Shown: piece after piece, positions 1 to 64,000 of the stretch | How positions within the stretch are numbered: the stretch's first letter is position 1 | How the letters are laid out: each line of letters begins with the position of its first letter | NCBI GenBank assembly: GCA_000701625.1 | Contig: JNJK01000005.1 | Span: 186,001 to 250,000 of the forward strand | Length of the DNA stretch: 64,000 nt | Reading direction: 5' to 3' | Source of the DNA: Lachnospiraceae bacterium MC2017 | GTDB taxonomy: Bacteria > Bacillota > Clostridia > Lachnospirales > Lachnospiraceae | Made by a program: the position numbers and the translations under genes | Notes under the pieces: model-generated | The model's input: only the letters and a program-made list of their open reading frames with translations | Database searches by the model: none | Told to the model about the DNA's origin: nothing

Positions 1-32
1 AAGGATACATTCCCTCTGAAGTGGAAGTTGAA

Positions 33-60
33 GGGTTGCTCATTTGAGCAACCCTTTTTT
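33..60 (+). terminator. Intrinsic terminator before toxN-like start
   Basis: A perfect 9-bp stem (GGGTTGCTC / GAGCAACCC) with a 4-base loop is followed by six T. It ends directly at the ribosome site (GGAGG) of the small reading frame at 71. In type III toxin-antitoxin loci a terminator of this kind separates the RNA antitoxin repeats from the toxin gene. Positions 1-32 would then be the last antitoxin repeat, but only one copy lies inside the window. Confidence 0.85.
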
Positions 61-70
61 GGAGGCAACA

Positions 71-172
71 ATGAATCCAAAAATACTAAGTATGTTTACA
101 GTTAACATGAAATACATTAAAAATCTTCATAATCAGGTGCGAATTTGCATGGCAGGCGAACAGCCCGATTGA
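71..172 (+). pseudogene. Truncated ToxN/AbiQ-like type III toxin
   Basis: A 33-codon frame starts at ATG 71 behind a strong GGAGG site. Its N-terminus reads FTVNMKYIKNLHN, which resembles the start of ToxN/AbiQ-family endoribonucleases as I remember them. After LHN the resemblance stops, and the frame ends after 14 further unrelated codons, whereas the family is usually 150-200 residues. What remains is only the first beta-strand and helix, so it cannot be an active toxin. The terminator directly upstream matches type III toxin-antitoxin layout. The identification rests on about 13 residues plus context. Confidence 0.5.
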
Positions 173-203
173 TATAATGTCAATATTGGGTAGTTCGCCT
201 TTT
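155..203 (+). terminator. Long interrupted hairpin with short T tail
   Basis: GGCGAAC-(AG)-CCC pairs with GGG-(TA)-GTTCGCC around an inner ATTGA/TCAAT stem, followed by TTTT. It overlaps the end of the truncated toxin frame. It could be a terminator or the structured end of a lost mobile element; the sequence does not decide. Confidence 0.5.
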
Positions 204-229
204 CTATTATGACAAGAAGGACTACCAAT

Positions 230-360
230 ATGAAAAAAGAAAGGATAACAGAGGTTTACACCTTTTGCCGGTGTAAATATGCCAAAATAGGCATATTTTA
301 TGCCGCAAATGAAAAGTCAAAAGGCGTAAAAACCCTGAAAAAACAAGGAAAAACGATATG
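230..360 (+). CDS. Small hypothetical protein (43 aa)
   Basis: ATG at 230 opens a 43-codon basic frame containing two cysteines close together (FCRC). The only upstream purine-rich stretch is AAGAAGG at about 213-220. The stop codon overlaps the start of the phosphatase stub at 358 (ATATGA), which could be translational coupling. I do not recognise the protein, and it may be chance. Confidence 0.2.
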
Positions 361-402
361 ATTAAGATTTTATTTGTCTGCCACGGCACTCGATTGGGGT
401 GA
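358..402 (+). pseudogene. 5' stub of a low-molecular-weight tyrosine phosphatase
   Basis: Starting at ATG 358 the frame reads MIKILFVCHG and then diverges to a stop at 402. The intact phosphatase at 2154 begins with the same strand-loop motif (IKVLFVCHG). This stub therefore looks like the displaced original 5' end of that gene. It was separated from the rest when an element inserted inside the active-site loop codons. The shared DNA is exactly 16 bp (373-388 and 2175-2190). Confidence 0.7.
373..388 (+). repeat. Left 16-bp direct repeat (attL-like)
   Basis: TTTGTCTGCCACGGCA occurs here and again at 2175-2190 in the same orientation. Both copies encode the VCHG part of the tyrosine-phosphatase P-loop. 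Such an exact repeat flanking a recombinase fragment is the expected footprint of site-specific integration. Confidence 0.7.
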
Positions 403-520
403 CAGTGTAAATCGCATATAATGCGGGCATAATGGGATTATTGACGGCATCTGAGATGGCTTTACTACTGATCGTACTACTAACAGACGTGAAGTCGATG
501 CATAAGTGAATATGATAAAT

Positions 521-563
521 AAAACCACAATATCACGGCATTTGCTACCGGAATTGTGGTTTT
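521..563. terminator. Stem-loop, likely bidirectional terminator
   Basis: AAAACCACAAT at 521-531 pairs perfectly with ATTGTGGTTTT at 553-563, giving A-rich and T-rich flanks usable in either direction. It lies downstream of the toxin gene, which is read leftwards. Confidence 0.6.
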
Positions 564-687
564 ATATTATGGCTTTTCAGGAAACATTTCATTTAAGAGT
601 TGCTCTTGACAAGAAAAAAACTGTCGCGGCACGGCGAAGGCCAAGCGGTTATTCTTATAACTATTTATTTTTTACGTTTCATGGACT

Positions 688-1425
688 TCAACACTTAGAT
701 TTCACAAAAGAAATCACATCTTCATTTTTTTCCATGATATTTTCATCACCAAGCATATCTTCAAAAGTCATCCACCTATAATCAATTCCATCAATAGTAA
801 ATTTCTGCTTTTTTGAAATATCATTATTCGGATCTACATTAAGTCTGTATAACTTATGATTGTAGATTTTATAGACCGAATCGCTTACAGAATACTTGCA
901 ATGTTTAGCACTTGTTATGTACTCAGTTGATTCATCTGCGCCTATTATCTCTCTTACAAACCTATCCACATTATCCTTATTATTTTCTTCCGCACTTCTT
1001 ACATATGGAAACAGCCAACATTTCCAACGATTATCATAAACCTGCAGATATTCATCAGGATTCCTTTTGATGGCAACGATGGAAAACTCATGTTGTTTTC
1101 CAGATGTATATTCTGTTACAAGCTGTAAAATTTTATCCTTATCCTTTTGGGACAATTCTCCAATCTTACAATCCATAAGCATTTCATCAATACTGATTAT
1201 TCTGTCAATTCTGGCCCACGAAGGTTTTGGAAGCCCTATAGAGTCCCAGTCCTCTATTTCAATGCTGTAAGGATTATCTTTATTTTTGCTTGTTACATAT
1301 ACTGCCAAGATGGCTATTATATCATTATCAAGAACTATCGCAGGGCGTCTCTTCGCCTTTGGTTGATCACTAAATGGAACTGTAACCCACCAGACTTCTC
1401 CGACTTTATAATCTCCCATTATCAT
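688..1425 (-). CDS. MazF/PemK-family toxin with C-terminal Nudix-like domain
   Basis: This 245-residue protein has two parts. Residues 1-110 match the PemK/MazF barrel: GEVWWVTVPF, then KRRPAIVLDND, then a WARIDRI-type strand. The family consists of mRNA endoribonucleases that arrest growth. Residues 112-245 have a Nudix-like outline (YLQVYDNRWKCWLFPYV...FVREIIG, and a late FTIDGIDYRWMTFEDML strand), but the metal-binding Nudix box looks degenerate. The start lies behind GGGAGG and overlaps the upstream antitoxin frame by 20 nt, so the pair is co-translated. It sits inside the decayed integrative element. The toxin call is firm; the Nudix part is inference. Confidence 0.75.
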   Translation of the reverse strand: MIMGDYKVGEVWWVTVPFSDQPKAKRRPAIVLDNDIIAILAVYVTSKNKDNPYSIEIEDWDSIGLPKPSWARIDRIISIDEMLMDCKIGELSQKDKDKILQLVTEYTSGKQHEFSIVAIKRNPDEYLQVYDNRWKCWLFPYVRSAEENNKDNVDRFVREIIGADESTEYITSAKHCKYSVSDSVYKIYNHKLYRLNVDPNNDISKKQKFTIDGIDYRWMTFEDMLGDENIMEKNEDVISFVKSKC

Positions 1426-1588
1426 GCTTTTCTGTTACCTCCCGCTTATATATCTCATCCCACTCATCATCCTGAATCCATTCGTCGTCAGCAGGAAGAT
1501 CTTCTATACGGACAGTATGTTCAAGAACTTTTTCCCTATTCTCTCTCAAATACTTTTTGAATTTCTCAACCGTATCTGTTTTTTCCAT
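1406..1588 (-). CDS. Antitoxin partner of the MazF/PemK-like toxin
   Basis: This is a 60-residue, highly charged protein with a helical N-terminal half (KFKKYLRENREKVLEH) and an acidic C-terminal tail rich in D, E and W. That is typical of antitoxins whose disordered tail wraps the toxin. ATG 1588 follows AGAGG at suitable spacing; a TTG one codon earlier is possible. Its 3' end overlaps the toxin start. No DNA-binding motif is obvious. The function comes mainly from gene order and size. Confidence 0.65.
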   Translation of the reverse strand: MEKTDTVEKFKKYLRENREKVLEHTVRIEDLPADDEWIQDDEWDEIYKREVTEKHDNGRL

Positions 1589-1713
1589 CAAATCAGCCTC
1601 TCGTGTAAAACATAGTCTGAAATATACTTTAGACTACAGCTTTCATAAAACAATTATTAGATTACCACAGATAAGATCGAAAGAAAATGAAAATAAATAC
1701 GTTATCACCTCTA

Positions 1714-2124
1714 TCATATTATCTTGAACATCTTCTGCGAAACCGGCTTCTCTTTCCCCTTCTCGATTTCTTCCTGAGCCTTACGAAGTTTTTCCATTTT
1801 CTGGAGTTCCTCCTCAGCGTCGTCAAAGTTCACATGCGTGTAAACATTCATCGTGACGCTTATGTCCGAATGTCCCATCAGATACTGAAGAGTCTTCGGA
1901 TTCATCCCGGCTTTGGCTTGGTTAGAACAATAGGTGTGCCGGCAGACATGCGGCGTTATCGAAATCACTTTTCTTTCCCTTAGTAGTAACCCCCTATTCT
2001 CCGCCACCTTTACTACTATTTTTACTACTAACCGCTGGTAATAACTTGCCTCAATTTGATATAATCTACATGATTTTGGCATTTCAGACCGAAAATAAGG
2101 ATCCCCGAAACGCTGCGTAAACAC
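1714..2124 (-). pseudogene. Tyrosine recombinase/integrase, C-terminal fragment
   Basis: From about codon 53 (position 1968) the frame matches the catalytic C-terminus of ICE/phage integrases: TPHVCRHTYCSNQAKAG with the R-H pair, LMGHSDISVT with the second histidine, and MNVYTHV with the nucleophilic tyrosine. The first catalytic arginine, the core-binding domain and the arm-binding domain are absent. Residues 1-52 do not look like integrase and probably read element-end DNA. It lies 50-460 bp inside the right direct repeat, as expected for the integrase that made the insertion, but it is inactive. Confidence 0.85.
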
Positions 2125-2137
2125 GGGCTTTTCGGGG
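2103..2137 (+). other. Hairpin in the phosphatase leader
   Basis: CCCCGAAA pairs with TTTCGGGG around a 19-base loop, just before the ribosome site AAAGGAG at 2141. There is no T-run, so it is not a clear terminator. It could be the end structure of the inserted element. Confidence 0.4.
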
Positions 2138-2153
2138 TATAAAGGAGTATATT

Positions 2154-2627
2154 ATGACACCAATTAAAGTGCTTTTTGTCTGCCACGGCAATATTTGTAG
2201 AAGCCCGATGGCTGAGTTTGTTATGAAGAATCTCGTCGAATCCAAAGGTCTTTCGGATCAGTTTGAAATTGCTTCAGCTGCAACCAGTACGGAGGAACTT
2301 GGAAATCCGGTATACCCTCCGGCACGAAAGAAACTTGCCGAGCACGGTATCAGCTGTGACGGTCATCATGCACGTCAGATAAAACGCGGCGATTATTCAA
2401 AATGGGATCTGATAATAGGCATGGACAATGAAAATATGTGGAATATGCGCCGCATACTTGGCGATGACACAATGAATAAGATTCATCTTCTTATGGATTA
2501 TACAGATCGTCCGGGCGAAGTTTCTGATCCGTGGTATACCCGTGACTTTGAAGCAACATGGCGTGATGTAAAGGAAGGCTGTGAAGGACTGCTCCTTAGA
2601 CTTGACAGCGATGGTATGCTTGAATAA
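2154..2627 (+). CDS. Low-molecular-weight protein-tyrosine phosphatase
   Basis: This 157-residue protein has the full family signature. The P-loop VCHGNICRSPMAEF near the N-terminus holds the nucleophilic cysteine and the arginine. The late DPWYTRDF holds the general-acid aspartate. Length is normal for the family, which dephosphorylates phosphotyrosine proteins and, in many bacteria, capsule-linked tyrosine kinases. The ribosome site AAAGGAG is well placed. The first codons (MTP) come from the right end of the inserted element, which replaced the original start at 358. No tyrosine kinase is nearby. Confidence 0.93.
   Translation: MTPIKVLFVCHGNICRSPMAEFVMKNLVESKGLSDQFEIASAATSTEELGNPVYPPARKKLAEHGISCDGHHARQIKRGDYSKWDLIIGMDNENMWNMRRILGDDTMNKIHLLMDYTDRPGEVSDPWYTRDFEATWRDVKEGCEGLLLRLDSDGMLE
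2175..2190 (+). repeat. Right 16-bp direct repeat (attR-like)
   Basis: This copy of TTTGTCTGCCACGGCA is identical to 373-388. It lies in the P-loop codons of the intact phosphatase gene and defines the right junction of the integrative element. Confidence 0.7.
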
Positions 2628-2714
2628 AACTATCCCAAACATTGCTATCCATAGAATATTCATTTGAAGATTTCATTTTTCGAACAAAAATAGTACATAT
2701 AAAGGATTGTAAAA

Positions 2715-2945
2715 ATGACCTACGAAAAAGATAATTCATATAATGAAATAAGATATAAGTCACTCATGAAATGGCTTGATGAAGTTGAACAGAACGAGGA
2801 CCTCGCTATCAGTGGCGGAACAGTTTTGGCAAGAGAATACATTCAGTATCTCCGTGACGAAAATCAAAGCCTCAGAAATGAAAATGAACTGAAGAAAAAA
2901 TATATGAAGAAGCTGCAGGAAAAGCTATTACAAAATAAGGATTGA
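2715..2945 (+). CDS. Small coiled-coil hypothetical protein
   Basis: This 76-residue charged protein has a C-terminal half (YLRDENQSLRNENELKKKYM onward) predicted to be a continuous coiled coil. There is no signal peptide and no cysteine motif. It ends three bases before the start of the transporter at 2948, so the two are co-transcribed. I do not recognise the family. Confidence 0.6.
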   Translation: MTYEKDNSYNEIRYKSLMKWLDEVEQNEDLAISGGTVLAREYIQYLRDENQSLRNENELKKKYMKKLQEKLLQNKD

Positions 2946-2947
2946 AG

Positions 2948-3835
2948 ATGTTAAGTAATAAATCAAAAGGAATCATATGTATCTTATTAGCTGCTCTCGG
3001 ATTTTCGCTCATGACATTTTTTGTAAGAATCTCCGGTGATATCCCTACTATGGAAAAAGCGTTTTTCAGAAATGCTGTTGCTGCTCTGGTTTCAGTTTTT
3101 CTCCTCATCAGATCAGGAGACGGCTTTAGGATAAAAAAAGGATGCAAATTTGATGTGTTCTTAAGATGTATATTCGGAACCAGCGGTCTTATCGCAAATT
3201 TCTATGCAATAGATAAACTAAATATTGCAGATGCAAATATGCTGAATAAGCTATCACCTTTCTTTGCTATCCTTCTTTCGATTCCCATCCTGAAAGAAAA
3301 ACCAAAAAAGATCGATATCGCAGCTGTTATTATCGCTTTTATAGGAGCCATGCTCATCGTAAGACCATCCGGCAGTAATATGCAATTTATCCCTGCCCTG
3401 ATCGGTCTGTATGGCGGATTCGGCGCAGGTACTGCCTATGTTTTTGTACGGAGACTCGGTAAAAAAGGCGAGAGAACACCGGTAATCGTCTTATATTTTT
3501 CACTATTCTCTACACTGATAGCGATACCGTTCATTGCGGTGAACTTTGTTCCTCTCACTCCTAGGCAGCTGTGCTGTCTTATCTGTGCAGGAATAGCGGC
3601 TACACTCGGTCAATACGGTATTACTTCCGCATATAAATTTGCACCGGCAAAAGAGATCTCCGTGTTTGATTATACACAGGTTATATTTGCTGCGATCCTT
3701 GGTATACTTTTCCTCGGAGAGATCCCCACAGTACTATCCTTCGCAGGTTATCTAATCATCATAGGCATCGCTGCATTCCGTTGGGGATATAATCTAAACA
3801 CGTCTATAACACCAAGCAACGAATGTAATTCATAA
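2948..3835 (+). CDS. DMT-superfamily (EamA) transporter
   Basis: The roughly 295-residue membrane protein has ten hydrophobic segments in two EamA-type halves. Each half carries the usual late-helix pattern (ILKEKPKKIDIAAVIIAFIGAMLIV and LGEIPTVLSFAGYLIIIGIAAF). The family includes metabolite and amino-acid exporters in the cytoplasmic membrane; the substrate cannot be read from sequence. ATG 2948 is preferred over a TTG at 2942 because AAGG at 2937 is correctly spaced only for the ATG. It follows the small coiled-coil gene directly and ends at a strong terminator. Confidence 0.88.
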   Translation: MLSNKSKGIICILLAALGFSLMTFFVRISGDIPTMEKAFFRNAVAALVSVFLLIRSGDGFRIKKGCKFDVFLRCIFGTSGLIANFYAIDKLNIADANMLNKLSPFFAILLSIPILKEKPKKIDIAAVIIAFIGAMLIVRPSGSNMQFIPALIGLYGGFGAGTAYVFVRRLGKKGERTPVIVLYFSLFSTLIAIPFIAVNFVPLTPRQLCCLICAGIAATLGQYGITSAYKFAPAKEISVFDYTQVIFAAILGILFLGEIPTVLSFAGYLIIIGIAAFRWGYNLNTSITPSNECNS

Positions 3836-3871
3836 TTCAGTTCACACATTCATCTATAGCACTTATACCAA

Positions 3872-3904
3872 GAGCTGCCGCTAATAACGGCAGCTCATTT
3901 TTCT
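3872..3904. terminator. Intrinsic terminator between convergent genes
   Basis: GAGCTGCCG / CGGCAGCTC form a perfect 9-bp stem with a 7-base loop, followed on the plus strand by ATTTTTCT. It ends the transporter transcript. The stop codon of the convergent PAP2 gene (3881) lies in its loop. Confidence 0.88.
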
Positions 3905-4939
3905 AAGCCCATTCAACACACTGGAATACACGCCAAAGCCTACGAATATCATCAAAAAATTAACTGCTACTTTCATAAATCTTTTTGGAAGTATGAGACC
4001 AAACGGTATTGCCAGAAGTTTCCGTAAGGCAAGTAATATCATCAGCCCGATGACTATACGCAATATTCTGACACCAACAGATACACCTTCCGTGCGGCAT
4101 CCGGGCTTATAATCATGAAGAACCGCTACTGCAGCAACTCCCACCCATATGCCGACAGCTTCATAGGAGTCAATGACAAGTTCCGCTGTGTCCGCCAGAG
4201 TCTCTCCATTTACCACAGGCGGAAGAGGATAAGCCTTTAGTTCATAATAAATGATCGTAATAATACTAACTACCACTGTCATTCCCAAAAACATCCAGAC
4301 TTTACGCCGTTTTTCACCGATCTTTTCAAATTTCTCAAATTTCTTTATTAAAAGAAGCCCTACTGCAGAACTACAAAATCCTACCAGTACATCCTGTGGT
4401 GTATGTGCACCCACATAGTTTCTGGAAAAACCTATTAGAATGATAAGAATAAGCATTGCTATTGCAAGCCATTTTTTCTTATCCTTATATTCAAGCCCAA
4501 CCGTTCCATACACTCCCACCGCATTAGACGTATGACCGCTCGGAAATGAATATCCGGTTGCCTTTTGCAGCGGAACGATCGAAGTATCCCGGACCCAGGG
4601 ACGAAATGCACAGACAGATAATTTCATCATTCCGTTTATCATAAAAGACGTACCTACAACTCTTATCATCTTTTGCCCGAGTTCAGGATCTATCCCAAAA
4701 TACACTATCGACAATATGACAAGCGTCGGATAAACACTGCCAAGATCAGTTATCCCTACAAAAATATGGTTTATCACACTTCCTGCCCTGTCCCGAATAC
4801 CTTGCAGAAAAAGCAGATAATCCAGGTCTGCCCTAAAAACCTCAGACTTAAACACAGTCAGACTCAACCAAAAAATCAATGCTGTAATTCCAACAAGTGC
4901 AGTTATTATCACTTTTTCCCGTTGCTTTCCACCATTCAT
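3881..4939 (-). CDS. PAP2-family membrane phosphatase
   Basis: This 352-residue polytopic protein carries all three PAP2 motifs: KLSVCAFRPW (K-x6-RP), FPSGHTSN (PSGH) and SRNYVGAHTPQDV (SR-x5-H-x3-D). The family removes phosphate from lipid pyrophosphates or phosphatidate at the outer membrane face. The C-terminal ~150 residues add four or so extra membrane segments beyond the core, so it is longer than minimal undecaprenyl-pyrophosphatase types. ATG 4939 follows GAGGGG, and codons further upstream lack a ribosome site. Confidence 0.9.
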   Translation of the reverse strand: MNGGKQREKVIITALVGITALIFWLSLTVFKSEVFRADLDYLLFLQGIRDRAGSVINHIFVGITDLGSVYPTLVILSIVYFGIDPELGQKMIRVVGTSFMINGMMKLSVCAFRPWVRDTSIVPLQKATGYSFPSGHTSNAVGVYGTVGLEYKDKKKWLAIAMLILIILIGFSRNYVGAHTPQDVLVGFCSSAVGLLLIKKFEKFEKIGEKRRKVWMFLGMTVVVSIITIIYYELKAYPLPPVVNGETLADTAELVIDSYEAVGIWVGVAAVAVLHDYKPGCRTEGVSVGVRILRIVIGLMILLALRKLLAIPFGLILPKRFMKVAVNFLMIFVGFGVYSSVLNGLRKMSCRY

Positions 4940-5201
4940 ATTCTGTCCCCTCTGTTCACACCTTTTTGTATTGAACAATTATCCTTATCTCATTTTTCAA
5001 TACAACTTTTTAAGGCACCTTAAGTTCTGTGTAATTTAAACAATTCACTAGCAAGATTTTTATTAACACAATGTCGCTTCGTCAAAAAAATTATACCATG
5101 ACAAAGCAATTCTATGACGGCTTTCCGGCATTTTATTTATACAATTGTTATTTATTTGACAGAATCTATGTCAAAAAGCAGAACTCACCTTATTTTTAAC
5201 C

Positions 5202-5230
5202 GTGACAATCGAATCCAATATATTTATAAT
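5202..5230 (+). promoter_or_regulatory. Sigma-70-type promoter for the 5318 gene
   Basis: GTGACA at 5202 and a perfect TATAAT at 5225 are spaced by 17 bases. An inverted repeat (TTTGACA-N7-TGTCAAA, 5155-5175) lies just upstream and may be a regulator site. The rest of the 4940-5317 gap shows no other gene. Confidence 0.7.
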
Positions 5231-5317
5231 CATTTCCGGTTAGAAATTAGTTAAAAGAAATCAGCCGCCCAAAGAGCAGCGGCACCGATTTTACCGAATT
5301 GAAAGGAATTAATCAAA

Positions 5318-5554
5318 ATGAAAGTACAGAATATCAAAAATATCGATGCATTTTTCGAAGTGATCAATAAATGCAAGGGACGTGTTGAAATGGTAACTGA
5401 TGAAGGTGATCGTCTGAACCTCAAGTCACGTATGACTCAGTACGTATCTCTTGCAAGACTCTTTGCAAATGATATGATCCCTGAGATCGAACTCGTTGCA
5501 TACGAGCCTGAGGATGTAAAGCTTCTCGTTAACTTCATGATCAATGATAACTGA
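5318..5554 (+). CDS. Conserved small Lachnospiraceae protein (78 aa)
   Basis: The compact 78-residue protein starts MKVQNIKNIDAFFEVINKCKGRVEMV and ends EPEDVKLLVNFMIND. It has an alternating strand-helix pattern and no membrane segment. As I recall, close relatives are common in Lachnospiraceae and are often labelled polyA polymerase, which the length rules out. It has its own strong promoter, a good ribosome site (GAAAGGA) and a terminator. It is therefore a monocistronic and probably abundant product of unknown role. Confidence 0.8.
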   Translation: MKVQNIKNIDAFFEVINKCKGRVEMVTDEGDRLNLKSRMTQYVSLARLFANDMIPEIELVAYEPEDVKLLVNFMINDN

Positions 5555-5570
5555 TCAAAGTTATAAAAAA

Positions 5571-5614
5571 AATCCACCGGTAAGTGCTCAAAGCACATTC
5601 CGGTGGATTTTTTT
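5571..5614. terminator. Bidirectional intrinsic terminator
   Basis: AATCCACCGG pairs perfectly with CCGGTGGATT, with an A-run before and a T-run after. It serves the gene at 5318 and probably also the minus-strand gene ending at 5619. Confidence 0.9.
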
Positions 5615-5618
5615 CATT

Positions 5619-5978
5619 TTAGCATGCTTTTCTTGACTTTGCCGTATTTTTACAAAAATCTTCGATTGCCTGTCGGTTCTCTGCTGTATCAACCCAGCCA
5701 AACCATCTGAGGGAGCATCCGTCCCATTCAAAATTATCAGGGAGTTCTTCTACCGGGATAATGCTGCAAAAACCGGTTCTCTCTGCCTCAACGGCAGCGT
5801 TCTCATCATTAAACCATTCCTGAGACTTCTCTGTCACAGGATCACAATCAATGATCACTTCAACTTCCATCATGCCTGTATTTTCAAAGTCTGCTGTTGT
5901 AAAGCCTCTGCCTGCTTCTTCAACAGTCCAACCTTTGATCACTGCATTTCTTACATCAAGTTCTTGATAATTCCACAT
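5619..5978 (-). CDS. Hypothetical acidic protein (119 aa)
   Basis: The protein starts at ATG 5978 behind AAAAGGAGG. A longer in-frame extension lacks a ribosome site. It is acidic and tryptophan-rich (WDGCSLRWFGWVDTAENRQ). It has no signal peptide, membrane segment or recognisable domain. It is the last gene of the minus-strand run after the FIST kinase, separated from it by about 150 bp. Confidence 0.7.
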   Translation of the reverse strand: MWNYQELDVRNAVIKGWTVEEAGRGFTTADFENTGMMEVEVIIDCDPVTEKSQEWFNDENAAVEAERTGFCSIIPVEELPDNFEWDGCSLRWFGWVDTAENRQAIEDFCKNTAKSRKAC

Positions 5979-6127
5979 CGGGACCACTCCTCCTTTTTGC
6001 TTTACGCAAAACTGTATGCAGTATACACTGTATCGAGAAGTGTTGCAAATACTGAACAATTTCCAAAAACCCCGATAAATACTGGTTTTATAACACTTGT
6101 CTATTTTTGTTTGAAAAAAAAGGCATT

Positions 6128-9100
6128 TCAATCGTTTAAGATTTCCCCAACTCTCTCATACTCCATTTTATCCATTGCTTTACGAACCCTTTCATATTTT
6201 TCTTTTTCACTCTCCGGTGGTCTGTATTTCCGCAGATTATCAAAGATCATTTCCACATTTTCGAAATCATTCACCTCGATAAACTCTTTTAAAGCTTCAT
6301 ATCCTTCATACAATTCCTCCTTACTGATTTCAGGATACGACTCGTTATCGTTATCAGGTAACATTTCACGAAGAGTATTTGCGATCATATCTGCCCATTC
6401 CAATAAAAAAGTTATATGAAGATAAATGAAATCAATTTTTCGGGCATCACCACTTTTTTCCATATCAAAACATAACCTGGAGAAATCCGGGAAACCTGCG
6501 AGACGAGCTGCCGTTTTCAATGCATGAACTTTTATTGTAAAGTTATCAATATCACCCCTGTCTATAAAATACTTTAATTCTGCAGACTTTTCAGGAAGCG
6601 TATACACAAACTCCTTCAATACCTTTAGATAAGTAGCCGGGTCTCCACAATTTTCAATGGCATCTTCTATCGTCAGCTGTGGTATCCTATCAAGTTTCAT
6701 CAATAGTTCACGCATCTCGCTGTCTTCAATTTTGTCAAACCATGCCCTACCGTCTTTCTCATCTTCACTTTCTTTTACCGGTTCCACCTTTTCTTCCGGC
6801 AAGAAATGACGCACTGTATTCTCCAGTTCATTTGGGTTAACGGGTTTTGGTAAATATGCATCAAAACCATCCCTCATGAATTTCTCTTTCATCCCTGACA
6901 TAGCATTCGCAGTGAGAACGATTATCGGAGTATCACGATTAAGAGCACCCTCCGGGAGCTTCCTTATAGCTTTCATGGTCTCCGTTCCATCCATCTCAGG
7001 CATACGATGATCCATAAATATCATGTCATATTTAGCCTCTTTGATCGCCTCCAGACACGCTTTTCCGCTTTCTACCGTGTCAACCTGCACCTTTGTCCGT
7101 CCTAAGAGATTTCTGATAACGGTGAGGTTCATGGAAGTATCATCAACTGCCAGTATTCGTCCATCCGGAGCATGGAAAAATTCCCTGTCCTGTCGCTCCT
7201 CATATCCCCTTTCTTTTCCACGGGTAATATAATCATTTCCTATCGGAGCCCAGTCCGCCACCTCCTGAACCAACGCACATGAAAACTCAGAACCTTCTCC
7301 ATATACGCTGGAAACCTGTAAGCGACTTCCCATAAGTTCAAGAAGAGTCACTGTAATGTTCATTCCCAGACCGGTACCCTCGATGTTACGATTTCTTTTT
7401 TCTTCTATTCTTTCAAATGCAGCATACAATTTGGGAATATCATCTTCTTTTATCCCGATTCCGGTATCTTTAACTCTAAAAGTGATCTCAATTTTATTAT
7501 CTTCGATTATTTTATACGAAGCACAAAAAGTAATCTTTCCTTCTTTCGTATACTTTACAGCATTACTTAACAGATTCATAAGTATCTGTCGTATACGGAT
7601 CTCATCTCCTATACACTCATCAGGTATCTCCGGATCGACTTCCATAACGAGTTCAAGCTTTTTATCCGCGATCCTTCCCTCAGTTATCACATAGAGATCA
7701 TTAAGCATCGATGAAAGGCTATATTGTATCGGAATGATCTCCATTTTTCCGGCTTCTATCTTTGAAAAATCAAGTATCTCATTTATTAGCGAAAGCAGCG
7801 TATCTCCTGCTTTTTTGATATTTTGCGCATATTCCGTTATTTCAGCGTCACGGCTTTTACGCAAGATCATCTCATCCATTCCGAGTATAGAATTGATCGG
7901 CGTCCTGATCTCATGAGACATATTAGATAAGAATGAGGATTTTGCATTATTCGCAGCCCTTGCAACCTCGATCTTGCTCTGTAGTTCTCTCTCTTTCTCC
8001 TGCTCCTCGAGCTCCATATATTCTTCTGTCGTAGCCTGGATCAGATGCGTTACCTTATCAAAAAATGGTACACGGCTCTTATTATCAACTTCATACTGTA
8101 TCTCTGTTACTTCATCAGTCGCAGGCTCGCCCTCCCTCATTGCCATAGCGACCAACGAGCAATTAAGCAGAAAAACACCTTTTTCCACATTTACAAGCTC
8201 ACCAAAACAACAGCATCCGGACAGTTCCGGCTGAAGCTGCGTAAAAAATTCGATTTCCTGCTTTTCCTCTTCTTTCATGTACATATTTCTGTTCGTACAA
8301 ACTGTGAGGAACAGTGCTTCTCCCCGGAATTTCGCAAGTTTTTTTGCTCTATCCCAAGAGTAATTGAGCATTTCGGAAATCGTCCCCATTGACAGACGTA
8401 CCTTATCTTCTCTTACTATACCTGCCTTAATGAGTAATCCGCCTCTCTCGGTAATCACAGGAACATCACGCACCAGATCGTAAATCCCATGCTGAACCAT
8501 CAATGGAAATTCCAAAATATTCTCTATAAAATTCTCATCAACTTCTACACCCAGATATTTCTGATAAAGTTCTGTTGCCGGCAGTCCATCTATCTCAAGT
8601 ATCTCATTTCCATCTATCTTGGTTATGGTATGACTAATACCTGTCGGTCTCCAGCCTTGGGAATAAATTGTCTCCGCATAGAGATCATTTCCACTAAATA
8701 CCACAAGTGCAGCACCTCTATGATAAATTTTTTCTCCATCTGTAAAAAAATAATGTTCTTGATCCAAATCCCCATGATCCTTTGAGGAAACCACATCTCC
8801 CGCCAAAGAAAATTTATCCGACGGTAATTCAAGCGACTGGAAGAATGACTTCACATCTTTCATAAAAGAAGTATTAATGTACAGTCTTGCACAAACAGCC
8901 TCCGGAATTTCTCTCATAGCTGCTGTCATTCCGCGTGCCATTTCCCTACAACTTACAACATCTTCATCGTACGCAAAAATATGCACATTACTCTTTTCGA
9001 ACACAAATATCCCAAGAACAATCGAATCCTGTTGTATTTGTCCCTTCGCTATCTCGAAATGTGTACTTATCCCCAAAATATGAATATTTCGTATTTTTTT

Positions 9101-9265
9101 CCGTAATTCAGACGCGATCTTCATGGTGTGATGAGTAGTGTATTCACCTACCATTATTTCCGCAAAGACAGCAGAAGAAGGCGCATAGCAGTCATGCGCC
9201 TTCACTTCTTCAATTGCTCTGCTGAGGTCATTATCATCTCGAATAGTGTAGGTAAACTGCTTCAT
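6128..9265 (-). CDS. FIST-domain hybrid sensor histidine kinase
   Basis: This 1045-residue cytosolic hybrid kinase has no membrane segment. Residues about 20-390 form FIST_N/FIST_C domains, known as sensor domains for small ligands, possibly amino acids. A coiled linker is followed by HisKA (FLSNMSHEIRTP, phospho-His 451), HATPase (NLLSNAVKY, DTGIGI and GTGLGM boxes), a receiver (MDHRMPEMDG, Asp 752; LPKP lysine 807) and an Hpt domain (IKVHALKTAARLAG, His 914). The whole phosphorelay is thus in one chain. The hyuA stop lies inside its ribosome site (AGGAGATGATAGTGCATG), so translation is coupled to the purine operon. No separate DNA-binding response regulator is in the window. Sensing of a purine-derived ligand is inference. 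Confidence 0.92.
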   Translation of the reverse strand: MKQFTYTIRDDNDLSRAIEEVKAHDCYAPSSAVFAEIMVGEYTTHHTMKIASELRKKIRNIHILGISTHFEIAKGQIQQDSIVLGIFVFEKSNVHIFAYDEDVVSCREMARGMTAAMREIPEAVCARLYINTSFMKDVKSFFQSLELPSDKFSLAGDVVSSKDHGDLDQEHYFFTDGEKIYHRGAALVVFSGNDLYAETIYSQGWRPTGISHTITKIDGNEILEIDGLPATELYQKYLGVEVDENFIENILEFPLMVQHGIYDLVRDVPVITERGGLLIKAGIVREDKVRLSMGTISEMLNYSWDRAKKLAKFRGEALFLTVCTNRNMYMKEEEKQEIEFFTQLQPELSGCCCFGELVNVEKGVFLLNCSLVAMAMREGEPATDEVTEIQYEVDNKSRVPFFDKVTHLIQATTEEYMELEEQEKERELQSKIEVARAANNAKSSFLSNMSHEIRTPINSILGMDEMILRKSRDAEITEYAQNIKKAGDTLLSLINEILDFSKIEAGKMEIIPIQYSLSSMLNDLYVITEGRIADKKLELVMEVDPEIPDECIGDEIRIRQILMNLLSNAVKYTKEGKITFCASYKIIEDNKIEITFRVKDTGIGIKEDDIPKLYAAFERIEEKRNRNIEGTGLGMNITVTLLELMGSRLQVSSVYGEGSEFSCALVQEVADWAPIGNDYITRGKERGYEERQDREFFHAPDGRILAVDDTSMNLTVIRNLLGRTKVQVDTVESGKACLEAIKEAKYDMIFMDHRMPEMDGTETMKAIRKLPEGALNRDTPIIVLTANAMSGMKEKFMRDGFDAYLPKPVNPNELENTVRHFLPEEKVEPVKESEDEKDGRAWFDKIEDSEMRELLMKLDRIPQLTIEDAIENCGDPATYLKVLKEFVYTLPEKSAELKYFIDRGDIDNFTIKVHALKTAARLAGFPDFSRLCFDMEKSGDARKIDFIYLHITFLLEWADMIANTLREMLPDNDNESYPEISKEELYEGYEALKEFIEVNDFENVEMIFDNLRKYRPPESEKEKYERVRKAMDKMEYERVGEILND

Positions 9266-9271
9266 GCACTA

Positions 9272-10618
9272 TCATCTCCTGACATATTCACCCATATGTA
9301 TGTCTGTTGATCTTCCGTTCTCCGCAGCCAGCTCTCCGTTTACGAAAACATAACGTGGACGTCCTTCGACCTTTAATCCCTCAAAAGGAGTGTAATCCAC
9401 ATTCTGCTCCATGTCACTTGCCCTGATAGTCCACTTCACACCCGGATCCCACACAGTGATATCCGCATCCGCACCTTCCTGAAGCGCACCCTTTCTCGGG
9501 TACATTCCAAAGACTTTTGCAGGATTTGAACTCATTAACCGACAATAATCCATCGCAGAAATCTGATCACCAAATATTTTTTTCATGATGACAGGTCTAT
9601 GTTCTATTCCGGGACATCCATTAGGAATCTTCGTGAAATCATCTCTTCCAAGGTTCTTCTGTGTGTCAAAACGAAAACTGCAGTGATCAGTGGCAATAGT
9701 GTCTATATCCCCGACGATCACAGCTTCTCTAAGAGCATAAATATCCTCTGCCCTGCGAAGGGGCGGACTGCATACATACTTTGCCCCCTCAAAGTCCGGG
9801 AGCTCATACTTTGACTCGTCAAGTATCATATACTGAGGGCAGCTCTCCACATATACTTTCACGCCCTGTTCTTTTGCTTTCTTTACTTCCTGCAAGCCGA
9901 GTCTCGTTGACAGATGCACTATATTTATCGGACAACCTGACAATTTACCTAAGTAGCAAAATCTACTTATCGCTTCAGCTTCTGCCTCTGCAGGATGCGC
10001 CAACGGATGCGCGTCTGTGCCAAACCTGCCTCCTGCCTTAAGTCTTTCCTGCCTGTTTGTGATCACTGCTCCGTTTTCACAATGACATCCCACGATAAAC
10101 CCATATTTTTTCGCATTTTCCAGCAATTCAAGAATCTCTGAATCCGTAAGTGCAGTATCATATGCCATATAAACCTTCAGAGAAGATACACCTGCTTCTC
10201 TAAGAGCCTTAAATTCATGTCTGGCATCATCGTTCCAGTCACAAACTGCCATATGAAAAGCGTAATTTACATGAGCTTTTCCCTCAGCCTTTCTTTTCCA
10301 TGTATCAAGTGCATTTAAGAGTGTGTCACCTTCATATTGCGTAGCAAAATCCACTATGGTCGTAGTTCCACCTGCTGCTGCTGCTCTTGTACCCGACTCA
10401 AAATCATCCGCCGTCAGGTTTCCTCCAACCGGAAGATCCAGATGAGTATGTGCATCAATAAATCCTGGAAATACAAGACATCCTGAAGCATCTATGATCT
10501 CATCATCCTCTTTAGGTACTATTTCTCCGATCTCAACTATTTTTCCGTTATAAATTGCAAGAGAAAGGTCGTAAAGCCCTTTTGGCGTCACAAGTGTTCC
10601 ATTTTGAATTATCTTCAT
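9272..10618 (-). CDS. hyuA: Dihydropyrimidinase / hydantoinase-type amidohydrolase
   Basis: The 448-residue cyclic amidohydrolase has the metal motif FIDAHTHLDLP (His 57, His 59) and the bridging carboxylated lysine in SSLKVYMAY (Lys 148). Later metal ligands lie at VGCHCEN, NIVHLS and IDTIATDHC. The family opens hydantoin, dihydropyrimidine or related ring amides. In the anaerobic purine-degradation gene set this enzyme is proposed to open a reduced purine or ureide ring. It lies 27 bp downstream of arcC in the same operon and is coupled to the FIST kinase downstream. The exact substrate is not visible. Confidence 0.93.
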   Translation of the reverse strand: MKIIQNGTLVTPKGLYDLSLAIYNGKIVEIGEIVPKEDDEIIDASGCLVFPGFIDAHTHLDLPVGGNLTADDFESGTRAAAAGGTTTIVDFATQYEGDTLLNALDTWKRKAEGKAHVNYAFHMAVCDWNDDARHEFKALREAGVSSLKVYMAYDTALTDSEILELLENAKKYGFIVGCHCENGAVITNRQERLKAGGRFGTDAHPLAHPAEAEAEAISRFCYLGKLSGCPINIVHLSTRLGLQEVKKAKEQGVKVYVESCPQYMILDESKYELPDFEGAKYVCSPPLRRAEDIYALREAVIVGDIDTIATDHCSFRFDTQKNLGRDDFTKIPNGCPGIEHRPVIMKKIFGDQISAMDYCRLMSSNPAKVFGMYPRKGALQEGADADITVWDPGVKWTIRASDMEQNVDYTPFEGLKVEGRPRYVFVNGELAAENGRSTDIHMGEYVRR

Positions 10619-10645
10619 AACCCCTCACTTTCCAATGGACTGAGA

Positions 10646-11587
10646 CTATGCATGTATGATGGTTCCAGTTTTTCCGTTTACTCCGTCTGATGCGCTTAAA
10701 AGATGTGTTATGAGTGTCGTCCTCCCGGGTTTACTCTCTGTAAACTCCAACGCCGCCTGCATCTTTGGAAGCATCGAACCCGGAGCAAATTCACCATCCT
10801 CTATGTATTTCCTGATCTCGTCCGGTACAAGTTCATCAAGTTCCTTCTGTTCCGGAGTACCAAAGTGAATGGCTACTTTTTCAACTGCCGTCAAAATGAT
10901 CAGCATATCGGCATCCAGCTGTTCGGCAAGCTTTTCTGCTGCAAAATCCTTATCTATTACAGCAGCCGCTCCCTTCAGATGATGTCCTGTCGTACGAAAA
11001 ACAGGTATGCCTCCTCCGCCGCAGCAGACAACTATGTGATCTGTCTGTACCAGAGATTCTATGGTTCCGATCTCGACTACCCCTACAGGTCTCGGCGAAG
11101 CTACGACTCTTCGGTATCCCCGTCCTGCATCCTCGATAAAATCATGATTTCTTTCATCCATCATCGCCTGAGCTTCTTCCTTTGTCATAAAAGCTCCGAT
11201 AGGCTTTGTAGGATGCTCAAATGCAGGATCCTCCGGATCTACTTCAACCTGTGTCAGCACGGTAGCGACGCCTTTATCGATACCTCTGTCCAGCATCTCC
11301 TCTCTCAGAGCATTCTGCAGGTCATAACCAATATAACCCTGACTCATGGCTACACATACAGATAAAGGAAACGGAACATGATCCTCCGGCTGCTGTCGGA
11401 CGAGATACTGCATTGCCTGCTGTATCATTCCGACCTGTGGACCGTTTCCATGAACGATTATCACTTCATGTCCGTCCTCTACCAGATCAGTTATAGCTTT
11501 TGCTGTCTTTTTAACAGCCTTCATCTGCTCCGGAAGGTTCTTTCCAAGCGCATTTCCGCCAAGCGCGATAACTATGCGTTTTCCCAT
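10646..11587 (-). CDS. arcC: Carbamate kinase
   Basis: This 313-residue amino-acid-kinase fold protein starts with the phosphate-binding VIALGGNALG, followed by IIVHGNGPQVG, VCCGGGGIPV and a DKDFAAEKLAEQL segment. These are the standard carbamate kinase motifs. It converts carbamoyl phosphate and ADP to ATP, CO2 and ammonia, the energy-yielding last step after the YgeW carbamoyltransferase encoded just upstream. It is 27 bp from its neighbour on each side, so it is in the ygeX operon. Confidence 0.97.
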   Translation of the reverse strand: MGKRIVIALGGNALGKNLPEQMKAVKKTAKAITDLVEDGHEVIIVHGNGPQVGMIQQAMQYLVRQQPEDHVPFPLSVCVAMSQGYIGYDLQNALREEMLDRGIDKGVATVLTQVEVDPEDPAFEHPTKPIGAFMTKEEAQAMMDERNHDFIEDAGRGYRRVVASPRPVGVVEIGTIESLVQTDHIVVCCGGGGIPVFRTTGHHLKGAAAVIDKDFAAEKLAEQLDADMLIILTAVEKVAIHFGTPEQKELDELVPDEIRKYIEDGEFAPGSMLPKMQAALEFTESKPGRTTLITHLLSASDGVNGKTGTIIHA

Positions 11588-11614
11588 TGCATCACCACCT
11601 TAACACAGATTTTT

Positions 11615-12814
11615 TCACTTCATGAAATGTCTTTCTTTTCCATTTTCCTCAAGCGCTTTCAGTACCGCCTGCGGATCCTTACATTTTGCAAGGAAGATCA
11701 TCGCAGCGATTATATACGGCTTATAAGATGCCTCTTTATAAAGTGAATCTCTGTATCTGTCAAATACGGATGCTTCAACCTCGCCCTGTTCACAGGATAC
11801 ATCATTTATATCTGCAGGCAGACAATGAAGATACAATGCTTTTCCGTCTTTTGTAGTCTTCATGAGTTCTTCCGTGCAGCACCAGTCCTTATGCTCAGCA
11901 TTCTGCGCGAGAAGTTCTTTTTCTAATGCTTCGATCCCGTCAAAGTCACCCTTTCCATACAGATCGGTTCTCTTCTCCATTGCTGCAAAAGGAGCCCAGC
12001 TCTTCGGATAAACTATGTCGGCATCCTTAAATGCTTCTGCCATATTATTTGTCTTCCTGAAACTTCCACCGGATGCTTCTGCCTGCTTCTTTGCGATCTC
12101 TTCTACCTCAGGCATTACTTCATAGCCTTCCGGATGTGCCAGTACCACTTCACAACCAAGTCTTGTGAAAAGGCCTATCGCCCCCTGGGGAACAGACAAC
12201 GGTTTTCCGTAGCTCGGTGAATATGCCCACGACATGGCGATCTTCTTACCCTTAAGATTTTCTACACCGCCAAATTCATGGATACAGTGAAGTGTATCTG
12301 CCATAAGCTGTGTCGGATGATCCACATCATCCTGCAGATCTACCAGTGTCGGTCTCTGCTCCAGTATTCCGTCCTTATATCCTTCTGTCACTGCATCATC
12401 AACGTCATGCATATATTTCAGACCTTTTCCTATATACATATCGTCACGGATACCTATTACATCTGCCATGAAGGAGATCATATTTGCAGTTTCCCTTACT
12501 GTTTCTCCATGTGCGATCTGACTCTTTTTTTCGTCCATATCCTGTACCGCGAGTCCAAGCATGTTACAGGCCGAAGCAAAAGAAAATCTTGTTCTGGTAG
12601 AATTATCACGGAAAATACTGATACCGAGTCCAGAGTCAAAGATACGTGTAGAGATATTATTCTCTCTTAAATTCCTGAGAGCATCTGCCACAGTAAATAC
12701 CGCATGCAGCTCATCATCTGTCTTTTCCCAAGTCTTAAAGAAACTTCCATTGTACATTTTTTTGAAATCAAGTTTATTAAGTCTGTCGATATATTCCTGA
12801 ATATTTGCACTCAT
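11615..12814 (-). CDS. ygeW: YgeW-type carbamoyltransferase
   Basis: This 399-residue aspartate/ornithine-carbamoyltransferase relative has STRTRFSF (carbamoyl-phosphate loop), DDVDHPTQLMADTL and LHCLPADINDVSCEQGEV. It is longer than OTCase and matches the YgeW group seen in selenium/purine clusters. The proposed role is phosphorolysis of a ureido acid from purine breakdown, giving carbamoyl phosphate for ArcC. It is followed 27 bp later by arcC. The substrate is established neither by sequence nor by the family name. Confidence 0.94.
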   Translation of the reverse strand: MSANIQEYIDRLNKLDFKKMYNGSFFKTWEKTDDELHAVFTVADALRNLRENNISTRIFDSGLGISIFRDNSTRTRFSFASACNMLGLAVQDMDEKKSQIAHGETVRETANMISFMADVIGIRDDMYIGKGLKYMHDVDDAVTEGYKDGILEQRPTLVDLQDDVDHPTQLMADTLHCIHEFGGVENLKGKKIAMSWAYSPSYGKPLSVPQGAIGLFTRLGCEVVLAHPEGYEVMPEVEEIAKKQAEASGGSFRKTNNMAEAFKDADIVYPKSWAPFAAMEKRTDLYGKGDFDGIEALEKELLAQNAEHKDWCCTEELMKTTKDGKALYLHCLPADINDVSCEQGEVEASVFDRYRDSLYKEASYKPYIIAAMIFLAKCKDPQAVLKALEENGKERHFMK

Positions 12815-12879
12815 GGTATCACTCTCCTTATTTTCCTAATTCATCCATATGACACGAATTGCTTCCTTTTTGAGCAAGC

Positions 12880-14220
12880 TCAATCGGATTTTTTACTTTT
12901 GACCCTGTCATCATACAGATTTAACGCTGCTACATATTCTGCTGCACATCTGACGAGATCCTGCTTCCAAGTGATCTCATTAGGTGCGTGAGCCTGATTT
13001 TCTGCACCCGGTCCAAAACCTACACAAGGTATTCCATGACGTCCCTGTATCGCAACACCGTTTGTGGAGAAAGTCCACTTATCCGTCAACGGACGATCAC
13101 GCAATGCTTTCTGGCTGTCAGGTCCCATTCTATGATCACCGAAGAGTGCCTTATGCGCATCTACCAGAGCTTTTACATGTGGATCGTTTTCTCCGTTTAT
13201 CCATGTTGGGAAATATGCTTCTGTTTCGTACACAGTTCCCTTCCAGGACGGACGGTCATACATATACATAGAAACCTTTACATCATCACCATATTTCTTC
13301 ACAGACGGTAGATTTCTGATCTCATCAAGACAGGATTCCCATGTCTCTCCTGCTGTCATTCTGCGGTCTATAGAGATGCTACAGGAATCTGCGACCGCAC
13401 AGCGGCTTGGAGATGTATAAAATACCTGCGAAACTGTGCATGTTCCGCGGCCAAGGAATCTCGCATCTTCATAATGGTCGGGATTATACTTCGGATCCAG
13501 CATTTTAACCAGGCCTCGTATCTCTGTTGATTCATCGCAGCCATTATTATTAAGAGCCCGAACTTCCTGAATGATATCCGCCATTTTATAGATAGCATTA
13601 TCGCCTCTTTCCGGAGCTGAACCATGACAGCTGACGCCTCTCACGTCCACACGGATCTCCATACGACCTCTCTGACCTCTGTAAATACCGCCGTCAGTCG
13701 GTTCTGTGGAAATGACAAATTCCGGACGGATACCATCTTTTTCTACGATGTACTGCCAGCAAAGTCCATCACAGTCTTCTTCCATGATCGAACCGACTAC
13801 CATGACCTTATACCCCTTTGGTACAAGATCCATATCTTTCATCATCTTTGCTGCATAAACAGATGAAACCAGACCTCCTGTCTGATCTGATCCGCCTCGT
13901 CCATAGATCACATCATCATCTTCCCATCCTGTATACGGATCATCTGTCCAGTTGTCCCGATTTCCGATTCCTACTGTATCGATATGACTATCAAGAGCAA
14001 TTATCTTTTCTCCGTCACCGATCCAGCCAATGACATTTCCGAGACCGTCTATCTCGACCTTATCAAAGCCAAGCTCTTTCATCTTTTCTTCAATATGTTT
14101 AACGACCCCTTCTTCCTCACAGCTTTCGCTGGGAATAGCAATGAGTTCCCGTAAGAAAGCTGCCATATCAGCTTTATATCCTTCTGCCTTTGCCTTTATC
14201 GCTTCGTAATCAAGCCCCAT
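12880..14220 (-). CDS. ygeY: YgeY-type M20-family hydrolase
   Basis: This 446-residue metallohydrolase of the M20/ArgE/DapE superfamily has DSHIDTVGI (zinc ligand and catalytic Asp), RGGSDQTGG, an EED pair in SIMEEDCDG, and a late [11 protein letters not shown] with HAPNE. The YgeY group always accompanies ygeX and ygeW. Proposed activity is deacylation or decarbamoylation of an amino-acid intermediate. ATG 14220 is chosen because GGAGGAG lies just before it; the upstream TTG at 14238 has none. It lies between ygeX (50 bp) and ygeW (65 bp). Confidence 0.93.
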
Positions 14221-14270
14221 TTTTTCTCCTCCATACAAATAATGTAATGTTCAAAAAACACTTTTTCTAT

Positions 14271-15479
14271 TTATAGCGCCCACGCGCCGTCCCATACTAT
14301 CTCACGATAACGTTCCGGATCTGTATCTCCTTCCGTAGAAAAGCAAAGGACCCTGCTCTCAGAATTTAATCCCAGTTTTTCTCTAAGTTCTTTGTAATTC
14401 TCATCTGTCATTATCGTATATACCGCGCCTGTATCCACTGCTCCGGATTCACCGGATATAACCCTTGGGTCTCCCTTTACAGGCGACGAAAGGATCCTCA
14501 TACCTCTTGCAGATACCCAATCAGGACAGGACAGGAAACAATCCGCATGATTTCTCAATATATCCCATCCGATAGTATTCGGTTCTCCACAAGCAAGACC
14601 TGCCATTATCGTCTGCAGATCACCAGTTACTATCTGTTCTTCTCCGGTTCCCAGTACAGCGCCTTTATACAGACAGGCAGCCGCATCTGCCTCACAGATG
14701 ATAAACTTCGGCGGATCATCAGGATAAAGATTTGAAAAGTATCCAACAACAGAAGCCGCCAGACTACCTACCCCCGCCTGTACAAAAATATGTGTCGGGC
14801 GATCGACTCCGTTTTCCTTAAGCTGCTCTGACGCTTCTCTTGACATGGTTCCATAACCCTGCATGATCCACGATGGTATCTCCTCATAACCTTCCCAGGC
14901 TGTGTCCTGTATGATCACTCCATGTTCTGTCTCACGTGCTTCCGCTGCTGCAAGTCTCACACAGTCATCATAGTTAAGCTCTTCGATCGTGACCTTTGCA
15001 TTTTCTTTTGCAATATTGTCAAACCTGGTCTTTGTACTTCCTTTTGGCATATGAACTACTGCTTTTTGATGCAGCTTATTTGCCGCCCAGGCAACTCCCC
15101 TGCCATGGTTACCATCGGTCGCGGTAAAGAATGTCGCATATCCAAAATCTTTTTCAAATTCCGGGCTTGTTAAGTATTCATAGGTCATCTCCGAAACGTC
15201 ACGCTTCATTTCACCTGCAATGTATTTAGCCATTGCAAAGGATCCTCCGAGCACTTTAAATGCGTTGAGCCCAAAACGATAACTCTCATCCTTTACATAT
15301 AATCCACCTATACCGATCTCATCTGCAAGCCCCTTTAAGTTTGCAAGCGGTGTAACAGAATACTGCGGAAAACACTTATGGAATGTATTTGCCGCTTCTA
15401 CATTTTCCTTTGACATGACATTAAGCCATCTGTCATCGCTCCTTGGCATATGATTATCTGACCATTTGATTAGTTCCAT
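14271..15479 (-). CDS. ygeX: Diaminopropionate ammonia-lyase
   Basis: This 402-residue PLP enzyme of fold type II carries the lysine motif SYRFGLNAFKVLGGSF (Lys 75), ATDGNHGRGVAWAA and the glycine-rich VQAGVGSLAASV. These match YgeX, which cleaves 2,3-diaminopropionate to pyruvate and ammonia. In anaerobic purine breakdown, diaminopropionate is a proposed end intermediate, so this gene feeds carbon into pyruvate. It is the first gene of the ygeX-ygeY-ygeW-arcC-hyuA-kinase operon. Its ribosome site is GAGGAGG, and its promoter and operators are upstream at 15606-15677. Confidence 0.96.
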   Translation of the reverse strand: MELIKWSDNHMPRSDDRWLNVMSKENVEAANTFHKCFPQYSVTPLANLKGLADEIGIGGLYVKDESYRFGLNAFKVLGGSFAMAKYIAGEMKRDVSEMTYEYLTSPEFEKDFGYATFFTATDGNHGRGVAWAANKLHQKAVVHMPKGSTKTRFDNIAKENAKVTIEELNYDDCVRLAAAEARETEHGVIIQDTAWEGYEEIPSWIMQGYGTMSREASEQLKENGVDRPTHIFVQAGVGSLAASVVGYFSNLYPDDPPKFIICEADAAACLYKGAVLGTGEEQIVTGDLQTIMAGLACGEPNTIGWDILRNHADCFLSCPDWVSARGMRILSSPVKGDPRVISGESGAVDTGAVYTIMTDENYKELREKLGLNSESRVLCFSTEGDTDPERYREIVWDGAWAL

Positions 15480-15605
15480 AACAATACCTCCTCTACCTGA
15501 ACATATTTTATAAATAACAAATTTTTGTACGATACTGTCATTGTTTTATTTTCTCGACAATTTGCTGCTTCCGAGTCATTTTGTGGTTATTTTCAACATA
15601 TTTCT

Positions 15606-15633
15606 ATCTTATCATCTGACAGTTCACTGTCAA
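15606..15633 (-). promoter_or_regulatory. ygeX promoter overlapped by a palindrome
   Basis: On the minus strand a perfect TTGACA (plus 15628-15633) and TAAGAT (15606-15611) are 16 bases apart. A 16-bp perfect palindrome TGACAGTTCACTGTCA (15617-15632) covers the -35 edge and spacer, so a bound repressor would block polymerase. Confidence 0.75.
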
Positions 15634-15640
15634 TCTTTTA

Positions 15641-15655
15641 CAATGAAGTTCATTG
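15641..15655. promoter_or_regulatory. Second palindrome upstream of ygeX
   Basis: CAATGAAGTTCATTG is a perfect 7+1+7 palindrome just upstream of the ygeX -35 box. It may bind another regulator or a second dimer. Confidence 0.5.
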
Positions 15656-15661
15656 AAAAAT

Positions 15662-15677
15662 TTGACTATTTGATCAA
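15662..15677. promoter_or_regulatory. Putative TetR operator, copy 1 (ygeX)
   Basis: TTGACTATTTGATCAA shares its length, outer half-sites and most bases with the sites before the BMP lipoprotein gene (20984) and guaD (26144). It lies about 29 bp upstream of the ygeX -35 box, so it may act with the nearer palindromes or on an overlapping promoter. Confidence 0.5.
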
Positions 15678-15690
15678 AACCCAAGGTAAC

Positions 15691-15730
15691 AAAAAAGGGC
15701 ATCGAAGCTTTTTACGGCTTCGTTGCCCTT
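15691..15730 (-). terminator. Terminator of the ABC importer operon
   Basis: On the minus strand AAGGGCAACGAAGC pairs with GCTTCGATGCCCTT (one mismatch) and is followed by a T-rich tail. It ends the transporter transcript and insulates the ygeX promoter. Confidence 0.88.
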
Positions 15731-15755
15731 TTGTTTCAACGCATTCAACGCATTT

Positions 15756-16736
15756 TTATCTGTTTTCTCTGAAATATGCCTGTCCGAGTCCTGCCGGAGG
15801 CTGATTTTCAAGCTTATTTCTAAAACTTGTGATTATCAAAACGATTATAGTAACTACATAAGGAAGCATCTTGCAGAGTTCCTGCTGTCCTCGAGATAAT
15901 CCCGGAACATAGATATACAGGATGTAAAGCGCTCCAAAGAGGAACGAACCCCATATTGCATTTACCGGCTTCCAAAGTGCCAGAATAACCAGTGCTACCG
16001 CAAGCCAGCCACGGTCTCCAAATCCGTTATTTGTCCATGTTCCACCGAGATACTCCATTACAAAATAGAGTCCTCCGAGACCTGAGATCATTGATCCAAC
16101 AACCGTTGCGACATACTTATATTTCATTACGGAAATACCTGCCGCATCTGCTGTTGCCGGAGATTCACCCACCGCACGGAGATTAAGACCTGTTCTTGTA
16201 TGGAACATGAACCATGACAGTATCAATGCTGCGATCACTGATATATACGTCATTACACCGTAATGAAAAAATAAATCTCCGATAAAAGGCACCTTACTAA
16301 GTCCCGGAATACTCGCAGTATACGCAGAAGCAGTTGACTTTACCGAGATCTGACCTACACCACCCGCAAGCTTTGAGATAGATCCGCCAAAGAAATTACC
16401 GAATCCCACTCCAAAAGTTGTAAGCGAAAGACCAACCACATTCTGATTTACCCTGAGGGAAATAGTCAGAAAACTGTAAATCAGACCTCCTATCGCACTT
16501 GCTATGAGTGCTGCAATGACTGAAACCAAAAATCCCACAAACGGGATCGGATTTTCTGTACTCTTCTCATAGAAGAAAGCACCCATAAGCCCTGAGATGC
16601 CGCCCATATACATGACACCCGGAATACCAAGGTTCAGATTACCGGATCTCTCAATAAGGATTTCTCCGGAAGCACCGAAAAGGATCGCAACAGCCTGACC
16701 GACCGCCTGCTGTATAAAAATAATAATTGCCGCCAT
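15756..16736 (-). CDS. ABC nucleoside/purine importer, permease 2
   Basis: This 326-residue BPD_transp_2-family permease has nine or so hydrophobic segments, including GEILIERSGNLNLGIPGVMYMGG, the conserved first-helix region of nucleoside importers of the YufQ/NupC type. The ATG at 16736 follows AAGGAGG and overlaps the end of permease 1 (TGAGATG); upstream in-frame codons have no ribosome site. It is the last gene of the four-gene BMP-type importer. The substrate is inferred from position among purine-degradation genes. Confidence 0.92.
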   Translation of the reverse strand: MAAIIIFIQQAVGQAVAILFGASGEILIERSGNLNLGIPGVMYMGGISGLMGAFFYEKSTENPIPFVGFLVSVIAALIASAIGGLIYSFLTISLRVNQNVVGLSLTTFGVGFGNFFGGSISKLAGGVGQISVKSTASAYTASIPGLSKVPFIGDLFFHYGVMTYISVIAALILSWFMFHTRTGLNLRAVGESPATADAAGISVMKYKYVATVVGSMISGLGGLYFVMEYLGGTWTNNGFGDRGWLAVALVILALWKPVNAIWGSFLFGALYILYIYVPGLSRGQQELCKMLPYVVTIIVLIITSFRNKLENQPPAGLGQAYFRENR

Positions 16737-16737
16737 C

Positions 16738-17844
16738 TCAAGCCTCCTTCTTTCTGCCAAACCGGAACTTATACTGTACAAAGTATTCTGCACCTATCAT
16801 AAAGAAAAGAATGATTCCTGTTATGATATCAGATGCATTTTCATTAAGACCAAACTGTGTAGCGATCTGTATCGCTCCCTGCTGCATAAATACAAAAAAT
16901 GCAGATACTACAAGCATCGCGATAGGATTGAACTGAGACATCCATGCTACAACGATCGCAGTAAAGCCTCTGCCCCCTGCTGTACTGGTAGATATAGTAT
17001 GACTGCTTCCACTAACAATGACCGCTCCTGCAAGACCACAGATAGCTCCGGAAATCATCATTGTACGGAGAATAACTCTTTTAACATTTATCTTTACATA
17101 CTCAGCAGTCCTGCTGCTCTCTCCTACAACTGACAGTTCAAAACCCTGTCTGGAACGACGCATATAAATCGTAACAAGTATTGTAACGATAAGAACCAGC
17201 AGCACATTAAGTCCATATGTACCTCCCAAAAGCTTAGGGAACCATCCGGCTTTAGAAGCCGAATTAATGATACCTACTGTATTGGAGCCTGCAGGTTTCT
17301 CCCAGAAAACAATAGCATAATTGATTATCTGCATGGCAACATAATTCAGCATCAGAGTAAAGAGTGTTTCATTTGTATTCATATAAGCCTTGAATACTGC
17401 CGGAACAACACCCCATATCATTCCTGCAGCCGCACTGGATATGATAATAAGGATTAGAAGAATACTATTTGGCATTTTTTCTGCACCGTAGATCATCCAT
17501 GCTGCAGAAACCAGACCACCCATAAGGATCTGCCCCTCTGCTCCGATATTCCAAAACTTCATGCGAAAAGCCGGTGTAAGACCTACTGCAATAAGGAGAA
17601 GAACCGCTGTCTCACGGATAGTAACCCAGATGCGGTTAGGATTTCCAAAAGCACCATTTACAATTCCGAGATAAACATTCACCGGAGATTCGCCTGTAAT
17701 ACCTGTTATGATAGCTGCGCAGACAACAAGAGACATCATAACCGCGATAAGACGCACGCACATTGCCTGACTCTTTGTCACATCATCTCTTTTGATCATA
17801 CGAAACAGCGGCTGTTTAACAGATGTTTCATTCATGTTACTCAT
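16738..17844 (-). CDS. ABC nucleoside/purine importer, permease 1
   Basis: This 368-residue permease of the YufP/NupB type has about ten membrane helices and the family pattern TPAFRMKFWNIGAEGQILMGG. Its start overlaps the end of the ATPase gene by 8 nt, with AAAGGGAG as ribosome site. It pairs with permease 2 to form the membrane channel. The cytosolic N-terminal tail carries no extra domain. Confidence 0.92.
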   Translation of the reverse strand: MSNMNETSVKQPLFRMIKRDDVTKSQAMCVRLIAVMMSLVVCAAIITGITGESPVNVYLGIVNGAFGNPNRIWVTIRETAVLLLIAVGLTPAFRMKFWNIGAEGQILMGGLVSAAWMIYGAEKMPNSILLILIIISSAAAGMIWGVVPAVFKAYMNTNETLFTLMLNYVAMQIINYAIVFWEKPAGSNTVGIINSASKAGWFPKLLGGTYGLNVLLVLIVTILVTIYMRRSRQGFELSVVGESSRTAEYVKINVKRVILRTMMISGAICGLAGAVIVSGSSHTISTSTAGGRGFTAIVVAWMSQFNPIAMLVVSAFFVFMQQGAIQIATQFGLNENASDIITGIILFFMIGAEYFVQYKFRFGRKKEA

Positions 17845-19333
17845 TTTCTCCCTTTCCGCTGTCCATCATCAGCATACCGATTTTTTCTTTTGTGGTAGTA
17901 CGTGCGTCTTCTATTCCTGTCACTTTTCCACCACTCAAAACCATGATCCTGTCGCAGAGTTCCAGTAAAACATCCAGATCTTCTATAACACAGATCACTG
18001 CGACTCCCTTATTTTTCTGCTCATTTAAGAGATTATAGATCACGTAAGAAGAATTAATATCGAGACCGCGAACGGGATATGCAACCATCAAAATTTCCGG
18101 ATTTCGTTCTATCTCGCGTCCAACCAGTACTTTCTGCACATTTCCTCCGGAAAGCCGACGTACTGCTGTTTTCAGATCCGGTGTAACTATCTTTAACGAC
18201 TCTACTATATTCTTTGCAACTTCTGCAGGACCGGTCTTATTAAGAAACAAACCTTTGCTCTCTTTATAACTTCTGAGCATCATGTTATCCACGATATTCA
18301 TATTTCCGACAAGACCCATACCCAGACGGTCTTCCGGAACAAAAGAGATCTGTTTATCCTTAGTCACATTACCGCTTTCATCATAAAACTTTATCTCACC
18401 TGACTCATATTTCTGCAGTCCGGCGATCGCCTCCAAAAGCTGCTCCTGACCATTTCCGGAAACTCCTGCTATACCAAGGATCTCTCCACTTCGTGCTTCA
18501 AAGGAAATATCTTTAAGGATACGTACGCCTTCACGATTCCTTACTGAAAGACCCGAAACACTAATACATTTCTTTGGTGCGACCGGTTCACTTCTGTCGA
18601 TATTAAGTGCAACCTTTTCGCCAACCATCATTTCTGTAAGCTTATCAACGGATGCATCTTTTGTCTCGATGGTTCCTATACTCTTTCCTTTTCTTAAAAC
18701 TGCTACACGATCTGAAATCTCCATAACTTCATTTAGTTTATGGGTAATGATGATAATGGATTTTCCATTCGCTTTCATATTCCTTAAGACAGCAAAGAGT
18801 TTTTCTGTTTCCTGCGGTGTGAGAACCGCTGTAGGTTCGTCAAGAATCAGGATATCTGCGCCTCGGTAGAGCACCTTGATGATCTCTACTGTCTGTTTCT
18901 GAGAAACTGACATATCGTAGATCTTTCGATTTATATCAAGGTCAAAACCATATTTATCGATGAGTTCCTGAATCTTTTTGTTTACTTCCGCTATACCGCC
19001 CTTTTTGTCCTTATCAAGACCAAGAACCGCATTTTCCGCAGCTGTAAATATAGGGATCAGCTTAAAGTGCTGATGGATCATTCCTATTCCGAGATCAAAT
19101 GAATCCTTTGGGGAACGGATGACCGTTTCCTTTCCATGCACAAATAATTGTCCCTCATCCGGAAAATAAATGCCGGAAAGCATGTTCATGAGTGTCGTCT
19201 TTCCGCTTCCGTTCTCACCAAGTATGGCGAGGATTTCTCCTTCCTTCAGAGTAAGATCGACGTGATCGTTAGCGACTACACTACCGAACCTTTTTGTTAT
19301 ATTTTTAAGTTCAATCGCATTCATCTCATTCAA
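17837..19333 (-). CDS. ABC nucleoside/purine importer, double ATPase
   Basis: This 498-residue protein has two ABC domains in tandem. The first has GENGSGKTTL, VSQKQT in place of a full signature, and LILDEPTAVLTP. The second has GVSGNGQEQLL, LSGGNVQKVLVGRE and LMVAYPVRGLD. This asymmetric architecture (a second site with an altered Walker A) is normal for the sugar/nucleoside importer class. The start is taken as TTG 19333, which is eight bases from AAAGGTG; the ATG at 19324 is too far from any ribosome site. Confidence 0.94.
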   Translation of the reverse strand: MNEMNAIELKNITKRFGSVVANDHVDLTLKEGEILAILGENGSGKTTLMNMLSGIYFPDEGQLFVHGKETVIRSPKDSFDLGIGMIHQHFKLIPIFTAAENAVLGLDKDKKGGIAEVNKKIQELIDKYGFDLDINRKIYDMSVSQKQTVEIIKVLYRGADILILDEPTAVLTPQETEKLFAVLRNMKANGKSIIIITHKLNEVMEISDRVAVLRKGKSIGTIETKDASVDKLTEMMVGEKVALNIDRSEPVAPKKCISVSGLSVRNREGVRILKDISFEARSGEILGIAGVSGNGQEQLLEAIAGLQKYESGEIKFYDESGNVTKDKQISFVPEDRLGMGLVGNMNIVDNMMLRSYKESKGLFLNKTGPAEVAKNIVESLKIVTPDLKTAVRRLSGGNVQKVLVGREIERNPEILMVAYPVRGLDINSSYVIYNLLNEQKNKGVAVICVIEDLDVLLELCDRIMVLSGGKVTGIEDARTTTKEKIGMLMMDSGKGENE

Positions 19334-19369
19334 AATTCATTCACCTTTCCGACAGGTTTAATTAATTAA

Positions 19370-19403
19370 AGAAAGATGAGGCCACCTTTAAGACAGCCTC
19401 ATC
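19370..19403 (-). terminator. Intercistronic terminator after the lipoprotein gene
   Basis: GATGAGGC / GCCTCATC stem followed by TTTCTTTAATT on the minus strand, between the binding-protein gene and the ATPase gene. A leaky terminator here would give more binding protein than membrane parts, as is common in ABC operons. Confidence 0.75.
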
Positions 19404-19423
19404 CCGAAATATATCAACTCTTA

Positions 19424-20701
19424 TTACTGAGCCTGAGCTGTTACACCGTCAATAATGATATCAAAAGCAGGTGCTGAACCAACCTCTGATTCATGGAAAT
19501 ATCCATCAGATACATAAGCTGCATACTTTGCGTAATCTCCGCCTTCTGCAATAAGATCCTCAAGAGTCTTTCCTCCAACAGTAAATGTTGTTGTATCAAA
19601 TACATGAAGAGAACCATCTGCAAGAGCTGATTCAACTTCAGCTACTTTATCAACAGTACCCTCTGCAACAACACTCTCATTAAGAGGAGTGATATTTACA
19701 CAATTCTTATCGTAACCCTCTGCATAGTCAACAGGGATCTCTGTTCCATCAACAAGTGACTGACCGGCGATAGTGTAGTAAGCACCCCAGTTATTTGCTG
19801 CTGATGTAAGTGCAACTGAAGGAGCAACTGAAGTCATATCTACGTTATAACCAACGCAAGGAACACCAGCTGCCTCACATGCTGAAGGAGCACCTGTTGT
19901 GTCAGCATGCTGGGAGATCAGAACAGCACCATTGGAAATAAGGGATGTAGCAACCTCGTTTTCTGCTGACATATCAGCCCAGCTGTTTGTGTACTGAACT
20001 TCCATTGTTACAGAAGGACAAACGCTCTTTGCACCGAGGTAGAAAGATGTGAAACCGGAAATAACCTCTGCATAAGGGAAAGCACCAACATAACCGATCT
20101 TTGCCTTATCCTCAGTGATCTTGCCGCTCTCGATCATCTCATTAAGCTTGAGGCCGGCAACGACACCGGATACGTATCGTGCTTCGTAAATTTTTGTGAA
20201 ATAGTTATGGAAATTTGAAAGACCTGAAGAAGCAGCCTGATAACCTGTAGCATGGAAGAACTGAATGTCAGGATATTCATTTGCTGCCTGGAGAAGATAA
20301 TCCTCATGACCGAAACTTGTAGCGAAGATAGCATTGCAGCCCTGGCTTGCGAGATCAACTGCTGCATCGTAGCATGTCTCATCCTCAGGGATATTTGTCT
20401 TCTCGATCACCTGATCATCAGTAAGACCAAGAGCAGCCTGCATAGCATCGATACCAGCCATGTGGGACTCTGTATAGCCTTCATTCTCATCACCAACATA
20501 GATAACGCCGACTTTGAGATTCTCAGCAGCGATTCCTGTGCCTGCTACTGCTGTTCCCTCAGATGATGCTGCATCTGAAGCGGCAGATGTGGAAGTTGTG
20601 GCAGCAGTAGCTGAACTACCGGTTGCACTTCCGCATGCACTTAAAAGGCTTGTTGCTGCGAGCATGATTCCCAAAAGGATGCTGCAAGTCTTCTTTTTCA
20701 T
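19424..20701 (-). CDS. BMP/PnrA-family substrate-binding lipoprotein
   Basis: The 425-residue protein has a lipoprotein signal (LAATSLLSAC, lipobox Cys about 23), an Ala/Ser/Thr-rich linker, and a BMP domain (LKVGVIYVGDENEGYTESH, NAIFATSFGHEDY, FFHATGY, KIGYVGAFPYAEVI). The family binds purine nucleosides and related compounds at the outer membrane face. It has its own promoter and a long structured leader. Position within the purine cluster suggests a purine base, nucleoside or urate ligand. Confidence 0.93.
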   Translation of the reverse strand: MKKKTCSILLGIMLAATSLLSACGSATGSSATAATTSTSAASDAASSEGTAVAGTGIAAENLKVGVIYVGDENEGYTESHMAGIDAMQAALGLTDDQVIEKTNIPEDETCYDAAVDLASQGCNAIFATSFGHEDYLLQAANEYPDIQFFHATGYQAASSGLSNFHNYFTKIYEARYVSGVVAGLKLNEMIESGKITEDKAKIGYVGAFPYAEVISGFTSFYLGAKSVCPSVTMEVQYTNSWADMSAENEVATSLISNGAVLISQHADTTGAPSACEAAGVPCVGYNVDMTSVAPSVALTSAANNWGAYYTIAGQSLVDGTEIPVDYAEGYDKNCVNITPLNESVVAEGTVDKVAEVESALADGSLHVFDTTTFTVGGKTLEDLIAEGGDYAKYAAYVSDGYFHESEVGSAPAFDIIIDGVTAQAQ

Positions 20702-20772
20702 AATGATTCCTCCTCTTAAACGTCAGATCAAAACTGTCAGCAAGTTATAATCTGATTAAACAGTTACGGATG

Positions 20773-20919
20773 TCCGATTCAAAATCGGATCATCGTGTTA
20801 CTTATGTACAAAAGGGGAGTATCCATGTATACGCATGAACAGCTCCCCTTGTTGTCCGAAAGATATTTTAACACACAAAAAGGAGTTGTACATACCTAAA
20901 CTGTATCTACAACTCCTTT
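20773..20919 (-). promoter_or_regulatory. Structured 5' leader with two terminator-like hairpins
   Basis: Between the promoter and the lipoprotein start, the ~240-nt leader contains three hairpins. The first (20876-20919) has a 12-bp perfect stem AAAGGAGTTGTA with TTTTTGTG after it, about 25 nt from the expected RNA start. The second (20806-20850) has stem AAGGGGAG with TTTTGT after it. The third (20773-20789) has stem TCCGATT with no tail. Two successive terminators ahead of a gene suggest attenuation. No known riboswitch core was recognised. Confidence 0.6.
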
Positions 20920-20948
20920 GCCGTATGAAATCACTTGAATTTATGCAT

Positions 20949-20977
20949 ATTTTACGCCTAAAAAAAATTTTTGTCAA
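20949..20977 (-). promoter_or_regulatory. Promoter of the importer operon
   Basis: On the minus strand a perfect TTGACA (plus 20972-20977), a 17-base spacer and TAAAAT (20949-20954). The putative TetR operator at 20984-20999 lies directly upstream. Confidence 0.8.
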
Positions 20978-20983
20978 CATTTT

Positions 20984-20999
20984 TTGATTGATTAATCAA
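20984..20999. promoter_or_regulatory. Putative TetR operator, copy 2 (importer)
   Basis: TTGATTGATTAATCAA, with half-sites TTGATT and AATCAA, sits just upstream of the importer -35 box and 17 bp after the ygfK-like stop codon. It matches the site at the guaD promoter at 11 of 16 positions, with both outer half-sites kept. Confidence 0.6.
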
Positions 21000-21015
21000 C
21001 AAATTTTTTTGAGTT

Positions 21016-22701
21016 CTATTTTATGTCGGATTCCTGTATACGATCCCCCTGTTTTTCTGCATAAACATCAGCATGTACGTTTCGTGCGGACACTTCCTCA
21101 GCGATATGTTTTGACATACCTACAACATTGCACACTGCTTCCAAAAGATCATCGGATATATCTGTTATACGTCCACCGGATCTAAAAACTACCTCTCCAT
21201 TACTTACAAGTACTGCATCTCTTTCAGAAGGATCAGATATGAAATCAAGTTCATCTTCATATATGGTCATTTTTTCAAGATACGGATCATGCCCCATAAT
21301 GCACGAAGAACTGCAGCAGCCACATTCGTTACACAACCTGTTTCTATGGAGCACGATGTCAAAACCGCTCTTCATGGTAACTCGCGCATTTGCCCTGTTA
21401 GGACAGACATCTGTACAATTCCTGCATTTGGCACATATCGAACTATAACCATCTTTCGTCTCAAAGACCGGATATTTTTTCCTATCATAGTTTTTATCAT
21501 ATATAGCATCTTCAGCTGTCTTTTCCAAAGATATGAGGTTTACTTTATCCGGAATAATGACATCATCAGCTGCTTTTATGAGTTTCGCTATATTTCCATA
21601 TCCTCCCGGCTTCAGGAGAAACGACGATACGGTTATCGGTCTTATACCTGTTTCAAGTACCTGTTTTATATTTTTAGTATCGATTCCCCCAGAAAAAGAA
21701 ACCCTTAAATCCCCTACCGCGGAGCAAAGCAATGACGCAGCATTTATAGACAACGCATAAAGCGAAGGTCCTGACATGTACATTGTTTCTCCCGGAAGAA
21801 CGTCGTCATGCACATTCACAGGAAAAGTATTTGTCATTTTCACTCCAAATATCAGACCATTCTCTTCTGCTGCTGTCATGCAATTTTTTGCGATCTCAGC
21901 TGCATCCTCTAAAGTTATATCGTGCCTGAAACTATCCTCAGAAAAATCTATACTTCCGTACCCTTTTTCACAAAGGATCTCCTTTGCTCTATCCACTCCC
22001 ACCAAAGTTGGATTCATCTTGATAAAAGTATTAAATTTCTTTTCACAGATCAGATAGAGTGCGATCTTTTCTATATCTTCTGCCGGACATCCATGCATTG
22101 TTGACAAAGTTACCGTATTCGATACGCAGGTTTCTTTCTCAATTTCTTTAATATAGTCCTCCTGCATATCCGTATAGTTCCTTATCCATGCTATATCATT
22201 TTTCCATTCATCCGTCTCTGATGCATCACGCATGGAATTTAGAAAATTGTCGATCTTCGGAGATCTTATCCCTTCCAGATCATATCCGACACTTACGATA
22301 AATTCCGGCTTTTTACGTTCCTCAAGACCCGGAAGCTTTGATAACGCACTGATAAGTAGATACGCTTTTATATACTCATCCCGTGCTTCTGTCACAGTTA
22401 ATTCCGTAGACCACTCGACATTATAAACCTCGCTTCCGACATAGATGCAGGGTTTCTGTATGCCAAGTTCCGCTCCCTCCAATATCTGCACGGTTTTCAA
22501 TTCCATGACCGTTGCACCTGCAGCAAACGCTGCCACCAGGTTTTCTGCCAGCTGAGTATGCGGCCCCGCCGCCGGGCCTATAGGCAGACCACTCTCTTTC
22601 TCTGAAACTTTTACACCAAAAAGAGAGTTCTTCTCAAAGTACTCCTTAATACCTGCTTTATATAATTCTTCAAAAGGAAGTGGTATCATTCTATCGCTCA
22701 T
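21016..22701 (-). CDS. ygfK: Short YgfK-like iron-sulfur oxidoreductase
   Basis: The 561-residue protein has an N-terminal TIM-barrel region resembling dihydroorotate/dihydropyrimidine dehydrogenase (PIGPAAGPHTQLAENLVAAF, LSTMHGCPAEDIEKIA, KMTNTFPVNV, SFSGGID). A C-terminal two-cluster ferredoxin part follows (CAKCRNCTDVCPNRAN, CNECGCCSSSC). Both ends resemble YgfK, but YgfK proteins are about 1000 residues. The central FAD/NAD(P)H GltD-like domain is absent here, so electrons must come from another partner. It is co-transcribed with ssnA, 27 bp downstream. YgfK is linked to anaerobic purine catabolism; the reaction is unproven. Confidence 0.85.
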   Translation of the reverse strand: MSDRMIPLPFEELYKAGIKEYFEKNSLFGVKVSEKESGLPIGPAAGPHTQLAENLVAAFAAGATVMELKTVQILEGAELGIQKPCIYVGSEVYNVEWSTELTVTEARDEYIKAYLLISALSKLPGLEERKKPEFIVSVGYDLEGIRSPKIDNFLNSMRDASETDEWKNDIAWIRNYTDMQEDYIKEIEKETCVSNTVTLSTMHGCPAEDIEKIALYLICEKKFNTFIKMNPTLVGVDRAKEILCEKGYGSIDFSEDSFRHDITLEDAAEIAKNCMTAAEENGLIFGVKMTNTFPVNVHDDVLPGETMYMSGPSLYALSINAASLLCSAVGDLRVSFSGGIDTKNIKQVLETGIRPITVSSFLLKPGGYGNIAKLIKAADDVIIPDKVNLISLEKTAEDAIYDKNYDRKKYPVFETKDGYSSICAKCRNCTDVCPNRANARVTMKSGFDIVLHRNRLCNECGCCSSSCIMGHDPYLEKMTIYEDELDFISDPSERDAVLVSNGEVVFRSGGRITDISDDLLEAVCNVVGMSKHIAEEVSARNVHADVYAEKQGDRIQESDIK

Positions 22702-22728
22702 TTTTACCCCCGATCCGAAATCGCTGTT

Positions 22729-24063
22729 TCAGAGTTTTTTCCACAATGCCTCAGCTGCTTCACGGCTCTTACTCAGTATCTGTTCTTCATCTGCCAGTAA
22801 AAGTTTCCTGTGCCTCATCAGCACCTTCCCGTTAATTATCGTAGTATCCGTCATTGCTCCGCTCACACCAAACATCAAATGACCATTTATATTTTTTCCT
22901 GTAAGTGGAGTCACCGGATGATAATCTACAAGTATCACATCTGCCGGCAATCCTGCCTCGATCGCACCATATCTTTCCCCGATAATATCAGATGCAATGA
23001 TCGCATTATTTTCAAAACACATCCGGCAGGCTTCCAAAAAACCTCTGTCCGGCAACCCTCTCCTGTGCTTTTGCAGGATGTTTGCAACTTTCAATGATTC
23101 CATCATGTCATTCGTGTAACCGTCCGTACCAAGACCTACCCGAATACCCTTATCCATCATAGTGATCATATCCGGTGCCCCTACTGCATTTCCCATATTT
23201 GATTCCGGATTATGGATCACAGTTGTCTTTTTTTCAGCGATAAGATCCATATCTTCTTCGCTAATATGATTACAATGGACAGCTATTGAATTCTCTTTAA
23301 GTATCCCCATGTCACAAAAACGCCGGACCACAGACTTTCCATACGTTTTTCTACTATGTTCCTCATCATACAGACCTTCTGCCACATGCACATGATAGCC
23401 TGCATCATGGACATTTTTTTGAACACACATCTCAAGTGTCTCATCACTTAATGTAAACGATGCATGCAGACCGATAAGACCTTTCAGCATATTCGATCTT
23501 TCATCATGAACACGCTCTATAAAATCAATATTTTCATTTACAGAATCATCTCTTTTTTCCTTACCGTCCCTGTCAGATACTTCATAGGACAGACAGGTTC
23601 TTACTCCCAGCATTTTTGCAGCGTCTGCGATTTTGTTTAAGCTACCTCTTATACCGCCGAAGCTGGCATGATGATCGGATACAAATGTCACTCCATTACG
23701 GATACATTCAATGTAGCAGGCAGCTGCACTGTAATATGTTTCATTCAGAGCAAGATTTCTGTCTATATGCCACCATGTACCATCCAATATTTCCAAAAAA
23801 TTCATTGGAGCGCTGCCAGGTATTGATGCTCCTCTCGCAAATTCACTGTAAATATGCTCATGATTATTTATATATCCCGGCATGATAAGCATACCTTCCG
23901 CATCTATATATTCTGCATCCGGATATTTATGCAAAAGGAGAGCGTGATCCCCCGCTTCGAGGATCCGCTCTCCTTCTATGCACACTGCTCCCTTATCGTA
24001 AAAATGATTTTCACGATCACGGGTTATTAGTATTCCGTTTCCTATCAGGATCTTACTGCTCAT
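22729..24063 (-). CDS. ssnA: SsnA-type amidohydrolase
   Basis: This 444-residue metal-dependent hydrolase of the TrzN/guanine-deaminase superfamily has GYINNHEHIYSEFARG for the first metal histidines, YHVHVAEG, VHCNHISEED and GLGTDGYTNDM with the catalytic Asp. SsnA co-occurs with ygfK and the yge genes; a ring-opening or deaminating role on an oxidised purine is proposed. ATG 24063 is chosen because AGGAGG precedes it; the earlier ATG (24093) overlaps the TetR stop and has no site. Confidence 0.92.
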   Translation of the reverse strand: MSSKILIGNGILITRDRENHFYDKGAVCIEGERILEAGDHALLLHKYPDAEYIDAEGMLIMPGYINNHEHIYSEFARGASIPGSAPMNFLEILDGTWWHIDRNLALNETYYSAAACYIECIRNGVTFVSDHHASFGGIRGSLNKIADAAKMLGVRTCLSYEVSDRDGKEKRDDSVNENIDFIERVHDERSNMLKGLIGLHASFTLSDETLEMCVQKNVHDAGYHVHVAEGLYDEEHSRKTYGKSVVRRFCDMGILKENSIAVHCNHISEEDMDLIAEKKTTVIHNPESNMGNAVGAPDMITMMDKGIRVGLGTDGYTNDMMESLKVANILQKHRRGLPDRGFLEACRMCFENNAIIASDIIGERYGAIEAGLPADVILVDYHPVTPLTGKNINGHLMFGVSGAMTDTTIINGKVLMRHRKLLLADEEQILSKSREAAEALWKKL

Positions 24064-24089
24064 ACGCAACCGCCTCCTGCTTACCCAAC

Positions 24090-24695
24090 TCATAAATACG
24101 ATTTTACCTGACTTAAAAGTATCTCTTTCCCTGTTTCAAAATACTTGTCCAGATCAAACACACCTTCATCTGCAAGATACTGGAGTGTAGCTCCTTCCAG
24201 CATCGAAACAAAATGCACCGGCAAATACTCCAGCATTTCATCCGGAAGAGCCGGCACATATTTTCTGAGCATGGCTCTTATTTCCTCTCTCCATTCCCTA
24301 AAAGAATGTGCAAGTTCCTGACTCGTTGCATCTCCAAGTCTGCTCTGTACCCAGAAATCAATCTCAGCATAATCATACTTCTTTTCCCGAAGTATAAATT
24401 CCTTCTTCTGACCGATAAACTGATCGAGCGCAGATTCCAACGTATCTTCTGTCTCTTTCTTGATTTCTTCCCGTATCTCCAGACTCCTCTCTCTTACTCT
24501 CCTGAGCACAGCCATCATAAGATCTGACTTTGTCTTAAAATAATAATGAAGATTTGACTGGAGCATCTCTGCTTCATCCGCTATGAGATGCATACGGGTA
24601 CCGCTGATCGTATGTTTTTCTATCGTATCAAGTGCAGCGCTGATAATCTTTCCTTCAACTATTTTGTTTTTCTTTAACTTTTTTTCGGGATCCAT
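24090..24695 (-). CDS. TetR/AcrR-family regulator of the purine cluster
   Basis: The 201-residue protein has an N-terminal helix-turn-helix of TetR type (about residues 15-62, ending SNLHYYFKTKSDLMMAVL) and an all-helical C-terminal ligand domain with the conserved closing region EGATLQYLADEGVFDLDKYF. It lies between guaD and ssnA, so it is autoregulated if guaD is a target. Palindromic sites with the size expected for a TetR dimer occur at three promoters of the cluster (15662, 20984, 26144). A purine-derived inducer is inference. Confidence 0.93.
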   Translation of the reverse strand: MDPEKKLKKNKIVEGKIISAALDTIEKHTISGTRMHLIADEAEMLQSNLHYYFKTKSDLMMAVLRRVRERSLEIREEIKKETEDTLESALDQFIGQKKEFILREKKYDYAEIDFWVQSRLGDATSQELAHSFREWREEIRAMLRKYVPALPDEMLEYLPVHFVSMLEGATLQYLADEGVFDLDKYFETGKEILLSQVKSYL

Positions 24696-24709
24696 ATACC
24701 CTCACGCTC

Positions 24710-25987
24710 TTATAATACTTTTCTTCCAGCTACAAACTTTGCATCTATACTGCATTCTCCGGAGAGATAGATCATCCGCTCCGCTCTTTCATTCAGTGTC
24801 AGTTCTCTCATGCTGCGAAGTGCTCTGTCATCAATAACCAATGCGTCAAACTCATATCCCGGCAGGAAGGAACCCGTCTTCCCAAAATACTTTCCCCCTC
24901 CAAGGGTTGCCATATAAAATGCATCCTTAAACTGCAAAGGCTTAACATTCTGATCCACATGACGCCAGTACATCTTTGACACCTGGATAGCATGTACCAT
25001 AGCCTGAATCAGGGATAACGATGCTCCGCCCGCTACGTCGCTTCCAAGGCCTATTGATACACCTGATTCGAGGAAAGTTCTCACAGGAGCGATTCCTGAC
25101 GCAATATTAAGGTTAGAATCCGGGCAATGTGCGATAAAAGTATGATGTGCCTTTAAGATTTCCAATTCTTTCTCATCCGTGTACACGCAATGTGCCATAA
25201 CCGCCGGATGCTTCTCATCTCCAAGTGCATTAAACAATGCATACGCATCACCGTAATTCTCCGATGCAGGCACAAGCTCCTTAACCCATGCGATCTCCGA
25301 AGGATTTTCAGACAGATGAGACTGAACACGCAGTCCCTTCTCTTCTGCGATCATTCCTATTTCCTTCATCAGTTCATCACTGCAGGATGGAATAAATCTG
25401 GGAGTCAGGATCGGCATAGTTCTTTTATATCTGCCCTCTATATCATCCAGCCACTTTCGTGTCTCTGCTGCAGATACTTCCGCACTTTCTTCCGACAGGC
25501 TTTCCGAACCGTTCCGGTCCATATTTACCTTTCCCACATACGTTATGAGTCCGGTTTCTTCCAACTGATCCATAAGGATCTCGGTCGCCTCTCTGTGAAG
25601 TGTGCCAAAAATACATGCTCTGGTAGTAAAACTATTCTTCAGATCTTCTGTAAATATCGAATAAGCTTTTTTTGCATATTCTGTATCGATATATCGCGAT
25701 TCTTCAGGAAAGGCATTTTCATTAAGCCAGTCCAAAAGTTCCATGTCCATCCCCAGTCCGCGATAGGTATACTGAGGCGCATGTACATGCAGATCAGTCA
25801 TTCCGGGGACTATAAGCTTTCCGGTATAGTCTTCAACAGGAAAGTCTCTGTACTGCTCAGGAATATCCGTAAATACACCCTCGCATTTACCATCCTTACA
25901 TATCAGAAAGGAATCCGGCACGGTTTGAACTTTCCTGTCCTCTGTACAGAAAAGAACATCACCCTTTAATACAAAATCATACTTCAC
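24710..25987 (-). CDS. guaD: Guanine deaminase
   Basis: The 425-residue amidohydrolase has the guanine-deaminase signature VPGMTDLHVHAPQYTYRG (metal histidines about 67 and 69), PRFIPSCS, LRVQSHLSENPSE, AHCVYTDEKE and LGSDVAGG. It hydrolyses guanine to xanthine and ammonia. The start is taken as GTG 25987, behind AAGGAAG; the ORF can be read from TTG 26008, but that codon overlaps the ribosome site. It is the first gene of the guaD-tetR-ssnA-ygfK operon and has a promoter, operator and leader terminator upstream. Confidence 0.95.
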   Translation of the reverse strand: MKYDFVLKGDVLFCTEDRKVQTVPDSFLICKDGKCEGVFTDIPEQYRDFPVEDYTGKLIVPGMTDLHVHAPQYTYRGLGMDMELLDWLNENAFPEESRYIDTEYAKKAYSIFTEDLKNSFTTRACIFGTLHREATEILMDQLEETGLITYVGKVNMDRNGSESLSEESAEVSAAETRKWLDDIEGRYKRTMPILTPRFIPSCSDELMKEIGMIAEEKGLRVQSHLSENPSEIAWVKELVPASENYGDAYALFNALGDEKHPAVMAHCVYTDEKELEILKAHHTFIAHCPDSNLNIASGIAPVRTFLESGVSIGLGSDVAGGASLSLIQAMVHAIQVSKMYWRHVDQNVKPLQFKDAFYMATLGGGKYFGKTGSFLPGYEFDALVIDDRALRSMRELTLNERAERMIYLSGECSIDAKFVAGRKVL

Positions 25988-26026
25988 TTTCGTGCCACTT
26001 CCTTTCAAAAAAACAATTGGATTAAG

Positions 26027-26120
26027 AAAAAAACGAAGCTTTAAGGAATTCTTATTCTTCTTAAAGCTCCGTTGCTGACATCTCTTATTTAGATGTAGAG
26101 GACCAAACCCTCTTTACTAC
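26027..26120 (-). promoter_or_regulatory. guaD leader with intrinsic terminator (attenuator candidate)
   Basis: The ~110-nt leader carries two small hairpins (AGAGG/CCTCT and ACATCT/AGATGT in 26072-26120). A strong terminator follows: CGGAGCTTTAAG pairs with CTTAAAGCTTCG (12 bp, one G-T) and then comes a run of seven T (26027-26071). The guaD start lies 40 bp further. A terminator between promoter and first gene implies controlled read-through. The purine-riboswitch core (TATA, CTACC, TATG elements) is absent. Confidence 0.65.
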
Positions 26121-26126
26121 TATTTA

Positions 26127-26155
26127 ATTATAAATATAAAATTTTGATCAGTCAA
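26127..26155 (-). promoter_or_regulatory. guaD promoter
   Basis: On the minus strand TTGACT (plus 26150-26155), a 17-base spacer and perfect TATAAT (26127-26132). The -35 box lies inside the putative TetR operator 26144-26159. Confidence 0.85.
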
Positions 26156-26159
26156 TCAA
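26144..26159. promoter_or_regulatory. Putative TetR operator, copy 3 (guaD)
   Basis: On the minus strand TTGATTGACTGATCAA, overlapping the whole -35 box. Half-sites TTGAT and ATCAA are spaced like the copy at 20984. Its position fits repression by the TetR protein encoded in the same operon. Confidence 0.6.
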
Positions 26160-26197
26160 AAATGCTATATAGTCAATTTCACAAGTCGTAGTAACGA

Positions 26198-26776
26198 TCA
26201 TTCCCCACGGAAGAATATTTGTCCATCATCTGTCATCTTCTCAACGATAGCAAGTGATGTAACTTCATATCCACGCTCACGAAGGTAATCTCCACCTTCC
26301 TGGAATCCCTTCTCGATACAGATACCGATTCCACAAACCTTAGCATTTGCCTGCTCACAAATATCGATAAGGCCTCTCATAGCCTTTCCAACAGCCAGGA
26401 AATCGTCCACCAGTAGAACTCTGTCTTCTGCATTCAGAAATTTCTTTGCAAGTGTAACAGTATAGTCCTTATCATAAGTAAATGAATGAACCACAGATGT
26501 ATATACATCACCATCAATATTCTTGCTCTTTGCCTTTTTCGCAAATACAACCGGCACATGGAACCATTTTGCAGCCGCGCACGCAATAGCGATTCCGGAT
26601 GCTTCTACCGTCATGATCCTTGTGATACCCGAATCCCTGTACTTCTCGTAAAAAGCCTTACCTATCTCATCCAAAAGATCAACATCGATCTGATGGTTCA
26701 AAAAATTGTCAACCTTTAAGATATTGCCCGGACGAACCTGTCCATCCTGTCTGATACGGTCTTCAAGAAATTTCAT
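26198..26776 (-). CDS. xpt: Xanthine phosphoribosyltransferase
   Basis: The 192-residue type I phosphoribosyltransferase contains the PRPP motif [14 protein letters not shown] and the Xpt-typical opening [29 protein letters not shown]. It converts xanthine and PRPP to XMP, the salvage branch at the point where guaD delivers xanthine. ATG 26776 follows AAAGGA; the longer frame has no site. It lies upstream of guaD but separated by the guaD promoter. Purine riboswitches often precede xpt; none is visible in the 79-bp gap. Confidence 0.95.
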
Positions 26777-26855
26777 AAGTGATTCCTTTCTTAAACAATA
26801 CATTATAATTTTCCATTATAACCTACTTTTATTGCTTTGGAGCATAAAAAATTGA

Positions 26856-28019
26856 TTAAACAGTCTGTTTTTTTACAAGCAGATCATATAATGTCGGCTG
26901 AACATTAAATTCTTTCATGGCATTTTCCACTTCTGTCAGAGCAGTCTTTCTCGCTGCAGGAAGCGCAGGCTTTTTAACTGCACGGATCAGGATGTTCTTT
27001 GGCGTATGCTCAAAATCAATGAACTCGAGGAGCTGCGTCCTGTATCCGGCATAGGTCAGAAGATTTCCACGTATTGAATCCGTAAGCAAAGCAGAAAACC
27101 GTTCCTGTACTATTCCAAATCTCGTTAGAACCGAGAGATTATCCGTCTTCATCTGCTGATTAAGCTCATGTTGACAACACGGAACCGAAAAAATCATCTT
27201 TGCGCCCCATGAAACAGCGTTATACAAAGCGTAGTCTGTCGCTGTATCACATGCATGAAGCGTAATGACCATATCAACGTCAAACGGACAATCATAGCCG
27301 TTGATATCTCCCAGTTCAAAACGGAGACCTGTATAACCATACTTTTTCGACGCAGCATTACACTTATCTATTACATCCGCTTTCAGATCAAGTCCGATAA
27401 TGTTTGCTTCTATTCCACGGATTTCCGTAAGATAATAGTAAACGATAAATGTAAGGTATGACTTTCCGCATCCAAAATCTATGACATTTAGCCGGCTCAA
27501 GTTTCTTTCACGTATGGTATCATCGATGATCTCGATAAAACGATTGATCTGACGATACTTATCATACATGGATCTGACGATCTTTCCGTCCTTTGTGAAA
27601 ATCCCCATATCGATCAGCGGCTCAATTATATTTCCCTCTCGCAGTATATAGTTTTTCTGTCGATTATGGTCGCCTGTGCTCTGATTTTTTACCATTTCAT
27701 CAGGCGAAAGCTTTTTTGCCTTATAAAAAACCTTACCCTTTTTCGTAATTTTAATAGAAGATTCCTTTGTATCAGACCAGGCATTTAGCTGCATAAAACG
27801 GTTATTCATAAGAACTGCACATTGAAATGCGATCTCATCTGATCCAACATTTTCATGAAAAACCTGTTTTTCCGTATATTTAGCTATCTGATAATAGTCT
27901 TTTACGGGAGACACTGTGATCTTCCTGTATTTATCAGACTTGTCAGCGGGTTTACTTATGATCAGCTTCTGAACTTTTTCTTCAAAAATCTGCCCAATAT
28001 ATTGTTCTAATTCGCTCAA
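26856..28019 (-). CDS. Class I SAM-dependent methyltransferase
   Basis: The 387-residue protein has a central Rossmann methyltransferase domain: NVIDFGCGKSYLTFIVYYYL (motif I), NIIGLDLKADVIDKC (acidic motif II), and VITLHACDTATDYAL followed by FSVPCCQHELNQQ. This matches the Methyltransf_32-like group. The N-terminal ~150 residues are a separate alpha/beta region. The start codon is TTG, eight bases from GAGG. It follows the MBOAT gene by 24 bp. The substrate, perhaps RNA, is unknown. Confidence 0.85.
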   Translation of the reverse strand: MSELEQYIGQIFEEKVQKLIISKPADKSDKYRKITVSPVKDYYQIAKYTEKQVFHENVGSDEIAFQCAVLMNNRFMQLNAWSDTKESSIKITKKGKVFYKAKKLSPDEMVKNQSTGDHNRQKNYILREGNIIEPLIDMGIFTKDGKIVRSMYDKYRQINRFIEIIDDTIRERNLSRLNVIDFGCGKSYLTFIVYYYLTEIRGIEANIIGLDLKADVIDKCNAASKKYGYTGLRFELGDINGYDCPFDVDMVITLHACDTATDYALYNAVSWGAKMIFSVPCCQHELNQQMKTDNLSVLTRFGIVQERFSALLTDSIRGNLLTYAGYRTQLLEFIDFEHTPKNILIRAVKKPALPAARKTALTEVENAMKEFNVQPTLYDLLVKKQTV

Positions 28020-28043
28020 TTATATTACCTCAAATGTATCCCA

Positions 28044-29636
28044 TTAAAACTTTGCGTAGATCATTCCGGCTTTATCATAACCATTTCCGTATGCGCCGAA
28101 TATAACTACCGCTATGATCATAAGATACCACAAAGTCCACCTCACAGGCTTTGGAAGTGCAGTAAATTTCTCTTTCAAAGGATATTTATATTCTCTAAGT
28201 ACACCATAAACTACAACAAAAATAAAAGAAATCGTAACTGTCCAATAATCGAATTGATCGAGGCCAAACGATCCCAGATGTTTAACTAACTTATGTGGTC
28301 TGTATTTTGTAAAGATCATACGGAACATCTGGAAACCATCTTCCATCGTTTCTGCTCTGAAGAACATTTCTCCTATCAAAACAATGAAAGTAAGCTTGAT
28401 AAACCTGAATAATCTGACAGAAATGCTCTCTTCTGTCAGATGTATCTTCTCTAATAATGAAAGAAACGGTTTTTCTACTATATTCTCAATAAAGATCAGT
28501 ACGAAATAATACATTCCGTAAAAAATGTAATTCCATTTAGGACCATGCCATAAACCATTTGATATCCAAACACAAAAAATAGCAATTGTTGGTCCAGCAA
28601 AATGACTTATCGTCTTTCCTAACAGATTCTTTATGTTCTTTGTAAGCTTCATTACCGGTTTGGAAACTGAAACCGGATAGAAAATATAATCTCTGAAAAA
28701 TGTTCCGAGTGTGATATGCCATCTATGCCAAAAATCAGATGCATTCTTCGCAAAGAAAGGCTGCATAAAGTTTTCCGCCAGATCGATCCCAAAGATCTTA
28801 GCACTACCTATTACTATATCTATCGCTCCGGAAAAATCCATATATTCCTGAACTGTAAAAATAACAGCACCAAAAAGTGCTATAGAACCGGCTTTCTCAT
28901 TCCATTTAAATACCGAATCCACCGCCGGTGCAAGATGATCCGCTATCATAAGCTTCTTAAATACACCAAGATAGATCCTCTGATAACCGGCAGTTAAATT
29001 TTCATATGTTATAGGACATCCGGAAAACAGCGCTTTGGCATCATCACCATATCGCGTGATCGGTCCCTCAACGATTTTCGGAAAGAATCCCATGTAAAGA
29101 GCAACATGACTAAAATCCGGATCGGCTTGTATATCCTCTCTATAAACATCCGTAAGATATGAGATCGCTTCCAGCGTATAATATGAAATACCAAGAGGGA
29201 TAGCCAGGTTCAGCATTTTCCATTCTCTTGATATATGAAATACATTAAGTATCTGAACAATATTCATACCTGTAAAATCCAGATACTTCAGTACAAAAAG
29301 TACAGTGAGCAAAGACAAGATGCCGAAAGCAAGAACTTTTTTCTTACGTTTATTTTTTTCTTTGCGCTTTAGTTCCTTATTATCAGACAGTCGCTGAATA
29401 GCAAGCCCCATCTGCCAGATCCAGATAACTTCTAATACATGTATCAGAAATAGCCATCCGCTAAGTGTTATGAAATAAAACCAACTGGCAAGTAAAAGAA
29501 CTCTGAAGCGATTTTTCGCCGGAGTAAAATTGTAGGCAAGTATAACAATTGGCAAAAACAATGCAAAGTAGATCCAGCTCGCATAAGACGGATCCCACCA
29601 CAAAGCAATACATTTAAAAAACAATTCCGGTGTCAT
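28044..29636 (-). CDS. MBOAT-family O-acyltransferase (AlgI/DltB-like)
   Basis: The 530-residue polytopic protein has the MBOAT core SDFWHRWHITLGTFFRDYIFYPV and the catalytic histidine in SNGLWHGPKWNYI. AlgI/DltB-type members pass an acyl group across the membrane to modify an exported polysaccharide, teichoic acid or glycolipid. Its partner is the SGNH-like gene upstream, which overlaps it by one base. The acyl donor and target are not visible; no dltA or dltC homologue is adjacent. Confidence 0.93.
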   Translation of the reverse strand: MTPELFFKCIALWWDPSYASWIYFALFLPIVILAYNFTPAKNRFRVLLLASWFYFITLSGWLFLIHVLEVIWIWQMGLAIQRLSDNKELKRKEKNKRKKKVLAFGILSLLTVLFVLKYLDFTGMNIVQILNVFHISREWKMLNLAIPLGISYYTLEAISYLTDVYREDIQADPDFSHVALYMGFFPKIVEGPITRYGDDAKALFSGCPITYENLTAGYQRIYLGVFKKLMIADHLAPAVDSVFKWNEKAGSIALFGAVIFTVQEYMDFSGAIDIVIGSAKIFGIDLAENFMQPFFAKNASDFWHRWHITLGTFFRDYIFYPVSVSKPVMKLTKNIKNLLGKTISHFAGPTIAIFCVWISNGLWHGPKWNYIFYGMYYFVLIFIENIVEKPFLSLLEKIHLTEESISVRLFRFIKLTFIVLIGEMFFRAETMEDGFQMFRMIFTKYRPHKLVKHLGSFGLDQFDYWTVTISFIFVVVYGVLREYKYPLKEKFTALPKPVRWTLWYLMIIAVVIFGAYGNGYDKAGMIYAKF

Positions 29637-30604
29637 TAATATACTTCAAACTCCTTATTATCTCTCTCCCAGTCTTCATATGCTTTTTCTCCATAATGAT
29701 TCGGAAGCTTATAGTTTTCAGAAAGATATGCTCCTATAAACGAGCTTGCCTTTTTGGAACCCTTAAACGATAAATGATTTCCGCCATCCATCGTATCAAC
29801 ATTCCAATCTATTCCCATATCCTCGATATGAAGATTGAGATCAACAAAGGGGATTCCATACTTATCTGCATACGCCTGAAGGACATTATGTCTTGACCAT
29901 GTCCAGTTATTTGGATTAGGTGCTGCCGTGAGCACCAACGGAACCTTCTTTTCATCACAGAACTCCCGAAATCTCTCCAAATACCTCATACTGTCTTCAC
30001 CGATAGCAGCCTGTTCTTCACGGTTCATATAATCTGCCGGACCTGTATAAGGAACAGCCAGATCAGTTTTTATGAACCCCCTTAATGGATGCTCAACTTT
30101 TAGATCATTATTTTTCTCTTTCATTTTTTTCGTTACAAATGATTTATAAAAAATATGATAGTGAAAGATTGGAAACATATCTTCTATAAAATTAGTTGGA
30201 AGTGCGTAATCATCCTTATGCGGATCCGCATCCGAAAAGATCGCGTCAGCCTCAAGAACTACAACCTTTGGATTCTGGGTATTAAAAGAAGCCTTTGTCA
30301 GCTCAAGAGCATCACACAAACGTAGCGCACTCTCACTCATACAATATGAACTGATACCACGTTCCAGATAAAGCTGCAGTGGGGAAAATGTGCTATAAAC
30401 TTCACTATTTCCCGCAAATATCACGTCTATAGTATTTTCTTTTTCTTTTGAGAAGGATTCGAGTTTCTGATTGACCTGAACAATATTGTAAACCTGACCA
30501 AAATCCGGCTTTACGAGCGACGAAAGTATTGAAAGTATGATAACGAAGATAACCGCAAACATTATCCCGTTAAATATATTATTTTGATTTAGTTTTTTTA
30601 GCAT
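29636..30604 (-). CDS. SGNH/AlgX-DltD-like partner of the MBOAT protein
   Basis: The 322-residue protein has one N-terminal membrane anchor (about residues 12-32) and an extracytoplasmic SGNH-like domain: FAGNSEVYSTFSP (nucleophile serine block), VLEADAIF, LVLTAAPNPNNW, and the late DGGNHLSFKGSK holding the Asp-His pair. Such proteins complete acyl transfer outside the membrane. ATG 30604 is chosen; the 26 codons before it have no ribosome site and overlap likely leader. Stop and MBOAT start overlap (TAATG). Confidence 0.85.
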   Translation of the reverse strand: MLKKLNQNNIFNGIMFAVIFVIILSILSSLVKPDFGQVYNIVQVNQKLESFSKEKENTIDVIFAGNSEVYSTFSPLQLYLERGISSYCMSESALRLCDALELTKASFNTQNPKVVVLEADAIFSDADPHKDDYALPTNFIEDMFPIFHYHIFYKSFVTKKMKEKNNDLKVEHPLRGFIKTDLAVPYTGPADYMNREEQAAIGEDSMRYLERFREFCDEKKVPLVLTAAPNPNNWTWSRHNVLQAYADKYGIPFVDLNLHIEDMGIDWNVDTMDGGNHLSFKGSKKASSFIGAYLSENYKLPNHYGEKAYEDWERDNKEFEVY

Positions 30605-30715
30605 ATTTATCCAACGTATTCTGTTATTATTTATGATCCTGTTTGCTGCTTCGGGCTGTTCTGAATAGTCTCCAAACAACAAGCCTTTTTAGTTTACCAC
30701 ATTTGTGCATTAATG

Positions 30716-30744
30716 TTATAGGAATTTCTTATATGTTAAAAAAG
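30716..30744. repeat. Conserved palindromic post-terminator element, copy 1
   Basis: TATAGGAATTTCTTATA (near-palindrome) followed by TGTTAAAAAAG abuts the terminator of the microcompartment genes. Closely related elements lie at 34022-34060 and 61628-61656, each beside a terminator of an unrelated minus-strand gene. Confidence 0.6.
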
Positions 30745-30775
30745 CAATCCAAGCTGATAATTCACTTGGATTGCT
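30738..30775 (-). terminator. Terminator of the microcompartment mini-operon
   Basis: On the minus strand AGCAATCCAAG pairs perfectly with CTTGGATTGCT, followed by TTTTTAAC. The 5' arm includes the last codons of the EutP-like gene. Confidence 0.9.
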
Positions 30776-31292
30776 TTTTCTGTCCTATCATATGATTCAA
30801 CGGTTCCCACTCACTTAAACCGATACTCTGTCTGTAAAGAGCTTCCTCAAATGACATACGTGGAAGATCTTCTTTTAAGTACTCAAGTAATTCATTTATA
30901 CCATCCCGGGTTTTGTTATTCACTTCAAACACTCTCTCACAACCCGCATTCTCCATCCACTGCCTGATCATAGGCACATTCGCATACGGCGAATCCGTCT
31001 TTGTAATAACTCCTATTAGCGGTCTCTGTATAAAAGTGTGTAAACTCGGGCCAAACAGATTATAGGGTTCATCTGCCGCCTGTACCACTGCTATCACATC
31101 TGCTTCAAATGAAAAGCATGCAAGCCCCAGACTAAAATACTTTGATTCCGCATATTCTCCGGGCGAATCGATCGTATCTTCACCAGTATTTGTATATTGT
31201 GTTTTAACGTAATGAAGCTCTTCTCCCCGAAGCGCCTGAGTAAGCGATGTTTTACCGGCTTCACTCCTACCCATTAAAAAAATCTTTTTCAT
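30762..31292 (-). CDS. EutP/PduV-like small GTPase
   Basis: The 176-residue P-loop protein has GRSEAGKTSLTQAL (Walker A), TIDSPGEY (switch II) and VITKTDS (G4 base recognition). EutP/PduV proteins accompany bacterial microcompartments, where they are proposed to help organelle positioning or have acetate-kinase-like activity. It follows two EutS-like shell genes by four bases. No microcompartment enzyme is in the window. The C-terminal tail LSEWEPLNHMIGQKKQ is an extension of unknown role. Confidence 0.92.
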   Translation of the reverse strand: MKKIFLMGRSEAGKTSLTQALRGEELHYVKTQYTNTGEDTIDSPGEYAESKYFSLGLACFSFEADVIAVVQAADEPYNLFGPSLHTFIQRPLIGVITKTDSPYANVPMIRQWMENAGCERVFEVNNKTRDGINELLEYLKEDLPRMSFEEALYRQSIGLSEWEPLNHMIGQKKQSK

Positions 31293-31296
31293 GCTA

Positions 31297-31716
31297 TTAA
31301 TTCCTGCACACCCTGCATGTCCTAAATTTAAGATCTTCCCTGAAAAATCTCACGACTTCCTCTACAGAACTTTGAACATCAGAGAGTCTCCCGGTAACAA
31401 TAAGTGTTCCGCAAAAGCGATCCATAAAACCTATCTCAACATCACCTGATTTCATAGCTATGTCCGCAGCAACGACAACAGCTTCCCACGGCGTAAACTT
31501 TATGATCCCGATAGATTCACCTGTGTGATCTTCCCCCTCATGTACTCCTATGTGAAGTCCCAGATTTTTGTATATACTTTCTTCCGATGGACTGAATATA
31601 TGCGCCATGCAAACTTCCCGCCCGGGGACACGTACTCTCGTCATACGAAGAGTCTTTCCCTTAAGCTTTCTGTAATCATCATGGAATATCTTTTCCAGTA
31701 ATTCTTCTTTAGTCAT
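31297..31716 (-). CDS. EutS-like microcompartment shell protein with N-terminal extension
   Basis: The 139-residue protein has a circularly permuted BMC domain as in EutS/PduU: VCMAHIFSP, SIGIIKFTPWEAVVVAADIAMKSGDVEIGFMDRFCGTLIVTG and a final Arg/Cys-rich strand. Compared with its neighbour it carries about 25 extra N-terminal residues (MTKEELLEKIFHDDYRKLKG) that look like an amphipathic helix. ATG 31716 follows AGGA; an earlier TTG is less likely. It lies 11 bp after the first shell gene. Confidence 0.88.
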   Translation of the reverse strand: MTKEELLEKIFHDDYRKLKGKTLRMTRVRVPGREVCMAHIFSPSEESIYKNLGLHIGVHEGEDHTGESIGIIKFTPWEAVVVAADIAMKSGDVEIGFMDRFCGTLIVTGRLSDVQSSVEEVVRFFREDLKFRTCRVCRN

Positions 31717-31727
31717 CAAGCTGCATC

Positions 31728-32093
31728 CTATCGTCTGGTTATCCTGCAAACAACATATTCTAATTCGTCTCTGAAATAATTCACTATCTCCGTCATAGCA
31801 GAATTAACATCAGAAAGTTCTCCTGTAATGATCAAAGTACCTGTGAAACGGTCCGCAAATCCCAGATAAACATTTCCACTTTTTACAGCTATATCTGACG
31901 CAATAACCGCTGACTCAGGCGGCGTCATATTCATGATACCTATTGCAGATGATCCATAGTCGACCTGTGGGTTAAGTCCTAATTTTTGGTATATAACAGG
32001 AGCCGGTCCACCCATGATATGCGCAAAAGTTATTTCCTTACCTGCAACAGTTTCCTGTACTATTCTTATCTGTTCTCCGTGTTCATTAGCCAT
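31728..32093 (-). CDS. EutS-like microcompartment shell protein
   Basis: The 121-residue protein is close in length and sequence to EutS: GKEITFAHIMGGPAPVIYQKLGL, AIGIMNMTPPESAVIASDIAVKSGNVYLGFADRFTGTLIITG, VVCRITRR. EutS-type hexamers form part of the protein shell of ethanolamine or propanediol organelles. It is the first gene of a three-gene unit with a second shell protein and a GTPase, which would be a satellite to a main microcompartment locus elsewhere. The 225-bp gap upstream holds its promoter region; I see no clear -35/-10 pair. Confidence 0.92.
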   Translation of the reverse strand: MANEHGEQIRIVQETVAGKEITFAHIMGGPAPVIYQKLGLNPQVDYGSSAIGIMNMTPPESAVIASDIAVKSGNVYLGFADRFTGTLIITGELSDVNSAMTEIVNYFRDELEYVVCRITRR

Positions 32094-32262
32094 TTAAATT
32101 TCCTCTCTTCTGGCTATCATTTTATCACATCGGGCATAAACCGTCACCATTTAAATAGTTTTTTCACACAATCTCACATATTTTCTTTCAAAATACCACA
32201 CAGAATTCGTTTTTTCCCAAAATCCACCTTCCCATCGTAATATCCTATAAGCTAATAAAATA

Positions 32263-32308
32263 AGCGCTCGTCCCTTTGGCATTTCTGCTGCAAAGGAGAT
32301 CGAACGCT
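32263..32308 (-). terminator. Imperfect terminator after the 32319 gene
   Basis: Imperfect stem (AGCG/CGCT outside, CCTTTG/CAAAGG inside) followed on the minus strand by TTATTTTATT. Confidence 0.45.
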
Positions 32309-32318
32309 CAATTCATTT

Positions 32319-33305
32319 TTATCTCTCAATTATTTTTTCAAGCGGTTCCGGATTGTACTCAAAGTGATAGCGATCATCAAGCTTGTCTCTGAGTGACTTA
32401 CAGGTATCCTGAACTACATTATAATTACCTAATTCACTCTCATACGAAGCCTGTCTTGTTCGTGTATATCTGTGCTCAACTTTTGTAATCTGTTCGTCCA
32501 TCTGCTGACGATAAAGAGCACTCAATTCCTCTATAACATTACGCCTTTCTTCTTCACTTTCAAATCCTGCAGACGCATTCTTTTTCCACCAGTCCACAGG
32601 TGTCATATGAAAATTTGCTTTTTGTAAAGGCCGGCAGTCAAATGCGTGATCACGTATATATAAAGGCACACCCTCTGCACCGTTTTCACATACTATACAT
32701 TTTTTTAACGAAACAGGATATTGCGCGACCACAAAATCCAAAAACTCTCTTTGAAGGTTTTCAAATTCTGATTTTAATCCCTTGAGCCAAAATGGTGTCT
32801 CTTTTTCGTCTGTCAGGTCATTTCCTGCTTTCGACATCACTTTATCCATCATTTCATCATATGTACGATTCAGAAGATCTACTTCTTCGTCAACCTGTTT
32901 CTTTATTATCGCATTCTGATCATTAAGGACTATCGCCCTTTTGATACACTCTTCCATGATCTCACAGATCTGTTCTGCATAAAACTCAAGCTTTTCTTTT
33001 CCGTCACGGATCATATCATCAAGAGATTCTGTTTCTTCAGGCATCTTTCCTTCTGCCTGTTCTCTGCATATCAGATCATGAATAGCATCCACATTTCCCA
33101 TGAGAGCCTTTTGGATCCGACCGTTTCCCATGGCATGTATATCCACTGCACTGTTTCTTGCAAATATTTCCAGTCTCTTTAATTCTCTCCTGTAAACTGT
33201 ACGAAACTGTATCTTTTCGACACTTTCCAACTGTAGAAATAAATCCAACGCCTGCTCCGAAAGTGACTCAATTTCCTCTAAAGCATTGGAGCAATAACGC
33301 ATCAT
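32319..33305 (-). CDS. Hypothetical helical protein (328 aa)
   Basis: This soluble, mainly helical, charged protein has three cysteines in a KKCIVCENGAEG segment and a C-terminal coiled-coil-like stretch. There is no signal peptide and no recognised domain. ATG 33305 overlaps the stop of the upstream coiled-coil membrane protein (ATGA), so the two are translated together and likely act together. The N-terminal extension in the same frame is shadow of the upstream gene. Confidence 0.7.
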   Translation of the reverse strand: MMRYCSNALEEIESLSEQALDLFLQLESVEKIQFRTVYRRELKRLEIFARNSAVDIHAMGNGRIQKALMGNVDAIHDLICREQAEGKMPEETESLDDMIRDGKEKLEFYAEQICEIMEECIKRAIVLNDQNAIIKKQVDEEVDLLNRTYDEMMDKVMSKAGNDLTDEKETPFWLKGLKSEFENLQREFLDFVVAQYPVSLKKCIVCENGAEGVPLYIRDHAFDCRPLQKANFHMTPVDWWKKNASAGFESEEERRNVIEELSALYRQQMDEQITKVEHRYTRTRQASYESELGNYNVVQDTCKSLRDKLDDRYHFEYNPEPLEKIIER

Positions 33306-33874
33306 TTCCACACCTTCTTTGCAAATACCGCAGATACAGCTGCAATAACACATTTAACAGCTATAAGTATTATACCGTCTGAAGGAATGATCCCCATCAA
33401 AACGACTACAGCAAAAATGATAACACTCATCCAACCGATATTTGTTTTTTGTCTATGTATTTCCTCTACTACAGCTGAGTTCTCAGAAGCCTGATCTGAA
33501 AGCATCTCAAGAATTTTTTTCTGCTCTTCCAGAAGATTTGTGCCGAATTCCTTTATTTCTTCAGTTTCAGCTTTGATAACAGCACACTGGTTTGCAAGGT
33601 TGTCATACAATTCTTCGTTTTTTTCTCCGGCTTTTTTCACCTGACGAAGAACATCCTCAAGAGTTGAACGCAGCTCATCTTCTTTTTTATTTACTTCTGC
33701 GATCGTATCATTGGAAAGATTTATATCCTTGATCTTTTCTTCAATAATTTGTGAACTTTGACCTATATCATCACGGATTTTTTCGAGATCATCAAGAAAT
33801 ATATTTTTACTGACTTTATCGATAGTTTCAGACATGAAATCTCTAAACTCATCTTTAAGACTTTTTCGTTCCAT
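33302..33874 (-). CDS. Coiled-coil protein with C-terminal membrane hairpin
   Basis: The 190-residue protein has a long coiled coil over about residues 20-140, followed by two closely spaced hydrophobic segments (MSVIIFAVVVLMGIIPSDGIILIAVKCVIAAVSAVFA in outline) and a short basic tail. It is therefore anchored at its C-terminus with the coil in the cytosol. The layout resembles tail-anchored scaffold proteins. It forms an overlapping pair with the 32319 gene. No family was recognised. Confidence 0.7.
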   Translation of the reverse strand: MERKSLKDEFRDFMSETIDKVSKNIFLDDLEKIRDDIGQSSQIIEEKIKDINLSNDTIAEVNKKEDELRSTLEDVLRQVKKAGEKNEELYDNLANQCAVIKAETEEIKEFGTNLLEEQKKILEMLSDQASENSAVVEEIHRQKTNIGWMSVIIFAVVVLMGIIPSDGIILIAVKCVIAAVSAVFAKKVWK

Positions 33875-34021
33875 TAAGAATAATCCCCCTGAAAATATTT
33901 AAAATAACCCAAATCTATTTTATCGGCATTTATGCCAATTAATCAATAAACATACTGTATAATTTCCAGGCGCAGATTTTTGTACTTTTGCCTATTGATT
34001 TTGACGTAGTGCATTTTTATC

Positions 34022-34060
34022 TTATAGAAATTCCAATGGTATTTCTTTTATGTTAAAAAA
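34022..34060. repeat. Conserved palindromic post-terminator element, copy 2
   Basis: TTATAGAAATTCC, an 8-base insertion and then TTCTTTTATGTTAAAAAA repeat the pattern of 30716-30744. It adjoins the terminator of the DUF6465-like gene. On the minus strand both copies continue to an AATGCAC block. Confidence 0.55.
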
Positions 34061-34112
34061 GGGATCACGTTCAGATGTGAATCCACATTTCCACATTAAA
34101 CGATGATCCCTT
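34055..34112 (-). terminator. Terminator of the DUF6465-like gene
   Basis: On the minus strand AAGGGATCA pairs with TGATCCCTT around a long loop, followed by TTTTAACAT. Confidence 0.75.
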
Positions 34113-34138
34113 ATGATACGACCAATGGTCATTAATTA

Positions 34139-34528
34139 TCAGAACATGAAAATACTTCCATTTTCACTTTCATTTATAACATAGTATGCTCTGTCTTCAG
34201 CCGGTTTCAGATAAATATTGATGGACTTGATTGAATCCTTGTCATGACCTGTTACTGTCCATGCATCATATATTCTCTGAAGAAGAACCTCCTGATTTAC
34301 AGACTTTCCATCAAACTGGATCTCAGCCTCTATCTTTGGTAATGTCTTAGTCTTAGTCGTAGTCTTCTTTGCAGTTGTAGCTTTCTTTGCAGTTGTTGTC
34401 TTAGCCGGTGCCTTCTTCGCTGTAGCCTTCTTCTCTGTTGTAGCCTTCAATGCAGCTGTTTTCTCCGCTGCCGGCTTAACTGCCTTTGATTCTGTCTCTG
34501 TTCCTGCTGTCTTAGTCCTTGGTGCCAT
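34139..34528 (-). CDS. Lys/Ala/Thr-tailed DUF6465-like protein
   Basis: The 129-residue protein has two parts. Residues 1-62 are a low-complexity basic tail of KK-A-T repeats, like histone H1 or bacterial Hc1 tails. Residues 63-129 are a compact domain (EIQFDGKSVNQEVLLQRIYDAW, IKSINIYLKPAEDRAYYVIN) that matches, from memory, the DUF6465 family of Lachnospiraceae. The tail would bind nucleic acid non-specifically, but the domain has no known function. It is monocistronic with a terminator downstream. Confidence 0.85.
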   Translation of the reverse strand: MAPRTKTAGTETESKAVKPAAEKTAALKATTEKKATAKKAPAKTTTAKKATTAKKTTTKTKTLPKIEAEIQFDGKSVNQEVLLQRIYDAWTVTGHDKDSIKSINIYLKPAEDRAYYVINESENGSIFMF

Positions 34529-34649
34529 AAAATGTATCTCCTCTCAACATTGTATCTGTCACTGATCCACATAAATAACCCCTATTGTGAATCAACAAAC
34601 ATTGTCATCATAATAATACACATTTTTTTGTTCTTTTTTCAATACTTTT

Positions 34650-35666
34650 TTATCCCATTGAAAAAATTGGATAACAATGTGCCCCTTCCTGCGCTTCCAT
34701 AATATAATCATGCGTTTCCCCGTCAGCTGTTGCAATCCTTGCGTGATTACCGCTGGCATATACTGTTATAGTAAATAGCAGTCGACCGGTCTCTCCGTAG
34801 TACTTCACAGACTTAACTGCCGTTTCTTCATCAAGCTTTGACGCACGAGTCTCATCACCATAAACATAATCATTGATAAGTTTAGCAGCATCACTTACTG
34901 ACCCCGAAACAAAAAGCGCAGGTGAGATCGTATGGAACACGTTCTGGACTGATGTTCCACCTGAGTTCGCTATCTCTTCTTCACTCAATGCGGGCAACGC
35001 CGTTCCATCCTCAAGAGAAGCTGAACCATCTGTATGTATCACGCACTCTGTTTTATTTACAAGATAATTTTTTGCTGCTCCGTTCTCCGCTGTGACAACA
35101 ATTTTTCCCAAAACGAGGTTAGAATTCAATACGATATCATTCCCACTATATTCTGCATTTAATGCTCCCGTGAGACTGCCGGTAAAACTAAGCTTTTTTG
35201 AACCATTTTTTGTTTTCATGGTCAGCTGATATCCGTAATCATCACCATTTATCGTTACTCCATTGGAAACATTTGCGACAACCGACTCCGCATTTGTAAC
35301 CTTAAACGAACAAAAATATGTACTATTCTTTATTTCCGCAGAAGCTTCTTCCCCGAGATTTGTAAACGTCACCTTTTTTGAAAAAGGAATGCTTTTTTCA
35401 GTTCCACCCTCTATGCTGCTTTCCGATCCGTCAGCAGCAGTTACCGTGATCGGCTCTTTTCCGGATGAAGTGATAGTAAAATCATCTTCACCTATATCTG
35501 ACTCAGGGATAACGATCGTGTATTCATCATCTCCCTCACGTTCCGTTGCCTTTTCTATCGTTTCCGCCTTCACGGCATCTCGTCCGTATCCGGTTTCTAC
35601 TGCATACACACAAACTCCACATATACATAACACTGCCACGACGGCAGGTACAAAAATCCGCTTCAT
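34650..35666 (-). CDS. Secreted hypothetical protein (338 aa)
   Basis: The N-terminus MKRIFVPAVVAVLCICGVCVYA is a signal peptide or anchor. The mature part is acidic and beta-rich, with Ig-like strand patterns (KKVTFTNLGEEASAEIKNSTYFCSFKV) and a separate C-terminal domain starting near HTISPALFVSGSVSD. There is no LPxTG motif and no enzyme motif. It is a stand-alone gene between the DUF6465-like gene and the 35834 terminator. Function unknown. Confidence 0.7.
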   Translation of the reverse strand: MKRIFVPAVVAVLCICGVCVYAVETGYGRDAVKAETIEKATEREGDDEYTIVIPESDIGEDDFTITSSGKEPITVTAADGSESSIEGGTEKSIPFSKKVTFTNLGEEASAEIKNSTYFCSFKVTNAESVVANVSNGVTINGDDYGYQLTMKTKNGSKKLSFTGSLTGALNAEYSGNDIVLNSNLVLGKIVVTAENGAAKNYLVNKTECVIHTDGSASLEDGTALPALSEEEIANSGGTSVQNVFHTISPALFVSGSVSDAAKLINDYVYGDETRASKLDEETAVKSVKYYGETGRLLFTITVYASGNHARIATADGETHDYIMEAQEGAHCYPIFSMG

Positions 35667-35833
35667 TACTAATAAACTCCTACAATTATTTCTATTATCA
35701 ACGCCATCTTTTAGCGTTATTTTTCAAACCGTAACACATTATACAATAAAATGTATTCGACTTGATACATGAATGAAACGAAAAAGTAAAAAACAAAAAG
35801 AATACAAAACTACATTTTGATTGCGTTATGCAG

Positions 35834-35867
35834 AAAAAAGTCCCGGCGGATCACTCCACCGGGACTT
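35834..35867 (-). terminator. Terminator of the 36202-35887 transcript
   Basis: AAGTCCCGG / CCGGGACTT stem followed on the minus strand by TTTTTC. It ends the unit containing the repeat protein and the 85-residue protein. Confidence 0.9.
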
Positions 35868-35886
35868 CGTTTGGTTCATAATTTTG

Positions 35887-36144
35887 TTATTTGGGAGATT
35901 CCGCTACCTTTATCCTATGGCGAAATTTGATGTGGCTGTATAGTTTATCCAGAATTTCCTCTTCCGGACCACTTTGGATCGACTTTTCTCCTTCATCGTT
36001 AACTTTCTGAAGAAACCATACTCCGCCTTCTTCCCAACAACTTATTGCATTTATATCCGATACTTCTTCACCATAATAAATATCAAGGTCACTAATATCT
36101 GTATTTAAAATATCCAGCTTAAACTCCAGTTCAGCCATTGTCAT
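35887..36144 (-). CDS. Small acidic hypothetical protein (85 aa)
   Basis: An 85-residue acidic protein starting MTMAELEFKLDILNTDISDL, behind AAAGGA. It has no signal peptide or known motif. It lies 57 bp after the giant repeat protein, in the same transcript, and is closed by a strong terminator, so a partner role is possible. Confidence 0.65.
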   Translation of the reverse strand: MTMAELEFKLDILNTDISDLDIYYGEEVSDINAISCWEEGGVWFLQKVNDEGEKSIQSGPEEEILDKLYSHIKFRHRIKVAESPK

Positions 36145-36201
36145 GATAGATCATTCCTTTCTTGCAAAGCTTTAACATCTGTCTGGTGCCTCGCGATCAG
36201 C

Positions 36202-39021
36202 TTATACCGTCTGAATTTCCTTCTTTCCCTCACGCATGATCACCGATGCAACATAATTCTTTTTTGCCTCTGCATTGATCTTCGCACGATATTCCGGATC
36301 GCATCTATAATTCGTTTCTTTCTGGATCGTATCAAGGAGTTTGCACCTTTCTGACCAGATACCAAAGTCTCTGATATGGATCTTCTTTATTACATCGCTT
36401 GAGCTTATTCCACCATCAGGGTTCAGATGAAGTTCAGCCACGAGACCGTCTATACTGATCTGATTTGAATCATCCCGGAACTTTGTATTGGTCTTATTTA
36501 CAAAGTCCTCTGCAATCTTCGGATCAAGCTCATAGAGTAGGATCATCGCTACATCAAAGCGCTTTCTACCGTACTCTTTCTTTCTGATCCTTGGCTTGTT
36601 CTTCACATAATTAATTACGTTATTCAGAAGTTCCTTACGACTTTCTTCGGCTTCTCTTCTGGAATTGGTTCCCTCTCTGCTGCCATTCATTTCTGCGATC
36701 CACCCAGCAACCTTGTAGCGATAATCTCGAAGAGCCCACATCATATCACTATATGAATCAGAATTGTATCCCCAGCTCTTTGCAGAAAGAAGTGCGTCTT
36801 CAAGAATAACAATATTTTCAACGTGTTCCATGAGCCAGTTACGATCATAGTCTCTTGCTGCGCCTTCAACCTCAGCTTCTTTCTTGTTGAGTTCTTTTAG
36901 GCTGACACGTTCTATTGCAACCGGAGGCGCCACAGGAGTAACGACTTCATTGATCACTACCGGTTCAGCTTCGTTGTTCATTATCGCCTCAGGTTCAGGA
37001 CTGACTGCCTCTTCTGCTTCCTGAGCTTTATCAACTTCCAGAGTAAATTCCTCTACAAAGTTTTCTTCCTGGATAGCTTCGATGTCTTTGTTTTCACTAC
37101 TCTGAACAGCGTCTGTTTCAATGTTTTCACCACCCTGACTATTAATCTCATTGATCGCATCAATGATCTCACGCTGCTTGTCCGTAATAATTGGAGCTTC
37201 CTCCATTACCGGAGCTTCTTCCATCACCATTTCTGGCATTACGGGCGTCTCGGCTGCTGGTTCTTCTGGCATTATTGGAGTTTCCTCCATCACCATGTCA
37301 GGTATTACAGGTGTCTCGGCCACTGGTTCTTCTGACATTATTGGAGTTTCCTCCATCACCATGTCAGGTATTACAGGTGTCTCGGCTACTAGTTCTTCTG
37401 ACATTATTGGAGTTTCCTCCATCACCATGTCAGGTATTACAGGTGTCTCGGCCACTGGTTCTTCTGACATTATTGGAGTTTCCTCCATCACCATGTCAGG
37501 TATTACAGGTGTCTCGGCTACTGGTTCTTCTGGGATTACATCCTGCATTAATGTTTCTGTATAATCTATGGATGTCTCTGGTAAAGCCGCTGCTTCTGGT
37601 GAAGCCACTGCCTCCGCAGGAATATCCTGCATCAAAGTCTCTGTATAATCTACAGATGCTTCGGGCATTACCGGTGCTTCTGCCATTGGCATATCCGGGA
37701 TGATCGGTGTCTCTTCTGTTGGCATCACCAAATCTTCCGGATTGATTGCGTCTGTCGGCATCGCTATATCTTCGGGCGCAATCGCATCTGTCGGCATCGC
37801 TATGTCTTCTGGCGCAATCGCATCCGTCGGCATCGCTATATCTTCAGGCGCAATCGCATCCGTCGGCATTATCGGTTCTTCTGGCATTACCGGGGTTTCT
37901 GCCATCGCCATATCAGGCATTACCAGTGCTTCTTCTACCGGCAAATCCGGAATGATAGGTGTCTCATCCACTGGCATATCCGGAATTACCGGTGCCTCAT
38001 CCACCGGCATGTCAGGAATGATCGGTGCTTCTTCCGGCATTGCCAAGTCTTCCGGACTGATCGCGTCTGTTGGCGTCGCTATATCTTCAGGCGCAATCGC
38101 ATCCGTCGGCATCGCTATATCTTCGGGCGCAATTGCATCCGTCGGCATTATCGGTTCTTCTGGCATTACCGGGGTTTCTGCCATCGCCATATCAGGCATT
38201 ACCAGTGCTTCTTCTACGGGCATATCCGGAATGATAGGTGTCTCATCCACTGGCATATCCGGAATTACCGGTGCCTCATCCACCGGCATGTCGGGAATGA
38301 TCGGTGCTTCTTCCGGCATTGCCAAGTCTTCCGGACTGATTGCGTCTGTTGGCGTCGCTATATCTTCGGGCGCAATTGCATCCGTAGGCATTATCGGTTC
38401 TTCTGGCATTACCGGGGTTTCTGCCATCGCCATATCAGGCATTACCGGTGCTTCTTCTACCGGCATATCCGGAATGATAGGTGTCTCATCCACTGGCATA
38501 TCCGGAATTACCGGTGCCTCATCCACCGGCATGTCGGGAATGATCGGTGCTTCTTCCGGCATTGCCAAGTCTTCCGGACTGATTGCGTCTGTTGGCATCG
38601 CTATATCTTCGGGCACAATCGCATCCGTAGGCACTATCGGTTCTTCCGGAATAATCGGGGCTTCTTCTGCCACCGGCATATCGGGGATGATCGGAGGCTC
38701 TTCTGTTGGCATTGCCAAGTCTTCCGGACTGATTGCGTCTGTTGGCATCGCTATATCTTCTGGCGCAATCGCATCCGTCGGCATCGCTATATCTTCGGGC
38801 GCAATCGCATCCGTAGGTATTATCGGTTCTTCCGGAATGATCGGGGCTTCTTCTGCTACCGGCATATCGGAAATCACGGGAGCCTCATCCATAGGCATAT
38901 CCGGAATAATCGGTGCTTCTTCTGCCACCGGCATATCTGGAATGACCGGTGCTTCTTCTGCTACTGGCATATCGGGCATTATCGGTTCTTCCGGCATTAC
39001 CGCAGCTTCTTCCACCGGCAT
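36202..39021 (-). CDS. Giant Pro/Glu/Met/Ile repeat protein (main part)
   Basis: The frame covers 939 codons. About residues 1-610 are acidic repeats built from 10-12-residue units of three kinds: PDMPV-EEAPVI, MPTDAIAPEDIA, and EEPVAETPVIPDMVMEETPIM. Residues 610-700 are acidic linker, and about 700-939 form a helical charged domain (RVSLKELNKKEAEVEGAARDYDRNWLMEHVEN onward in outline) with no family I recognise. There is no signal peptide. The first ATG (39019-39021) lacks a ribosome site. The frame is open backwards 14 more codons to a single TGA at 39064, beyond which the same frame continues as the 39064-39390 gene. It is therefore probably one gene broken by a stop. Confidence 0.75.
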   Translation of the reverse strand: MPVEEAAVMPEEPIMPDMPVAEEAPVIPDMPVAEEAPIIPDMPMDEAPVISDMPVAEEAPIIPEEPIIPTDAIAPEDIAMPTDAIAPEDIAMPTDAISPEDLAMPTEEPPIIPDMPVAEEAPIIPEEPIVPTDAIVPEDIAMPTDAISPEDLAMPEEAPIIPDMPVDEAPVIPDMPVDETPIIPDMPVEEAPVMPDMAMAETPVMPEEPIMPTDAIAPEDIATPTDAISPEDLAMPEEAPIIPDMPVDEAPVIPDMPVDETPIIPDMPVEEALVMPDMAMAETPVMPEEPIMPTDAIAPEDIAMPTDAIAPEDIATPTDAISPEDLAMPEEAPIIPDMPVDEAPVIPDMPVDETPIIPDLPVEEALVMPDMAMAETPVMPEEPIMPTDAIAPEDIAMPTDAIAPEDIAMPTDAIAPEDIAMPTDAINPEDLVMPTEETPIIPDMPMAEAPVMPEASVDYTETLMQDIPAEAVASPEAAALPETSIDYTETLMQDVIPEEPVAETPVIPDMVMEETPIMSEEPVAETPVIPDMVMEETPIMSEELVAETPVIPDMVMEETPIMSEEPVAETPVIPDMVMEETPIMPEEPAAETPVMPEMVMEEAPVMEEAPIITDKQREIIDAINEINSQGGENIETDAVQSSENKDIEAIQEENFVEEFTLEVDKAQEAEEAVSPEPEAIMNNEAEPVVINEVVTPVAPPVAIERVSLKELNKKEAEVEGAARDYDRNWLMEHVENIVILEDALLSAKSWGYNSDSYSDMMWALRDYRYKVAGWIAEMNGSREGTNSRREAEESRKELLNNVINYVKNKPRIRKKEYGRKRFDVAMILLYELDPKIAEDFVNKTNTKFRDDSNQISIDGLVAELHLNPDGGISSSDVIKKIHIRDFGIWSERCKLLDTIQKETNYRCDPEYRAKINAEAKKNYVASVIMREGKKEIQTV
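37200..39000 (-). repeat. Tandem coding repeats of the giant protein
   Basis: Units of roughly 30-36 bp are tandemly repeated and grouped into higher-order blocks. A block of about 300 bp recurs three times between 37900 and 38600, and an EEPVAETPVIPDMV block four times between 37260 and 37500. Copies are nearly identical, indicating recent expansion by slippage or recombination. The periodicity also creates long false frames on the opposite strand. Confidence 0.9.
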
Positions 39022-39063
39022 TTCAGGTGCTGCATTTACAGAATACTTACTCAGTATGTCCGG

Positions 39064-39390
39064 TCATTCAACCATTCCTGATGCCAAGTATCCTTCTAAA
39101 CTGTCATTTGAAAGATAAATACCCTTTATAGCATTGATAAAAGGCTCCGTATCCAGCTGCCTCCAGTTTTCCCGATCGGTATTATCCAGAACAGCTGCCA
39201 AAATTCTTGTATCTTCCTTTATATTTCTATTTGCCTTTGCTGCCTTATCAAGATTTCTCATTCTGCATAGATCTGTTTCCGGTCTGTCCAACAGATGCTG
39301 CAAAAAATTGCTGTCTTCCAAAAATCCATGATACAGTGTCGCTATATAATTAACGAGTGCCGTATCATCCATGACATATCCTTCACCCAT
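39064..39390 (-). CDS. N-terminal domain in frame with the giant repeat protein
   Basis: The 108-residue product starts at ATG 39390 behind AAGGAGG. It is helical (DDTALVNYIATLYHGFLED, LDKAAKANRNIKEDTRILAAVL) and ends LEGYLASGMVE followed by TGA. The next 14 codons and the repeat protein are in the same reading frame. A nonsense change would have cut one ~1060-residue protein into this fragment and the repeat part; alternatively, termination is suppressed. No known domain was recognised. Confidence 0.7.
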   Translation of the reverse strand: MGEGYVMDDTALVNYIATLYHGFLEDSNFLQHLLDRPETDLCRMRNLDKAAKANRNIKEDTRILAAVLDNTDRENWRQLDTEPFINAIKGIYLSNDSLEGYLASGMVE

Positions 39391-39516
39391 CTGATCGATC
39401 CTCCTTCGTCGTCGGCTCTGTCTGAATCCATTCTTACGCCGCGAAAACATACAATTTATCTAATATGAAATACGAATTCCTACTCCATAATCCACGAATA
39501 ATGTAAAAAAATACAA

Positions 39517-39570
39517 AAGAAGAGCCGCTATCCCAAGTGAACATTCACTCGAAATAACGGCTCTTCTTTT
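39517..39570 (-). terminator. Terminator of the iron-sulfur operon
   Basis: AAGAAGAGCCG pairs with CGGCTCTTCTT, with an inner AGTGAA/TTCACT stem and T-rich flanks on both sides. Confidence 0.88.
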
Positions 39571-39581
39571 ACGACAAAATA

Positions 39582-39956
39582 TCAAATTTTGCTTTCAAGT
39601 ATCTTTACAGCATTTCTTACACAATCATCACAATCGCAGAGAACTTTTCCTGTCCCGATTCCCTTTAAATCTCCACAGATAGTTGCACCACTCTTTTCTT
39701 CAAACTCCTGCAGCATCTCACGTGATACAGCTGTTGTTGGCTTTCCGGTATCATTTGCAAGTCCTAACACCATATTCGCTCCGACAAGTGCACCGCATGT
39801 AGCCTTCATGCAGCCCATTCCACCGCCAAAACCGGAACCAACCGCTTTTAGCTGCTCATCTGTCATCCCTGTACGATCTTCAAATGCCTTCAGCACCGCC
39901 TGACAACAATTGAAACCACTGTGCTTAAATTCTACTGCCTGTTCTGCTCTTTCCAT
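39582..39956 (-). CDS. C_GCAxxG_C_C family protein
   Basis: The 124-residue protein has FNCCQAVL, GFGGGMGCMKATCGALVGA and late CGDLKG...CDCDDCV cysteines, the defining pattern of the C_GCAxxG_C_C (putative redox) family. ATG 39956 follows AAAGGAAAG; the ATG at 39980 overlaps the upstream gene without a site. The conserved cysteines suggest a metal or Fe-S site, but the biochemical role is unknown. It is the last gene of a unit with a ferredoxin and a NapH-like protein. Confidence 0.9.
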   Translation of the reverse strand: MERAEQAVEFKHSGFNCCQAVLKAFEDRTGMTDEQLKAVGSGFGGGMGCMKATCGALVGANMVLGLANDTGKPTTAVSREMLQEFEEKSGATICGDLKGIGTGKVLCDCDDCVRNAVKILESKI

Positions 39957-39969
39957 ATTTCTCTTTCCT

Positions 39970-40542
39970 TTACTTTCCATTCTTTAATTTACAAATTCCC
40001 TGAGTCATAGTTCCCATAGGACAAAAAGTACACCATGTCCTCGGACGATACAATTTCATGACGATCAGTCCGATAAGCGTGGACGTAAGCATCATGCTGT
40101 AAAATCCAAAACTGAATTGTGCTACCCAATCAGGTGCCATCCCCACAGTATATGCCCAGTTCCACGGAACCTTAAACGTCCAGAAAAGCTTTAATACCTG
40201 ACGCAGATCCCGCGCGCCACCTGCCACAAGCCATGTCTGATATAACATATTTACAAACATAGTCATGAAAAATACCAAAAATCCATAGCGGAAATATTTG
40301 GATGACATCCACGCCGGAGCCGGTCTCTTTCCCGAAAACTTCAACTTCTTTCCAAGGAATCTGAATAATTTACCACGCCCGCAATACTGATTGCAAAACA
40401 TCTTGTTTCCACCAAATATCGCAAGTATGAGCGGCAGGATAAAATCAATCATCCCGAGCCATGCAAACAGGATATTAAAGAATCCCAGCGAAAAATAAAT
40501 GATCGGCCATATCCAGAGATAGTCAGTCCACTTTTTCTTCAT
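39970..40542 (-). CDS. NapH-like membrane iron-sulfur protein
   Basis: The 190-residue protein has four or five membrane helices and cysteine motifs CNQYCGRGKL and CTFCPMGTMTQ, as in Fer4_5/NapH-RsxA-like electron-transfer proteins. ATG 40542 is preferred since GGAGG is seven bases before it; that site overlaps the ferredoxin stop. With the ferredoxin directly upstream, it would pass electrons at the cytoplasmic membrane. The terminal acceptor is unknown. Confidence 0.87.
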   Translation of the reverse strand: MKKKWTDYLWIWPIIYFSLGFFNILFAWLGMIDFILPLILAIFGGNKMFCNQYCGRGKLFRFLGKKLKFSGKRPAPAWMSSKYFRYGFLVFFMTMFVNMLYQTWLVAGGARDLRQVLKLFWTFKVPWNWAYTVGMAPDWVAQFSFGFYSMMLTSTLIGLIVMKLYRPRTWCTFCPMGTMTQGICKLKNGK

Positions 40543-40544
40543 CT

Positions 40545-40736
40545 TCATACCTCCATGACCGCGATACTGCCTGCCGGACAGCTGCCTGCGCAAAGACCAC
40601 ATCCGACACAAAGATTCTGATCTACCTCTGCTGCGATGCCCTTTCGTATATGAACAGCCCCTCTCGGGCACTCATTCACACATTCACCACACGCCACACA
40701 CACGTCTGCATTAACAAATGCTTTTTTCTTAGCCAT
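40545..40736 (-). CDS. 2[4Fe-4S] ferredoxin
   Basis: The 63-residue protein has two complete cluster motifs, CVACGECVNECPRGAV and CVGCGLCAGSCPAGSI, typical of clostridial ferredoxins. Its ribosome site is AGGAGGAAG. It is translationally coupled to the NapH-like gene and preceded by a Crp/Fnr-type regulator gene. Confidence 0.95.
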   Translation of the reverse strand: MAKKKAFVNADVCVACGECVNECPRGAVHIRKGIAAEVDQNLCVGCGLCAGSCPAGSIAVMEV

Positions 40737-40753
40737 TTCTTCCTCCTACATAC

Positions 40754-40764
40754 GGTCATTGACC
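40754..40764. promoter_or_regulatory. Short palindrome before the ferredoxin gene
   Basis: GGTCATTGACC is an 11-bp palindrome 18 bases upstream of the ferredoxin start. A loose Crp-like site (TGTGA-N6-TACA, minus strand) lies further up near 40817. Either could serve the regulator encoded next door. Confidence 0.3.
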
Positions 40765-40819
40765 CGCTTTCGAAGATATCATACCCGATACTAAAAGCAT
40801 TGTATGTAACTCAATCACA

Positions 40820-41479
40820 TTACACGTATTTTTTTAATAATTCCGTATCATTTATTACAATTTTTCCTCTTTGCAACTCTATTGCCGAATCCTCTTCCAT
40901 ATATTTCAAAACACGACTCACAACTTCTCTCGCGCTGCCGATCAGTTTTGCGATCTGCTCATGTGTATAACAAACGACCTTCTCTCCGCTCTCATTCACT
41001 TCGTGCAGTAAAAATTCTGCCACTCGCCTATCTGCACTATAGAAAAGAATCTGCTGCATAAGCCACAACATATCAGAAAACTTCTCACTTGCATGTTTAT
41101 ACAAAAACAATTCCAGCTCCATGTGCTTCTCTGCAATTTCATGAAGGATAGCTGATGGAACGACGATAACTTCTGTCTTTTCTATAGCTTCTATCATGAT
41201 ATCCACGGTTATGGCATCCATAAGACACGATGCTGTGAGAATACAAACATCACCGCTCTGTACCCTGAAAAGCGTCACTTCTCTGCCTTCTTCAGAAACT
41301 ATATACGGTCGGAGCTGTCCTTTTTTTATAAGCAATATCCCTCTGCAATCATCACTGCTTCTATGAACCACATCTCCCTTTTGATATGTTTTCGTAACTG
41401 CCTGTTCAATAATACGCTGCTTCTCATCATCGGACAGCAGCTCCCACTTCGGAAAATTTGACCCCAAAAAATCTTTCAT
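40820..41479 (-). CDS. Crp/Fnr-family transcription regulator
   Basis: The 219-residue protein has an N-terminal cyclic-nucleotide-binding fold (KGDVVHRSSDDCRGILLIKKGQL, SGDVCILTASCLM) and a C-terminal winged helix (YTHEQIAKLIGSAREVVSRVLKYM). There is no Fnr-type N-terminal Cys cluster, but a central LTASCLM cysteine is typical of the clostridial Crp/Fnr subgroup. ATG 41479 is preferred to TTG 41488. It lies 83 bp upstream of the ferredoxin operon and probably controls it. Confidence 0.92.
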   Translation of the reverse strand: MKDFLGSNFPKWELLSDDEKQRIIEQAVTKTYQKGDVVHRSSDDCRGILLIKKGQLRPYIVSEEGREVTLFRVQSGDVCILTASCLMDAITVDIMIEAIEKTEVIVVPSAILHEIAEKHMELELFLYKHASEKFSDMLWLMQQILFYSADRRVAEFLLHEVNESGEKVVCYTHEQIAKLIGSAREVVSRVLKYMEEDSAIELQRGKIVINDTELLKKYV

Positions 41480-41529
41480 AACAAACAAAAACCTTTTTAT
41501 TCTTCACCTGTCTTCACGATCAAAAAACT

Positions 41530-42390
41530 CTATTTTTTCACAAATAAAGCTCTGTAACTCCTCGGAGACATACCCATTTCTTCACGAAAAACCCTGTTGA
41601 AACTCGAAATACTCTGAAACCCGGAAAGCATAGCAACCTCAGTAAGCGTAGTATCACTTTTAGATAATAACTCCGCTGCTTTTTCAAGCCTGATCATATT
41701 CAACCATTTGCTGTAATTTTTACCGGTAACATTTTTAAATATCCTGGAAAAATAATCCCTGCTGATGCCTGCCATCTTTGCCATCGCATTCTGCGAGAGA
41801 TCGTCTGCCGTAAGATTATGCTTAATATACTCAGTTACCATTATCATTCTCTGCATAACATCATCTGTGTAGCTTATCTGTTCCCCATCAATATCCGCTA
41901 ACAGCTCTGAACGATATTCCAAGAGAGTAAGCATATAATCCATGAAAAGCATACAGCATTTTATCTCTCGCTCCGGATCTCCCGACAAAAAAATATCCTT
42001 CATTTTTTGAATGATCTCAAGTAATTTTCCTGAGAGCTCCGGATGATTATCTGCACTTATCTTATGTAGATGTCTAAATAAATGCATTATTTTTTGCAGA
42101 TCAAAAAATGTATTTACAAAAGTATTTGAAAATTTGATTATCACTGCATTTTCAACATTCGCATCCACTATAGCATGCATCTCCATTGGCCATACAATGA
42201 TAAAATCTCCGGGTTTAAGATCATAAGTATTTTTACCAACCTTATAAATATTTGTATCTCCGGCTTCTATCAGAATGAGTTCACCATACGAATGCCAATG
42301 AGTTTGATAGCCTCTTCCCTTATGGCCATAAGACAGATTAAAATTACTCGTGCTTTCGAAATCATATATTTCAAACTTACTATAATCCAT
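41530..42390 (-). CDS. AraC-family transcription regulator
   Basis: The 286-residue protein has an N-terminal cupin (THWHSYGELILIEAGDTNIYKVGKNTYDLKPGDF) and two C-terminal helix-turn-helix motifs (AKMAGISRDYFSRIFKNVTGKNYSKWL and EVAMLSGFQSISSFNRVFREEMG). Such proteins usually respond to sugars or metabolites. ATG 42390 follows GGGGAGA at the upper limit of spacing. No target operon is obvious; neighbours are Crp/Fnr and BrnQ. Confidence 0.92.
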   Translation of the reverse strand: MDYSKFEIYDFESTSNFNLSYGHKGRGYQTHWHSYGELILIEAGDTNIYKVGKNTYDLKPGDFIIVWPMEMHAIVDANVENAVIIKFSNTFVNTFFDLQKIMHLFRHLHKISADNHPELSGKLLEIIQKMKDIFLSGDPEREIKCCMLFMDYMLTLLEYRSELLADIDGEQISYTDDVMQRMIMVTEYIKHNLTADDLSQNAMAKMAGISRDYFSRIFKNVTGKNYSKWLNMIRLEKAAELLSKSDTTLTEVAMLSGFQSISSFNRVFREEMGMSPRSYRALFVKK

Positions 42391-42471
42391 AACTGTCAGT
42401 TCTCCCCACAACATTGATATCAAAAACTTTGTCGTGCTCCCCTGTCATCAACATAATAATAAAGTGCAAGA

Positions 42472-42506
42472 AAGAGGTCTATAGATTATTTCAATCCAGA
42501 CCTCTT
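42472..42506. terminator. Hairpin in the araC upstream region
   Basis: AAGAGGTCT and AGACCTCTT form a perfect 9-bp stem. A second stem ACTGAAAA/TTTTCAGT lies at about 42529-42560. The 42391-42714 gap otherwise shows no gene. On the minus strand the first hairpin is followed by TCTTGC only, so termination is uncertain. Confidence 0.45.
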
Positions 42507-42714
42507 CTCGCGTGTATACTCAGCAAACTGAAAAGTATGGGGTACGAATATTTTCAGTAGCTTCGCCATATATAATTCTTTCTCTTTACTATAGTGTTAA
42601 GAAGGGCAAAATTTCTTTTGGGGTTAACATCATATAATAAAGAAAAAGTATTTTATATTCACATATTATCTATCATATCTTACTTTTTCTAATCATTTTT
42701 TGTCACGATAATCA

Positions 42715-44067
42715 TCACTTTTTGCACAATTGTTCAGAATGAAATCTAACGATCATTCCTATAAATAAACCAATCAAAGCAGGAACTCCCCAGCCTATAC
42801 CCAGATCGTAAAGCGGCAAAAATTTTGACACTGCGTGTACAATTATATCAGCATGAATACCTGTTTGAACGTCATCAGGCAGTGTACGGAGCAGATCAAA
42901 AAATGCTGCAACCGAAGTAAATGCCGTTACTGATATGAATACTCGTTTATCATACTGTATCACTCCTCCAAAAAGACACATAAGTATGAGAGTGATCGCC
43001 AGAGGATACAGGAACATCAATACCGGAACTGCATATGAGATCAACACAGTAAGTCCTACATTTGAAATTACAAGCGGCAGGATAGTGAAAATAACTGCCC
43101 ATTTTTTATAAGTAATTTTCGGAAAAAGCTGTTCAAAAGTCTCAGCACAACTTGTTACCAGACCGATCGCAGTTTTCAGGCATGCCAAAAATACCATTAT
43201 CGCCAAAAGCAGCTGACCTGTTTTTCCGAAATAATGAGCTGCAATCTGTGCGAGTGCGATACCACCGTTATCGCTGATATCAAGTACTCCACGGCTCTGT
43301 GCACCCATAAGTGTGATCAGCGCATAGATCGTTCCCATTAAAATGCAGCAGAATACGCCGGCTTTCAATGTACATTTAGCAATAGCCGCAGGTTCACTGA
43401 CACCGAGTTCTCTGACTACGCGGATGATGATTATACCAAATGCGATCGACGCAAGTGCATCCATTGTATTGTAACCTTCGAGAAATCCATTAAAAAATGT
43501 ATTATCAGCAATTGACGGATCCGGTACTACATTCCCCATCATTCCCATCGGACGAACGAAAGCCAATAGAAGCAAAAGTCCCAAAAATGTCAGGAAAACC
43601 GGATTAATAACCTTTCCGACCCACATCAGTATTTTTCCCGGCTTCAGAGAGAATATGAGTACCAGTGCAAAGAAAAACACAGAAAATGCAGGCAGCCATA
43701 AAGATGAGCCCGACGCAGCAAGCATGGGTTCTATTCCTACCGTAAATGAAGTTGTGGCGCATCTCGGTATCGCAAAGAAAGGTCCTATCGTCAGGTAAAG
43801 CGCACAAGTAAAAAAGAGTGACCAGCCTTTACCAACACGGCTAGCCATGTCAAAAAGACCTTCGCTCCGTGAGCTTCCCATAGCGGCCACACCCAGGAGC
43901 GGCAGCCCCACTCCGGTCGCAATAAAACCTGCAGCTGCGATCAATGCCTTTGATCCTGCGAGCTGTCCCATATGCACTGGGAATATCAGGTTTCCGGCTC
44001 CGAAAAAGAGCCCAAATAACATACTGGCAACAGCCAGTGTTTCTTTAAGTGTCAGTTTTGTTTTCAT
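42715..44067 (-). CDS. brnQ: Branched-chain amino acid transporter BrnQ
   Basis: The 450-residue protein has twelve hydrophobic segments and the family opening FGLFFGAGNLIFPVHMGQ. Further signatures are ISDNGGIALAQIAAHYFGKTGQ and CLKTAIGLVTSCAETF. It is a sodium- or proton-coupled importer of Leu/Ile/Val. ATG 44067 is the likely start, with GAAGGA 13 bases ahead; a TTG seven codons earlier is possible. It is a single gene with a terminator-bounded upstream region. Confidence 0.94.
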   Translation of the reverse strand: MKTKLTLKETLAVASMLFGLFFGAGNLIFPVHMGQLAGSKALIAAAGFIATGVGLPLLGVAAMGSSRSEGLFDMASRVGKGWSLFFTCALYLTIGPFFAIPRCATTSFTVGIEPMLAASGSSLWLPAFSVFFFALVLIFSLKPGKILMWVGKVINPVFLTFLGLLLLLAFVRPMGMMGNVVPDPSIADNTFFNGFLEGYNTMDALASIAFGIIIIRVVRELGVSEPAAIAKCTLKAGVFCCILMGTIYALITLMGAQSRGVLDISDNGGIALAQIAAHYFGKTGQLLLAIMVFLACLKTAIGLVTSCAETFEQLFPKITYKKWAVIFTILPLVISNVGLTVLISYAVPVLMFLYPLAITLILMCLFGGVIQYDKRVFISVTAFTSVAAFFDLLRTLPDDVQTGIHADIIVHAVSKFLPLYDLGIGWGVPALIGLFIGMIVRFHSEQLCKK

Positions 44068-44181
44068 AGCTAAAAATGTATCCTTCAAATCATTACTCTT
44101 TTAAGAGCATAATATATCTATTATGATGTTCCACATCATTTTGGTCAATACCCTAAAACAAAGTTCCAACACTGACACAAA

Positions 44182-44220
44182 AGAGCTTTACTGGCATAAA
44201 AACCAGTAAAGCTCTTTTTC
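44182..44220. terminator. Terminator of the PTS/phosphatase operon
   Basis: AAGAGCTTTACTGG pairs perfectly (14 bp) with CCAGTAAAGCTCTT. The T-rich flank serves the minus strand; the plus-strand flank is also T-rich. Confidence 0.92.
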
Positions 44221-44260
44221 GCATTTCACTATACCCTTATTCGGATCCCGGCAACTGATG

Positions 44261-45886
44261 TCAACTACTCAAAACCGTAACAACTATTGGAGATAATCCT
44301 GCCTGTGTGATCTTCTCGAGCTCAACTTCCATCACTTCCTGTCCGGCTGTGACACTTTCTCCTTCTTTGACTAATGGCTTTAGTCCCTTTCCGTTAAGCG
44401 TAAATGTATCGATACCCACTAAAAGGATAATCTCCGTATTATCATCGATCCGGAATGTCATTGCATGATTTGTATCCGCGATTTCAGAGATCACCCCATC
44501 ACAGGGAGCAAAAATATGTCCATTCTCCGGCATGATACCCATGCATTTTCCGATTACACCTGATGAAAACATTATATCCGGGATACAGTTCATCGGAACA
44601 GTTTCTCCGTCCGCAGCAGCTGCGATCGACAGATTACTCCTGCCGTGCCCTCCGGTCTCCATCAAAGCATCGCCCGCATGAACAACTTTTGATTTTTTCC
44701 TGCTAAGACGTGCAAAAGCTGCCGAACGCCAAAATGACACCTGTTCATCAGAAAGAGATGCTTCGATATTCAGCCCCTTATCACCATAGAAAATATTTGT
44801 AATTACAAATCCACCTAAATAGCTGATAACGATCGCTATCAGATAACAAAGAACACTGATAAAACGACCACCACGACCGGCTGTCATCATAAACGCACCC
44901 ATAAGGCCGGATGGTCCCCAACCTGTCGAAGCAACCCCTGTAAGCATGATAAATGCTCCTCCGAAACCCGCTCCTAGTCCTGCTGTAAGAAAAGGCATAC
45001 CTAACGGCAGAGTTACTCCGTAGATCAGCGGTTCTCCAACACCCATTATTCCCGCAGGCAGTGCACCTGCGATAACAGAACAAAAATCGTTGTTGCCGGT
45101 TTTCCTGGCTTTTTTCCAAAGTGCCAGTGCCGCACCAACCTGTCCTGCTCCTGCCATGGCAAGTGCAGGATAAAGTGTTACATAACCAAGTTCCGACAAC
45201 TGAACACTATAAAGAGCAACCAGACCATGATGCATACCTGTAGCCACCAACGGCAAAAAACATGCTGACGCAAGATAACCTGAGACAGCCTTGATCAAAA
45301 TATTCTGTGATAGACATGCCCTGCCAAAAATCCAGACAATTCCCTCTGAAATATATCCGTATAATGGCATTACAAATATGATATACGGGATCACACACAC
45401 AACCATAGTGATGACCGGTGTAAAGATCACATCAACGGAACGAGGCATTATCGTACGGACAGCCCTTTCAACATTGGCTATCAGCATCGCTCCAACGATA
45501 ACCGCCATGATGCCGCCTTTCCCGCTTCGAAGGATCGAATCCAGCGGAACCTCATTATTATAAAGTCCAAGGATTTCCGCTATCACATTTATCCCTTCCA
45601 TAGATGTGATCATTCCCAGCATACCACCAAGGATAGGCGTACCTCCAAACCTCTCAGATGCACGGTACCCCGCCCAGGCAGTCAAAAAAGTCATGACAGA
45701 TGAATTTATCAATGACAAGATCTGGTAAATAAACATCCACACATCATTTTCTGCGTAATTCGGAACCATTTGCGCTATGAGCGACGCAAAACCACCGCAA
45801 AGACCTGCACAAATAATACCCGGCAACAGTGGAATAAAGATCTCTCCTATAGTTTTCAGGTCATTTTTTAGCCTGTTCATTCTCAT
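44261..45886 (-). CDS. PTS EIIC-EIIA protein lacking EIIB and the phospho-histidine
   Basis: The 541-residue protein begins directly with a glucose/beta-glucoside-type EIIC (KTIGEIFIPLLPGIICAGL, TGMHHGLVALYSVQL, GVGEPLIYGVTLPL) and ends with a Crr-like EIIA (about residues 415-541). No EIIB domain with its Cys is present. In EIIA the first active-site histidine is kept (ADTNHAM, His 474), but the phosphorylated one fifteen residues later is leucine (Leu 489 in ILLVGIDTF, where Crr has VHFGID). Sugar phosphorylation by the usual route looks impossible. ATG 45886 follows GGAGGGG. It lies 31 bp after an RsbU-like phosphatase gene. Confidence 0.88.
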   Translation of the reverse strand: MRMNRLKNDLKTIGEIFIPLLPGIICAGLCGGFASLIAQMVPNYAENDVWMFIYQILSLINSSVMTFLTAWAGYRASERFGGTPILGGMLGMITSMEGINVIAEILGLYNNEVPLDSILRSGKGGIMAVIVGAMLIANVERAVRTIMPRSVDVIFTPVITMVVCVIPYIIFVMPLYGYISEGIVWIFGRACLSQNILIKAVSGYLASACFLPLVATGMHHGLVALYSVQLSELGYVTLYPALAMAGAGQVGAALALWKKARKTGNNDFCSVIAGALPAGIMGVGEPLIYGVTLPLGMPFLTAGLGAGFGGAFIMLTGVASTGWGPSGLMGAFMMTAGRGGRFISVLCYLIAIVISYLGGFVITNIFYGDKGLNIEASLSDEQVSFWRSAAFARLSRKKSKVVHAGDALMETGGHGRSNLSIAAAADGETVPMNCIPDIMFSSGVIGKCMGIMPENGHIFAPCDGVISEIADTNHAMTFRIDDNTEIILLVGIDTFTLNGKGLKPLVKEGESVTAGQEVMEVELEKITQAGLSPIVVTVLSS

Positions 45887-45917
45887 TATCAACCCCTCCG
45901 GCAAGACTATGGTTTTC

Positions 45918-47192
45918 TTACGCTGATAATCCGTCTGTTCCGTAGTAACATAAGCACAGCATGGTGATATCGTCAAACTGTTCTGCCCCATCCACAAAGC
46001 GATTTATGTCATCCATAACATTTGTCAGGGTCTTTTCCGGAAGTGCATCCGGTTCACTGTTAAGTGCAGCCAGCATCCGTTCAGTACCGTAAAGCTCATT
46101 ATCAGCGTTAGTAGCTTCCGCAACACCGTCCGTATATACAAAAAAGCTGTCTCCCGGATTCATCTGGAATTCATGCTGTCTGAACTTTAATCCTTCCATA
46201 ATTCCGACTGGCATCGAATGCCTGTAGACTATCAATTCATAACTGCCGTCAGCTCTTCGGACTGCAGGATGTTCATGACCGGCATTCGCAACGATTCCCT
46301 TACCTGTAGAAATCTCAAGCACCGCAACCCACATTGTCACGAAAAATCCCTCATCATTTCCTTCACAAAGCTGATTATTCACGTGTTCCAAAGCTTCCGA
46401 TACACTATTACCGTTCTGAAGACCGGACTTAATAAGAACACGACTAACCATCATGAGCAGTGCCGCAGGAACTCCCTTTCCAGATACATCCGCCATTACA
46501 AAACCGATGTGGTCATGATCTATCATAAAGAAATCGTAAAAGTCTCCTCCAACTTCTTTCGCAGGAGTCATGCTGGCATATAAACGGAATTCTTTTCTAT
46601 CAGGGAATGGTGGAAAAAGTCTTGGAAGTTGGCTTTGCTGGATCTTGCTCGCCATCTCAAGTTCCGCGCCGATCCTCTCTTTTTCAGCAGTAACTCTTTT
46701 TATCTGGTCGATATAAAGTGCTGTACGGAGCGACTGCTTTGCAAAAGCTTCCGCAAGAACCTCAATCTCATCTCCTGTTCTGTACACATCTTCCATCTTG
46801 AATTGTCTGTGCCTGATACCAAGAGATGCTATCCGTCTCGTGATGGTATTCAGCGGATCGATGATCCTCCTCGAAATGGAATACGCCGAGATTAGACCAG
46901 CTGCTACTATCAACACTACCAGGATAAGAAGTATATTTCGCGCATGGAACATTTTTTTACGAAATGAAGTCATAGCACCACTTTGGATTTCTTCATACTT
47001 ATCCTGTAGTCCGTTTTCCTCATACACCTGTCTTTGCATCTCGTAGGTGTCATCGACCAGTTTTTCTACCCTGCTCGTCTGATAAAAAAAGACTGCAGTA
47101 TATGCCACGATGATAAGTACGATCGTAACCAGCATCATGCTAAATATTTTATGCCGGATACCACCTCTAAGAATCCCCCTTTGATCTCCCAT
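45918..47192 (-). CDS. Membrane PP2C (RsbU/SpoIIE-like) phosphatase with HAMP
   Basis: The 424-residue protein has two membrane segments (about residues 15-37 and 86-106) around a short extracellular region, then HAMP (SRRIIDPLNTITRRIASLG), a coiled helix (ELEMASKIQQSQLP) and a SpoIIE-type phosphatase domain with metal aspartates (KEVGGDFYDFF, MADVSGKGVPAAL, VYTDGVAEA, QFDDITML). Such enzymes dephosphorylate anti-anti-sigma (STAS) proteins in partner-switching systems. No STAS gene is adjacent. It is operonic with the EIIC-EIIA protein. Confidence 0.93.
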   Translation of the reverse strand: MGDQRGILRGGIRHKIFSMMLVTIVLIIVAYTAVFFYQTSRVEKLVDDTYEMQRQVYEENGLQDKYEEIQSGAMTSFRKKMFHARNILLILVVLIVAAGLISAYSISRRIIDPLNTITRRIASLGIRHRQFKMEDVYRTGDEIEVLAEAFAKQSLRTALYIDQIKRVTAEKERIGAELEMASKIQQSQLPRLFPPFPDRKEFRLYASMTPAKEVGGDFYDFFMIDHDHIGFVMADVSGKGVPAALLMMVSRVLIKSGLQNGNSVSEALEHVNNQLCEGNDEGFFVTMWVAVLEISTGKGIVANAGHEHPAVRRADGSYELIVYRHSMPVGIMEGLKFRQHEFQMNPGDSFFVYTDGVAEATNADNELYGTERMLAALNSEPDALPEKTLTNVMDDINRFVDGAEQFDDITMLCLCYYGTDGLSA

Positions 47193-47365
47193 CGATACTC
47201 CTCCGCTTTCACAGCGATTTCGCTAGTTTTATATATACACTACATTTATTTTTCGACATTTTTTTATCATATATATAGTTAATACAACTAATTTCTTTTT
47301 AAGTATAAGCGCAGAAATAGCGCCTGCGGATTTGCAGGCGCCTGTGTTTAGTTTTTTACCAACGA

Positions 47366-48346
47366 TCATTCCTGATCAAATGTGATCGAATCGATTATTC
47401 CTGAAAGAGCATCTGACACAGCTATGTTCTGCGCTTCATCATTTCCGTTATGTCCTGAAATCTCAAATATAAGTGCTCCATCCATATAATCTCTGCCGAG
47501 AGCGGTCGCGTATGCGCCGGAACCATCTTTGTCCGGATCGAGAATAGCCCAATATCCGGTAACAGCCTCATTACCAAGGAAAGGTGCTTCAGAGTATGTT
47601 GTCTTATCAGAACCCCATGACTCACCAAGCTTCTTTATAGCAGCTTCTGCCTTATCCTCAACAGTGTAAGTCACTGTGATCATATTTGTACCGGCAGATT
47701 CACCTGTATAAACTATAAAAACATTACCGTTTTCTCTATTTATCTCGAAATCATTTGCATTGTACTTGATGCTCCAGCCATTGGCATCGTGATAAACACT
47801 CTTCTCCGGTCCATTCACATAGTTCTCTGCGCTGAAATTGTCCGCATCTACATCATCAAGTCTCTCAAATACCAGCTCTAGTCCATCGACAAATGAACCT
47901 GTGATCCTGTCTTCTTCAAAAGATGTAATCTTTAATGTGTCTTCAACAGAATCCGAACCTCCGAAACTAAAGGAAACTTCGCCATCTCCCTGAGTGCAGT
48001 CAAAAGGTACGCCTGTTCCTGTTGTGCCATCCTCGGTATAACCATAATCAGCTCCGTTAAATACGTAGAAATAAGTCTTATCAGGATTTTCAGCTTCCTT
48101 TGCATAATTAACGTACACACCCTTTGTGAAATAAACCTCTCCGGCTGCGGTTTGCATGATGTCATCTTCGATCGAATCCAAAACTTCCGATGCGCCTGCT
48201 GATAAAGACACATCTTCCTCAGCGCTCTCTGTCGTCTGGGCTGCGGCCTCTGTTGCAGTTCCTGCCGGCGCACTCTCTTTTCCGCATCCTGACATAACTG
48301 TCAGAGCAACCACACCTGTAACCATGATCACCATAAATTTTTTCAT
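47366..48346 (-). CDS. Lipoprotein of unknown function
   Basis: The 326-residue protein has a signal peptide ending in the lipobox VMSGC and an Ala/Thr/Glu linker. Two repeated-looking beta domains follow (VYFTKGVYVNYAKEAENPDKTYFYVF, then GWSIKYNANDFEINRENGNVF). ATG 48346 follows AGAGGGG; the longer frame lacks a site. It is not recognised beyond being an extracytoplasmic lipoprotein. A short GC-rich hairpin (GCGCCTGC/GCAGGCGC) lies after it at 47317-47342. Confidence 0.78.
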   Translation of the reverse strand: MKKFMVIMVTGVVALTVMSGCGKESAPAGTATEAAAQTTESAEEDVSLSAGASEVLDSIEDDIMQTAAGEVYFTKGVYVNYAKEAENPDKTYFYVFNGADYGYTEDGTTGTGVPFDCTQGDGEVSFSFGGSDSVEDTLKITSFEEDRITGSFVDGLELVFERLDDVDADNFSAENYVNGPEKSVYHDANGWSIKYNANDFEINRENGNVFIVYTGESAGTNMITVTYTVEDKAEAAIKKLGESWGSDKTTYSEAPFLGNEAVTGYWAILDPDKDGSGAYATALGRDYMDGALIFEISGHNGNDEAQNIAVSDALSGIIDSITFDQE

Positions 48347-48534
48347 TTTGTTTACCCCTCTGCTAATTTTTGATTTTATCAGTACTTTGGACTGAACAAA
48401 AATTGAATCAGTCTCTTGTTTTCCTTGGGACAAACAAATAATACCAACATGATCATCACAGAATTGTCACACGATAAAAATTGTGTCATATCGTTTTTAT
48501 CCCGACCAAATTTAATTGTTTCTACTCATATTCT

Positions 48535-48566
48535 AAAAAACGAGAATGACACCATCTGTCATTCCC
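48535..48566 (-). terminator. Terminator of the MATE-NRPS-symporter operon
   Basis: GAATGACA / TGTCATTC stem followed on the minus strand by CTCGTTTTTTAG. The terminator and about 30 bases beyond it (48511-48573) are repeated almost exactly at 55131-55193. Confidence 0.85.
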
Positions 48567-48586
48567 GCTAAAAACTGCAATTCGTG

Positions 48587-50233
48587 TTATGAATTAAATT
48601 TACTCATATCGACAAGACCTTCTTTTTTAGCAATGATCGTAGATACAACTGCATCGCCTGTGACGTTGGTACAGGTCTGCATCATTCCAACTAACGGGTA
48701 CAGACCCATGACAAGACTTACTGCCTCTGCCGGTACGCCGATCTGCGGTATCAAAAGTGCGATGCAGACCAGATTTCCACCAGGAACTCCGGGGCTTCCA
48801 ACAGAAAGAACCATTATCGCAATAAACAAGGACAACAGCACGCTGGGAGTAACCGGTATCTGAAAGATCTTTGCGCAGAATAAAGCTGAGATCAAAAGCG
48901 AAATACAGCTTCCATCCATATTTATAGTAGCTCCAAGCGGCAGTGAAAACGAATAAATCTTTGGTGAAATTCCTAATTTATCGCAGCACTCGATAGATGT
49001 AGGAAGAGCCGCATTACTCGATGCACAGGTAAATGCAGATGCCATTGCAGGGTAATACTTCTTTAGGAACTTGTTCGGTGTCAGACCTGCAAACAATGCC
49101 AATAAGATGATATACACACAGATCATCAAAACATCGCCGAAATAAATAACCGGTGCCCATACAAATACATTCAAGAGTGTCTCAAAATTCATTGCGATCA
49201 TCATCTTCGCCATAGAGCAAAAGACAATTAAAGGAATTAACTTTACCATCACAGACGTGATCTTAGAAAACACATCATTTAAAATGCCAAGCATTTTTTT
49301 AACTTCGGGGATTTTTCCTGCTAAAGAAGCCGCAGCTATGCCAAGTACCACAGCCATAAATATCAGCTGAAGCATATCTGACTTCTGAAATGGCGTAATG
49401 ATATCACTTGGTACGATACCTACAATAGTATCCTTGATGGAAATAGTCACTCCTTCAGCCTTCTGCAGGGTTGCCTCTGCCGTCTCTTCAGAAACTGCCA
49501 CTGCCAGATCAGTACTTCCTATCGGGAAAAGCTGATATGTAAAATATCCAACACAGATCGCGATCATAGAAGTCAGGAGGTAAAAGGCAACTATCCGGGT
49601 CGCAATCCTTCCAAGAGCCTTTAGATCCGTAAAGTCAGCAATACTGTAAGCCACCGAGAAAAATACCAGAGGCGCCACGATCAATTTAAGGAAATTTAAA
49701 AACATGGTATAAACCGGCGTAATAAGCAGCGTGCTGATATTTTTTCCAACTTCTGCAGGCAAAAAATTGTGGATCAGAAATCCTGTCAAAATACCGAGTA
49801 TCAGCGCAGCGATAGTATATATCAGGTTTGTGTAGGTAGATTTTTTTACAGGAAAAGTAACTATAGTCTTCCCTTTATTTCTACGTACCAAAAGAGTATC
49901 AGCAAATAGCTTATCATAAAGCTTCTTGATAACATCTCCTGCGTCTTCATCAAGTTCATCAACCTTAAGCCTCTCATAAATATCAGAAACCGCAAAAGCA
50001 TCACAACCTGCCTTTATCTGAACTGACAGATTTCCAAAAAGCCCCCTGATCTCTATCACAATATCACTACCTACAGGAGCAGATTCCAAAATCTTAGCCA
50101 ATACCTCCTCTGTGGTCAAAAGAGTCTGAACGATCTGTTTCGAATTAATGTTCCGTTCCTTCAAAGAATCCTGAACAAACTTCACTCCACTTGCTATTAC
50201 ACCACTATCTGCTTTCAGTACCTTCTTATCCAT
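48587..50233 (-). CDS. Dicarboxylate/amino-acid symporter with N-terminal GHKL-like domain
   Basis: The 548-residue protein has two parts. Residues about 135-545 are an SDF (DctA/GltP) symporter with the re-entrant loop serines TCASSNAALPTSIECC, the NMDGS motif and GSPGVPGG. Residues 1-130 are a soluble domain (TLLTTEEVLAKILESAPVG, IVIEIRGLFGNLSVQIKAG, VIKKLYDKLFADTLLVRRNKGKT in outline) resembling a degenerate HATPase_c/anti-sigma-kinase fold. Ordinary symporters lack it. ATG 50233 follows AAGGA correctly spaced; the ATG at 50239 is too close. It is the last gene of the operon, four to eleven bases after the NRPS-like gene. Confidence 0.85.
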   Translation of the reverse strand: MDKKVLKADSGVIASGVKFVQDSLKERNINSKQIVQTLLTTEEVLAKILESAPVGSDIVIEIRGLFGNLSVQIKAGCDAFAVSDIYERLKVDELDEDAGDVIKKLYDKLFADTLLVRRNKGKTIVTFPVKKSTYTNLIYTIAALILGILTGFLIHNFLPAEVGKNISTLLITPVYTMFLNFLKLIVAPLVFFSVAYSIADFTDLKALGRIATRIVAFYLLTSMIAICVGYFTYQLFPIGSTDLAVAVSEETAEATLQKAEGVTISIKDTIVGIVPSDIITPFQKSDMLQLIFMAVVLGIAAASLAGKIPEVKKMLGILNDVFSKITSVMVKLIPLIVFCSMAKMMIAMNFETLLNVFVWAPVIYFGDVLMICVYIILLALFAGLTPNKFLKKYYPAMASAFTCASSNAALPTSIECCDKLGISPKIYSFSLPLGATINMDGSCISLLISALFCAKIFQIPVTPSVLLSLFIAIMVLSVGSPGVPGGNLVCIALLIPQIGVPAEAVSLVMGLYPLVGMMQTCTNVTGDAVVSTIIAKKEGLVDMSKFNS

Positions 50234-50243
50234 ATGCATTTCC

Positions 50244-53192
50244 TTATAAATAATGCACCCCTACGCTCTTTATAGACAACGAATGATCCTTTAATCTAAC
50301 CAACTCCGAGCAGACTTTGCAAAAAAGCTTTGCGAAAGCCTCCGCTGTAGTTCTTTCATAGACTCCGGCATCGTAATCAACCAAAACCCCGAAAGCATTT
50401 TCGCTGTCAAGTATCTCCAAATCCATTTTGTTGTCACATGCTGTATTTGGTGACACCAGTTCAGATATCTCTTTTACTATTTCGTCATTTTCCTTAAAAT
50501 CATAAATATCTCCTTGAAAAATCATGCAAAGAAGATCATTTCCATAATATCCGCCGCATTCTTCCCAGTACGATACATGACCATGGGCGATACCATCCCT
50601 TACCTGTGCTGCAACTTCATTTAAAAAACTCTCTATAGACAGGTCTTCCTCAAGCGTAAATGTCACCGGCAGATCCAGCAAAAAACATCCGACCGAATCC
50701 ATCTTTCGCAGATCATTTCTTCCGTTCCAGTTCCATGTAAATGCCACATTTCCGTTTTCACTATCTAAAGAGAGCGCGATCGCCGCTGCCGCGATATATA
50801 GCCCGTTCCTACCAAGCTCGTACATATCACTGATCCGCTGCACTTCTTCTCTCTTAAACGGAAACTTCAGGAAAAACTTGTCATCCACATTCTCGCGATC
50901 ATTATGATCAGGCGTTGGATACGTAACACAGTCTGTCCTGTCATAGCGTTCTCTAAAATAATCCATTTCCTTGCCAAACGCATCCGACTCCCTGAACAAT
51001 TCTTCATCAACACAGATTTCTAAATACTCATCCTTAACCACGGGCTCATTTCTGTATATCCTGCCTATATCTTCCAAAAGTAAGTGATATGATCCCCCAG
51101 CGCATATCGCGTGGCATACATCTATCAAACATACCTTTGAGTCCGGTGTTTCTATCAATCTGCATCGAAACAGCGGAGTATTGTCAAAGCGAAACGGCTT
51201 TACAAATTCCGCGGCGGCTATTTCAAGTTCTTCGTTATTCATCTTTTCCGGAACGATCTTCGACATGACACATTTATCAAATCTCTGCAGAAAACCGGAT
51301 TCAGTTTCTTCTATAGTGCTGGTTATCGACGGATGCAGGAGCATCGCTTTTTCAATAGCCTCCGCTAACTTATTGAGATCAACCGAAGTATCAAGTAAAA
51401 ATCTTTCCGCTAGATTTAATACCGAAGAATCCGGATTCTCTTTTTGAACACATATCAGATAATTCTGGGTAGCATTTACATGTACATAAGGAACCTCTTT
51501 AGCAGGTACCGGTATGTCTGATCTTTCTTGCTTCCTAATCAGCGTCTCTATCTCTTTCGCAGTCCTTCCTTCATATATATCCTGCGCGTTTAATCCCTTA
51601 AGACGGCATTTCAATATCACGAGCATCACCTTGATCGAGTCTCCGCCAAGGTCAAAGAAATCATCATTTATGCCGACTTTTCTATTACATTGAAGAACTG
51701 TCTCAAACGCTTCACATATAGCCCTCTGTACATCATTTTCAGGCTCTGCATATGTACCATGCGTCCCTACAGCAGAGGGTTCCGGCAATCTAAGCTTATC
51801 AACTTTTCCATTTGCATTAAGCGGGATCTCCGTGATCCTCACAAAGCACTGCGGTATCATATACTCCGGAATATATGAACTGAGCAGCTTAAAAGATTTT
51901 CCCGGAGAAAGCTCTATGTCTCCCTTATAATATGCACAGAGATACGACGTGCCATTATCTCCCTTAAACGCCTTTACAGCGCAAAACTCTGTGCCAAATG
52001 CTTTATTTACAGCATTTTCAACTTCTGATAATTCTACGCGGTTTCCGTTGATCTTTACCATTTCACCGATCCGGCCCCAAACGGTATATCTGCCCTCTTT
52101 ATCCAGTGAAGCATAATCTGCGCTCTTAAAGAACCTCTTTCCGCGGATCGTTACAAATGCTCGTTCATTTTCCTTTTGCAGGTCATGATATCCTCTAAAG
52201 AACGGAAGATATACGCACAGCTCACCTTCATCAGCTTCGTTCCTGTCTTCATCTATAAGCACTATCTCACTGTTCTTTGTAGGGTAGCCTATTGGCGTGT
52301 TGCTGTATGCACGGTCTATCTTAAAATGGCAGGCAGCGTATGCAAATTCACTAGAACCGTAGATATTTATTACATCAAAATCACCTCCGGCAATACCGGA
52401 TACGATCTCCCCTCCCGTATAGCAGACACGCATTGACTTTATTCCAAGCTGCTGCAGTACTTTTAAAAATGTAGGTGTCATAAATGTTGAATCGATCCTG
52501 TGCTCATTTAAATATGAACTGAGTCTGACCGGGTCCATTGTGATCTCCCATGAAATGGCGTGGATCGTACATCCAAACCCGAGAACCCCCACAGTTATAT
52601 AAACTCCACCCACAAAAGATTCCGGAATAACGTGTCCAAATCTCAATATTTCTTTTCGTTTTCCTTCTCCCTCTCCATCAGGATACACATGTTCATACAG
52701 GAAACCTTTACCTAACCCCTCCCACATGAGGTCATATACACCATATTCTTCAGCTGCCCCCTTAGGTGCACCGCTGCTGCCGGAAGTATAGATATAAAAT
52801 GCAAGGTCATGAGGATCCGGCTCAATAAACTCCGGACATTCCGGAAGCTTCATAGCTTCTTCCCATTCTGCCTCTCTCATTACCAGTGCGCAGCCGCAGT
52901 CTTTTATCACATAATCTATTCGCTCTTTCCCCATCAGGTCTTCAAGCGCGACCCACGCTGCACCAGCCATCATTACACCGATGCGAGTAGCTATATACTC
53001 CATTCCCTTGGGATAATATATCCCAACTGTATCCTCTTTACCGATGCCTCTGTCCTGTAGATAGCGGTTGACCCTCATAGCACAGTTAAAAAGATCCCTG
53101 TAGGTCGTACTCCGCGCACCATCCCGATCCACCACCGCAACACGGTCAGGATACTGCTCCGCATTCTTTTTAAGTCTTTCTATAAAATCCAT
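50244..53192 (-). CDS. NRPS-like A-PCP-C protein
   Basis: The 982-residue protein has an adenylation domain (about 1-470: YIYTSGSSGAPKG at 133-145, NIYGSSEFAYA, GRIGEMVKINGNRVELSEVE at 373-392, NGKVDK lysine 463). A carrier domain follows (FFDLGGDSIKV, phosphopantetheine Ser 519), then a condensation-type domain (about 570-982). The condensation motif HHxxxDG reads CHAICAG (His 694 kept, first His and Asp lost). There is no thioesterase or reductase. The order A-PCP-C suggests an activated amino or aryl acid transferred to a free acceptor. It lies 11 bp after the MATE gene and directly before the symporter gene. Confidence 0.9.
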   Translation of the reverse strand: MDFIERLKKNAEQYPDRVAVVDRDGARSTTYRDLFNCAMRVNRYLQDRGIGKEDTVGIYYPKGMEYIATRIGVMMAGAAWVALEDLMGKERIDYVIKDCGCALVMREAEWEEAMKLPECPEFIEPDPHDLAFYIYTSGSSGAPKGAAEEYGVYDLMWEGLGKGFLYEHVYPDGEGEGKRKEILRFGHVIPESFVGGVYITVGVLGFGCTIHAISWEITMDPVRLSSYLNEHRIDSTFMTPTFLKVLQQLGIKSMRVCYTGGEIVSGIAGGDFDVINIYGSSEFAYAACHFKIDRAYSNTPIGYPTKNSEIVLIDEDRNEADEGELCVYLPFFRGYHDLQKENERAFVTIRGKRFFKSADYASLDKEGRYTVWGRIGEMVKINGNRVELSEVENAVNKAFGTEFCAVKAFKGDNGTSYLCAYYKGDIELSPGKSFKLLSSYIPEYMIPQCFVRITEIPLNANGKVDKLRLPEPSAVGTHGTYAEPENDVQRAICEAFETVLQCNRKVGINDDFFDLGGDSIKVMLVILKCRLKGLNAQDIYEGRTAKEIETLIRKQERSDIPVPAKEVPYVHVNATQNYLICVQKENPDSSVLNLAERFLLDTSVDLNKLAEAIEKAMLLHPSITSTIEETESGFLQRFDKCVMSKIVPEKMNNEELEIAAAEFVKPFRFDNTPLFRCRLIETPDSKVCLIDVCHAICAGGSYHLLLEDIGRIYRNEPVVKDEYLEICVDEELFRESDAFGKEMDYFRERYDRTDCVTYPTPDHNDRENVDDKFFLKFPFKREEVQRISDMYELGRNGLYIAAAAIALSLDSENGNVAFTWNWNGRNDLRKMDSVGCFLLDLPVTFTLEEDLSIESFLNEVAAQVRDGIAHGHVSYWEECGGYYGNDLLCMIFQGDIYDFKENDEIVKEISELVSPNTACDNKMDLEILDSENAFGVLVDYDAGVYERTTAEAFAKLFCKVCSELVRLKDHSLSIKSVGVHYL

Positions 53193-53203
53193 AATTTTTC
53201 CCT

Positions 53204-54925
53204 TTAGTCTATCTCAAATGAATTTCGGTTAAAGCTGAGTGACGTGAAGTTAAGTTTATTATTCGTAATATTTTCGATAAGGCATGAAACAACAAACGAT
53301 CTGAGCGATCCAATCTCGTTATCCGGATCAGTTAGATCATAAAAGACCCCATTATCCTTGGTTATTATATGCACTCCCTTTCCTGCTTCTACTATGCACT
53401 CCGCAAGAACCTTTTTCCCGGGATTCAGATCATATATGAGCATAAACAGTTCTTCGAAAAGTATCATGACCCTGTTTACAGTCGTATCACTTTTTCCATC
53501 ATCCCTCAGCGTCTGACATATCCGGTCTCTTGTGGAAATGACCACCTCAGGTGTGACTTCAAATTCATACATCCAGATGTGGCGCTCTTTTTCCAGAGGG
53601 GAGATGAAAAGGGCATAGCTATCTTTATCATACCGGATGCAGATATAGAGATATGACAGCAGATACCCAAGCCCCGGAGCGATCGTCAGTCCGACAAACA
53701 TACCAAAAACTCCCCCGATCTGTCCGCCGATAACAGCTAACGGAGCCGCGACTGCCGCATCTCTTAATGCACATATCAATACACCCAATGGAATTTTGTC
53801 TATGAGGATATAATAAGAAGAGTCAAGATACATCCTGCTCGTGAAAACCAGCGTAAGAGACATCATTCTCAGCCCCGTCACAGCTATACCCACAGTCTGC
53901 GGATCTGTTATACCGAGGAACCGCACGATCAGCGGGGCACCCAAAATGATCATAGCTGTAACAATTGCGCTCTCGATCACTGCTGTATTTCTCGCGAGCT
54001 TCCATACTTCACTCACCCCCGGATATGTTTTCTCTCCGAGATACACGCTTACTATCGGAGTGAGTGCCACCCCGACTCCGTCAAAAGCAAACTGTATTTC
54101 TTTGATAAAAGCCACAACAGAGATCAATATCATCATACTGCTGCCGAAACTCCAGGATATGTAACGGCTCAATACAAATGTAAATATCACCAGGAATAAA
54201 AATGTGCTTGAATCCACAATACTGTATTCGATAATGCCCTTAAGCTTCGCATATGAAAAATAAAGATTAAATCGAAGTGAATTTTTCTTCTTAAAAAAGT
54301 GGATTAATAATATGAGCATGGATGCTGCACGTGTAAAAAAAGATGCGAAACTCAAGCCTCCGATTCCCATTACCGGAGCCAGCAAAATCGAAAAGATGAT
54401 ATTGCCTATAGCAGATGACGCAGTTGCCAGGGTACTCAGGAACTCATCCCCATCAGCAAAGACCATACCGGAAAGCAGTGTTTCAAAAGGAGCGATAAGG
54501 GCAACATAGTTTATCCAAAACAAATACTTCCTTGCCTGTATCAGTCCCTCACCCTCAGCTCCGATAAAATCAAGGTATATTTTTTCGCTGGAAAGCAGCA
54601 GGACAAACAGAAAGACCCCAGTAACGATCGTTCCGAGAACCCCTACACCAAATGTACGGTCAGCTTCTTTTCTGTCAAATGCACCAACCTCTTTTGAATA
54701 AATGATTGGTACGCCCAGCGAAAACATCAGTGCAAAAAAGCTCGCCAGAGAGTAAAACGGCAAAGCCAGATTTACGCCTATGACAGCATCCGCTCCCAGC
54801 ATGATACCCGCGATGAACGAATCCGACATCACCACAAATGCCAGAAAAAACGAAGTCACTATTCCTCCTGCCAGCATGGAATAAAATTTTGACGATATAA
54901 AAGTCTGTTTAGTTAACACGTTCAT
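53204..54925 (-). CDS. MATE-family transporter with C-terminal GHKL-like domain
   Basis: The 573-residue protein has a twelve-helix MATE exporter core over about residues 1-450 (VVMSDSFIAGIMLGADAVIGVNLALPFY and so on). The C-terminal ~120 residues are soluble and resemble a HATPase_c_2 domain: VNRVMILFEELFMLIYDLNP (N-box-like), HIITKDNGVFYDLTD (D-x-G box) and a final beta strand pair. MATE proteins normally end after the helices. ATG 54925 follows AAGGGGAGA. It is the first gene of the operon with the NRPS-like protein and the symporter. Confidence 0.88.
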   Translation of the reverse strand: MNVLTKQTFISSKFYSMLAGGIVTSFFLAFVVMSDSFIAGIMLGADAVIGVNLALPFYSLASFFALMFSLGVPIIYSKEVGAFDRKEADRTFGVGVLGTIVTGVFLFVLLLSSEKIYLDFIGAEGEGLIQARKYLFWINYVALIAPFETLLSGMVFADGDEFLSTLATASSAIGNIIFSILLAPVMGIGGLSFASFFTRAASMLILLIHFFKKKNSLRFNLYFSYAKLKGIIEYSIVDSSTFLFLVIFTFVLSRYISWSFGSSMMILISVVAFIKEIQFAFDGVGVALTPIVSVYLGEKTYPGVSEVWKLARNTAVIESAIVTAMIILGAPLIVRFLGITDPQTVGIAVTGLRMMSLTLVFTSRMYLDSSYYILIDKIPLGVLICALRDAAVAAPLAVIGGQIGGVFGMFVGLTIAPGLGYLLSYLYICIRYDKDSYALFISPLEKERHIWMYEFEVTPEVVISTRDRICQTLRDDGKSDTTVNRVMILFEELFMLIYDLNPGKKVLAECIVEAGKGVHIITKDNGVFYDLTDPDNEIGSLRSFVVSCLIENITNNKLNFTSLSFNRNSFEID

Positions 54926-54948
54926 TACTTTATGTATTCTCCCCTTGT

Positions 54949-54985
54949 GTAACAAGTTATGCCTGGCTCGATAAAGCCTTGTTAC
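54949..54985 (-). promoter_or_regulatory. Hairpin in the MATE operon leader
   Basis: GTAACAAG and CTTGTTAC (8 bp, perfect) enclose an inner GGCT/AGCC stem, just upstream of the MATE ribosome site (AAGGGGAG). It has no T tail, so it may tune translation or be an operator. The 54926-55497 gap also holds decayed gene fragments and a terminator copy (separate entries). Confidence 0.45.
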
Positions 54986-55050
54986 TCTATTATCTACATC
55001 GGTATTTTTTCTTAAAAATGTACATTGCATATTCTTGTTTTCAAAAAAAT

Positions 55051-55104
55051 GACTATAGCCTCAGGCTTTCCAAGGTCATGAAAAACTCCGAATCTATTTA
55101 TCTG
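55051..55104 (+). pseudogene. Fragment of a second chemoreceptor gene
   Basis: In the plus frame it reads [13 protein letters not shown], matching [13 protein letters not shown] of the intact chemoreceptor at 55819-55872. The DNA agrees at 24 of 28 bases over the best part. There is no start, stop or continuation, so it is a remnant of a duplicated or replaced receptor gene. Confidence 0.6.
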
Positions 55105-55154
55105 TTTATAGCATTTTCATTCCGAACATATTTGATTGTTTCTACTCATATTCT

Positions 55155-55186
55155 AAAAAAGGGAATGACATCTTCTGTCATTCCCG
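55155..55186 (-). terminator. Orphan terminator, copy of the one at 48535
   Basis: GGGAATGACA / TGTCATTCCC stem with TTTTTTAG after it on the minus strand. The surrounding 63 bases (55131-55193) duplicate 48511-48573. No intact gene ends here, only a gene remnant. Confidence 0.8.
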
Positions 55187-55194
55187 CTAAAAAA

Positions 55195-55323
55195 TTAATA
55201 TCCTCTCTTTTTATCTACCACATATTTCAGCGGTAACCCATTGACATAGTTTTCCAGATCTTCACAGAACATCTCTACATTTTTATCTACCGTGTATTCC
55301 AGCGGAATGACTGCTCTGAACAT
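55195..55323 (-). pseudogene. C-terminal remnant of an unknown gene
   Basis: A 42-codon frame (MFRAVIPLEYTVDKNVEMFC, then EDLENYVNGLPLKYVVDKK) ends just before the orphan terminator. The open frame extends upstream without a start to a TGA near 55363, and neighbouring frames also look coding. It therefore looks like the 3' end of a decayed gene that once used that terminator. The family is not recognised. Confidence 0.45.
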
Positions 55324-55412
55324 TTTCCACTTCTGGATATTCCTACTATAGTCTTGAGATCAAAGGCCTTCGCTCTTTTCGCAATCATCATTGTCAAAAT
55401 ACGCAATTAATA

Positions 55413-55440
55413 TACATTTTATCAAAAAACTGCCGAATAA
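55413..55440 (+). promoter_or_regulatory. Sigma-28 (SigD)-like promoter of the chemoreceptor gene
   Basis: TACA at 55413, 15 bases, then GCCGAATAA at 55432, close to the motility-sigma consensus TAAA-N15-GCCGATAT. It precedes a chemoreceptor gene, the typical target of that sigma factor. Confidence 0.5.
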
Positions 55441-55497
55441 TATATTGGAAACCCGTATACCTCAACCTTTTTTAATCATTTTTAAGGGGGAACTACC

Positions 55498-57210
55498 ATG
55501 AATATAAAAAATCTTGTAAAAGTGGATAAAAAGAAAATACATGACATGAATGTTGAATCTAAATTCAGTTCAACTTTCAAACAGATTATCGTGATGTTCT
55601 GCGCTGCAGTTGCCATGCTTACGATCACTATAGTCTCATCAGGCATATCTGTAAGCAGGCTTTATAACACCTACTACACCATGAACACTATACAGGGTGA
55701 TATAAGAATAGATATGCAGGCTTTATCAAAGGCCTTTCTCTGGGCGCTGTCATCTCCGGATGATGCTATCAGAAAAGAACAGCTTCAAAAAGCTATGGAC
55801 AAATTTGGTGAGTTTGAAGATAATCTCAGCAACCTATCTAAAGTCATGAAAAATTCTGACTCTATTTCATTGGTATCAAAAGACCTGAAAACTGTCGAAG
55901 CAAATGGAAAAGTTCTCGGTGATATGTTCAGCAATAATGCAAGTTCTGAGGATTTATTCTATTACTTTAACGATACTCTGTATCCATCTATAGATGCAGC
56001 TGTAAAAGATTTTAAGGCTGTGTCCTCCGCTTCTACCGACGAAGCCGCGAAAGCATATAAAACTTCTCTCGTTTTCTGCATCATTATGTCTGTCATTACT
56101 CTTATTGTCGTTATATTGGTAATGCTTTACATAGTTGATGTAAAAATCGCACTGTCTGAGTCGATACTTAAGCCTGTCGAAGAGATTTCCAAAGCTGCCG
56201 ATAAAATGGCCACGGGTAATCTCCATATAAATATCGACTATGAATCAGAGGATGAACTCGGACGACTGGCAAAAGACCTTAATTCCTCAACTTCCGTGAC
56301 AGAACAGATCATAAATGATATCCGAGAAACACTTTTACTCCTTTCCAACGGAGATTTTACACACGGAACTCTTAAGCCTGAACTATACAAAAACGATTTT
56401 GCACAAATTAGCGAAGCTCTGACAAACATTACTGATTCTCTTTCTGATACATTGTCACAGGTTCGTGATTCTTCTAATCATGTTTCAGATGGTGCAAATG
56501 GTATGAGCACGGCAGCCTCCGATCTGGCTGAGGGCACTGCAAATCAGGCGGCAGCTGTTCAGGAACTCAACGCTTCTGTCTCTACGATAACTTCTCAGAC
56601 CAAAAACATGGCTGAAATAGCCGAAAGATCAGAAAAAATGGCTGACAAGGTTAGAGAAGATGCAGATGCCAGCGCACGAAAGATGAGCCTCGTTACAGAA
56701 GCTATGGTCCGCATCACCGAAGCCTCTACCGAGATCGAGCAGGTTACAAATACTATCGAATCCATAGCCAAGCAAACTCAGCTCCTCGCTCTTAACGCTT
56801 CTATAGAAGCTGCGCGCGCCGGAGAATCAGGACGCGGCTTTGCCGTAGTTGCTGATGAGATCAGCACTCTCGCCAGTCAGAGTACTGACGCCGCTAAGAA
56901 TACTTATCAGCTCATTCAGGATACTATGAGCGAGATAAAGAACGGAAATGCTGTTGTCGGCGAAACAACCGACGCCCTGCAGCATATGCAGGAATCTGTT
57001 GAATCTATCACGACCATGATAGTAGAAACCGGTAATATGGCAAAACATCAGGCAGCCAGCATGACCGAGATCTCAGCAGGAATCGAACAGATATCCACCG
57101 TTGTACAAAGTAATTCCGATACAGCCCAGCAATCAAATGATCTATCCCAGTCACTAACCGAACAGGCTGAAAATCTGATTGGAATAATTAATAACTTTAA
57201 TCTGAAATAA
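55498..57210 (+). CDS. Methyl-accepting chemotaxis protein
   Basis: The 570-residue protein has membrane segments at about 33-55 and 190-212 enclosing a four-helix-bundle sensor ([19 protein letters not shown]). HAMP follows (about 213-265, [20 protein letters not shown]), then a long signalling coil with the conserved hairpin tip [20 protein letters not shown]. It senses a small molecule outside the cell and controls CheA. AAGGGGGA is the ribosome site. It is a single gene with a sigma-28-like promoter and a hairpin downstream. Cluster che/fla genes are not in the window. Confidence 0.96.
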
Positions 57211-57235
57211 ATTCTAAATAAGATCAGCTACGCAA

Positions 57236-57262
57236 GATCCCCGCCGGAAACCGGCGGGGATC
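57236..57262. terminator. GC-rich hairpin after the chemoreceptor gene
   Basis: GATCCCCGCCGG and CCGGCGGGGATC form a perfect 12-bp stem with an AAA loop. A T-run is not immediate on either strand, yet the location between convergent genes fits a terminator. Confidence 0.7.
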
Positions 57263-57304
57263 TGCTGATTTGGAATTCTTATGGGATTTTTATCTACACA
57301 CAGA

Positions 57305-60300
57305 TTACTTAAGAGTAACCTTTGTTGTGTACTTCTTGCCATTGATCTCTGCAGATACTTTGAGAGTACCCTTCTTTGCACAGGTAACACTTACATGTTT
57401 ACCGTCCTTAGATACAGAAATCTTTGCGTCTTTTAACTTATTTGTACTCCATACAGCTGTGCTGATGTCTGTGCCCTTAAGTTCAAGTGCAACAGCTTCA
57501 CTAACCTTACCAGCTGCCTTCTTCTCCATTTCAGGAGCCTGGATCCTGAGGGACTTTGTGACATCCTTACCCTCAACCTTGTAGCCGATCACTACTTCAG
57601 AAGCACCCTTCTTAAATGTGATCTTGCCATTCTTACTGATCTTTACTCCCTTTCCGCTGACTACCTTAAATGTTCCCTTATCACCCTTAAGTACTACCTT
57701 CTTTGCACCAAAGTTAATAGTTACATTACCTGACTCAGCAGATGCAAGAGTAGTTGTATCACCAGGTGCTGCGATCTGGTCAGCTGTAGAAGATTTTCCG
57801 TTACCTGCTGATGCCTTTGCTGCAGGCTCTGATGCAGGCTTTGTTGTGTCTTCCGGTTTTGCAGGAGCCGGCTGATCCGGTGTCTCTGGTGCCGGTGTTT
57901 CAGGTTTCGGAGCATCAGGATTCGGTGTATCCGGTGTCTCTGGTGCCGGCTTGTCCGGTGTCTCTGGTGCCGGCTTGTCCGGTGTCTCTGGTGCCGGCTT
58001 GTCCGGTGTCTCTGGTGCCGGTGTTTCAGGTGTCGGAGCATCAGGAGTCGGTGTCTCCGGTGTCGGCTTGTCCGGGGTCGGATCATCCGGTGTTGTCGGT
58101 GTCGGATCATCCGATGTCGGATCATCCGGAGTTACAGGAGTCGGATCATCCGGGGTAGGCTGATCCGGTGTCTCTGGTGTCGGATCTTCAGGTATTTCAG
58201 GTGAAGGATCCGGTGTCAGATCGCCTGTGTGTCCTTCGCCTTCAAATACGTAAGAGTCAAGTTTCATCAGCTCAGTGCCTTCACCCTTAAATACAAGGAA
58301 CACATTTCTCTTTCCGGTAATGTTTGTGATATCTGTAGAAAGTTCAGTATACTCCTCTGTACCTGCCGGAACTTCCAATGTTCCTAAGAGGCTTCCTTCA
58401 GGGCTGTCTACACGTACTTCAATGCTTCCACCCTTTTCAGACTTTACTCTTGCCTTAAATGTATCAGCGCCGGCTTCACCAAAATCTGCACCAGCAACAC
58501 TTGTCCAGTCACCGTCATCAAGCTTTACAAGTTCTCTGTGGAAATCATCGATATTAGCAACTTTGATGCCCTTATTCCAAGCAATTGTCTCAGCTTCGAT
58601 CTTCTTATATGGATCAAGAGATTCAAGCTGGCTGATTCCTTCGTAAGTTCCCTTTACAGGCTTGATCATACCATCTTCATCAAGTTCAAGAGCATCGATA
58701 TGAGTTGAGCGATAGCCCTGTGCCTTGTTATATTCCTTTGCAACAGTCTGAGCATGATAGATAAAGTAACTCTTACCTCTGAATACGAATGTTGCGTGAT
58801 GGTTATTTCCACCTACTCCGAACCATGTCTGCGGATTATCGAAAATCTCACCTACATACTCAAAGGGTCCCATCGGACTGTCGCTAGTCATATACGCGAT
58901 GTTTCCTGTTCCCGGATATCCAGCCTTATGAGGTCCGATGAAGTTGGAGCAATAGCTGTAGTAGTATTTATCTCCATACTTAAAGATACCGGAATCCTCA
59001 AACATCGCAGGAGCATCGATTTCTACTGCTTCACCCTCGATGCTTATCATGTCATCACCGAGCTTTGCAACTCTTGCTGTATGCGGGTTGTTATTCTCAC
59101 CATTCCTTCCATCATTCGGAACACCGCCGCCAAAGTAGATGTAAGCAGATCCGTCATCATCTACGAGTACAGCCGGATCAAAACACCATGTTACGCCTGC
59201 ACACCCAGGTGTAGCACGTGTGATGAGAGCCTTTTTGATAGGATCCCTCCAGGGACCTATAGGTGTATCTCCCTCTATAACGCCAATACCGCTGGCATCG
59301 TTTGCGAAATACAGGAAGAACTTATCCTTGCCGTTGATCTTTTTATGAGCGATAGCAGGAGCCCATGAATGATTTGCCCACTCTTTAGCTGCGCCATCTT
59401 TGCCTGCGACTTTGATCTCTCCATGGTCTGTCCAGTTAACCATATCAGATGATGAGATAACTCTAAGAGTTTTGATATAACCAAAGCTGTTGTCCTTCAG
59501 ACTTCCGTCTGTTTTATACTCATAATCATCAGATGTCATATAAACATATACTCTGTCATTGTAAACAAGAGCATATGGATCTGCGCCGAGTTCCTGAGTT
59601 ACGAGCGGGTTAGAATAACCAAGCTGCTTTGCAATTGCGCCTGTGTTAAGGAACTTGAGCTTTACAACCTTTACTGCATCCTTAACATCATAGAATACAG
59701 TCTTGCCGCCGTCCACGTGAGCAGAAAGAAGATTAAACTTGCCCTCAACATCCTTTCTTACATATCCGCTCATCTTGAGCTTAAGTGTTGCGAAAAGTCC
59801 GTCCTCAGCATCAAATGCAACATCATCACCGTCTACGTCGATCACGAGCTTGCCGTCTTCGACAGCAAATTTAGCATCTCCACTGATAGCATCCTCATTG
59901 AACTCAACGTCATCAACATTAACCTTTTCAGGAAGAGCTAATGTAAGTTTAAGGTTCTTGTAACCATTCTTCTCAAGCTTATCGAGTTTGATCTTTGCTT
60001 CTGCTTCCTGGTTGATAACACCAAGGATCTCATCGGGAACTTCAAGCTCTGCTTTAATATTGCTCTCTCTGTAGTCCTTATTTCCTTCATTTACATCCTT
60101 TGAAAGCTCAACGATAGAAAGATCATCAACTATGATATCTAAGAGATCGGCTTCTGTTGCCTGTTGTGCGTTCTTATATGGTGTTTCAATGTAAACATTT
60201 ACAATATCTCTGTCATCATTCTCAGAGAATGTATACTGACCGGAAAGATTTACCCACTCACCCTTCGGTACTGCTTTTGCGTCGATATTGGTAAAGCTCT

Positions 60301-61315
60301 GTCCTGTGCCCTTTCTGATAGAAAGTTGGATATCCTGTGAATCAAACTGATCCTGTTTTACCCAAGCGCTGAACTTATATGTATAGCCTTCTTTGAACTC
60401 GTTCTCAAACCGCTGACCCAAACCGTCGTTTGTAAGAGTTCTGTTTACTACCTTAAGAGCTTTCTTTCCGCTGTGAGCATCATCTGTTTCTACGATCTTG
60501 AGGTTTTCATTCTTGCCTTCTTCGTGTTCGTATGTTGTCCAGCCTTCTGCTCCATTTTCAGCATCACCATTTTCTGCGAGTTCTACATCACCTGTCTCTT
60601 CTGTCATGGACACATCGTCAACATAGAAATCCATCAAATCCTTATCTTTTGACGGATTCTGTGCCCAAGGTGTTTCAAAGAAAACATAGTTCTGATCAGC
60701 AGTGAACTCACAGTTCTCATTTTGTGTATTTACGAACTCAGGTATTTTATACGTTCCCTCAAACTCAGTCCATTCACCCTTCTTGGCATCGACCCTAAGG
60801 ATTTGATGTCTCCACTTATAGTTCGGACCATTCTGAATCTCCAAATGGAAAGTTTTTGTATCCGGACCATCCTTATACATAATCTTTCCCTTAAATGTAT
60901 AAGTCTTTCCAACTTCGAGTTTTCCTGACACATCCTGCTGTGCACCTGCTCCGCAAGTCTCTCTGTTCTTTACCCAGATACAAGTATCATCTTCAGATAC
61001 GTCTTCTCTGCCTTTTGCTCCGAGCTCTTTTACATTAGCAACATCGAGCTCTCCTCTTTCGGTATTGGTGATAGTCCATCCTTCTGTTGTTCGTTTGGAA
61101 ACATCACCATTTGTAAACAGCTCTTTTGTTAATTTCTTTCTTGAAGCTTTTGCGGACATTGCCCGAACTGCACCATCTTCAAGAACTGCATTGACTACTG
61201 CTTCATCACGGACTTCCTTCGCCAATACATTTATCGGTGCGCTGCCCGCTGCCAGCATGAGTGCCAGGCTAACAGCCGCAGCACGTGTCCCCACTAACCT
61301 TGCTTTTTTTCCCAT
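57305..61315 (-). CDS. Secreted modular GH43 glycosidase (arabinoxylan type)
   Basis: The 1336-residue protein has a signal peptide (about 1-33) and two jelly-roll carbohydrate-binding-like modules (about 65-235 and 240-405, each ending DFYVDDVSM / DIIVDDLSI). A cohesin-like beta domain follows (about 415-545). The GH43 five-blade catalytic domain (about 560-890) holds GADPYALVYNDRVYVY (base Asp), WCFDPAVLVDDDG and MFEDSGIFKYGDKYYYSY (acid Glu region). A CBM6-like module comes next (about 895-1020), then a Pro/Thr/Glu/Asp repeat linker and a C-terminal Ig-like region. GH43 enzymes of this kind release arabinose or xylose from arabinoxylan. The C-terminal Ig-like modules may hold it at the cell wall. 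Confidence 0.92.
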   Translation of the reverse strand: MGKKARLVGTRAAAVSLALMLAAGSAPINVLAKEVRDEAVVNAVLEDGAVRAMSAKASRKKLTKELFTNGDVSKRTTEGWTITNTERGELDVANVKELGAKGREDVSEDDTCIWVKNRETCGAGAQQDVSGKLEVGKTYTFKGKIMYKDGPDTKTFHLEIQNGPNYKWRHQILRVDAKKGEWTEFEGTYKIPEFVNTQNENCEFTADQNYVFFETPWAQNPSKDKDLMDFYVDDVSMTEETGDVELAENGDAENGAEGWTTYEHEEGKNENLKIVETDDAHSGKKALKVVNRTLTNDGLGQRFENEFKEGYTYKFSAWVKQDQFDSQDIQLSIRKGTGQSFTNIDAKAVPKGEWVNLSGQYTFSENDDRDIVNVYIETPYKNAQQATEADLLDIIVDDLSIVELSKDVNEGNKDYRESNIKAELEVPDEILGVINQEAEAKIKLDKLEKNGYKNLKLTLALPEKVNVDDVEFNEDAISGDAKFAVEDGKLVIDVDGDDVAFDAEDGLFATLKLKMSGYVRKDVEGKFNLLSAHVDGGKTVFYDVKDAVKVVKLKFLNTGAIAKQLGYSNPLVTQELGADPYALVYNDRVYVYMTSDDYEYKTDGSLKDNSFGYIKTLRVISSSDMVNWTDHGEIKVAGKDGAAKEWANHSWAPAIAHKKINGKDKFFLYFANDASGIGVIEGDTPIGPWRDPIKKALITRATPGCAGVTWCFDPAVLVDDDGSAYIYFGGGVPNDGRNGENNNPHTARVAKLGDDMISIEGEAVEIDAPAMFEDSGIFKYGDKYYYSYCSNFIGPHKAGYPGTGNIAYMTSDSPMGPFEYVGEIFDNPQTWFGVGGNNHHATFVFRGKSYFIYHAQTVAKEYNKAQGYRSTHIDALELDEDGMIKPVKGTYEGISQLESLDPYKKIEAETIAWNKGIKVANIDDFHRELVKLDDGDWTSVAGADFGEAGADTFKARVKSEKGGSIEVRVDSPEGSLLGTLEVPAGTEEYTELSTDITNITGKRNVFLVFKGEGTELMKLDSYVFEGEGHTGDLTPDPSPEIPEDPTPETPDQPTPDDPTPVTPDDPTSDDPTPTTPDDPTPDKPTPETPTPDAPTPETPAPETPDKPAPETPDKPAPETPDKPAPETPDTPNPDAPKPETPAPETPDQPAPAKPEDTTKPASEPAAKASAGNGKSSTADQIAAPGDTTTLASAESGNVTINFGAKKVVLKGDKGTFKVVSGKGVKISKNGKITFKKGASEVVIGYKVEGKDVTKSLRIQAPEMEKKAAGKVSEAVALELKGTDISTAVWSTNKLKDAKISVSKDGKHVSVTCAKKGTLKVSAEINGKKYTTKVTLK
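57866..58200 (-). repeat. Pro/Thr-rich tandem repeats in the GH43 linker
   Basis: Codon-level tandem repeats encode ETPDKPAP and TPDDPTP units. A 24-bp unit (PAPETPDK) is repeated almost exactly three times around 57948-58022. It is a flexible linker between the catalytic modules and the C-terminal Ig-like region. Confidence 0.9.
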
Positions 61316-61627
61316 ATATCATTCTCCCTTACAAAAAACTTTTGACGAAAGAGTTTTTATAATTTCACACGCATTCTGATACCCTACAGTACAGGACTGG
61401 TGATTTTTTATAAAAACCTGTCTCATCTGTATATATTTTTGCACGAATAGGAGAACAATCCATCCCTTTAAAGTATATTAATTAGCCACTTTTATCCTTA
61501 AAACTATACTTTTGATGATTTTTAAAGCAATTAACACAATACAACTTTGCAATTATTTGAATTTATATAGCCATTTTTGCCCGATATATGTATATCAGTT
61601 CATTTTAATTGTGCAACTTGTTTCCAT

Positions 61628-61656
61628 TTATAGAAAATCCTTATAAGTTAAAAAAT
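61628..61656. repeat. Conserved palindromic post-terminator element, copy 3
   Basis: TTATAGAAAATCCTTATAAG followed by TTAAAAAATG repeats the pattern of 30716 and 34022, again directly after a terminator and upstream of a minus-strand gene (GH43). The 61316-61627 gap shows no gene; it should hold the GH43 promoter. Confidence 0.55.
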
Positions 61657-61686
61657 GCACTGCGTGCATTGAATGCAACGCAGTGC
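61650..61686 (-). terminator. Terminator of the alkD unit
   Basis: On the minus strand GCACTGCGT pairs with ACGCAGTGC, with an inner TGCATT/AATGCA stem, followed by ATTTTTTAAC. Confidence 0.9.
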
Positions 61687-61694
61687 GGAGAATC

Positions 61695-62402
61695 TTACTC
61701 TTTCCTGATATTCTTGAGTTTTAAGGTCTTTAAGTATTCTTTCTGCTCATCCGTGATCCTATAGCTTTCCACCGCCTTCTGGATCGACTTATTATGAGTC
61801 CACGTATCAAGCTTTTTTTGTTCTATATATGGGAGGATCACATCATATTGTTTCGCAAGTGCCGTAGCAAAGTACCATGCGATCATCATATTTACGTAGT
61901 ATTCATCAGACCTAAGCTTAGATACCATCTCCGGATATTCTTCAGAAAAATCCTCATCAAGAAAATGCTCCATGAGCATACCTACAGCAAAACGTATCGT
62001 ATAGACTTCTGTTGAACCGATCCATTCTTTTACCTTCGGCAATAGTTCCGGTCTGTGTTTTTTAAAGACCTTTGGAGACATCTGGTCGCAGGTAGCCCAG
62101 TTGTCTACATAAGGCAAAAAATTGCACAAAGCATTCAGACATTCCTCATAGTCTTTCATCCCGGAGATCAAAAACGCATGCAGTTGATTTTCATCAAAAT
62201 ACTTATGCGGCAGATCACTTAAAAACTCTGCATAATCTCCGCTTTTCAAAATTTCTTTGGAGAACTTTCTGAGTTCCGGTGTCCTGACGCCTATCACTGT
62301 CTCCGGATCAATAGAAGGTATGAGTTTACTCTGAAAATCTCTGTACTTTGTATCCTGAAGCTCAAAAAGTCTTTTTCGAATTTCATCAACTGACATAATC
62401 AT
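61695..62402 (-). CDS. AlkD-like DNA alkylation repair protein
   Basis: The 235-residue all-helical protein of HEAT-like repeats matches the DNA_alkylation (AlkD) family: IGVRTPELRKFSKEILKSGDY, VDNWATCDQMSP with the Trp-Asp pair, and YYVNMMIAWYFATALAKQ. AlkD removes N3- and N7-alkylpurines without flipping the base. Its start overlaps the stop of the upstream C_GCAxxG gene by four bases (ATGA), so the two are co-translated. Confidence 0.93.
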   Translation of the reverse strand: MIMSVDEIRKRLFELQDTKYRDFQSKLIPSIDPETVIGVRTPELRKFSKEILKSGDYAEFLSDLPHKYFDENQLHAFLISGMKDYEECLNALCNFLPYVDNWATCDQMSPKVFKKHRPELLPKVKEWIGSTEVYTIRFAVGMLMEHFLDEDFSEEYPEMVSKLRSDEYYVNMMIAWYFATALAKQYDVILPYIEQKKLDTWTHNKSIQKAVESYRITDEQKEYLKTLKLKNIRKE

Positions 62403-62857
62403 TCTCCTACCGGATGCTCATTTATATATTGTTCAAGAATTTCCGCAGCATCTCCGATTATCTCCGCACAGGGACGCTTTTTATAGTATTCCTGTGTGCG
62501 GGCTTCGGGAGTAGCCGCATCATGCTTTACATTTAATCCCAGCATCTCACGACAGACGATAGTGCCATGCTTTTCCTCAAATTTATGTGCCAGTTCCTGT
62601 ATCCTTGCATAATGAGCAGCCTTAACCTCGCCTGTTTCCGGTCCATCATAACCGTAAAGGATTCCGGCTACCATAAACATACCTGTCACTGAGCCGCAAA
62701 CTTCCCTGAGTCTTCCCATCCCACCGCCAAAGGATGATGCGAGGCTCATGAGGATCTTCTGATCTCCGGGAAGCAGATCCATAAATGTGAGCATTATAGA
62801 CTGGGAACAGTTATATCCCTCTTTAAAATGCGCCATTGCCTGTTCTCTTCTGGTCAT
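62399..62857 (-). CDS. C_GCAxxG_C_C family protein (second copy)
   Basis: The ~152-residue protein has YNCSQSIML, SFGGGMGRLREVCGSVTGMFM and a late RPCAEIIGDAAEIL cysteine, a variant of the same family as 39582-39956 with fewer C-terminal cysteines. ATG 62857 follows GGAGG by ten bases; a GTG two codons earlier is closer. It is coupled to the alkD-like gene. Confidence 0.88.
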   Translation of the reverse strand: MTRREQAMAHFKEGYNCSQSIMLTFMDLLPGDQKILMSLASSFGGGMGRLREVCGSVTGMFMVAGILYGYDGPETGEVKAAHYARIQELAHKFEEKHGTIVCREMLGLNVKHDAATPEARTQEYYKKRPCAEIIGDAAEILEQYINEHPVGE

Positions 62858-62910
62858 TATCACTATTCCTCCATATCAGATAATTCATTATCTATCTTAT
62901 CATCTACAAT

Positions 62911-62958
62911 AAAAAATCCCAACAGAACTTTTGACTAAAAGTCCTGTCAGGATTTTTT
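62911..62958 (-). terminator. Terminator of the sodium symporter gene
   Basis: On the minus strand AAAAATCCTGACAGGACTTTT pairs in outline with AAAAGTTCTGTTGGGATTTTT, with a T-run after it. It stops transcription from the gene at 63000. Confidence 0.85.
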
Positions 62959-62999
62959 ATTTGCCATTCTATTTTGGAAAGCCGATCAAGAAGGGGAGA

Positions 63000-64000
63000 T
63001 CAGCCGATTCCACCGTAGATCGCACCAAGGATAAGTGCTGCGATGCAGGCAATTACATATACGTACTTGCCAATCGCAAACCATTTCTCGCCAAGAGGCT
63101 TAGCACATCCGCGATTAACTTCCTTCAAAACATATTTCTTTCCGAACACCCAGAAGAACATCAGGCCTGCAAGAGCTGCTCCGAGTGGGCAGATATAGAT
63201 AGAAACTACATCCATCCATTCAGAAACAATACCCTGAATAACAAGTCCTATAACTGTTCCTACAACACCTATAGCCACAACAGCCTTCACGCGGCTAAGT
63301 CCAAACTGCTGCTGCAAAGTCGCAACCGGTGCTTCGAAAAGATTCACCAGTGAGCTAAGACCTGCAAAAATAACGCAGAGATAAAATACCATTGCTACTA
63401 TTCGTCCGCCAGGCATGCTGTTCATTACATTTACGAGATATATGAACATGAGGCCCGGTCCGCCTGATTCCAGCTGAGAACCGGTCGTTGCGATAGCAGG
63501 GATCATAAGGAAAGCTGCTACCAATGCAGCGATAGTATCGAAAAGCGCGATATTTACTGCTGCTGCCGGCACATCCTCATCAGAGCCCAGATAAGAACCG
63601 TAGATAACAGTTCCGTTTCCGGCGATGGAAAGTGAGAAAAATGCCTGACCAAAAGCAAATATCCAAAGCTTAGGATCTGCAAGACCTGCTGGATTTACAG
63701 TAAAGATATACTTATAGCCTGCAGCTGCTCCCGGCTGAAATGCAACATAGACAGCAAGTGCGATAAGCATAGCAAAAAGCAAAGGCATCATGACTTTATT
63801 GGCTTTCTCAATACCATCGGCGATACCAAATGCCATGATCGCAAATGTGACAGCCATTCCTACAACGAGCCATACATTATTACCCCACGCAGAAGCAGTC
63901 GCTCCAAATGTACCGCCGATCTGATCCATGTCAGTTCCCATAGCATAAATCTGTCCCGAGAAAGCCATGACCAGATATTTAACGATCCATCCAACTACAC
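63000..64000 (-). CDS. Sodium-dependent symporter of the NSS/SNF family (partial)
   Basis: The frame is open through the right edge of the window, so the N-terminus is missing. The visible ~333 residues hold eight or so membrane helices with the NSS pattern FAFGQAFFSLSIAGNGTVIYGSYL (helix 6) and FAGLSSLVNLFEAPVATLQQQFG (helix 8). The family imports amino acids or related amines with sodium. ATG 63968 is internal: codons VVGWIVKYLV precede it in frame. It ends at a strong terminator. Confidence 0.92.
   Translation of the reverse strand, partial: VVGWIVKYLVMAFSGQIYAMGTDMDQIGGTFGATASAWGNNVWLVVGMAVTFAIMAFGIADGIEKANKVMMPLLFAMLIALAVYVAFQPGAAAGYKYIFTVNPAGLADPKLWIFAFGQAFFSLSIAGNGTVIYGSYLGSDEDVPAAAVNIALFDTIAALVAAFLMIPAIATTGSQLESGGPGLMFIYLVNVMNSMPGGRIVAMVFYLCVIFAGLSSLVNLFEAPVATLQQQFGLSRVKAVVAIGVVGTVIGLVIQGIVSEWMDVVSIYICPLGAALAGLMFFWVFGKKYVLKEVNRGCAKPLGEKWFAIGKYVYVIACIAALILGAIYGGIG

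Follow-up and report, generated by a model that had tools for sequence, protein, structure and literature searches.

Why should a gene for an NRPS-like enzyme lie between those of an exporter and an importer that both carry an extra domain resembling the anti-sigma kinases? The locus is part of a window of 64,000 nucleotides from Lachnospiraceae bacterium MC2017 (contig JNJK01000005.1), and the original prediction saw in it an import-export couple whose activity is set by phosphorylation or nucleotide binding. The ORF map bears out a tight minus-strand operon with gaps of 4–11 bp, comprising a MATE exporter of 573 residues (53204..54925; Pfam MatE, 6e-16), an A-PCP-C protein of 982 residues (50244..53192) and an SDF (dicarboxylate/amino-acid) symporter of 550 residues (48587..50239; Pfam SDF, 3.4e-92, residues 142–538). 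The MATE stop codon lies 11 bp from the ATG of the enzyme, and the enzyme's own stop codon lies 4 bp (ATG 50239) or 10 bp (ATG 50233) from the symporter start. Upstream of the three starts are AAGGGGAG for the MATE gene (ATG at 54925), AAAGGG for the enzyme and AAGGA for the symporter. A terminator-like hairpin with a T-run, found by consensus scan only, precedes the MATE gene (55161..55185, minus strand) and is a possible attenuator. No Rfam family reached its gathering score between 44000 and 62000, leaving no riboswitch assigned ahead of the operon, and five window proteins had no PADLOC match at E 0.001, so a defence system was also set aside.

About 1.4 kb past the end of the symporter gene begins the gene of a phosphatase (45918..47192, minus strand), which had been called RsbU-like and is indeed of the SpoIIE (PPM) type (Pfam SpoIIE, 1.7e-48). 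It has an N-terminal membrane part, with a weak, below-cut-off HAMP match (E 0.095), and retains the metal-binding motifs in the forms GGDFY, DVSGKG and DDITML. Between it and the symporter lies a lipoprotein-like ORF (47366..48433, minus strand) with a lipobox-like start, read by eye, for which Pfam and NCBIfam gave no match above cut-off.

Neither of the window's two extra domains matched Pfam HATPase_c_2 (PF13581) at E 1, and their homology was established through relatives and folds. The symporter domain (approximately residues 1–135; 49835..50239, minus strand) was compared by hhalign as a profile of 27 rows. It matched the MATE domain (57 rows) with a probability of 98.1 (E 9e-14) and the RsbW of its own genome with 96.1, against 0.1–2.1 for five control families. 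Its AF2 model has a pLDDT of 84.8, and in a Foldseek search of the PDB ranks 1–18 were all RsbW/SpoIIAB/UsfX anti-sigma kinases. As judged from these profiles and the predicted model, the symporter's N-terminal domain is RsbW/SpoIIAB-like, as had been proposed. The symporter-type profile alone, which includes two ABC-borne rows, reached a PDB RsbW at just E 0.087, amid unrelated weak matches; the joint family profile reached PDB RsbW 6m36 at 6e-11, and a family profile search gave PDB 3ke6, a fused phosphatase-RsbW(-RsbV) protein of the Rv1364c type, at E 0.015.

The MATE C-terminal domain (approximately residues 445–573; 53207..53593, minus strand) is one of 75 found fused to MATE proteins and covered by our own HMM. 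In the whole genome it matched the profile at 1e-30, a value to be read knowing that its own row is part of that profile. The structural check gave a divided answer: 15 of the first 16 PDB matches were RsbW/SpoIIAB-like, as predicted, but the AF2 model is poor (pLDDT 62) and none of them was at E 0.001 or better. Relatives provide the bridge to Pfam, where the MATE protein of locus L042 alone among the fusions passes PF13581 (34.9 bits, cut-off 27.4); a MATE fusion in L040 (13.1 bits) and an SDF fusion in L064 (23.7 bits) fall below it. Profile comparison, fold search and relatives together bear out that both extra domains are RsbW-like.

The ATP site of RsbW/SpoIIAB-type GHKL domains is made up of the N-box Glu and Asn, the DxG motif and the G2 glycines, and this signature is incomplete in both window copies. 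The MATE domain keeps the Glu and DxG, with Leu in place of the ATP-binding Asn and Arg at the G2 position. The symporter domain keeps the Glu, has Lys in place of the Asn, and has lost DxG and the G2 glycines. With Asn gone from both, and Asp from the symporter copy as well, it is unlikely that phosphorylation or nucleotide binding by the domains themselves sets activity here, contrary to the original prediction. From their residues, the window domains look like docking domains rather than kinases. The same losses run through the symporter fusions (Asn in 28/29, Asp in 29/29), while among the MATE fusions 49/75 keep the Asn and 66/75 the Asp, and a docking-only reading therefore fails for that set as a whole.

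Near the operon the phosphatase is the only switch gene. Outside the window, on another contig, one RsbW above the Pfam cut-off adjoins one RsbV-like STAS protein with a phosphorylatable Ser, and this pair holds the only RsbW and the only RsbV-like STAS found in the genome. All parts of a switch are thus encoded, and the pair encoded in trans may serve the window operon.

We examined fused transporters in other genomes for such neighbours; the named relatives of these bacteria include rumen and gut isolates. At most four candidates per genome were scored for MATE fusions, and the three-row search profile (A2) was built in part from the window and L042 proteins, each with SpoIIE nearby, and so may have been biased towards relatives of that sort. 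SpoIIE, STAS or free RsbW genes occur within 8 kb of 33/75 MATE fusions and 0/45 plain MATEs (Fisher 7e-9), bearing out the link to partner switching that had been suspected. SpoIIE alone is near 25/75 against 0/45, on the same strand in 22/25 and with a gap of <200 bp in nine. In L192, which has the MATE protein nearest to that of the window (45% identity), SpoIIE and STAS genes come after the MATE gene. For the symporters, any GHKL or switch partner was found within 8 kb of 7/29 fused against 1/73 plain proteins (p 0.0005), or 6/27 (p 0.0014) when L358 and L360, fetched for their GHKL hits, are left out; the other 22/29 have none in that range, on contigs some of which end sooner. Taken singly, SpoIIE (3/29 against 1/73, p 0.07), STAS (2/29 against 1/73, p 0.19) and free RsbW (1/29 against 0/73, p 0.28) were not significantly enriched near fused symporters.

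Complete switch modules occur in five relatives (L042, L299, L305, L310 and L358). In L358 the gene order is STAS, SpoIIE-RsbW, GHKL-SDF and GHKL-ABC importer, and SpoIIE-RsbW fusions also lie beside fused transporters in L211 and L298. The free RsbW proteins in fusion loci have a GG(L/M)G box together with the Asn of the N-box, and the STAS proteins there carry a serine within SSAGLR or a variant of this site. SpoIIE lies near 18/26 MATE fusions that have lost the Asn and 7/49 that keep it (p 4e-6); as this reflects about four changes on the tree, too few for an independent-pairs test to reach significance, we keep the association as a lead. For STAS proximity the corresponding test was not significant (p 0.11).

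The enzyme carries AMP-binding (4e-46), PP-binding (7.8e-7) and Condensation (8.6e-24) domains by Pfam. Its best PDB sequence match is the linear gramicidin synthetase LgrA, from which it differs in having A, PCP and C domains only and in two altered sites. The A core and the PCP motif GGDS are present; Val occupies what we take to be the position of Asp235 in A domains for alpha-amino acids, and the C domain reads CHAICAG in place of HHxxxDG, which 15/16 compared relatives keep (L221 reads HHILIDH). Its product may be an amino-acid-derived signal. In the symporter, an alignment by eye places Gly and Gln at the positions of Asp394 and Arg397, presumably the substrate residues of GltPh TM8; its substrate may therefore differ from aspartate.

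In its strict form, the expectation that the three genes would be conserved together failed: no fetched locus besides the window has all three. Pairs do recur, a MATE fusion being found with an SDF fusion in two other loci and with an NRPS in 13/75, the window included. NRPS genes are near 1/45 plain MATEs (p 0.016), GH3 genes near 9/75 fused and no plain MATEs (p 0.014), and an LPG-synthase/formyl-transferase-like group near 6/75 and none (p 0.08). Pooled, small-molecule enzymes are near 26/75 against 1/45, with a p of 1e-5 that is inflated because the GH3 and LPG-like groups were chosen after being sighted near SpoIIE-linked loci.

The reading that we prefer, with a probability of roughly one in two, is a partner switch aimed at transporters through pseudo-kinase docking domains, with the A-PCP-C enzyme supplying or modifying the cargo. 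The membrane phosphatase would sense a signal and dephosphorylate an RsbV-like STAS protein, and a true RsbW kinase, for which the pair on the other contig is the candidate, would put the phosphate back. In its unphosphorylated form, the STAS protein would bind the cytosolic RsbW-like domains of exporter and symporter and alter their activity, with no sigma factor being released. The enzyme would make or modify the small molecule being moved, and both transporters would probably handle it.

The same parts and fusions would also serve if information ran the other way, with the transporter as sensor. Depending on the flux of substrate, its GHKL domain would take up or free the STAS protein and so report to the switch and, through it, to a client such as a sigma factor. 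Trigger transporters of a comparable kind are known, and a sigma-70-type gene is near in two loci (L042 and L250), with Sigma70 region 2 matches in 2/64 scanned neighbours. However, sigma factors matching a single ECF-like query from L042, which can miss other types, were near 2/75 fused and 1/45 plain MATEs, with no enrichment, and the two SpoIIE proteins scanned have sensor-type parts of their own (dCache in L042, 5TM-LYT in L358). We regard this reversal as unlikely. Somewhat less probable still is that the domains are remnants with a structural or self-regulatory role, in oligomerisation or stability, that have no STAS partner and lie among switch genes through coincidence of lineage. No switch gene lies within 8 kb of 42/75 MATE fusions, although some contigs, controls included, end sooner, and the ATP site is eroded in part of the family; yet none of the 45 plain MATEs has such neighbours, and the same domain on three unrelated transporter types (MATE, SDF and ABC) makes chance fusion hard to invoke.

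A role as active kinases or as sensors of ATP is very improbable for the window domains, given the substitutions described above and the near-universal losses among SDF fusions. Given the residues kept by many MATE fusions, some members of the family may nevertheless bind ATP, and one SDF fusion (L045) retains an Asn. Hardest to credit is a conventional NRPS-like cluster that includes a drug exporter and adjoins a symporter and a phosphatase gene having nothing to do with it. MATE and SDF fusions are indeed absent from the ten loci examined for A-PCP-C proteins that are short or stand alone (L212–L221), and among these SpoIIE occurs in L217 and L219 and a STAS-ended protein in L216, but the operon's gaps of a few base pairs and the excess of NRPS genes near MATE fusions speak against it.

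Partner switching is a textbook route to freeing sigma factors. The RsbV/RsbW/RsbU and SpoIIAA/SpoIIAB/SpoIIE systems of Bacillus draw on the same three protein families, present here as the window phosphatase and the STAS/RsbW pair elsewhere in the genome, and as full sets in some relatives. The present system differs in its additional RsbW-like domains on transporters, which in the window lack ATP-site residues, and in the lack of enrichment near the fusions for the one sigma query. In MlaB-MlaF a STAS protein acts on a transporter, as is proposed here, being bound to an ABC ATPase, reportedly without a GHKL domain, phosphatase or kinase. SulP/SLC26 anion transporters also carry a fused domain drawn from the sigma-regulation toolkit (PMC8256260). 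In their case it comes from the STAS side; the MATE, SDF and ABC proteins described above carry the RsbW side instead. The SpoIIE-RsbW fusions beside transporters resemble Rv1364c-type proteins, although the passage on these does not mention a transporter (PMC12143880). Similarly, 5TMR receptors are described as fused to SpoIIE-type phosphatases or NRAMP-like transporters, recalling the 5TM-LYT and SpoIIE parts of the L358 phosphatase, but the passage does not mention an RsbW-like domain on a transporter (PMC11109136). Our literature search found no description of such a transporter/switch-domain system.

Across the bacterial class of the window, we tentatively propose, with chances a little short of even, a general post-translational switch in which SpoIIE, RsbW and STAS proteins act directly on transporters. 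In this view, exporters of the MATE type, symporters of the SDF type and ABC importers for amino acids would each have gained a domain derived from RsbW, in many cases a pseudo-kinase. Pairs of such transporters encoded together, partly with small-amide enzymes of the NRPS, GH3 and aminoacyl-transferase types, would put both the export of a diffusible small molecule and its re-uptake under the control of the switch. If true, this would be a new output of partner switching, a layer of control between a membrane phosphatase and metabolite export and uptake. It would account for the additional domains of many transporters already annotated, and would give a starting point for tracing the as yet unknown products of NRPS and GH3 enzymes.

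On the minus strand of the window, genes for a MATE exporter (53204-54925), an NRPS-like enzyme with adenylation, carrier and condensation domains (A-PCP-C; 50244-53192) and an SDF symporter (48587-50239) follow one another with gaps of 11 bp and 4 (or 10) bp, each start being preceded by a ribosome-binding-like sequence. Downstream of the SDF gene lie a lipoprotein-like ORF (47366-48433, minus) and, beyond it, a SpoIIE-type phosphatase with a weak HAMP match (45918-47192, minus). A terminator-like hairpin (55161-55185, minus) separates the MATE gene from promoter-like sites lying farther upstream, and attenuation is possible there.

The original prediction likened the extra C-terminal residues of the exporter and N-terminal residues of the symporter to GHKL ATPases. 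Pfam left both domains undetected in the window proteins. The exporter domain is nonetheless a family member: among fetched loci, N-box glutamates are kept in 73/75 and 74/75 fused MATEs and a terminal Asn in 74/75, and the Pfam HATPase_c_2 cut-off is passed by the MATE domain of relative L042 (E 1.7e-8), that of L040 falling below it. A profile of the N-terminal domains of 27 fused SDF proteins matched the 57-row MATE-domain profile with a probability of 98.1 and the genome's own RsbW with 96.1; controls (STAS, PCP, SpoIIE, C, A) scored 0.1 to 2.1. The AlphaFold model of the symporter domain (pLDDT 84.8, pTM 0.78) retrieved RsbW, SpoIIAB or UsfX at Foldseek ranks 1–18. The MATE-domain model was weak (pLDDT 62), with no match at E 0.001, and RsbW/SpoIIAB/UsfX chains made up 15 of its first 16 matches. 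Against the PDB, a joint profile (17 rows, including two free RsbW) gave E 6e-11 for RsbW and about 1e-4 for SpoIIAB; a profile of symporter-type plus two ABC-borne domains did no better than 0.087 for RsbW, and its seven matches included unrelated proteins. Over the whole genome, the joint profile gave three strong matches, all themselves rows of it (the free RsbW and the window MATE and SDF domains), the next following at 0.006.

Both window domains have lost ATP-site residues and are therefore best seen, from their sequences, as pseudo-kinases. In the MATE domain Leu replaces the N-box Asn and DxG is kept; the SDF domain has Lys and Ala at the Asn and Asp positions. Across the families, Asn is kept in 49/75 MATE fusions and Asp in 66/75, the corresponding counts for SDF fusions being 1/29 (L045) and 0/29. 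Six copies borne on ABC ATPases, read by eye, are without Asn at the aligned position, L075 and L358 having one a residue later.

SpoIIE, STAS or free RsbW genes lie within 8 kb of 33/75 MATE fusions (34/75 when any other GHKL protein is counted) and of 0/45 plain MATEs from the same taxonomic family, some of these controls coming from genomes that may be without switch genes. The MATE set was ranked by a three-row profile with at most four scored matches per genome, and loci shorter than 12 kb numbered 8/40 among controls and 10/69 among fetched fusions. For SpoIIE alone the counts were 25/75 and 0/45, on the same strand in 22 of the 25 and with a gap below 200 bp in nine. Shared ancestry links loss of the Asn to SpoIIE proximity, with about four changes on the MATE-fusion tree. 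Complete modules occur at L042 (SpoIIE, RsbW, MATE fusion, STAS, SDF fusion) and at L305, L310 and L299 (RsbW, SpoIIE, MATE fusion, STAS). SpoIIE and STAS genes follow the nearest kin of the window MATE (L192) but not the next-nearest (L251). At L359, a MATE fusion, SpoIIE, RsbW and ABC-GHKL are spread, among other genes, over about 13 kb.

A MATE fusion lies near 3/29 SDF fusions (window, L040, L042) versus 0/73 plain SDF genes (p 0.02), and another GHKL fusion, of amino-acid ABC type, near 4/29 (L070, L075, L076, L358) versus 0/73 (p 0.006). SpoIIE (3/29 versus 1/73, p 0.07) and STAS (2/29 versus 1/73, p 0.19) were not significantly enriched near SDF fusions. Any GHKL or switch partner was found for 7/29 versus 1/73, or 6/27 once L358 and L360, fetched for their GHKL matches, were removed. 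In a single 7.6 kb run, L358, from a different family but in the same order, carries STAS, then a SpoIIE-RsbW fusion, then GHKL-SDF, then SBP-permease-ABC-GHKL. Records titled Treponema, Solobacterium, Oribacterium and Butyrivibrio contain fused SDF proteins as well.

Amino-acid-type ABC ATPases with a C-terminal RsbW-like domain were seen at L075:3-2861, L076:11593-12687, L070:6192-7316, L232:1155-2249 (ATPase part read by eye), L358:5653-8385, L359:3467-4546 and L361:4510-5613, in some cases as part of a single chain that also contains the permease and the binding protein. Elsewhere, proteins begin with a STAS domain and end with an RsbW-like one (L247:14726-16306, L335, L347, L357), and SpoIIE is joined directly to an RsbW-like kinase (L211:3343-5934, L298:2137-4194, L349, L351-L355; L352 and L358 are the same place), in several cases with a STAS gene alongside. 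The STAS-first proteins of L194 and L210, about 390 aa long, have no RsbW part and look, by eye, like STAS plus phosphotransferase.

All partner-switch parts exist in the MC2017 genome, since SpoIIE, an RsbV-like STAS and a canonical RsbW were matched there. There are three SpoIIE matches and two STAS matches, the first being an RsbV-like protein of 98 aa and the second lying within a 559-aa frame. The STAS and RsbW kinase genes lie outside the window; on contig C3 of this genome, G000 (L316:8504-9925), the canonical RsbW (143 aa) and the RsbV-like STAS (98 aa) are neighbours and form a trio with an ORF of 230 aa whose GHKL match is weak and N-less.

NRPS genes neighbour 13/75 MATE fusions versus 1/45 plain MATEs, and one clade of the MATE-fusion tree, to which the window does not belong, has them in 8/11 rows. 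Twenty SpoIIE-linked loci had 90 listed neighbours, of which 64 were scanned; these included five GH3 acyl-amido synthetases and four LPG_synthase_C matches. Both enzyme types are post hoc choices; GH3 lies near 9/75 MATE fusions versus 0/45 plain MATEs. The window A domain has Val at the position corresponding to Asp235 of GrsA, suggesting that its substrate lacks a free alpha-amino group, as keto, hydroxy and beta-amino acids do; 16 related A domains have Val (10), Ile (2), Thr (1), Ala (1) or Asp (2; L221, L239). Activity of the C domain is uncertain because CHAICAG stands where 15/16 relatives keep HHxxxDG. At the positions aligned by eye with Asp394 and Arg397 of the GltPh motif, the symporter has Gly and Gln, and other fused symporters vary there; a substrate other than aspartate would fit. 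By eye, carboxylesterase-family genes adjoin A-PCP-C genes in L212-L214, with amidohydrolase-like genes too in L213; another, identified by Pfam (L041:5907-7445), lies upstream of a fused symporter. MC2017 has a second NRPS of 2409 aa (C-A-PCP-C-A-PCP; contig C17, L319:1829-9058).

Among the matches listed in a search of titles and abstract openings, with subscription journals mostly outside its scope, RsbW-like domains on MATE, SDF or ABC proteins were not described. The SDF N and C termini, the MATE C terminus and the ABC ATPase are cytosolic, on the side where STAS and RsbW act. The main rival reading is that information runs the opposite way, from transporter to switch. In the switch-to-transporter mechanism that we propose, the phosphatase would strip phosphate from STAS; the freed STAS would dock on both transporters at their pseudo-kinase domains, thereby altering transport, and free RsbW would reset the switch.
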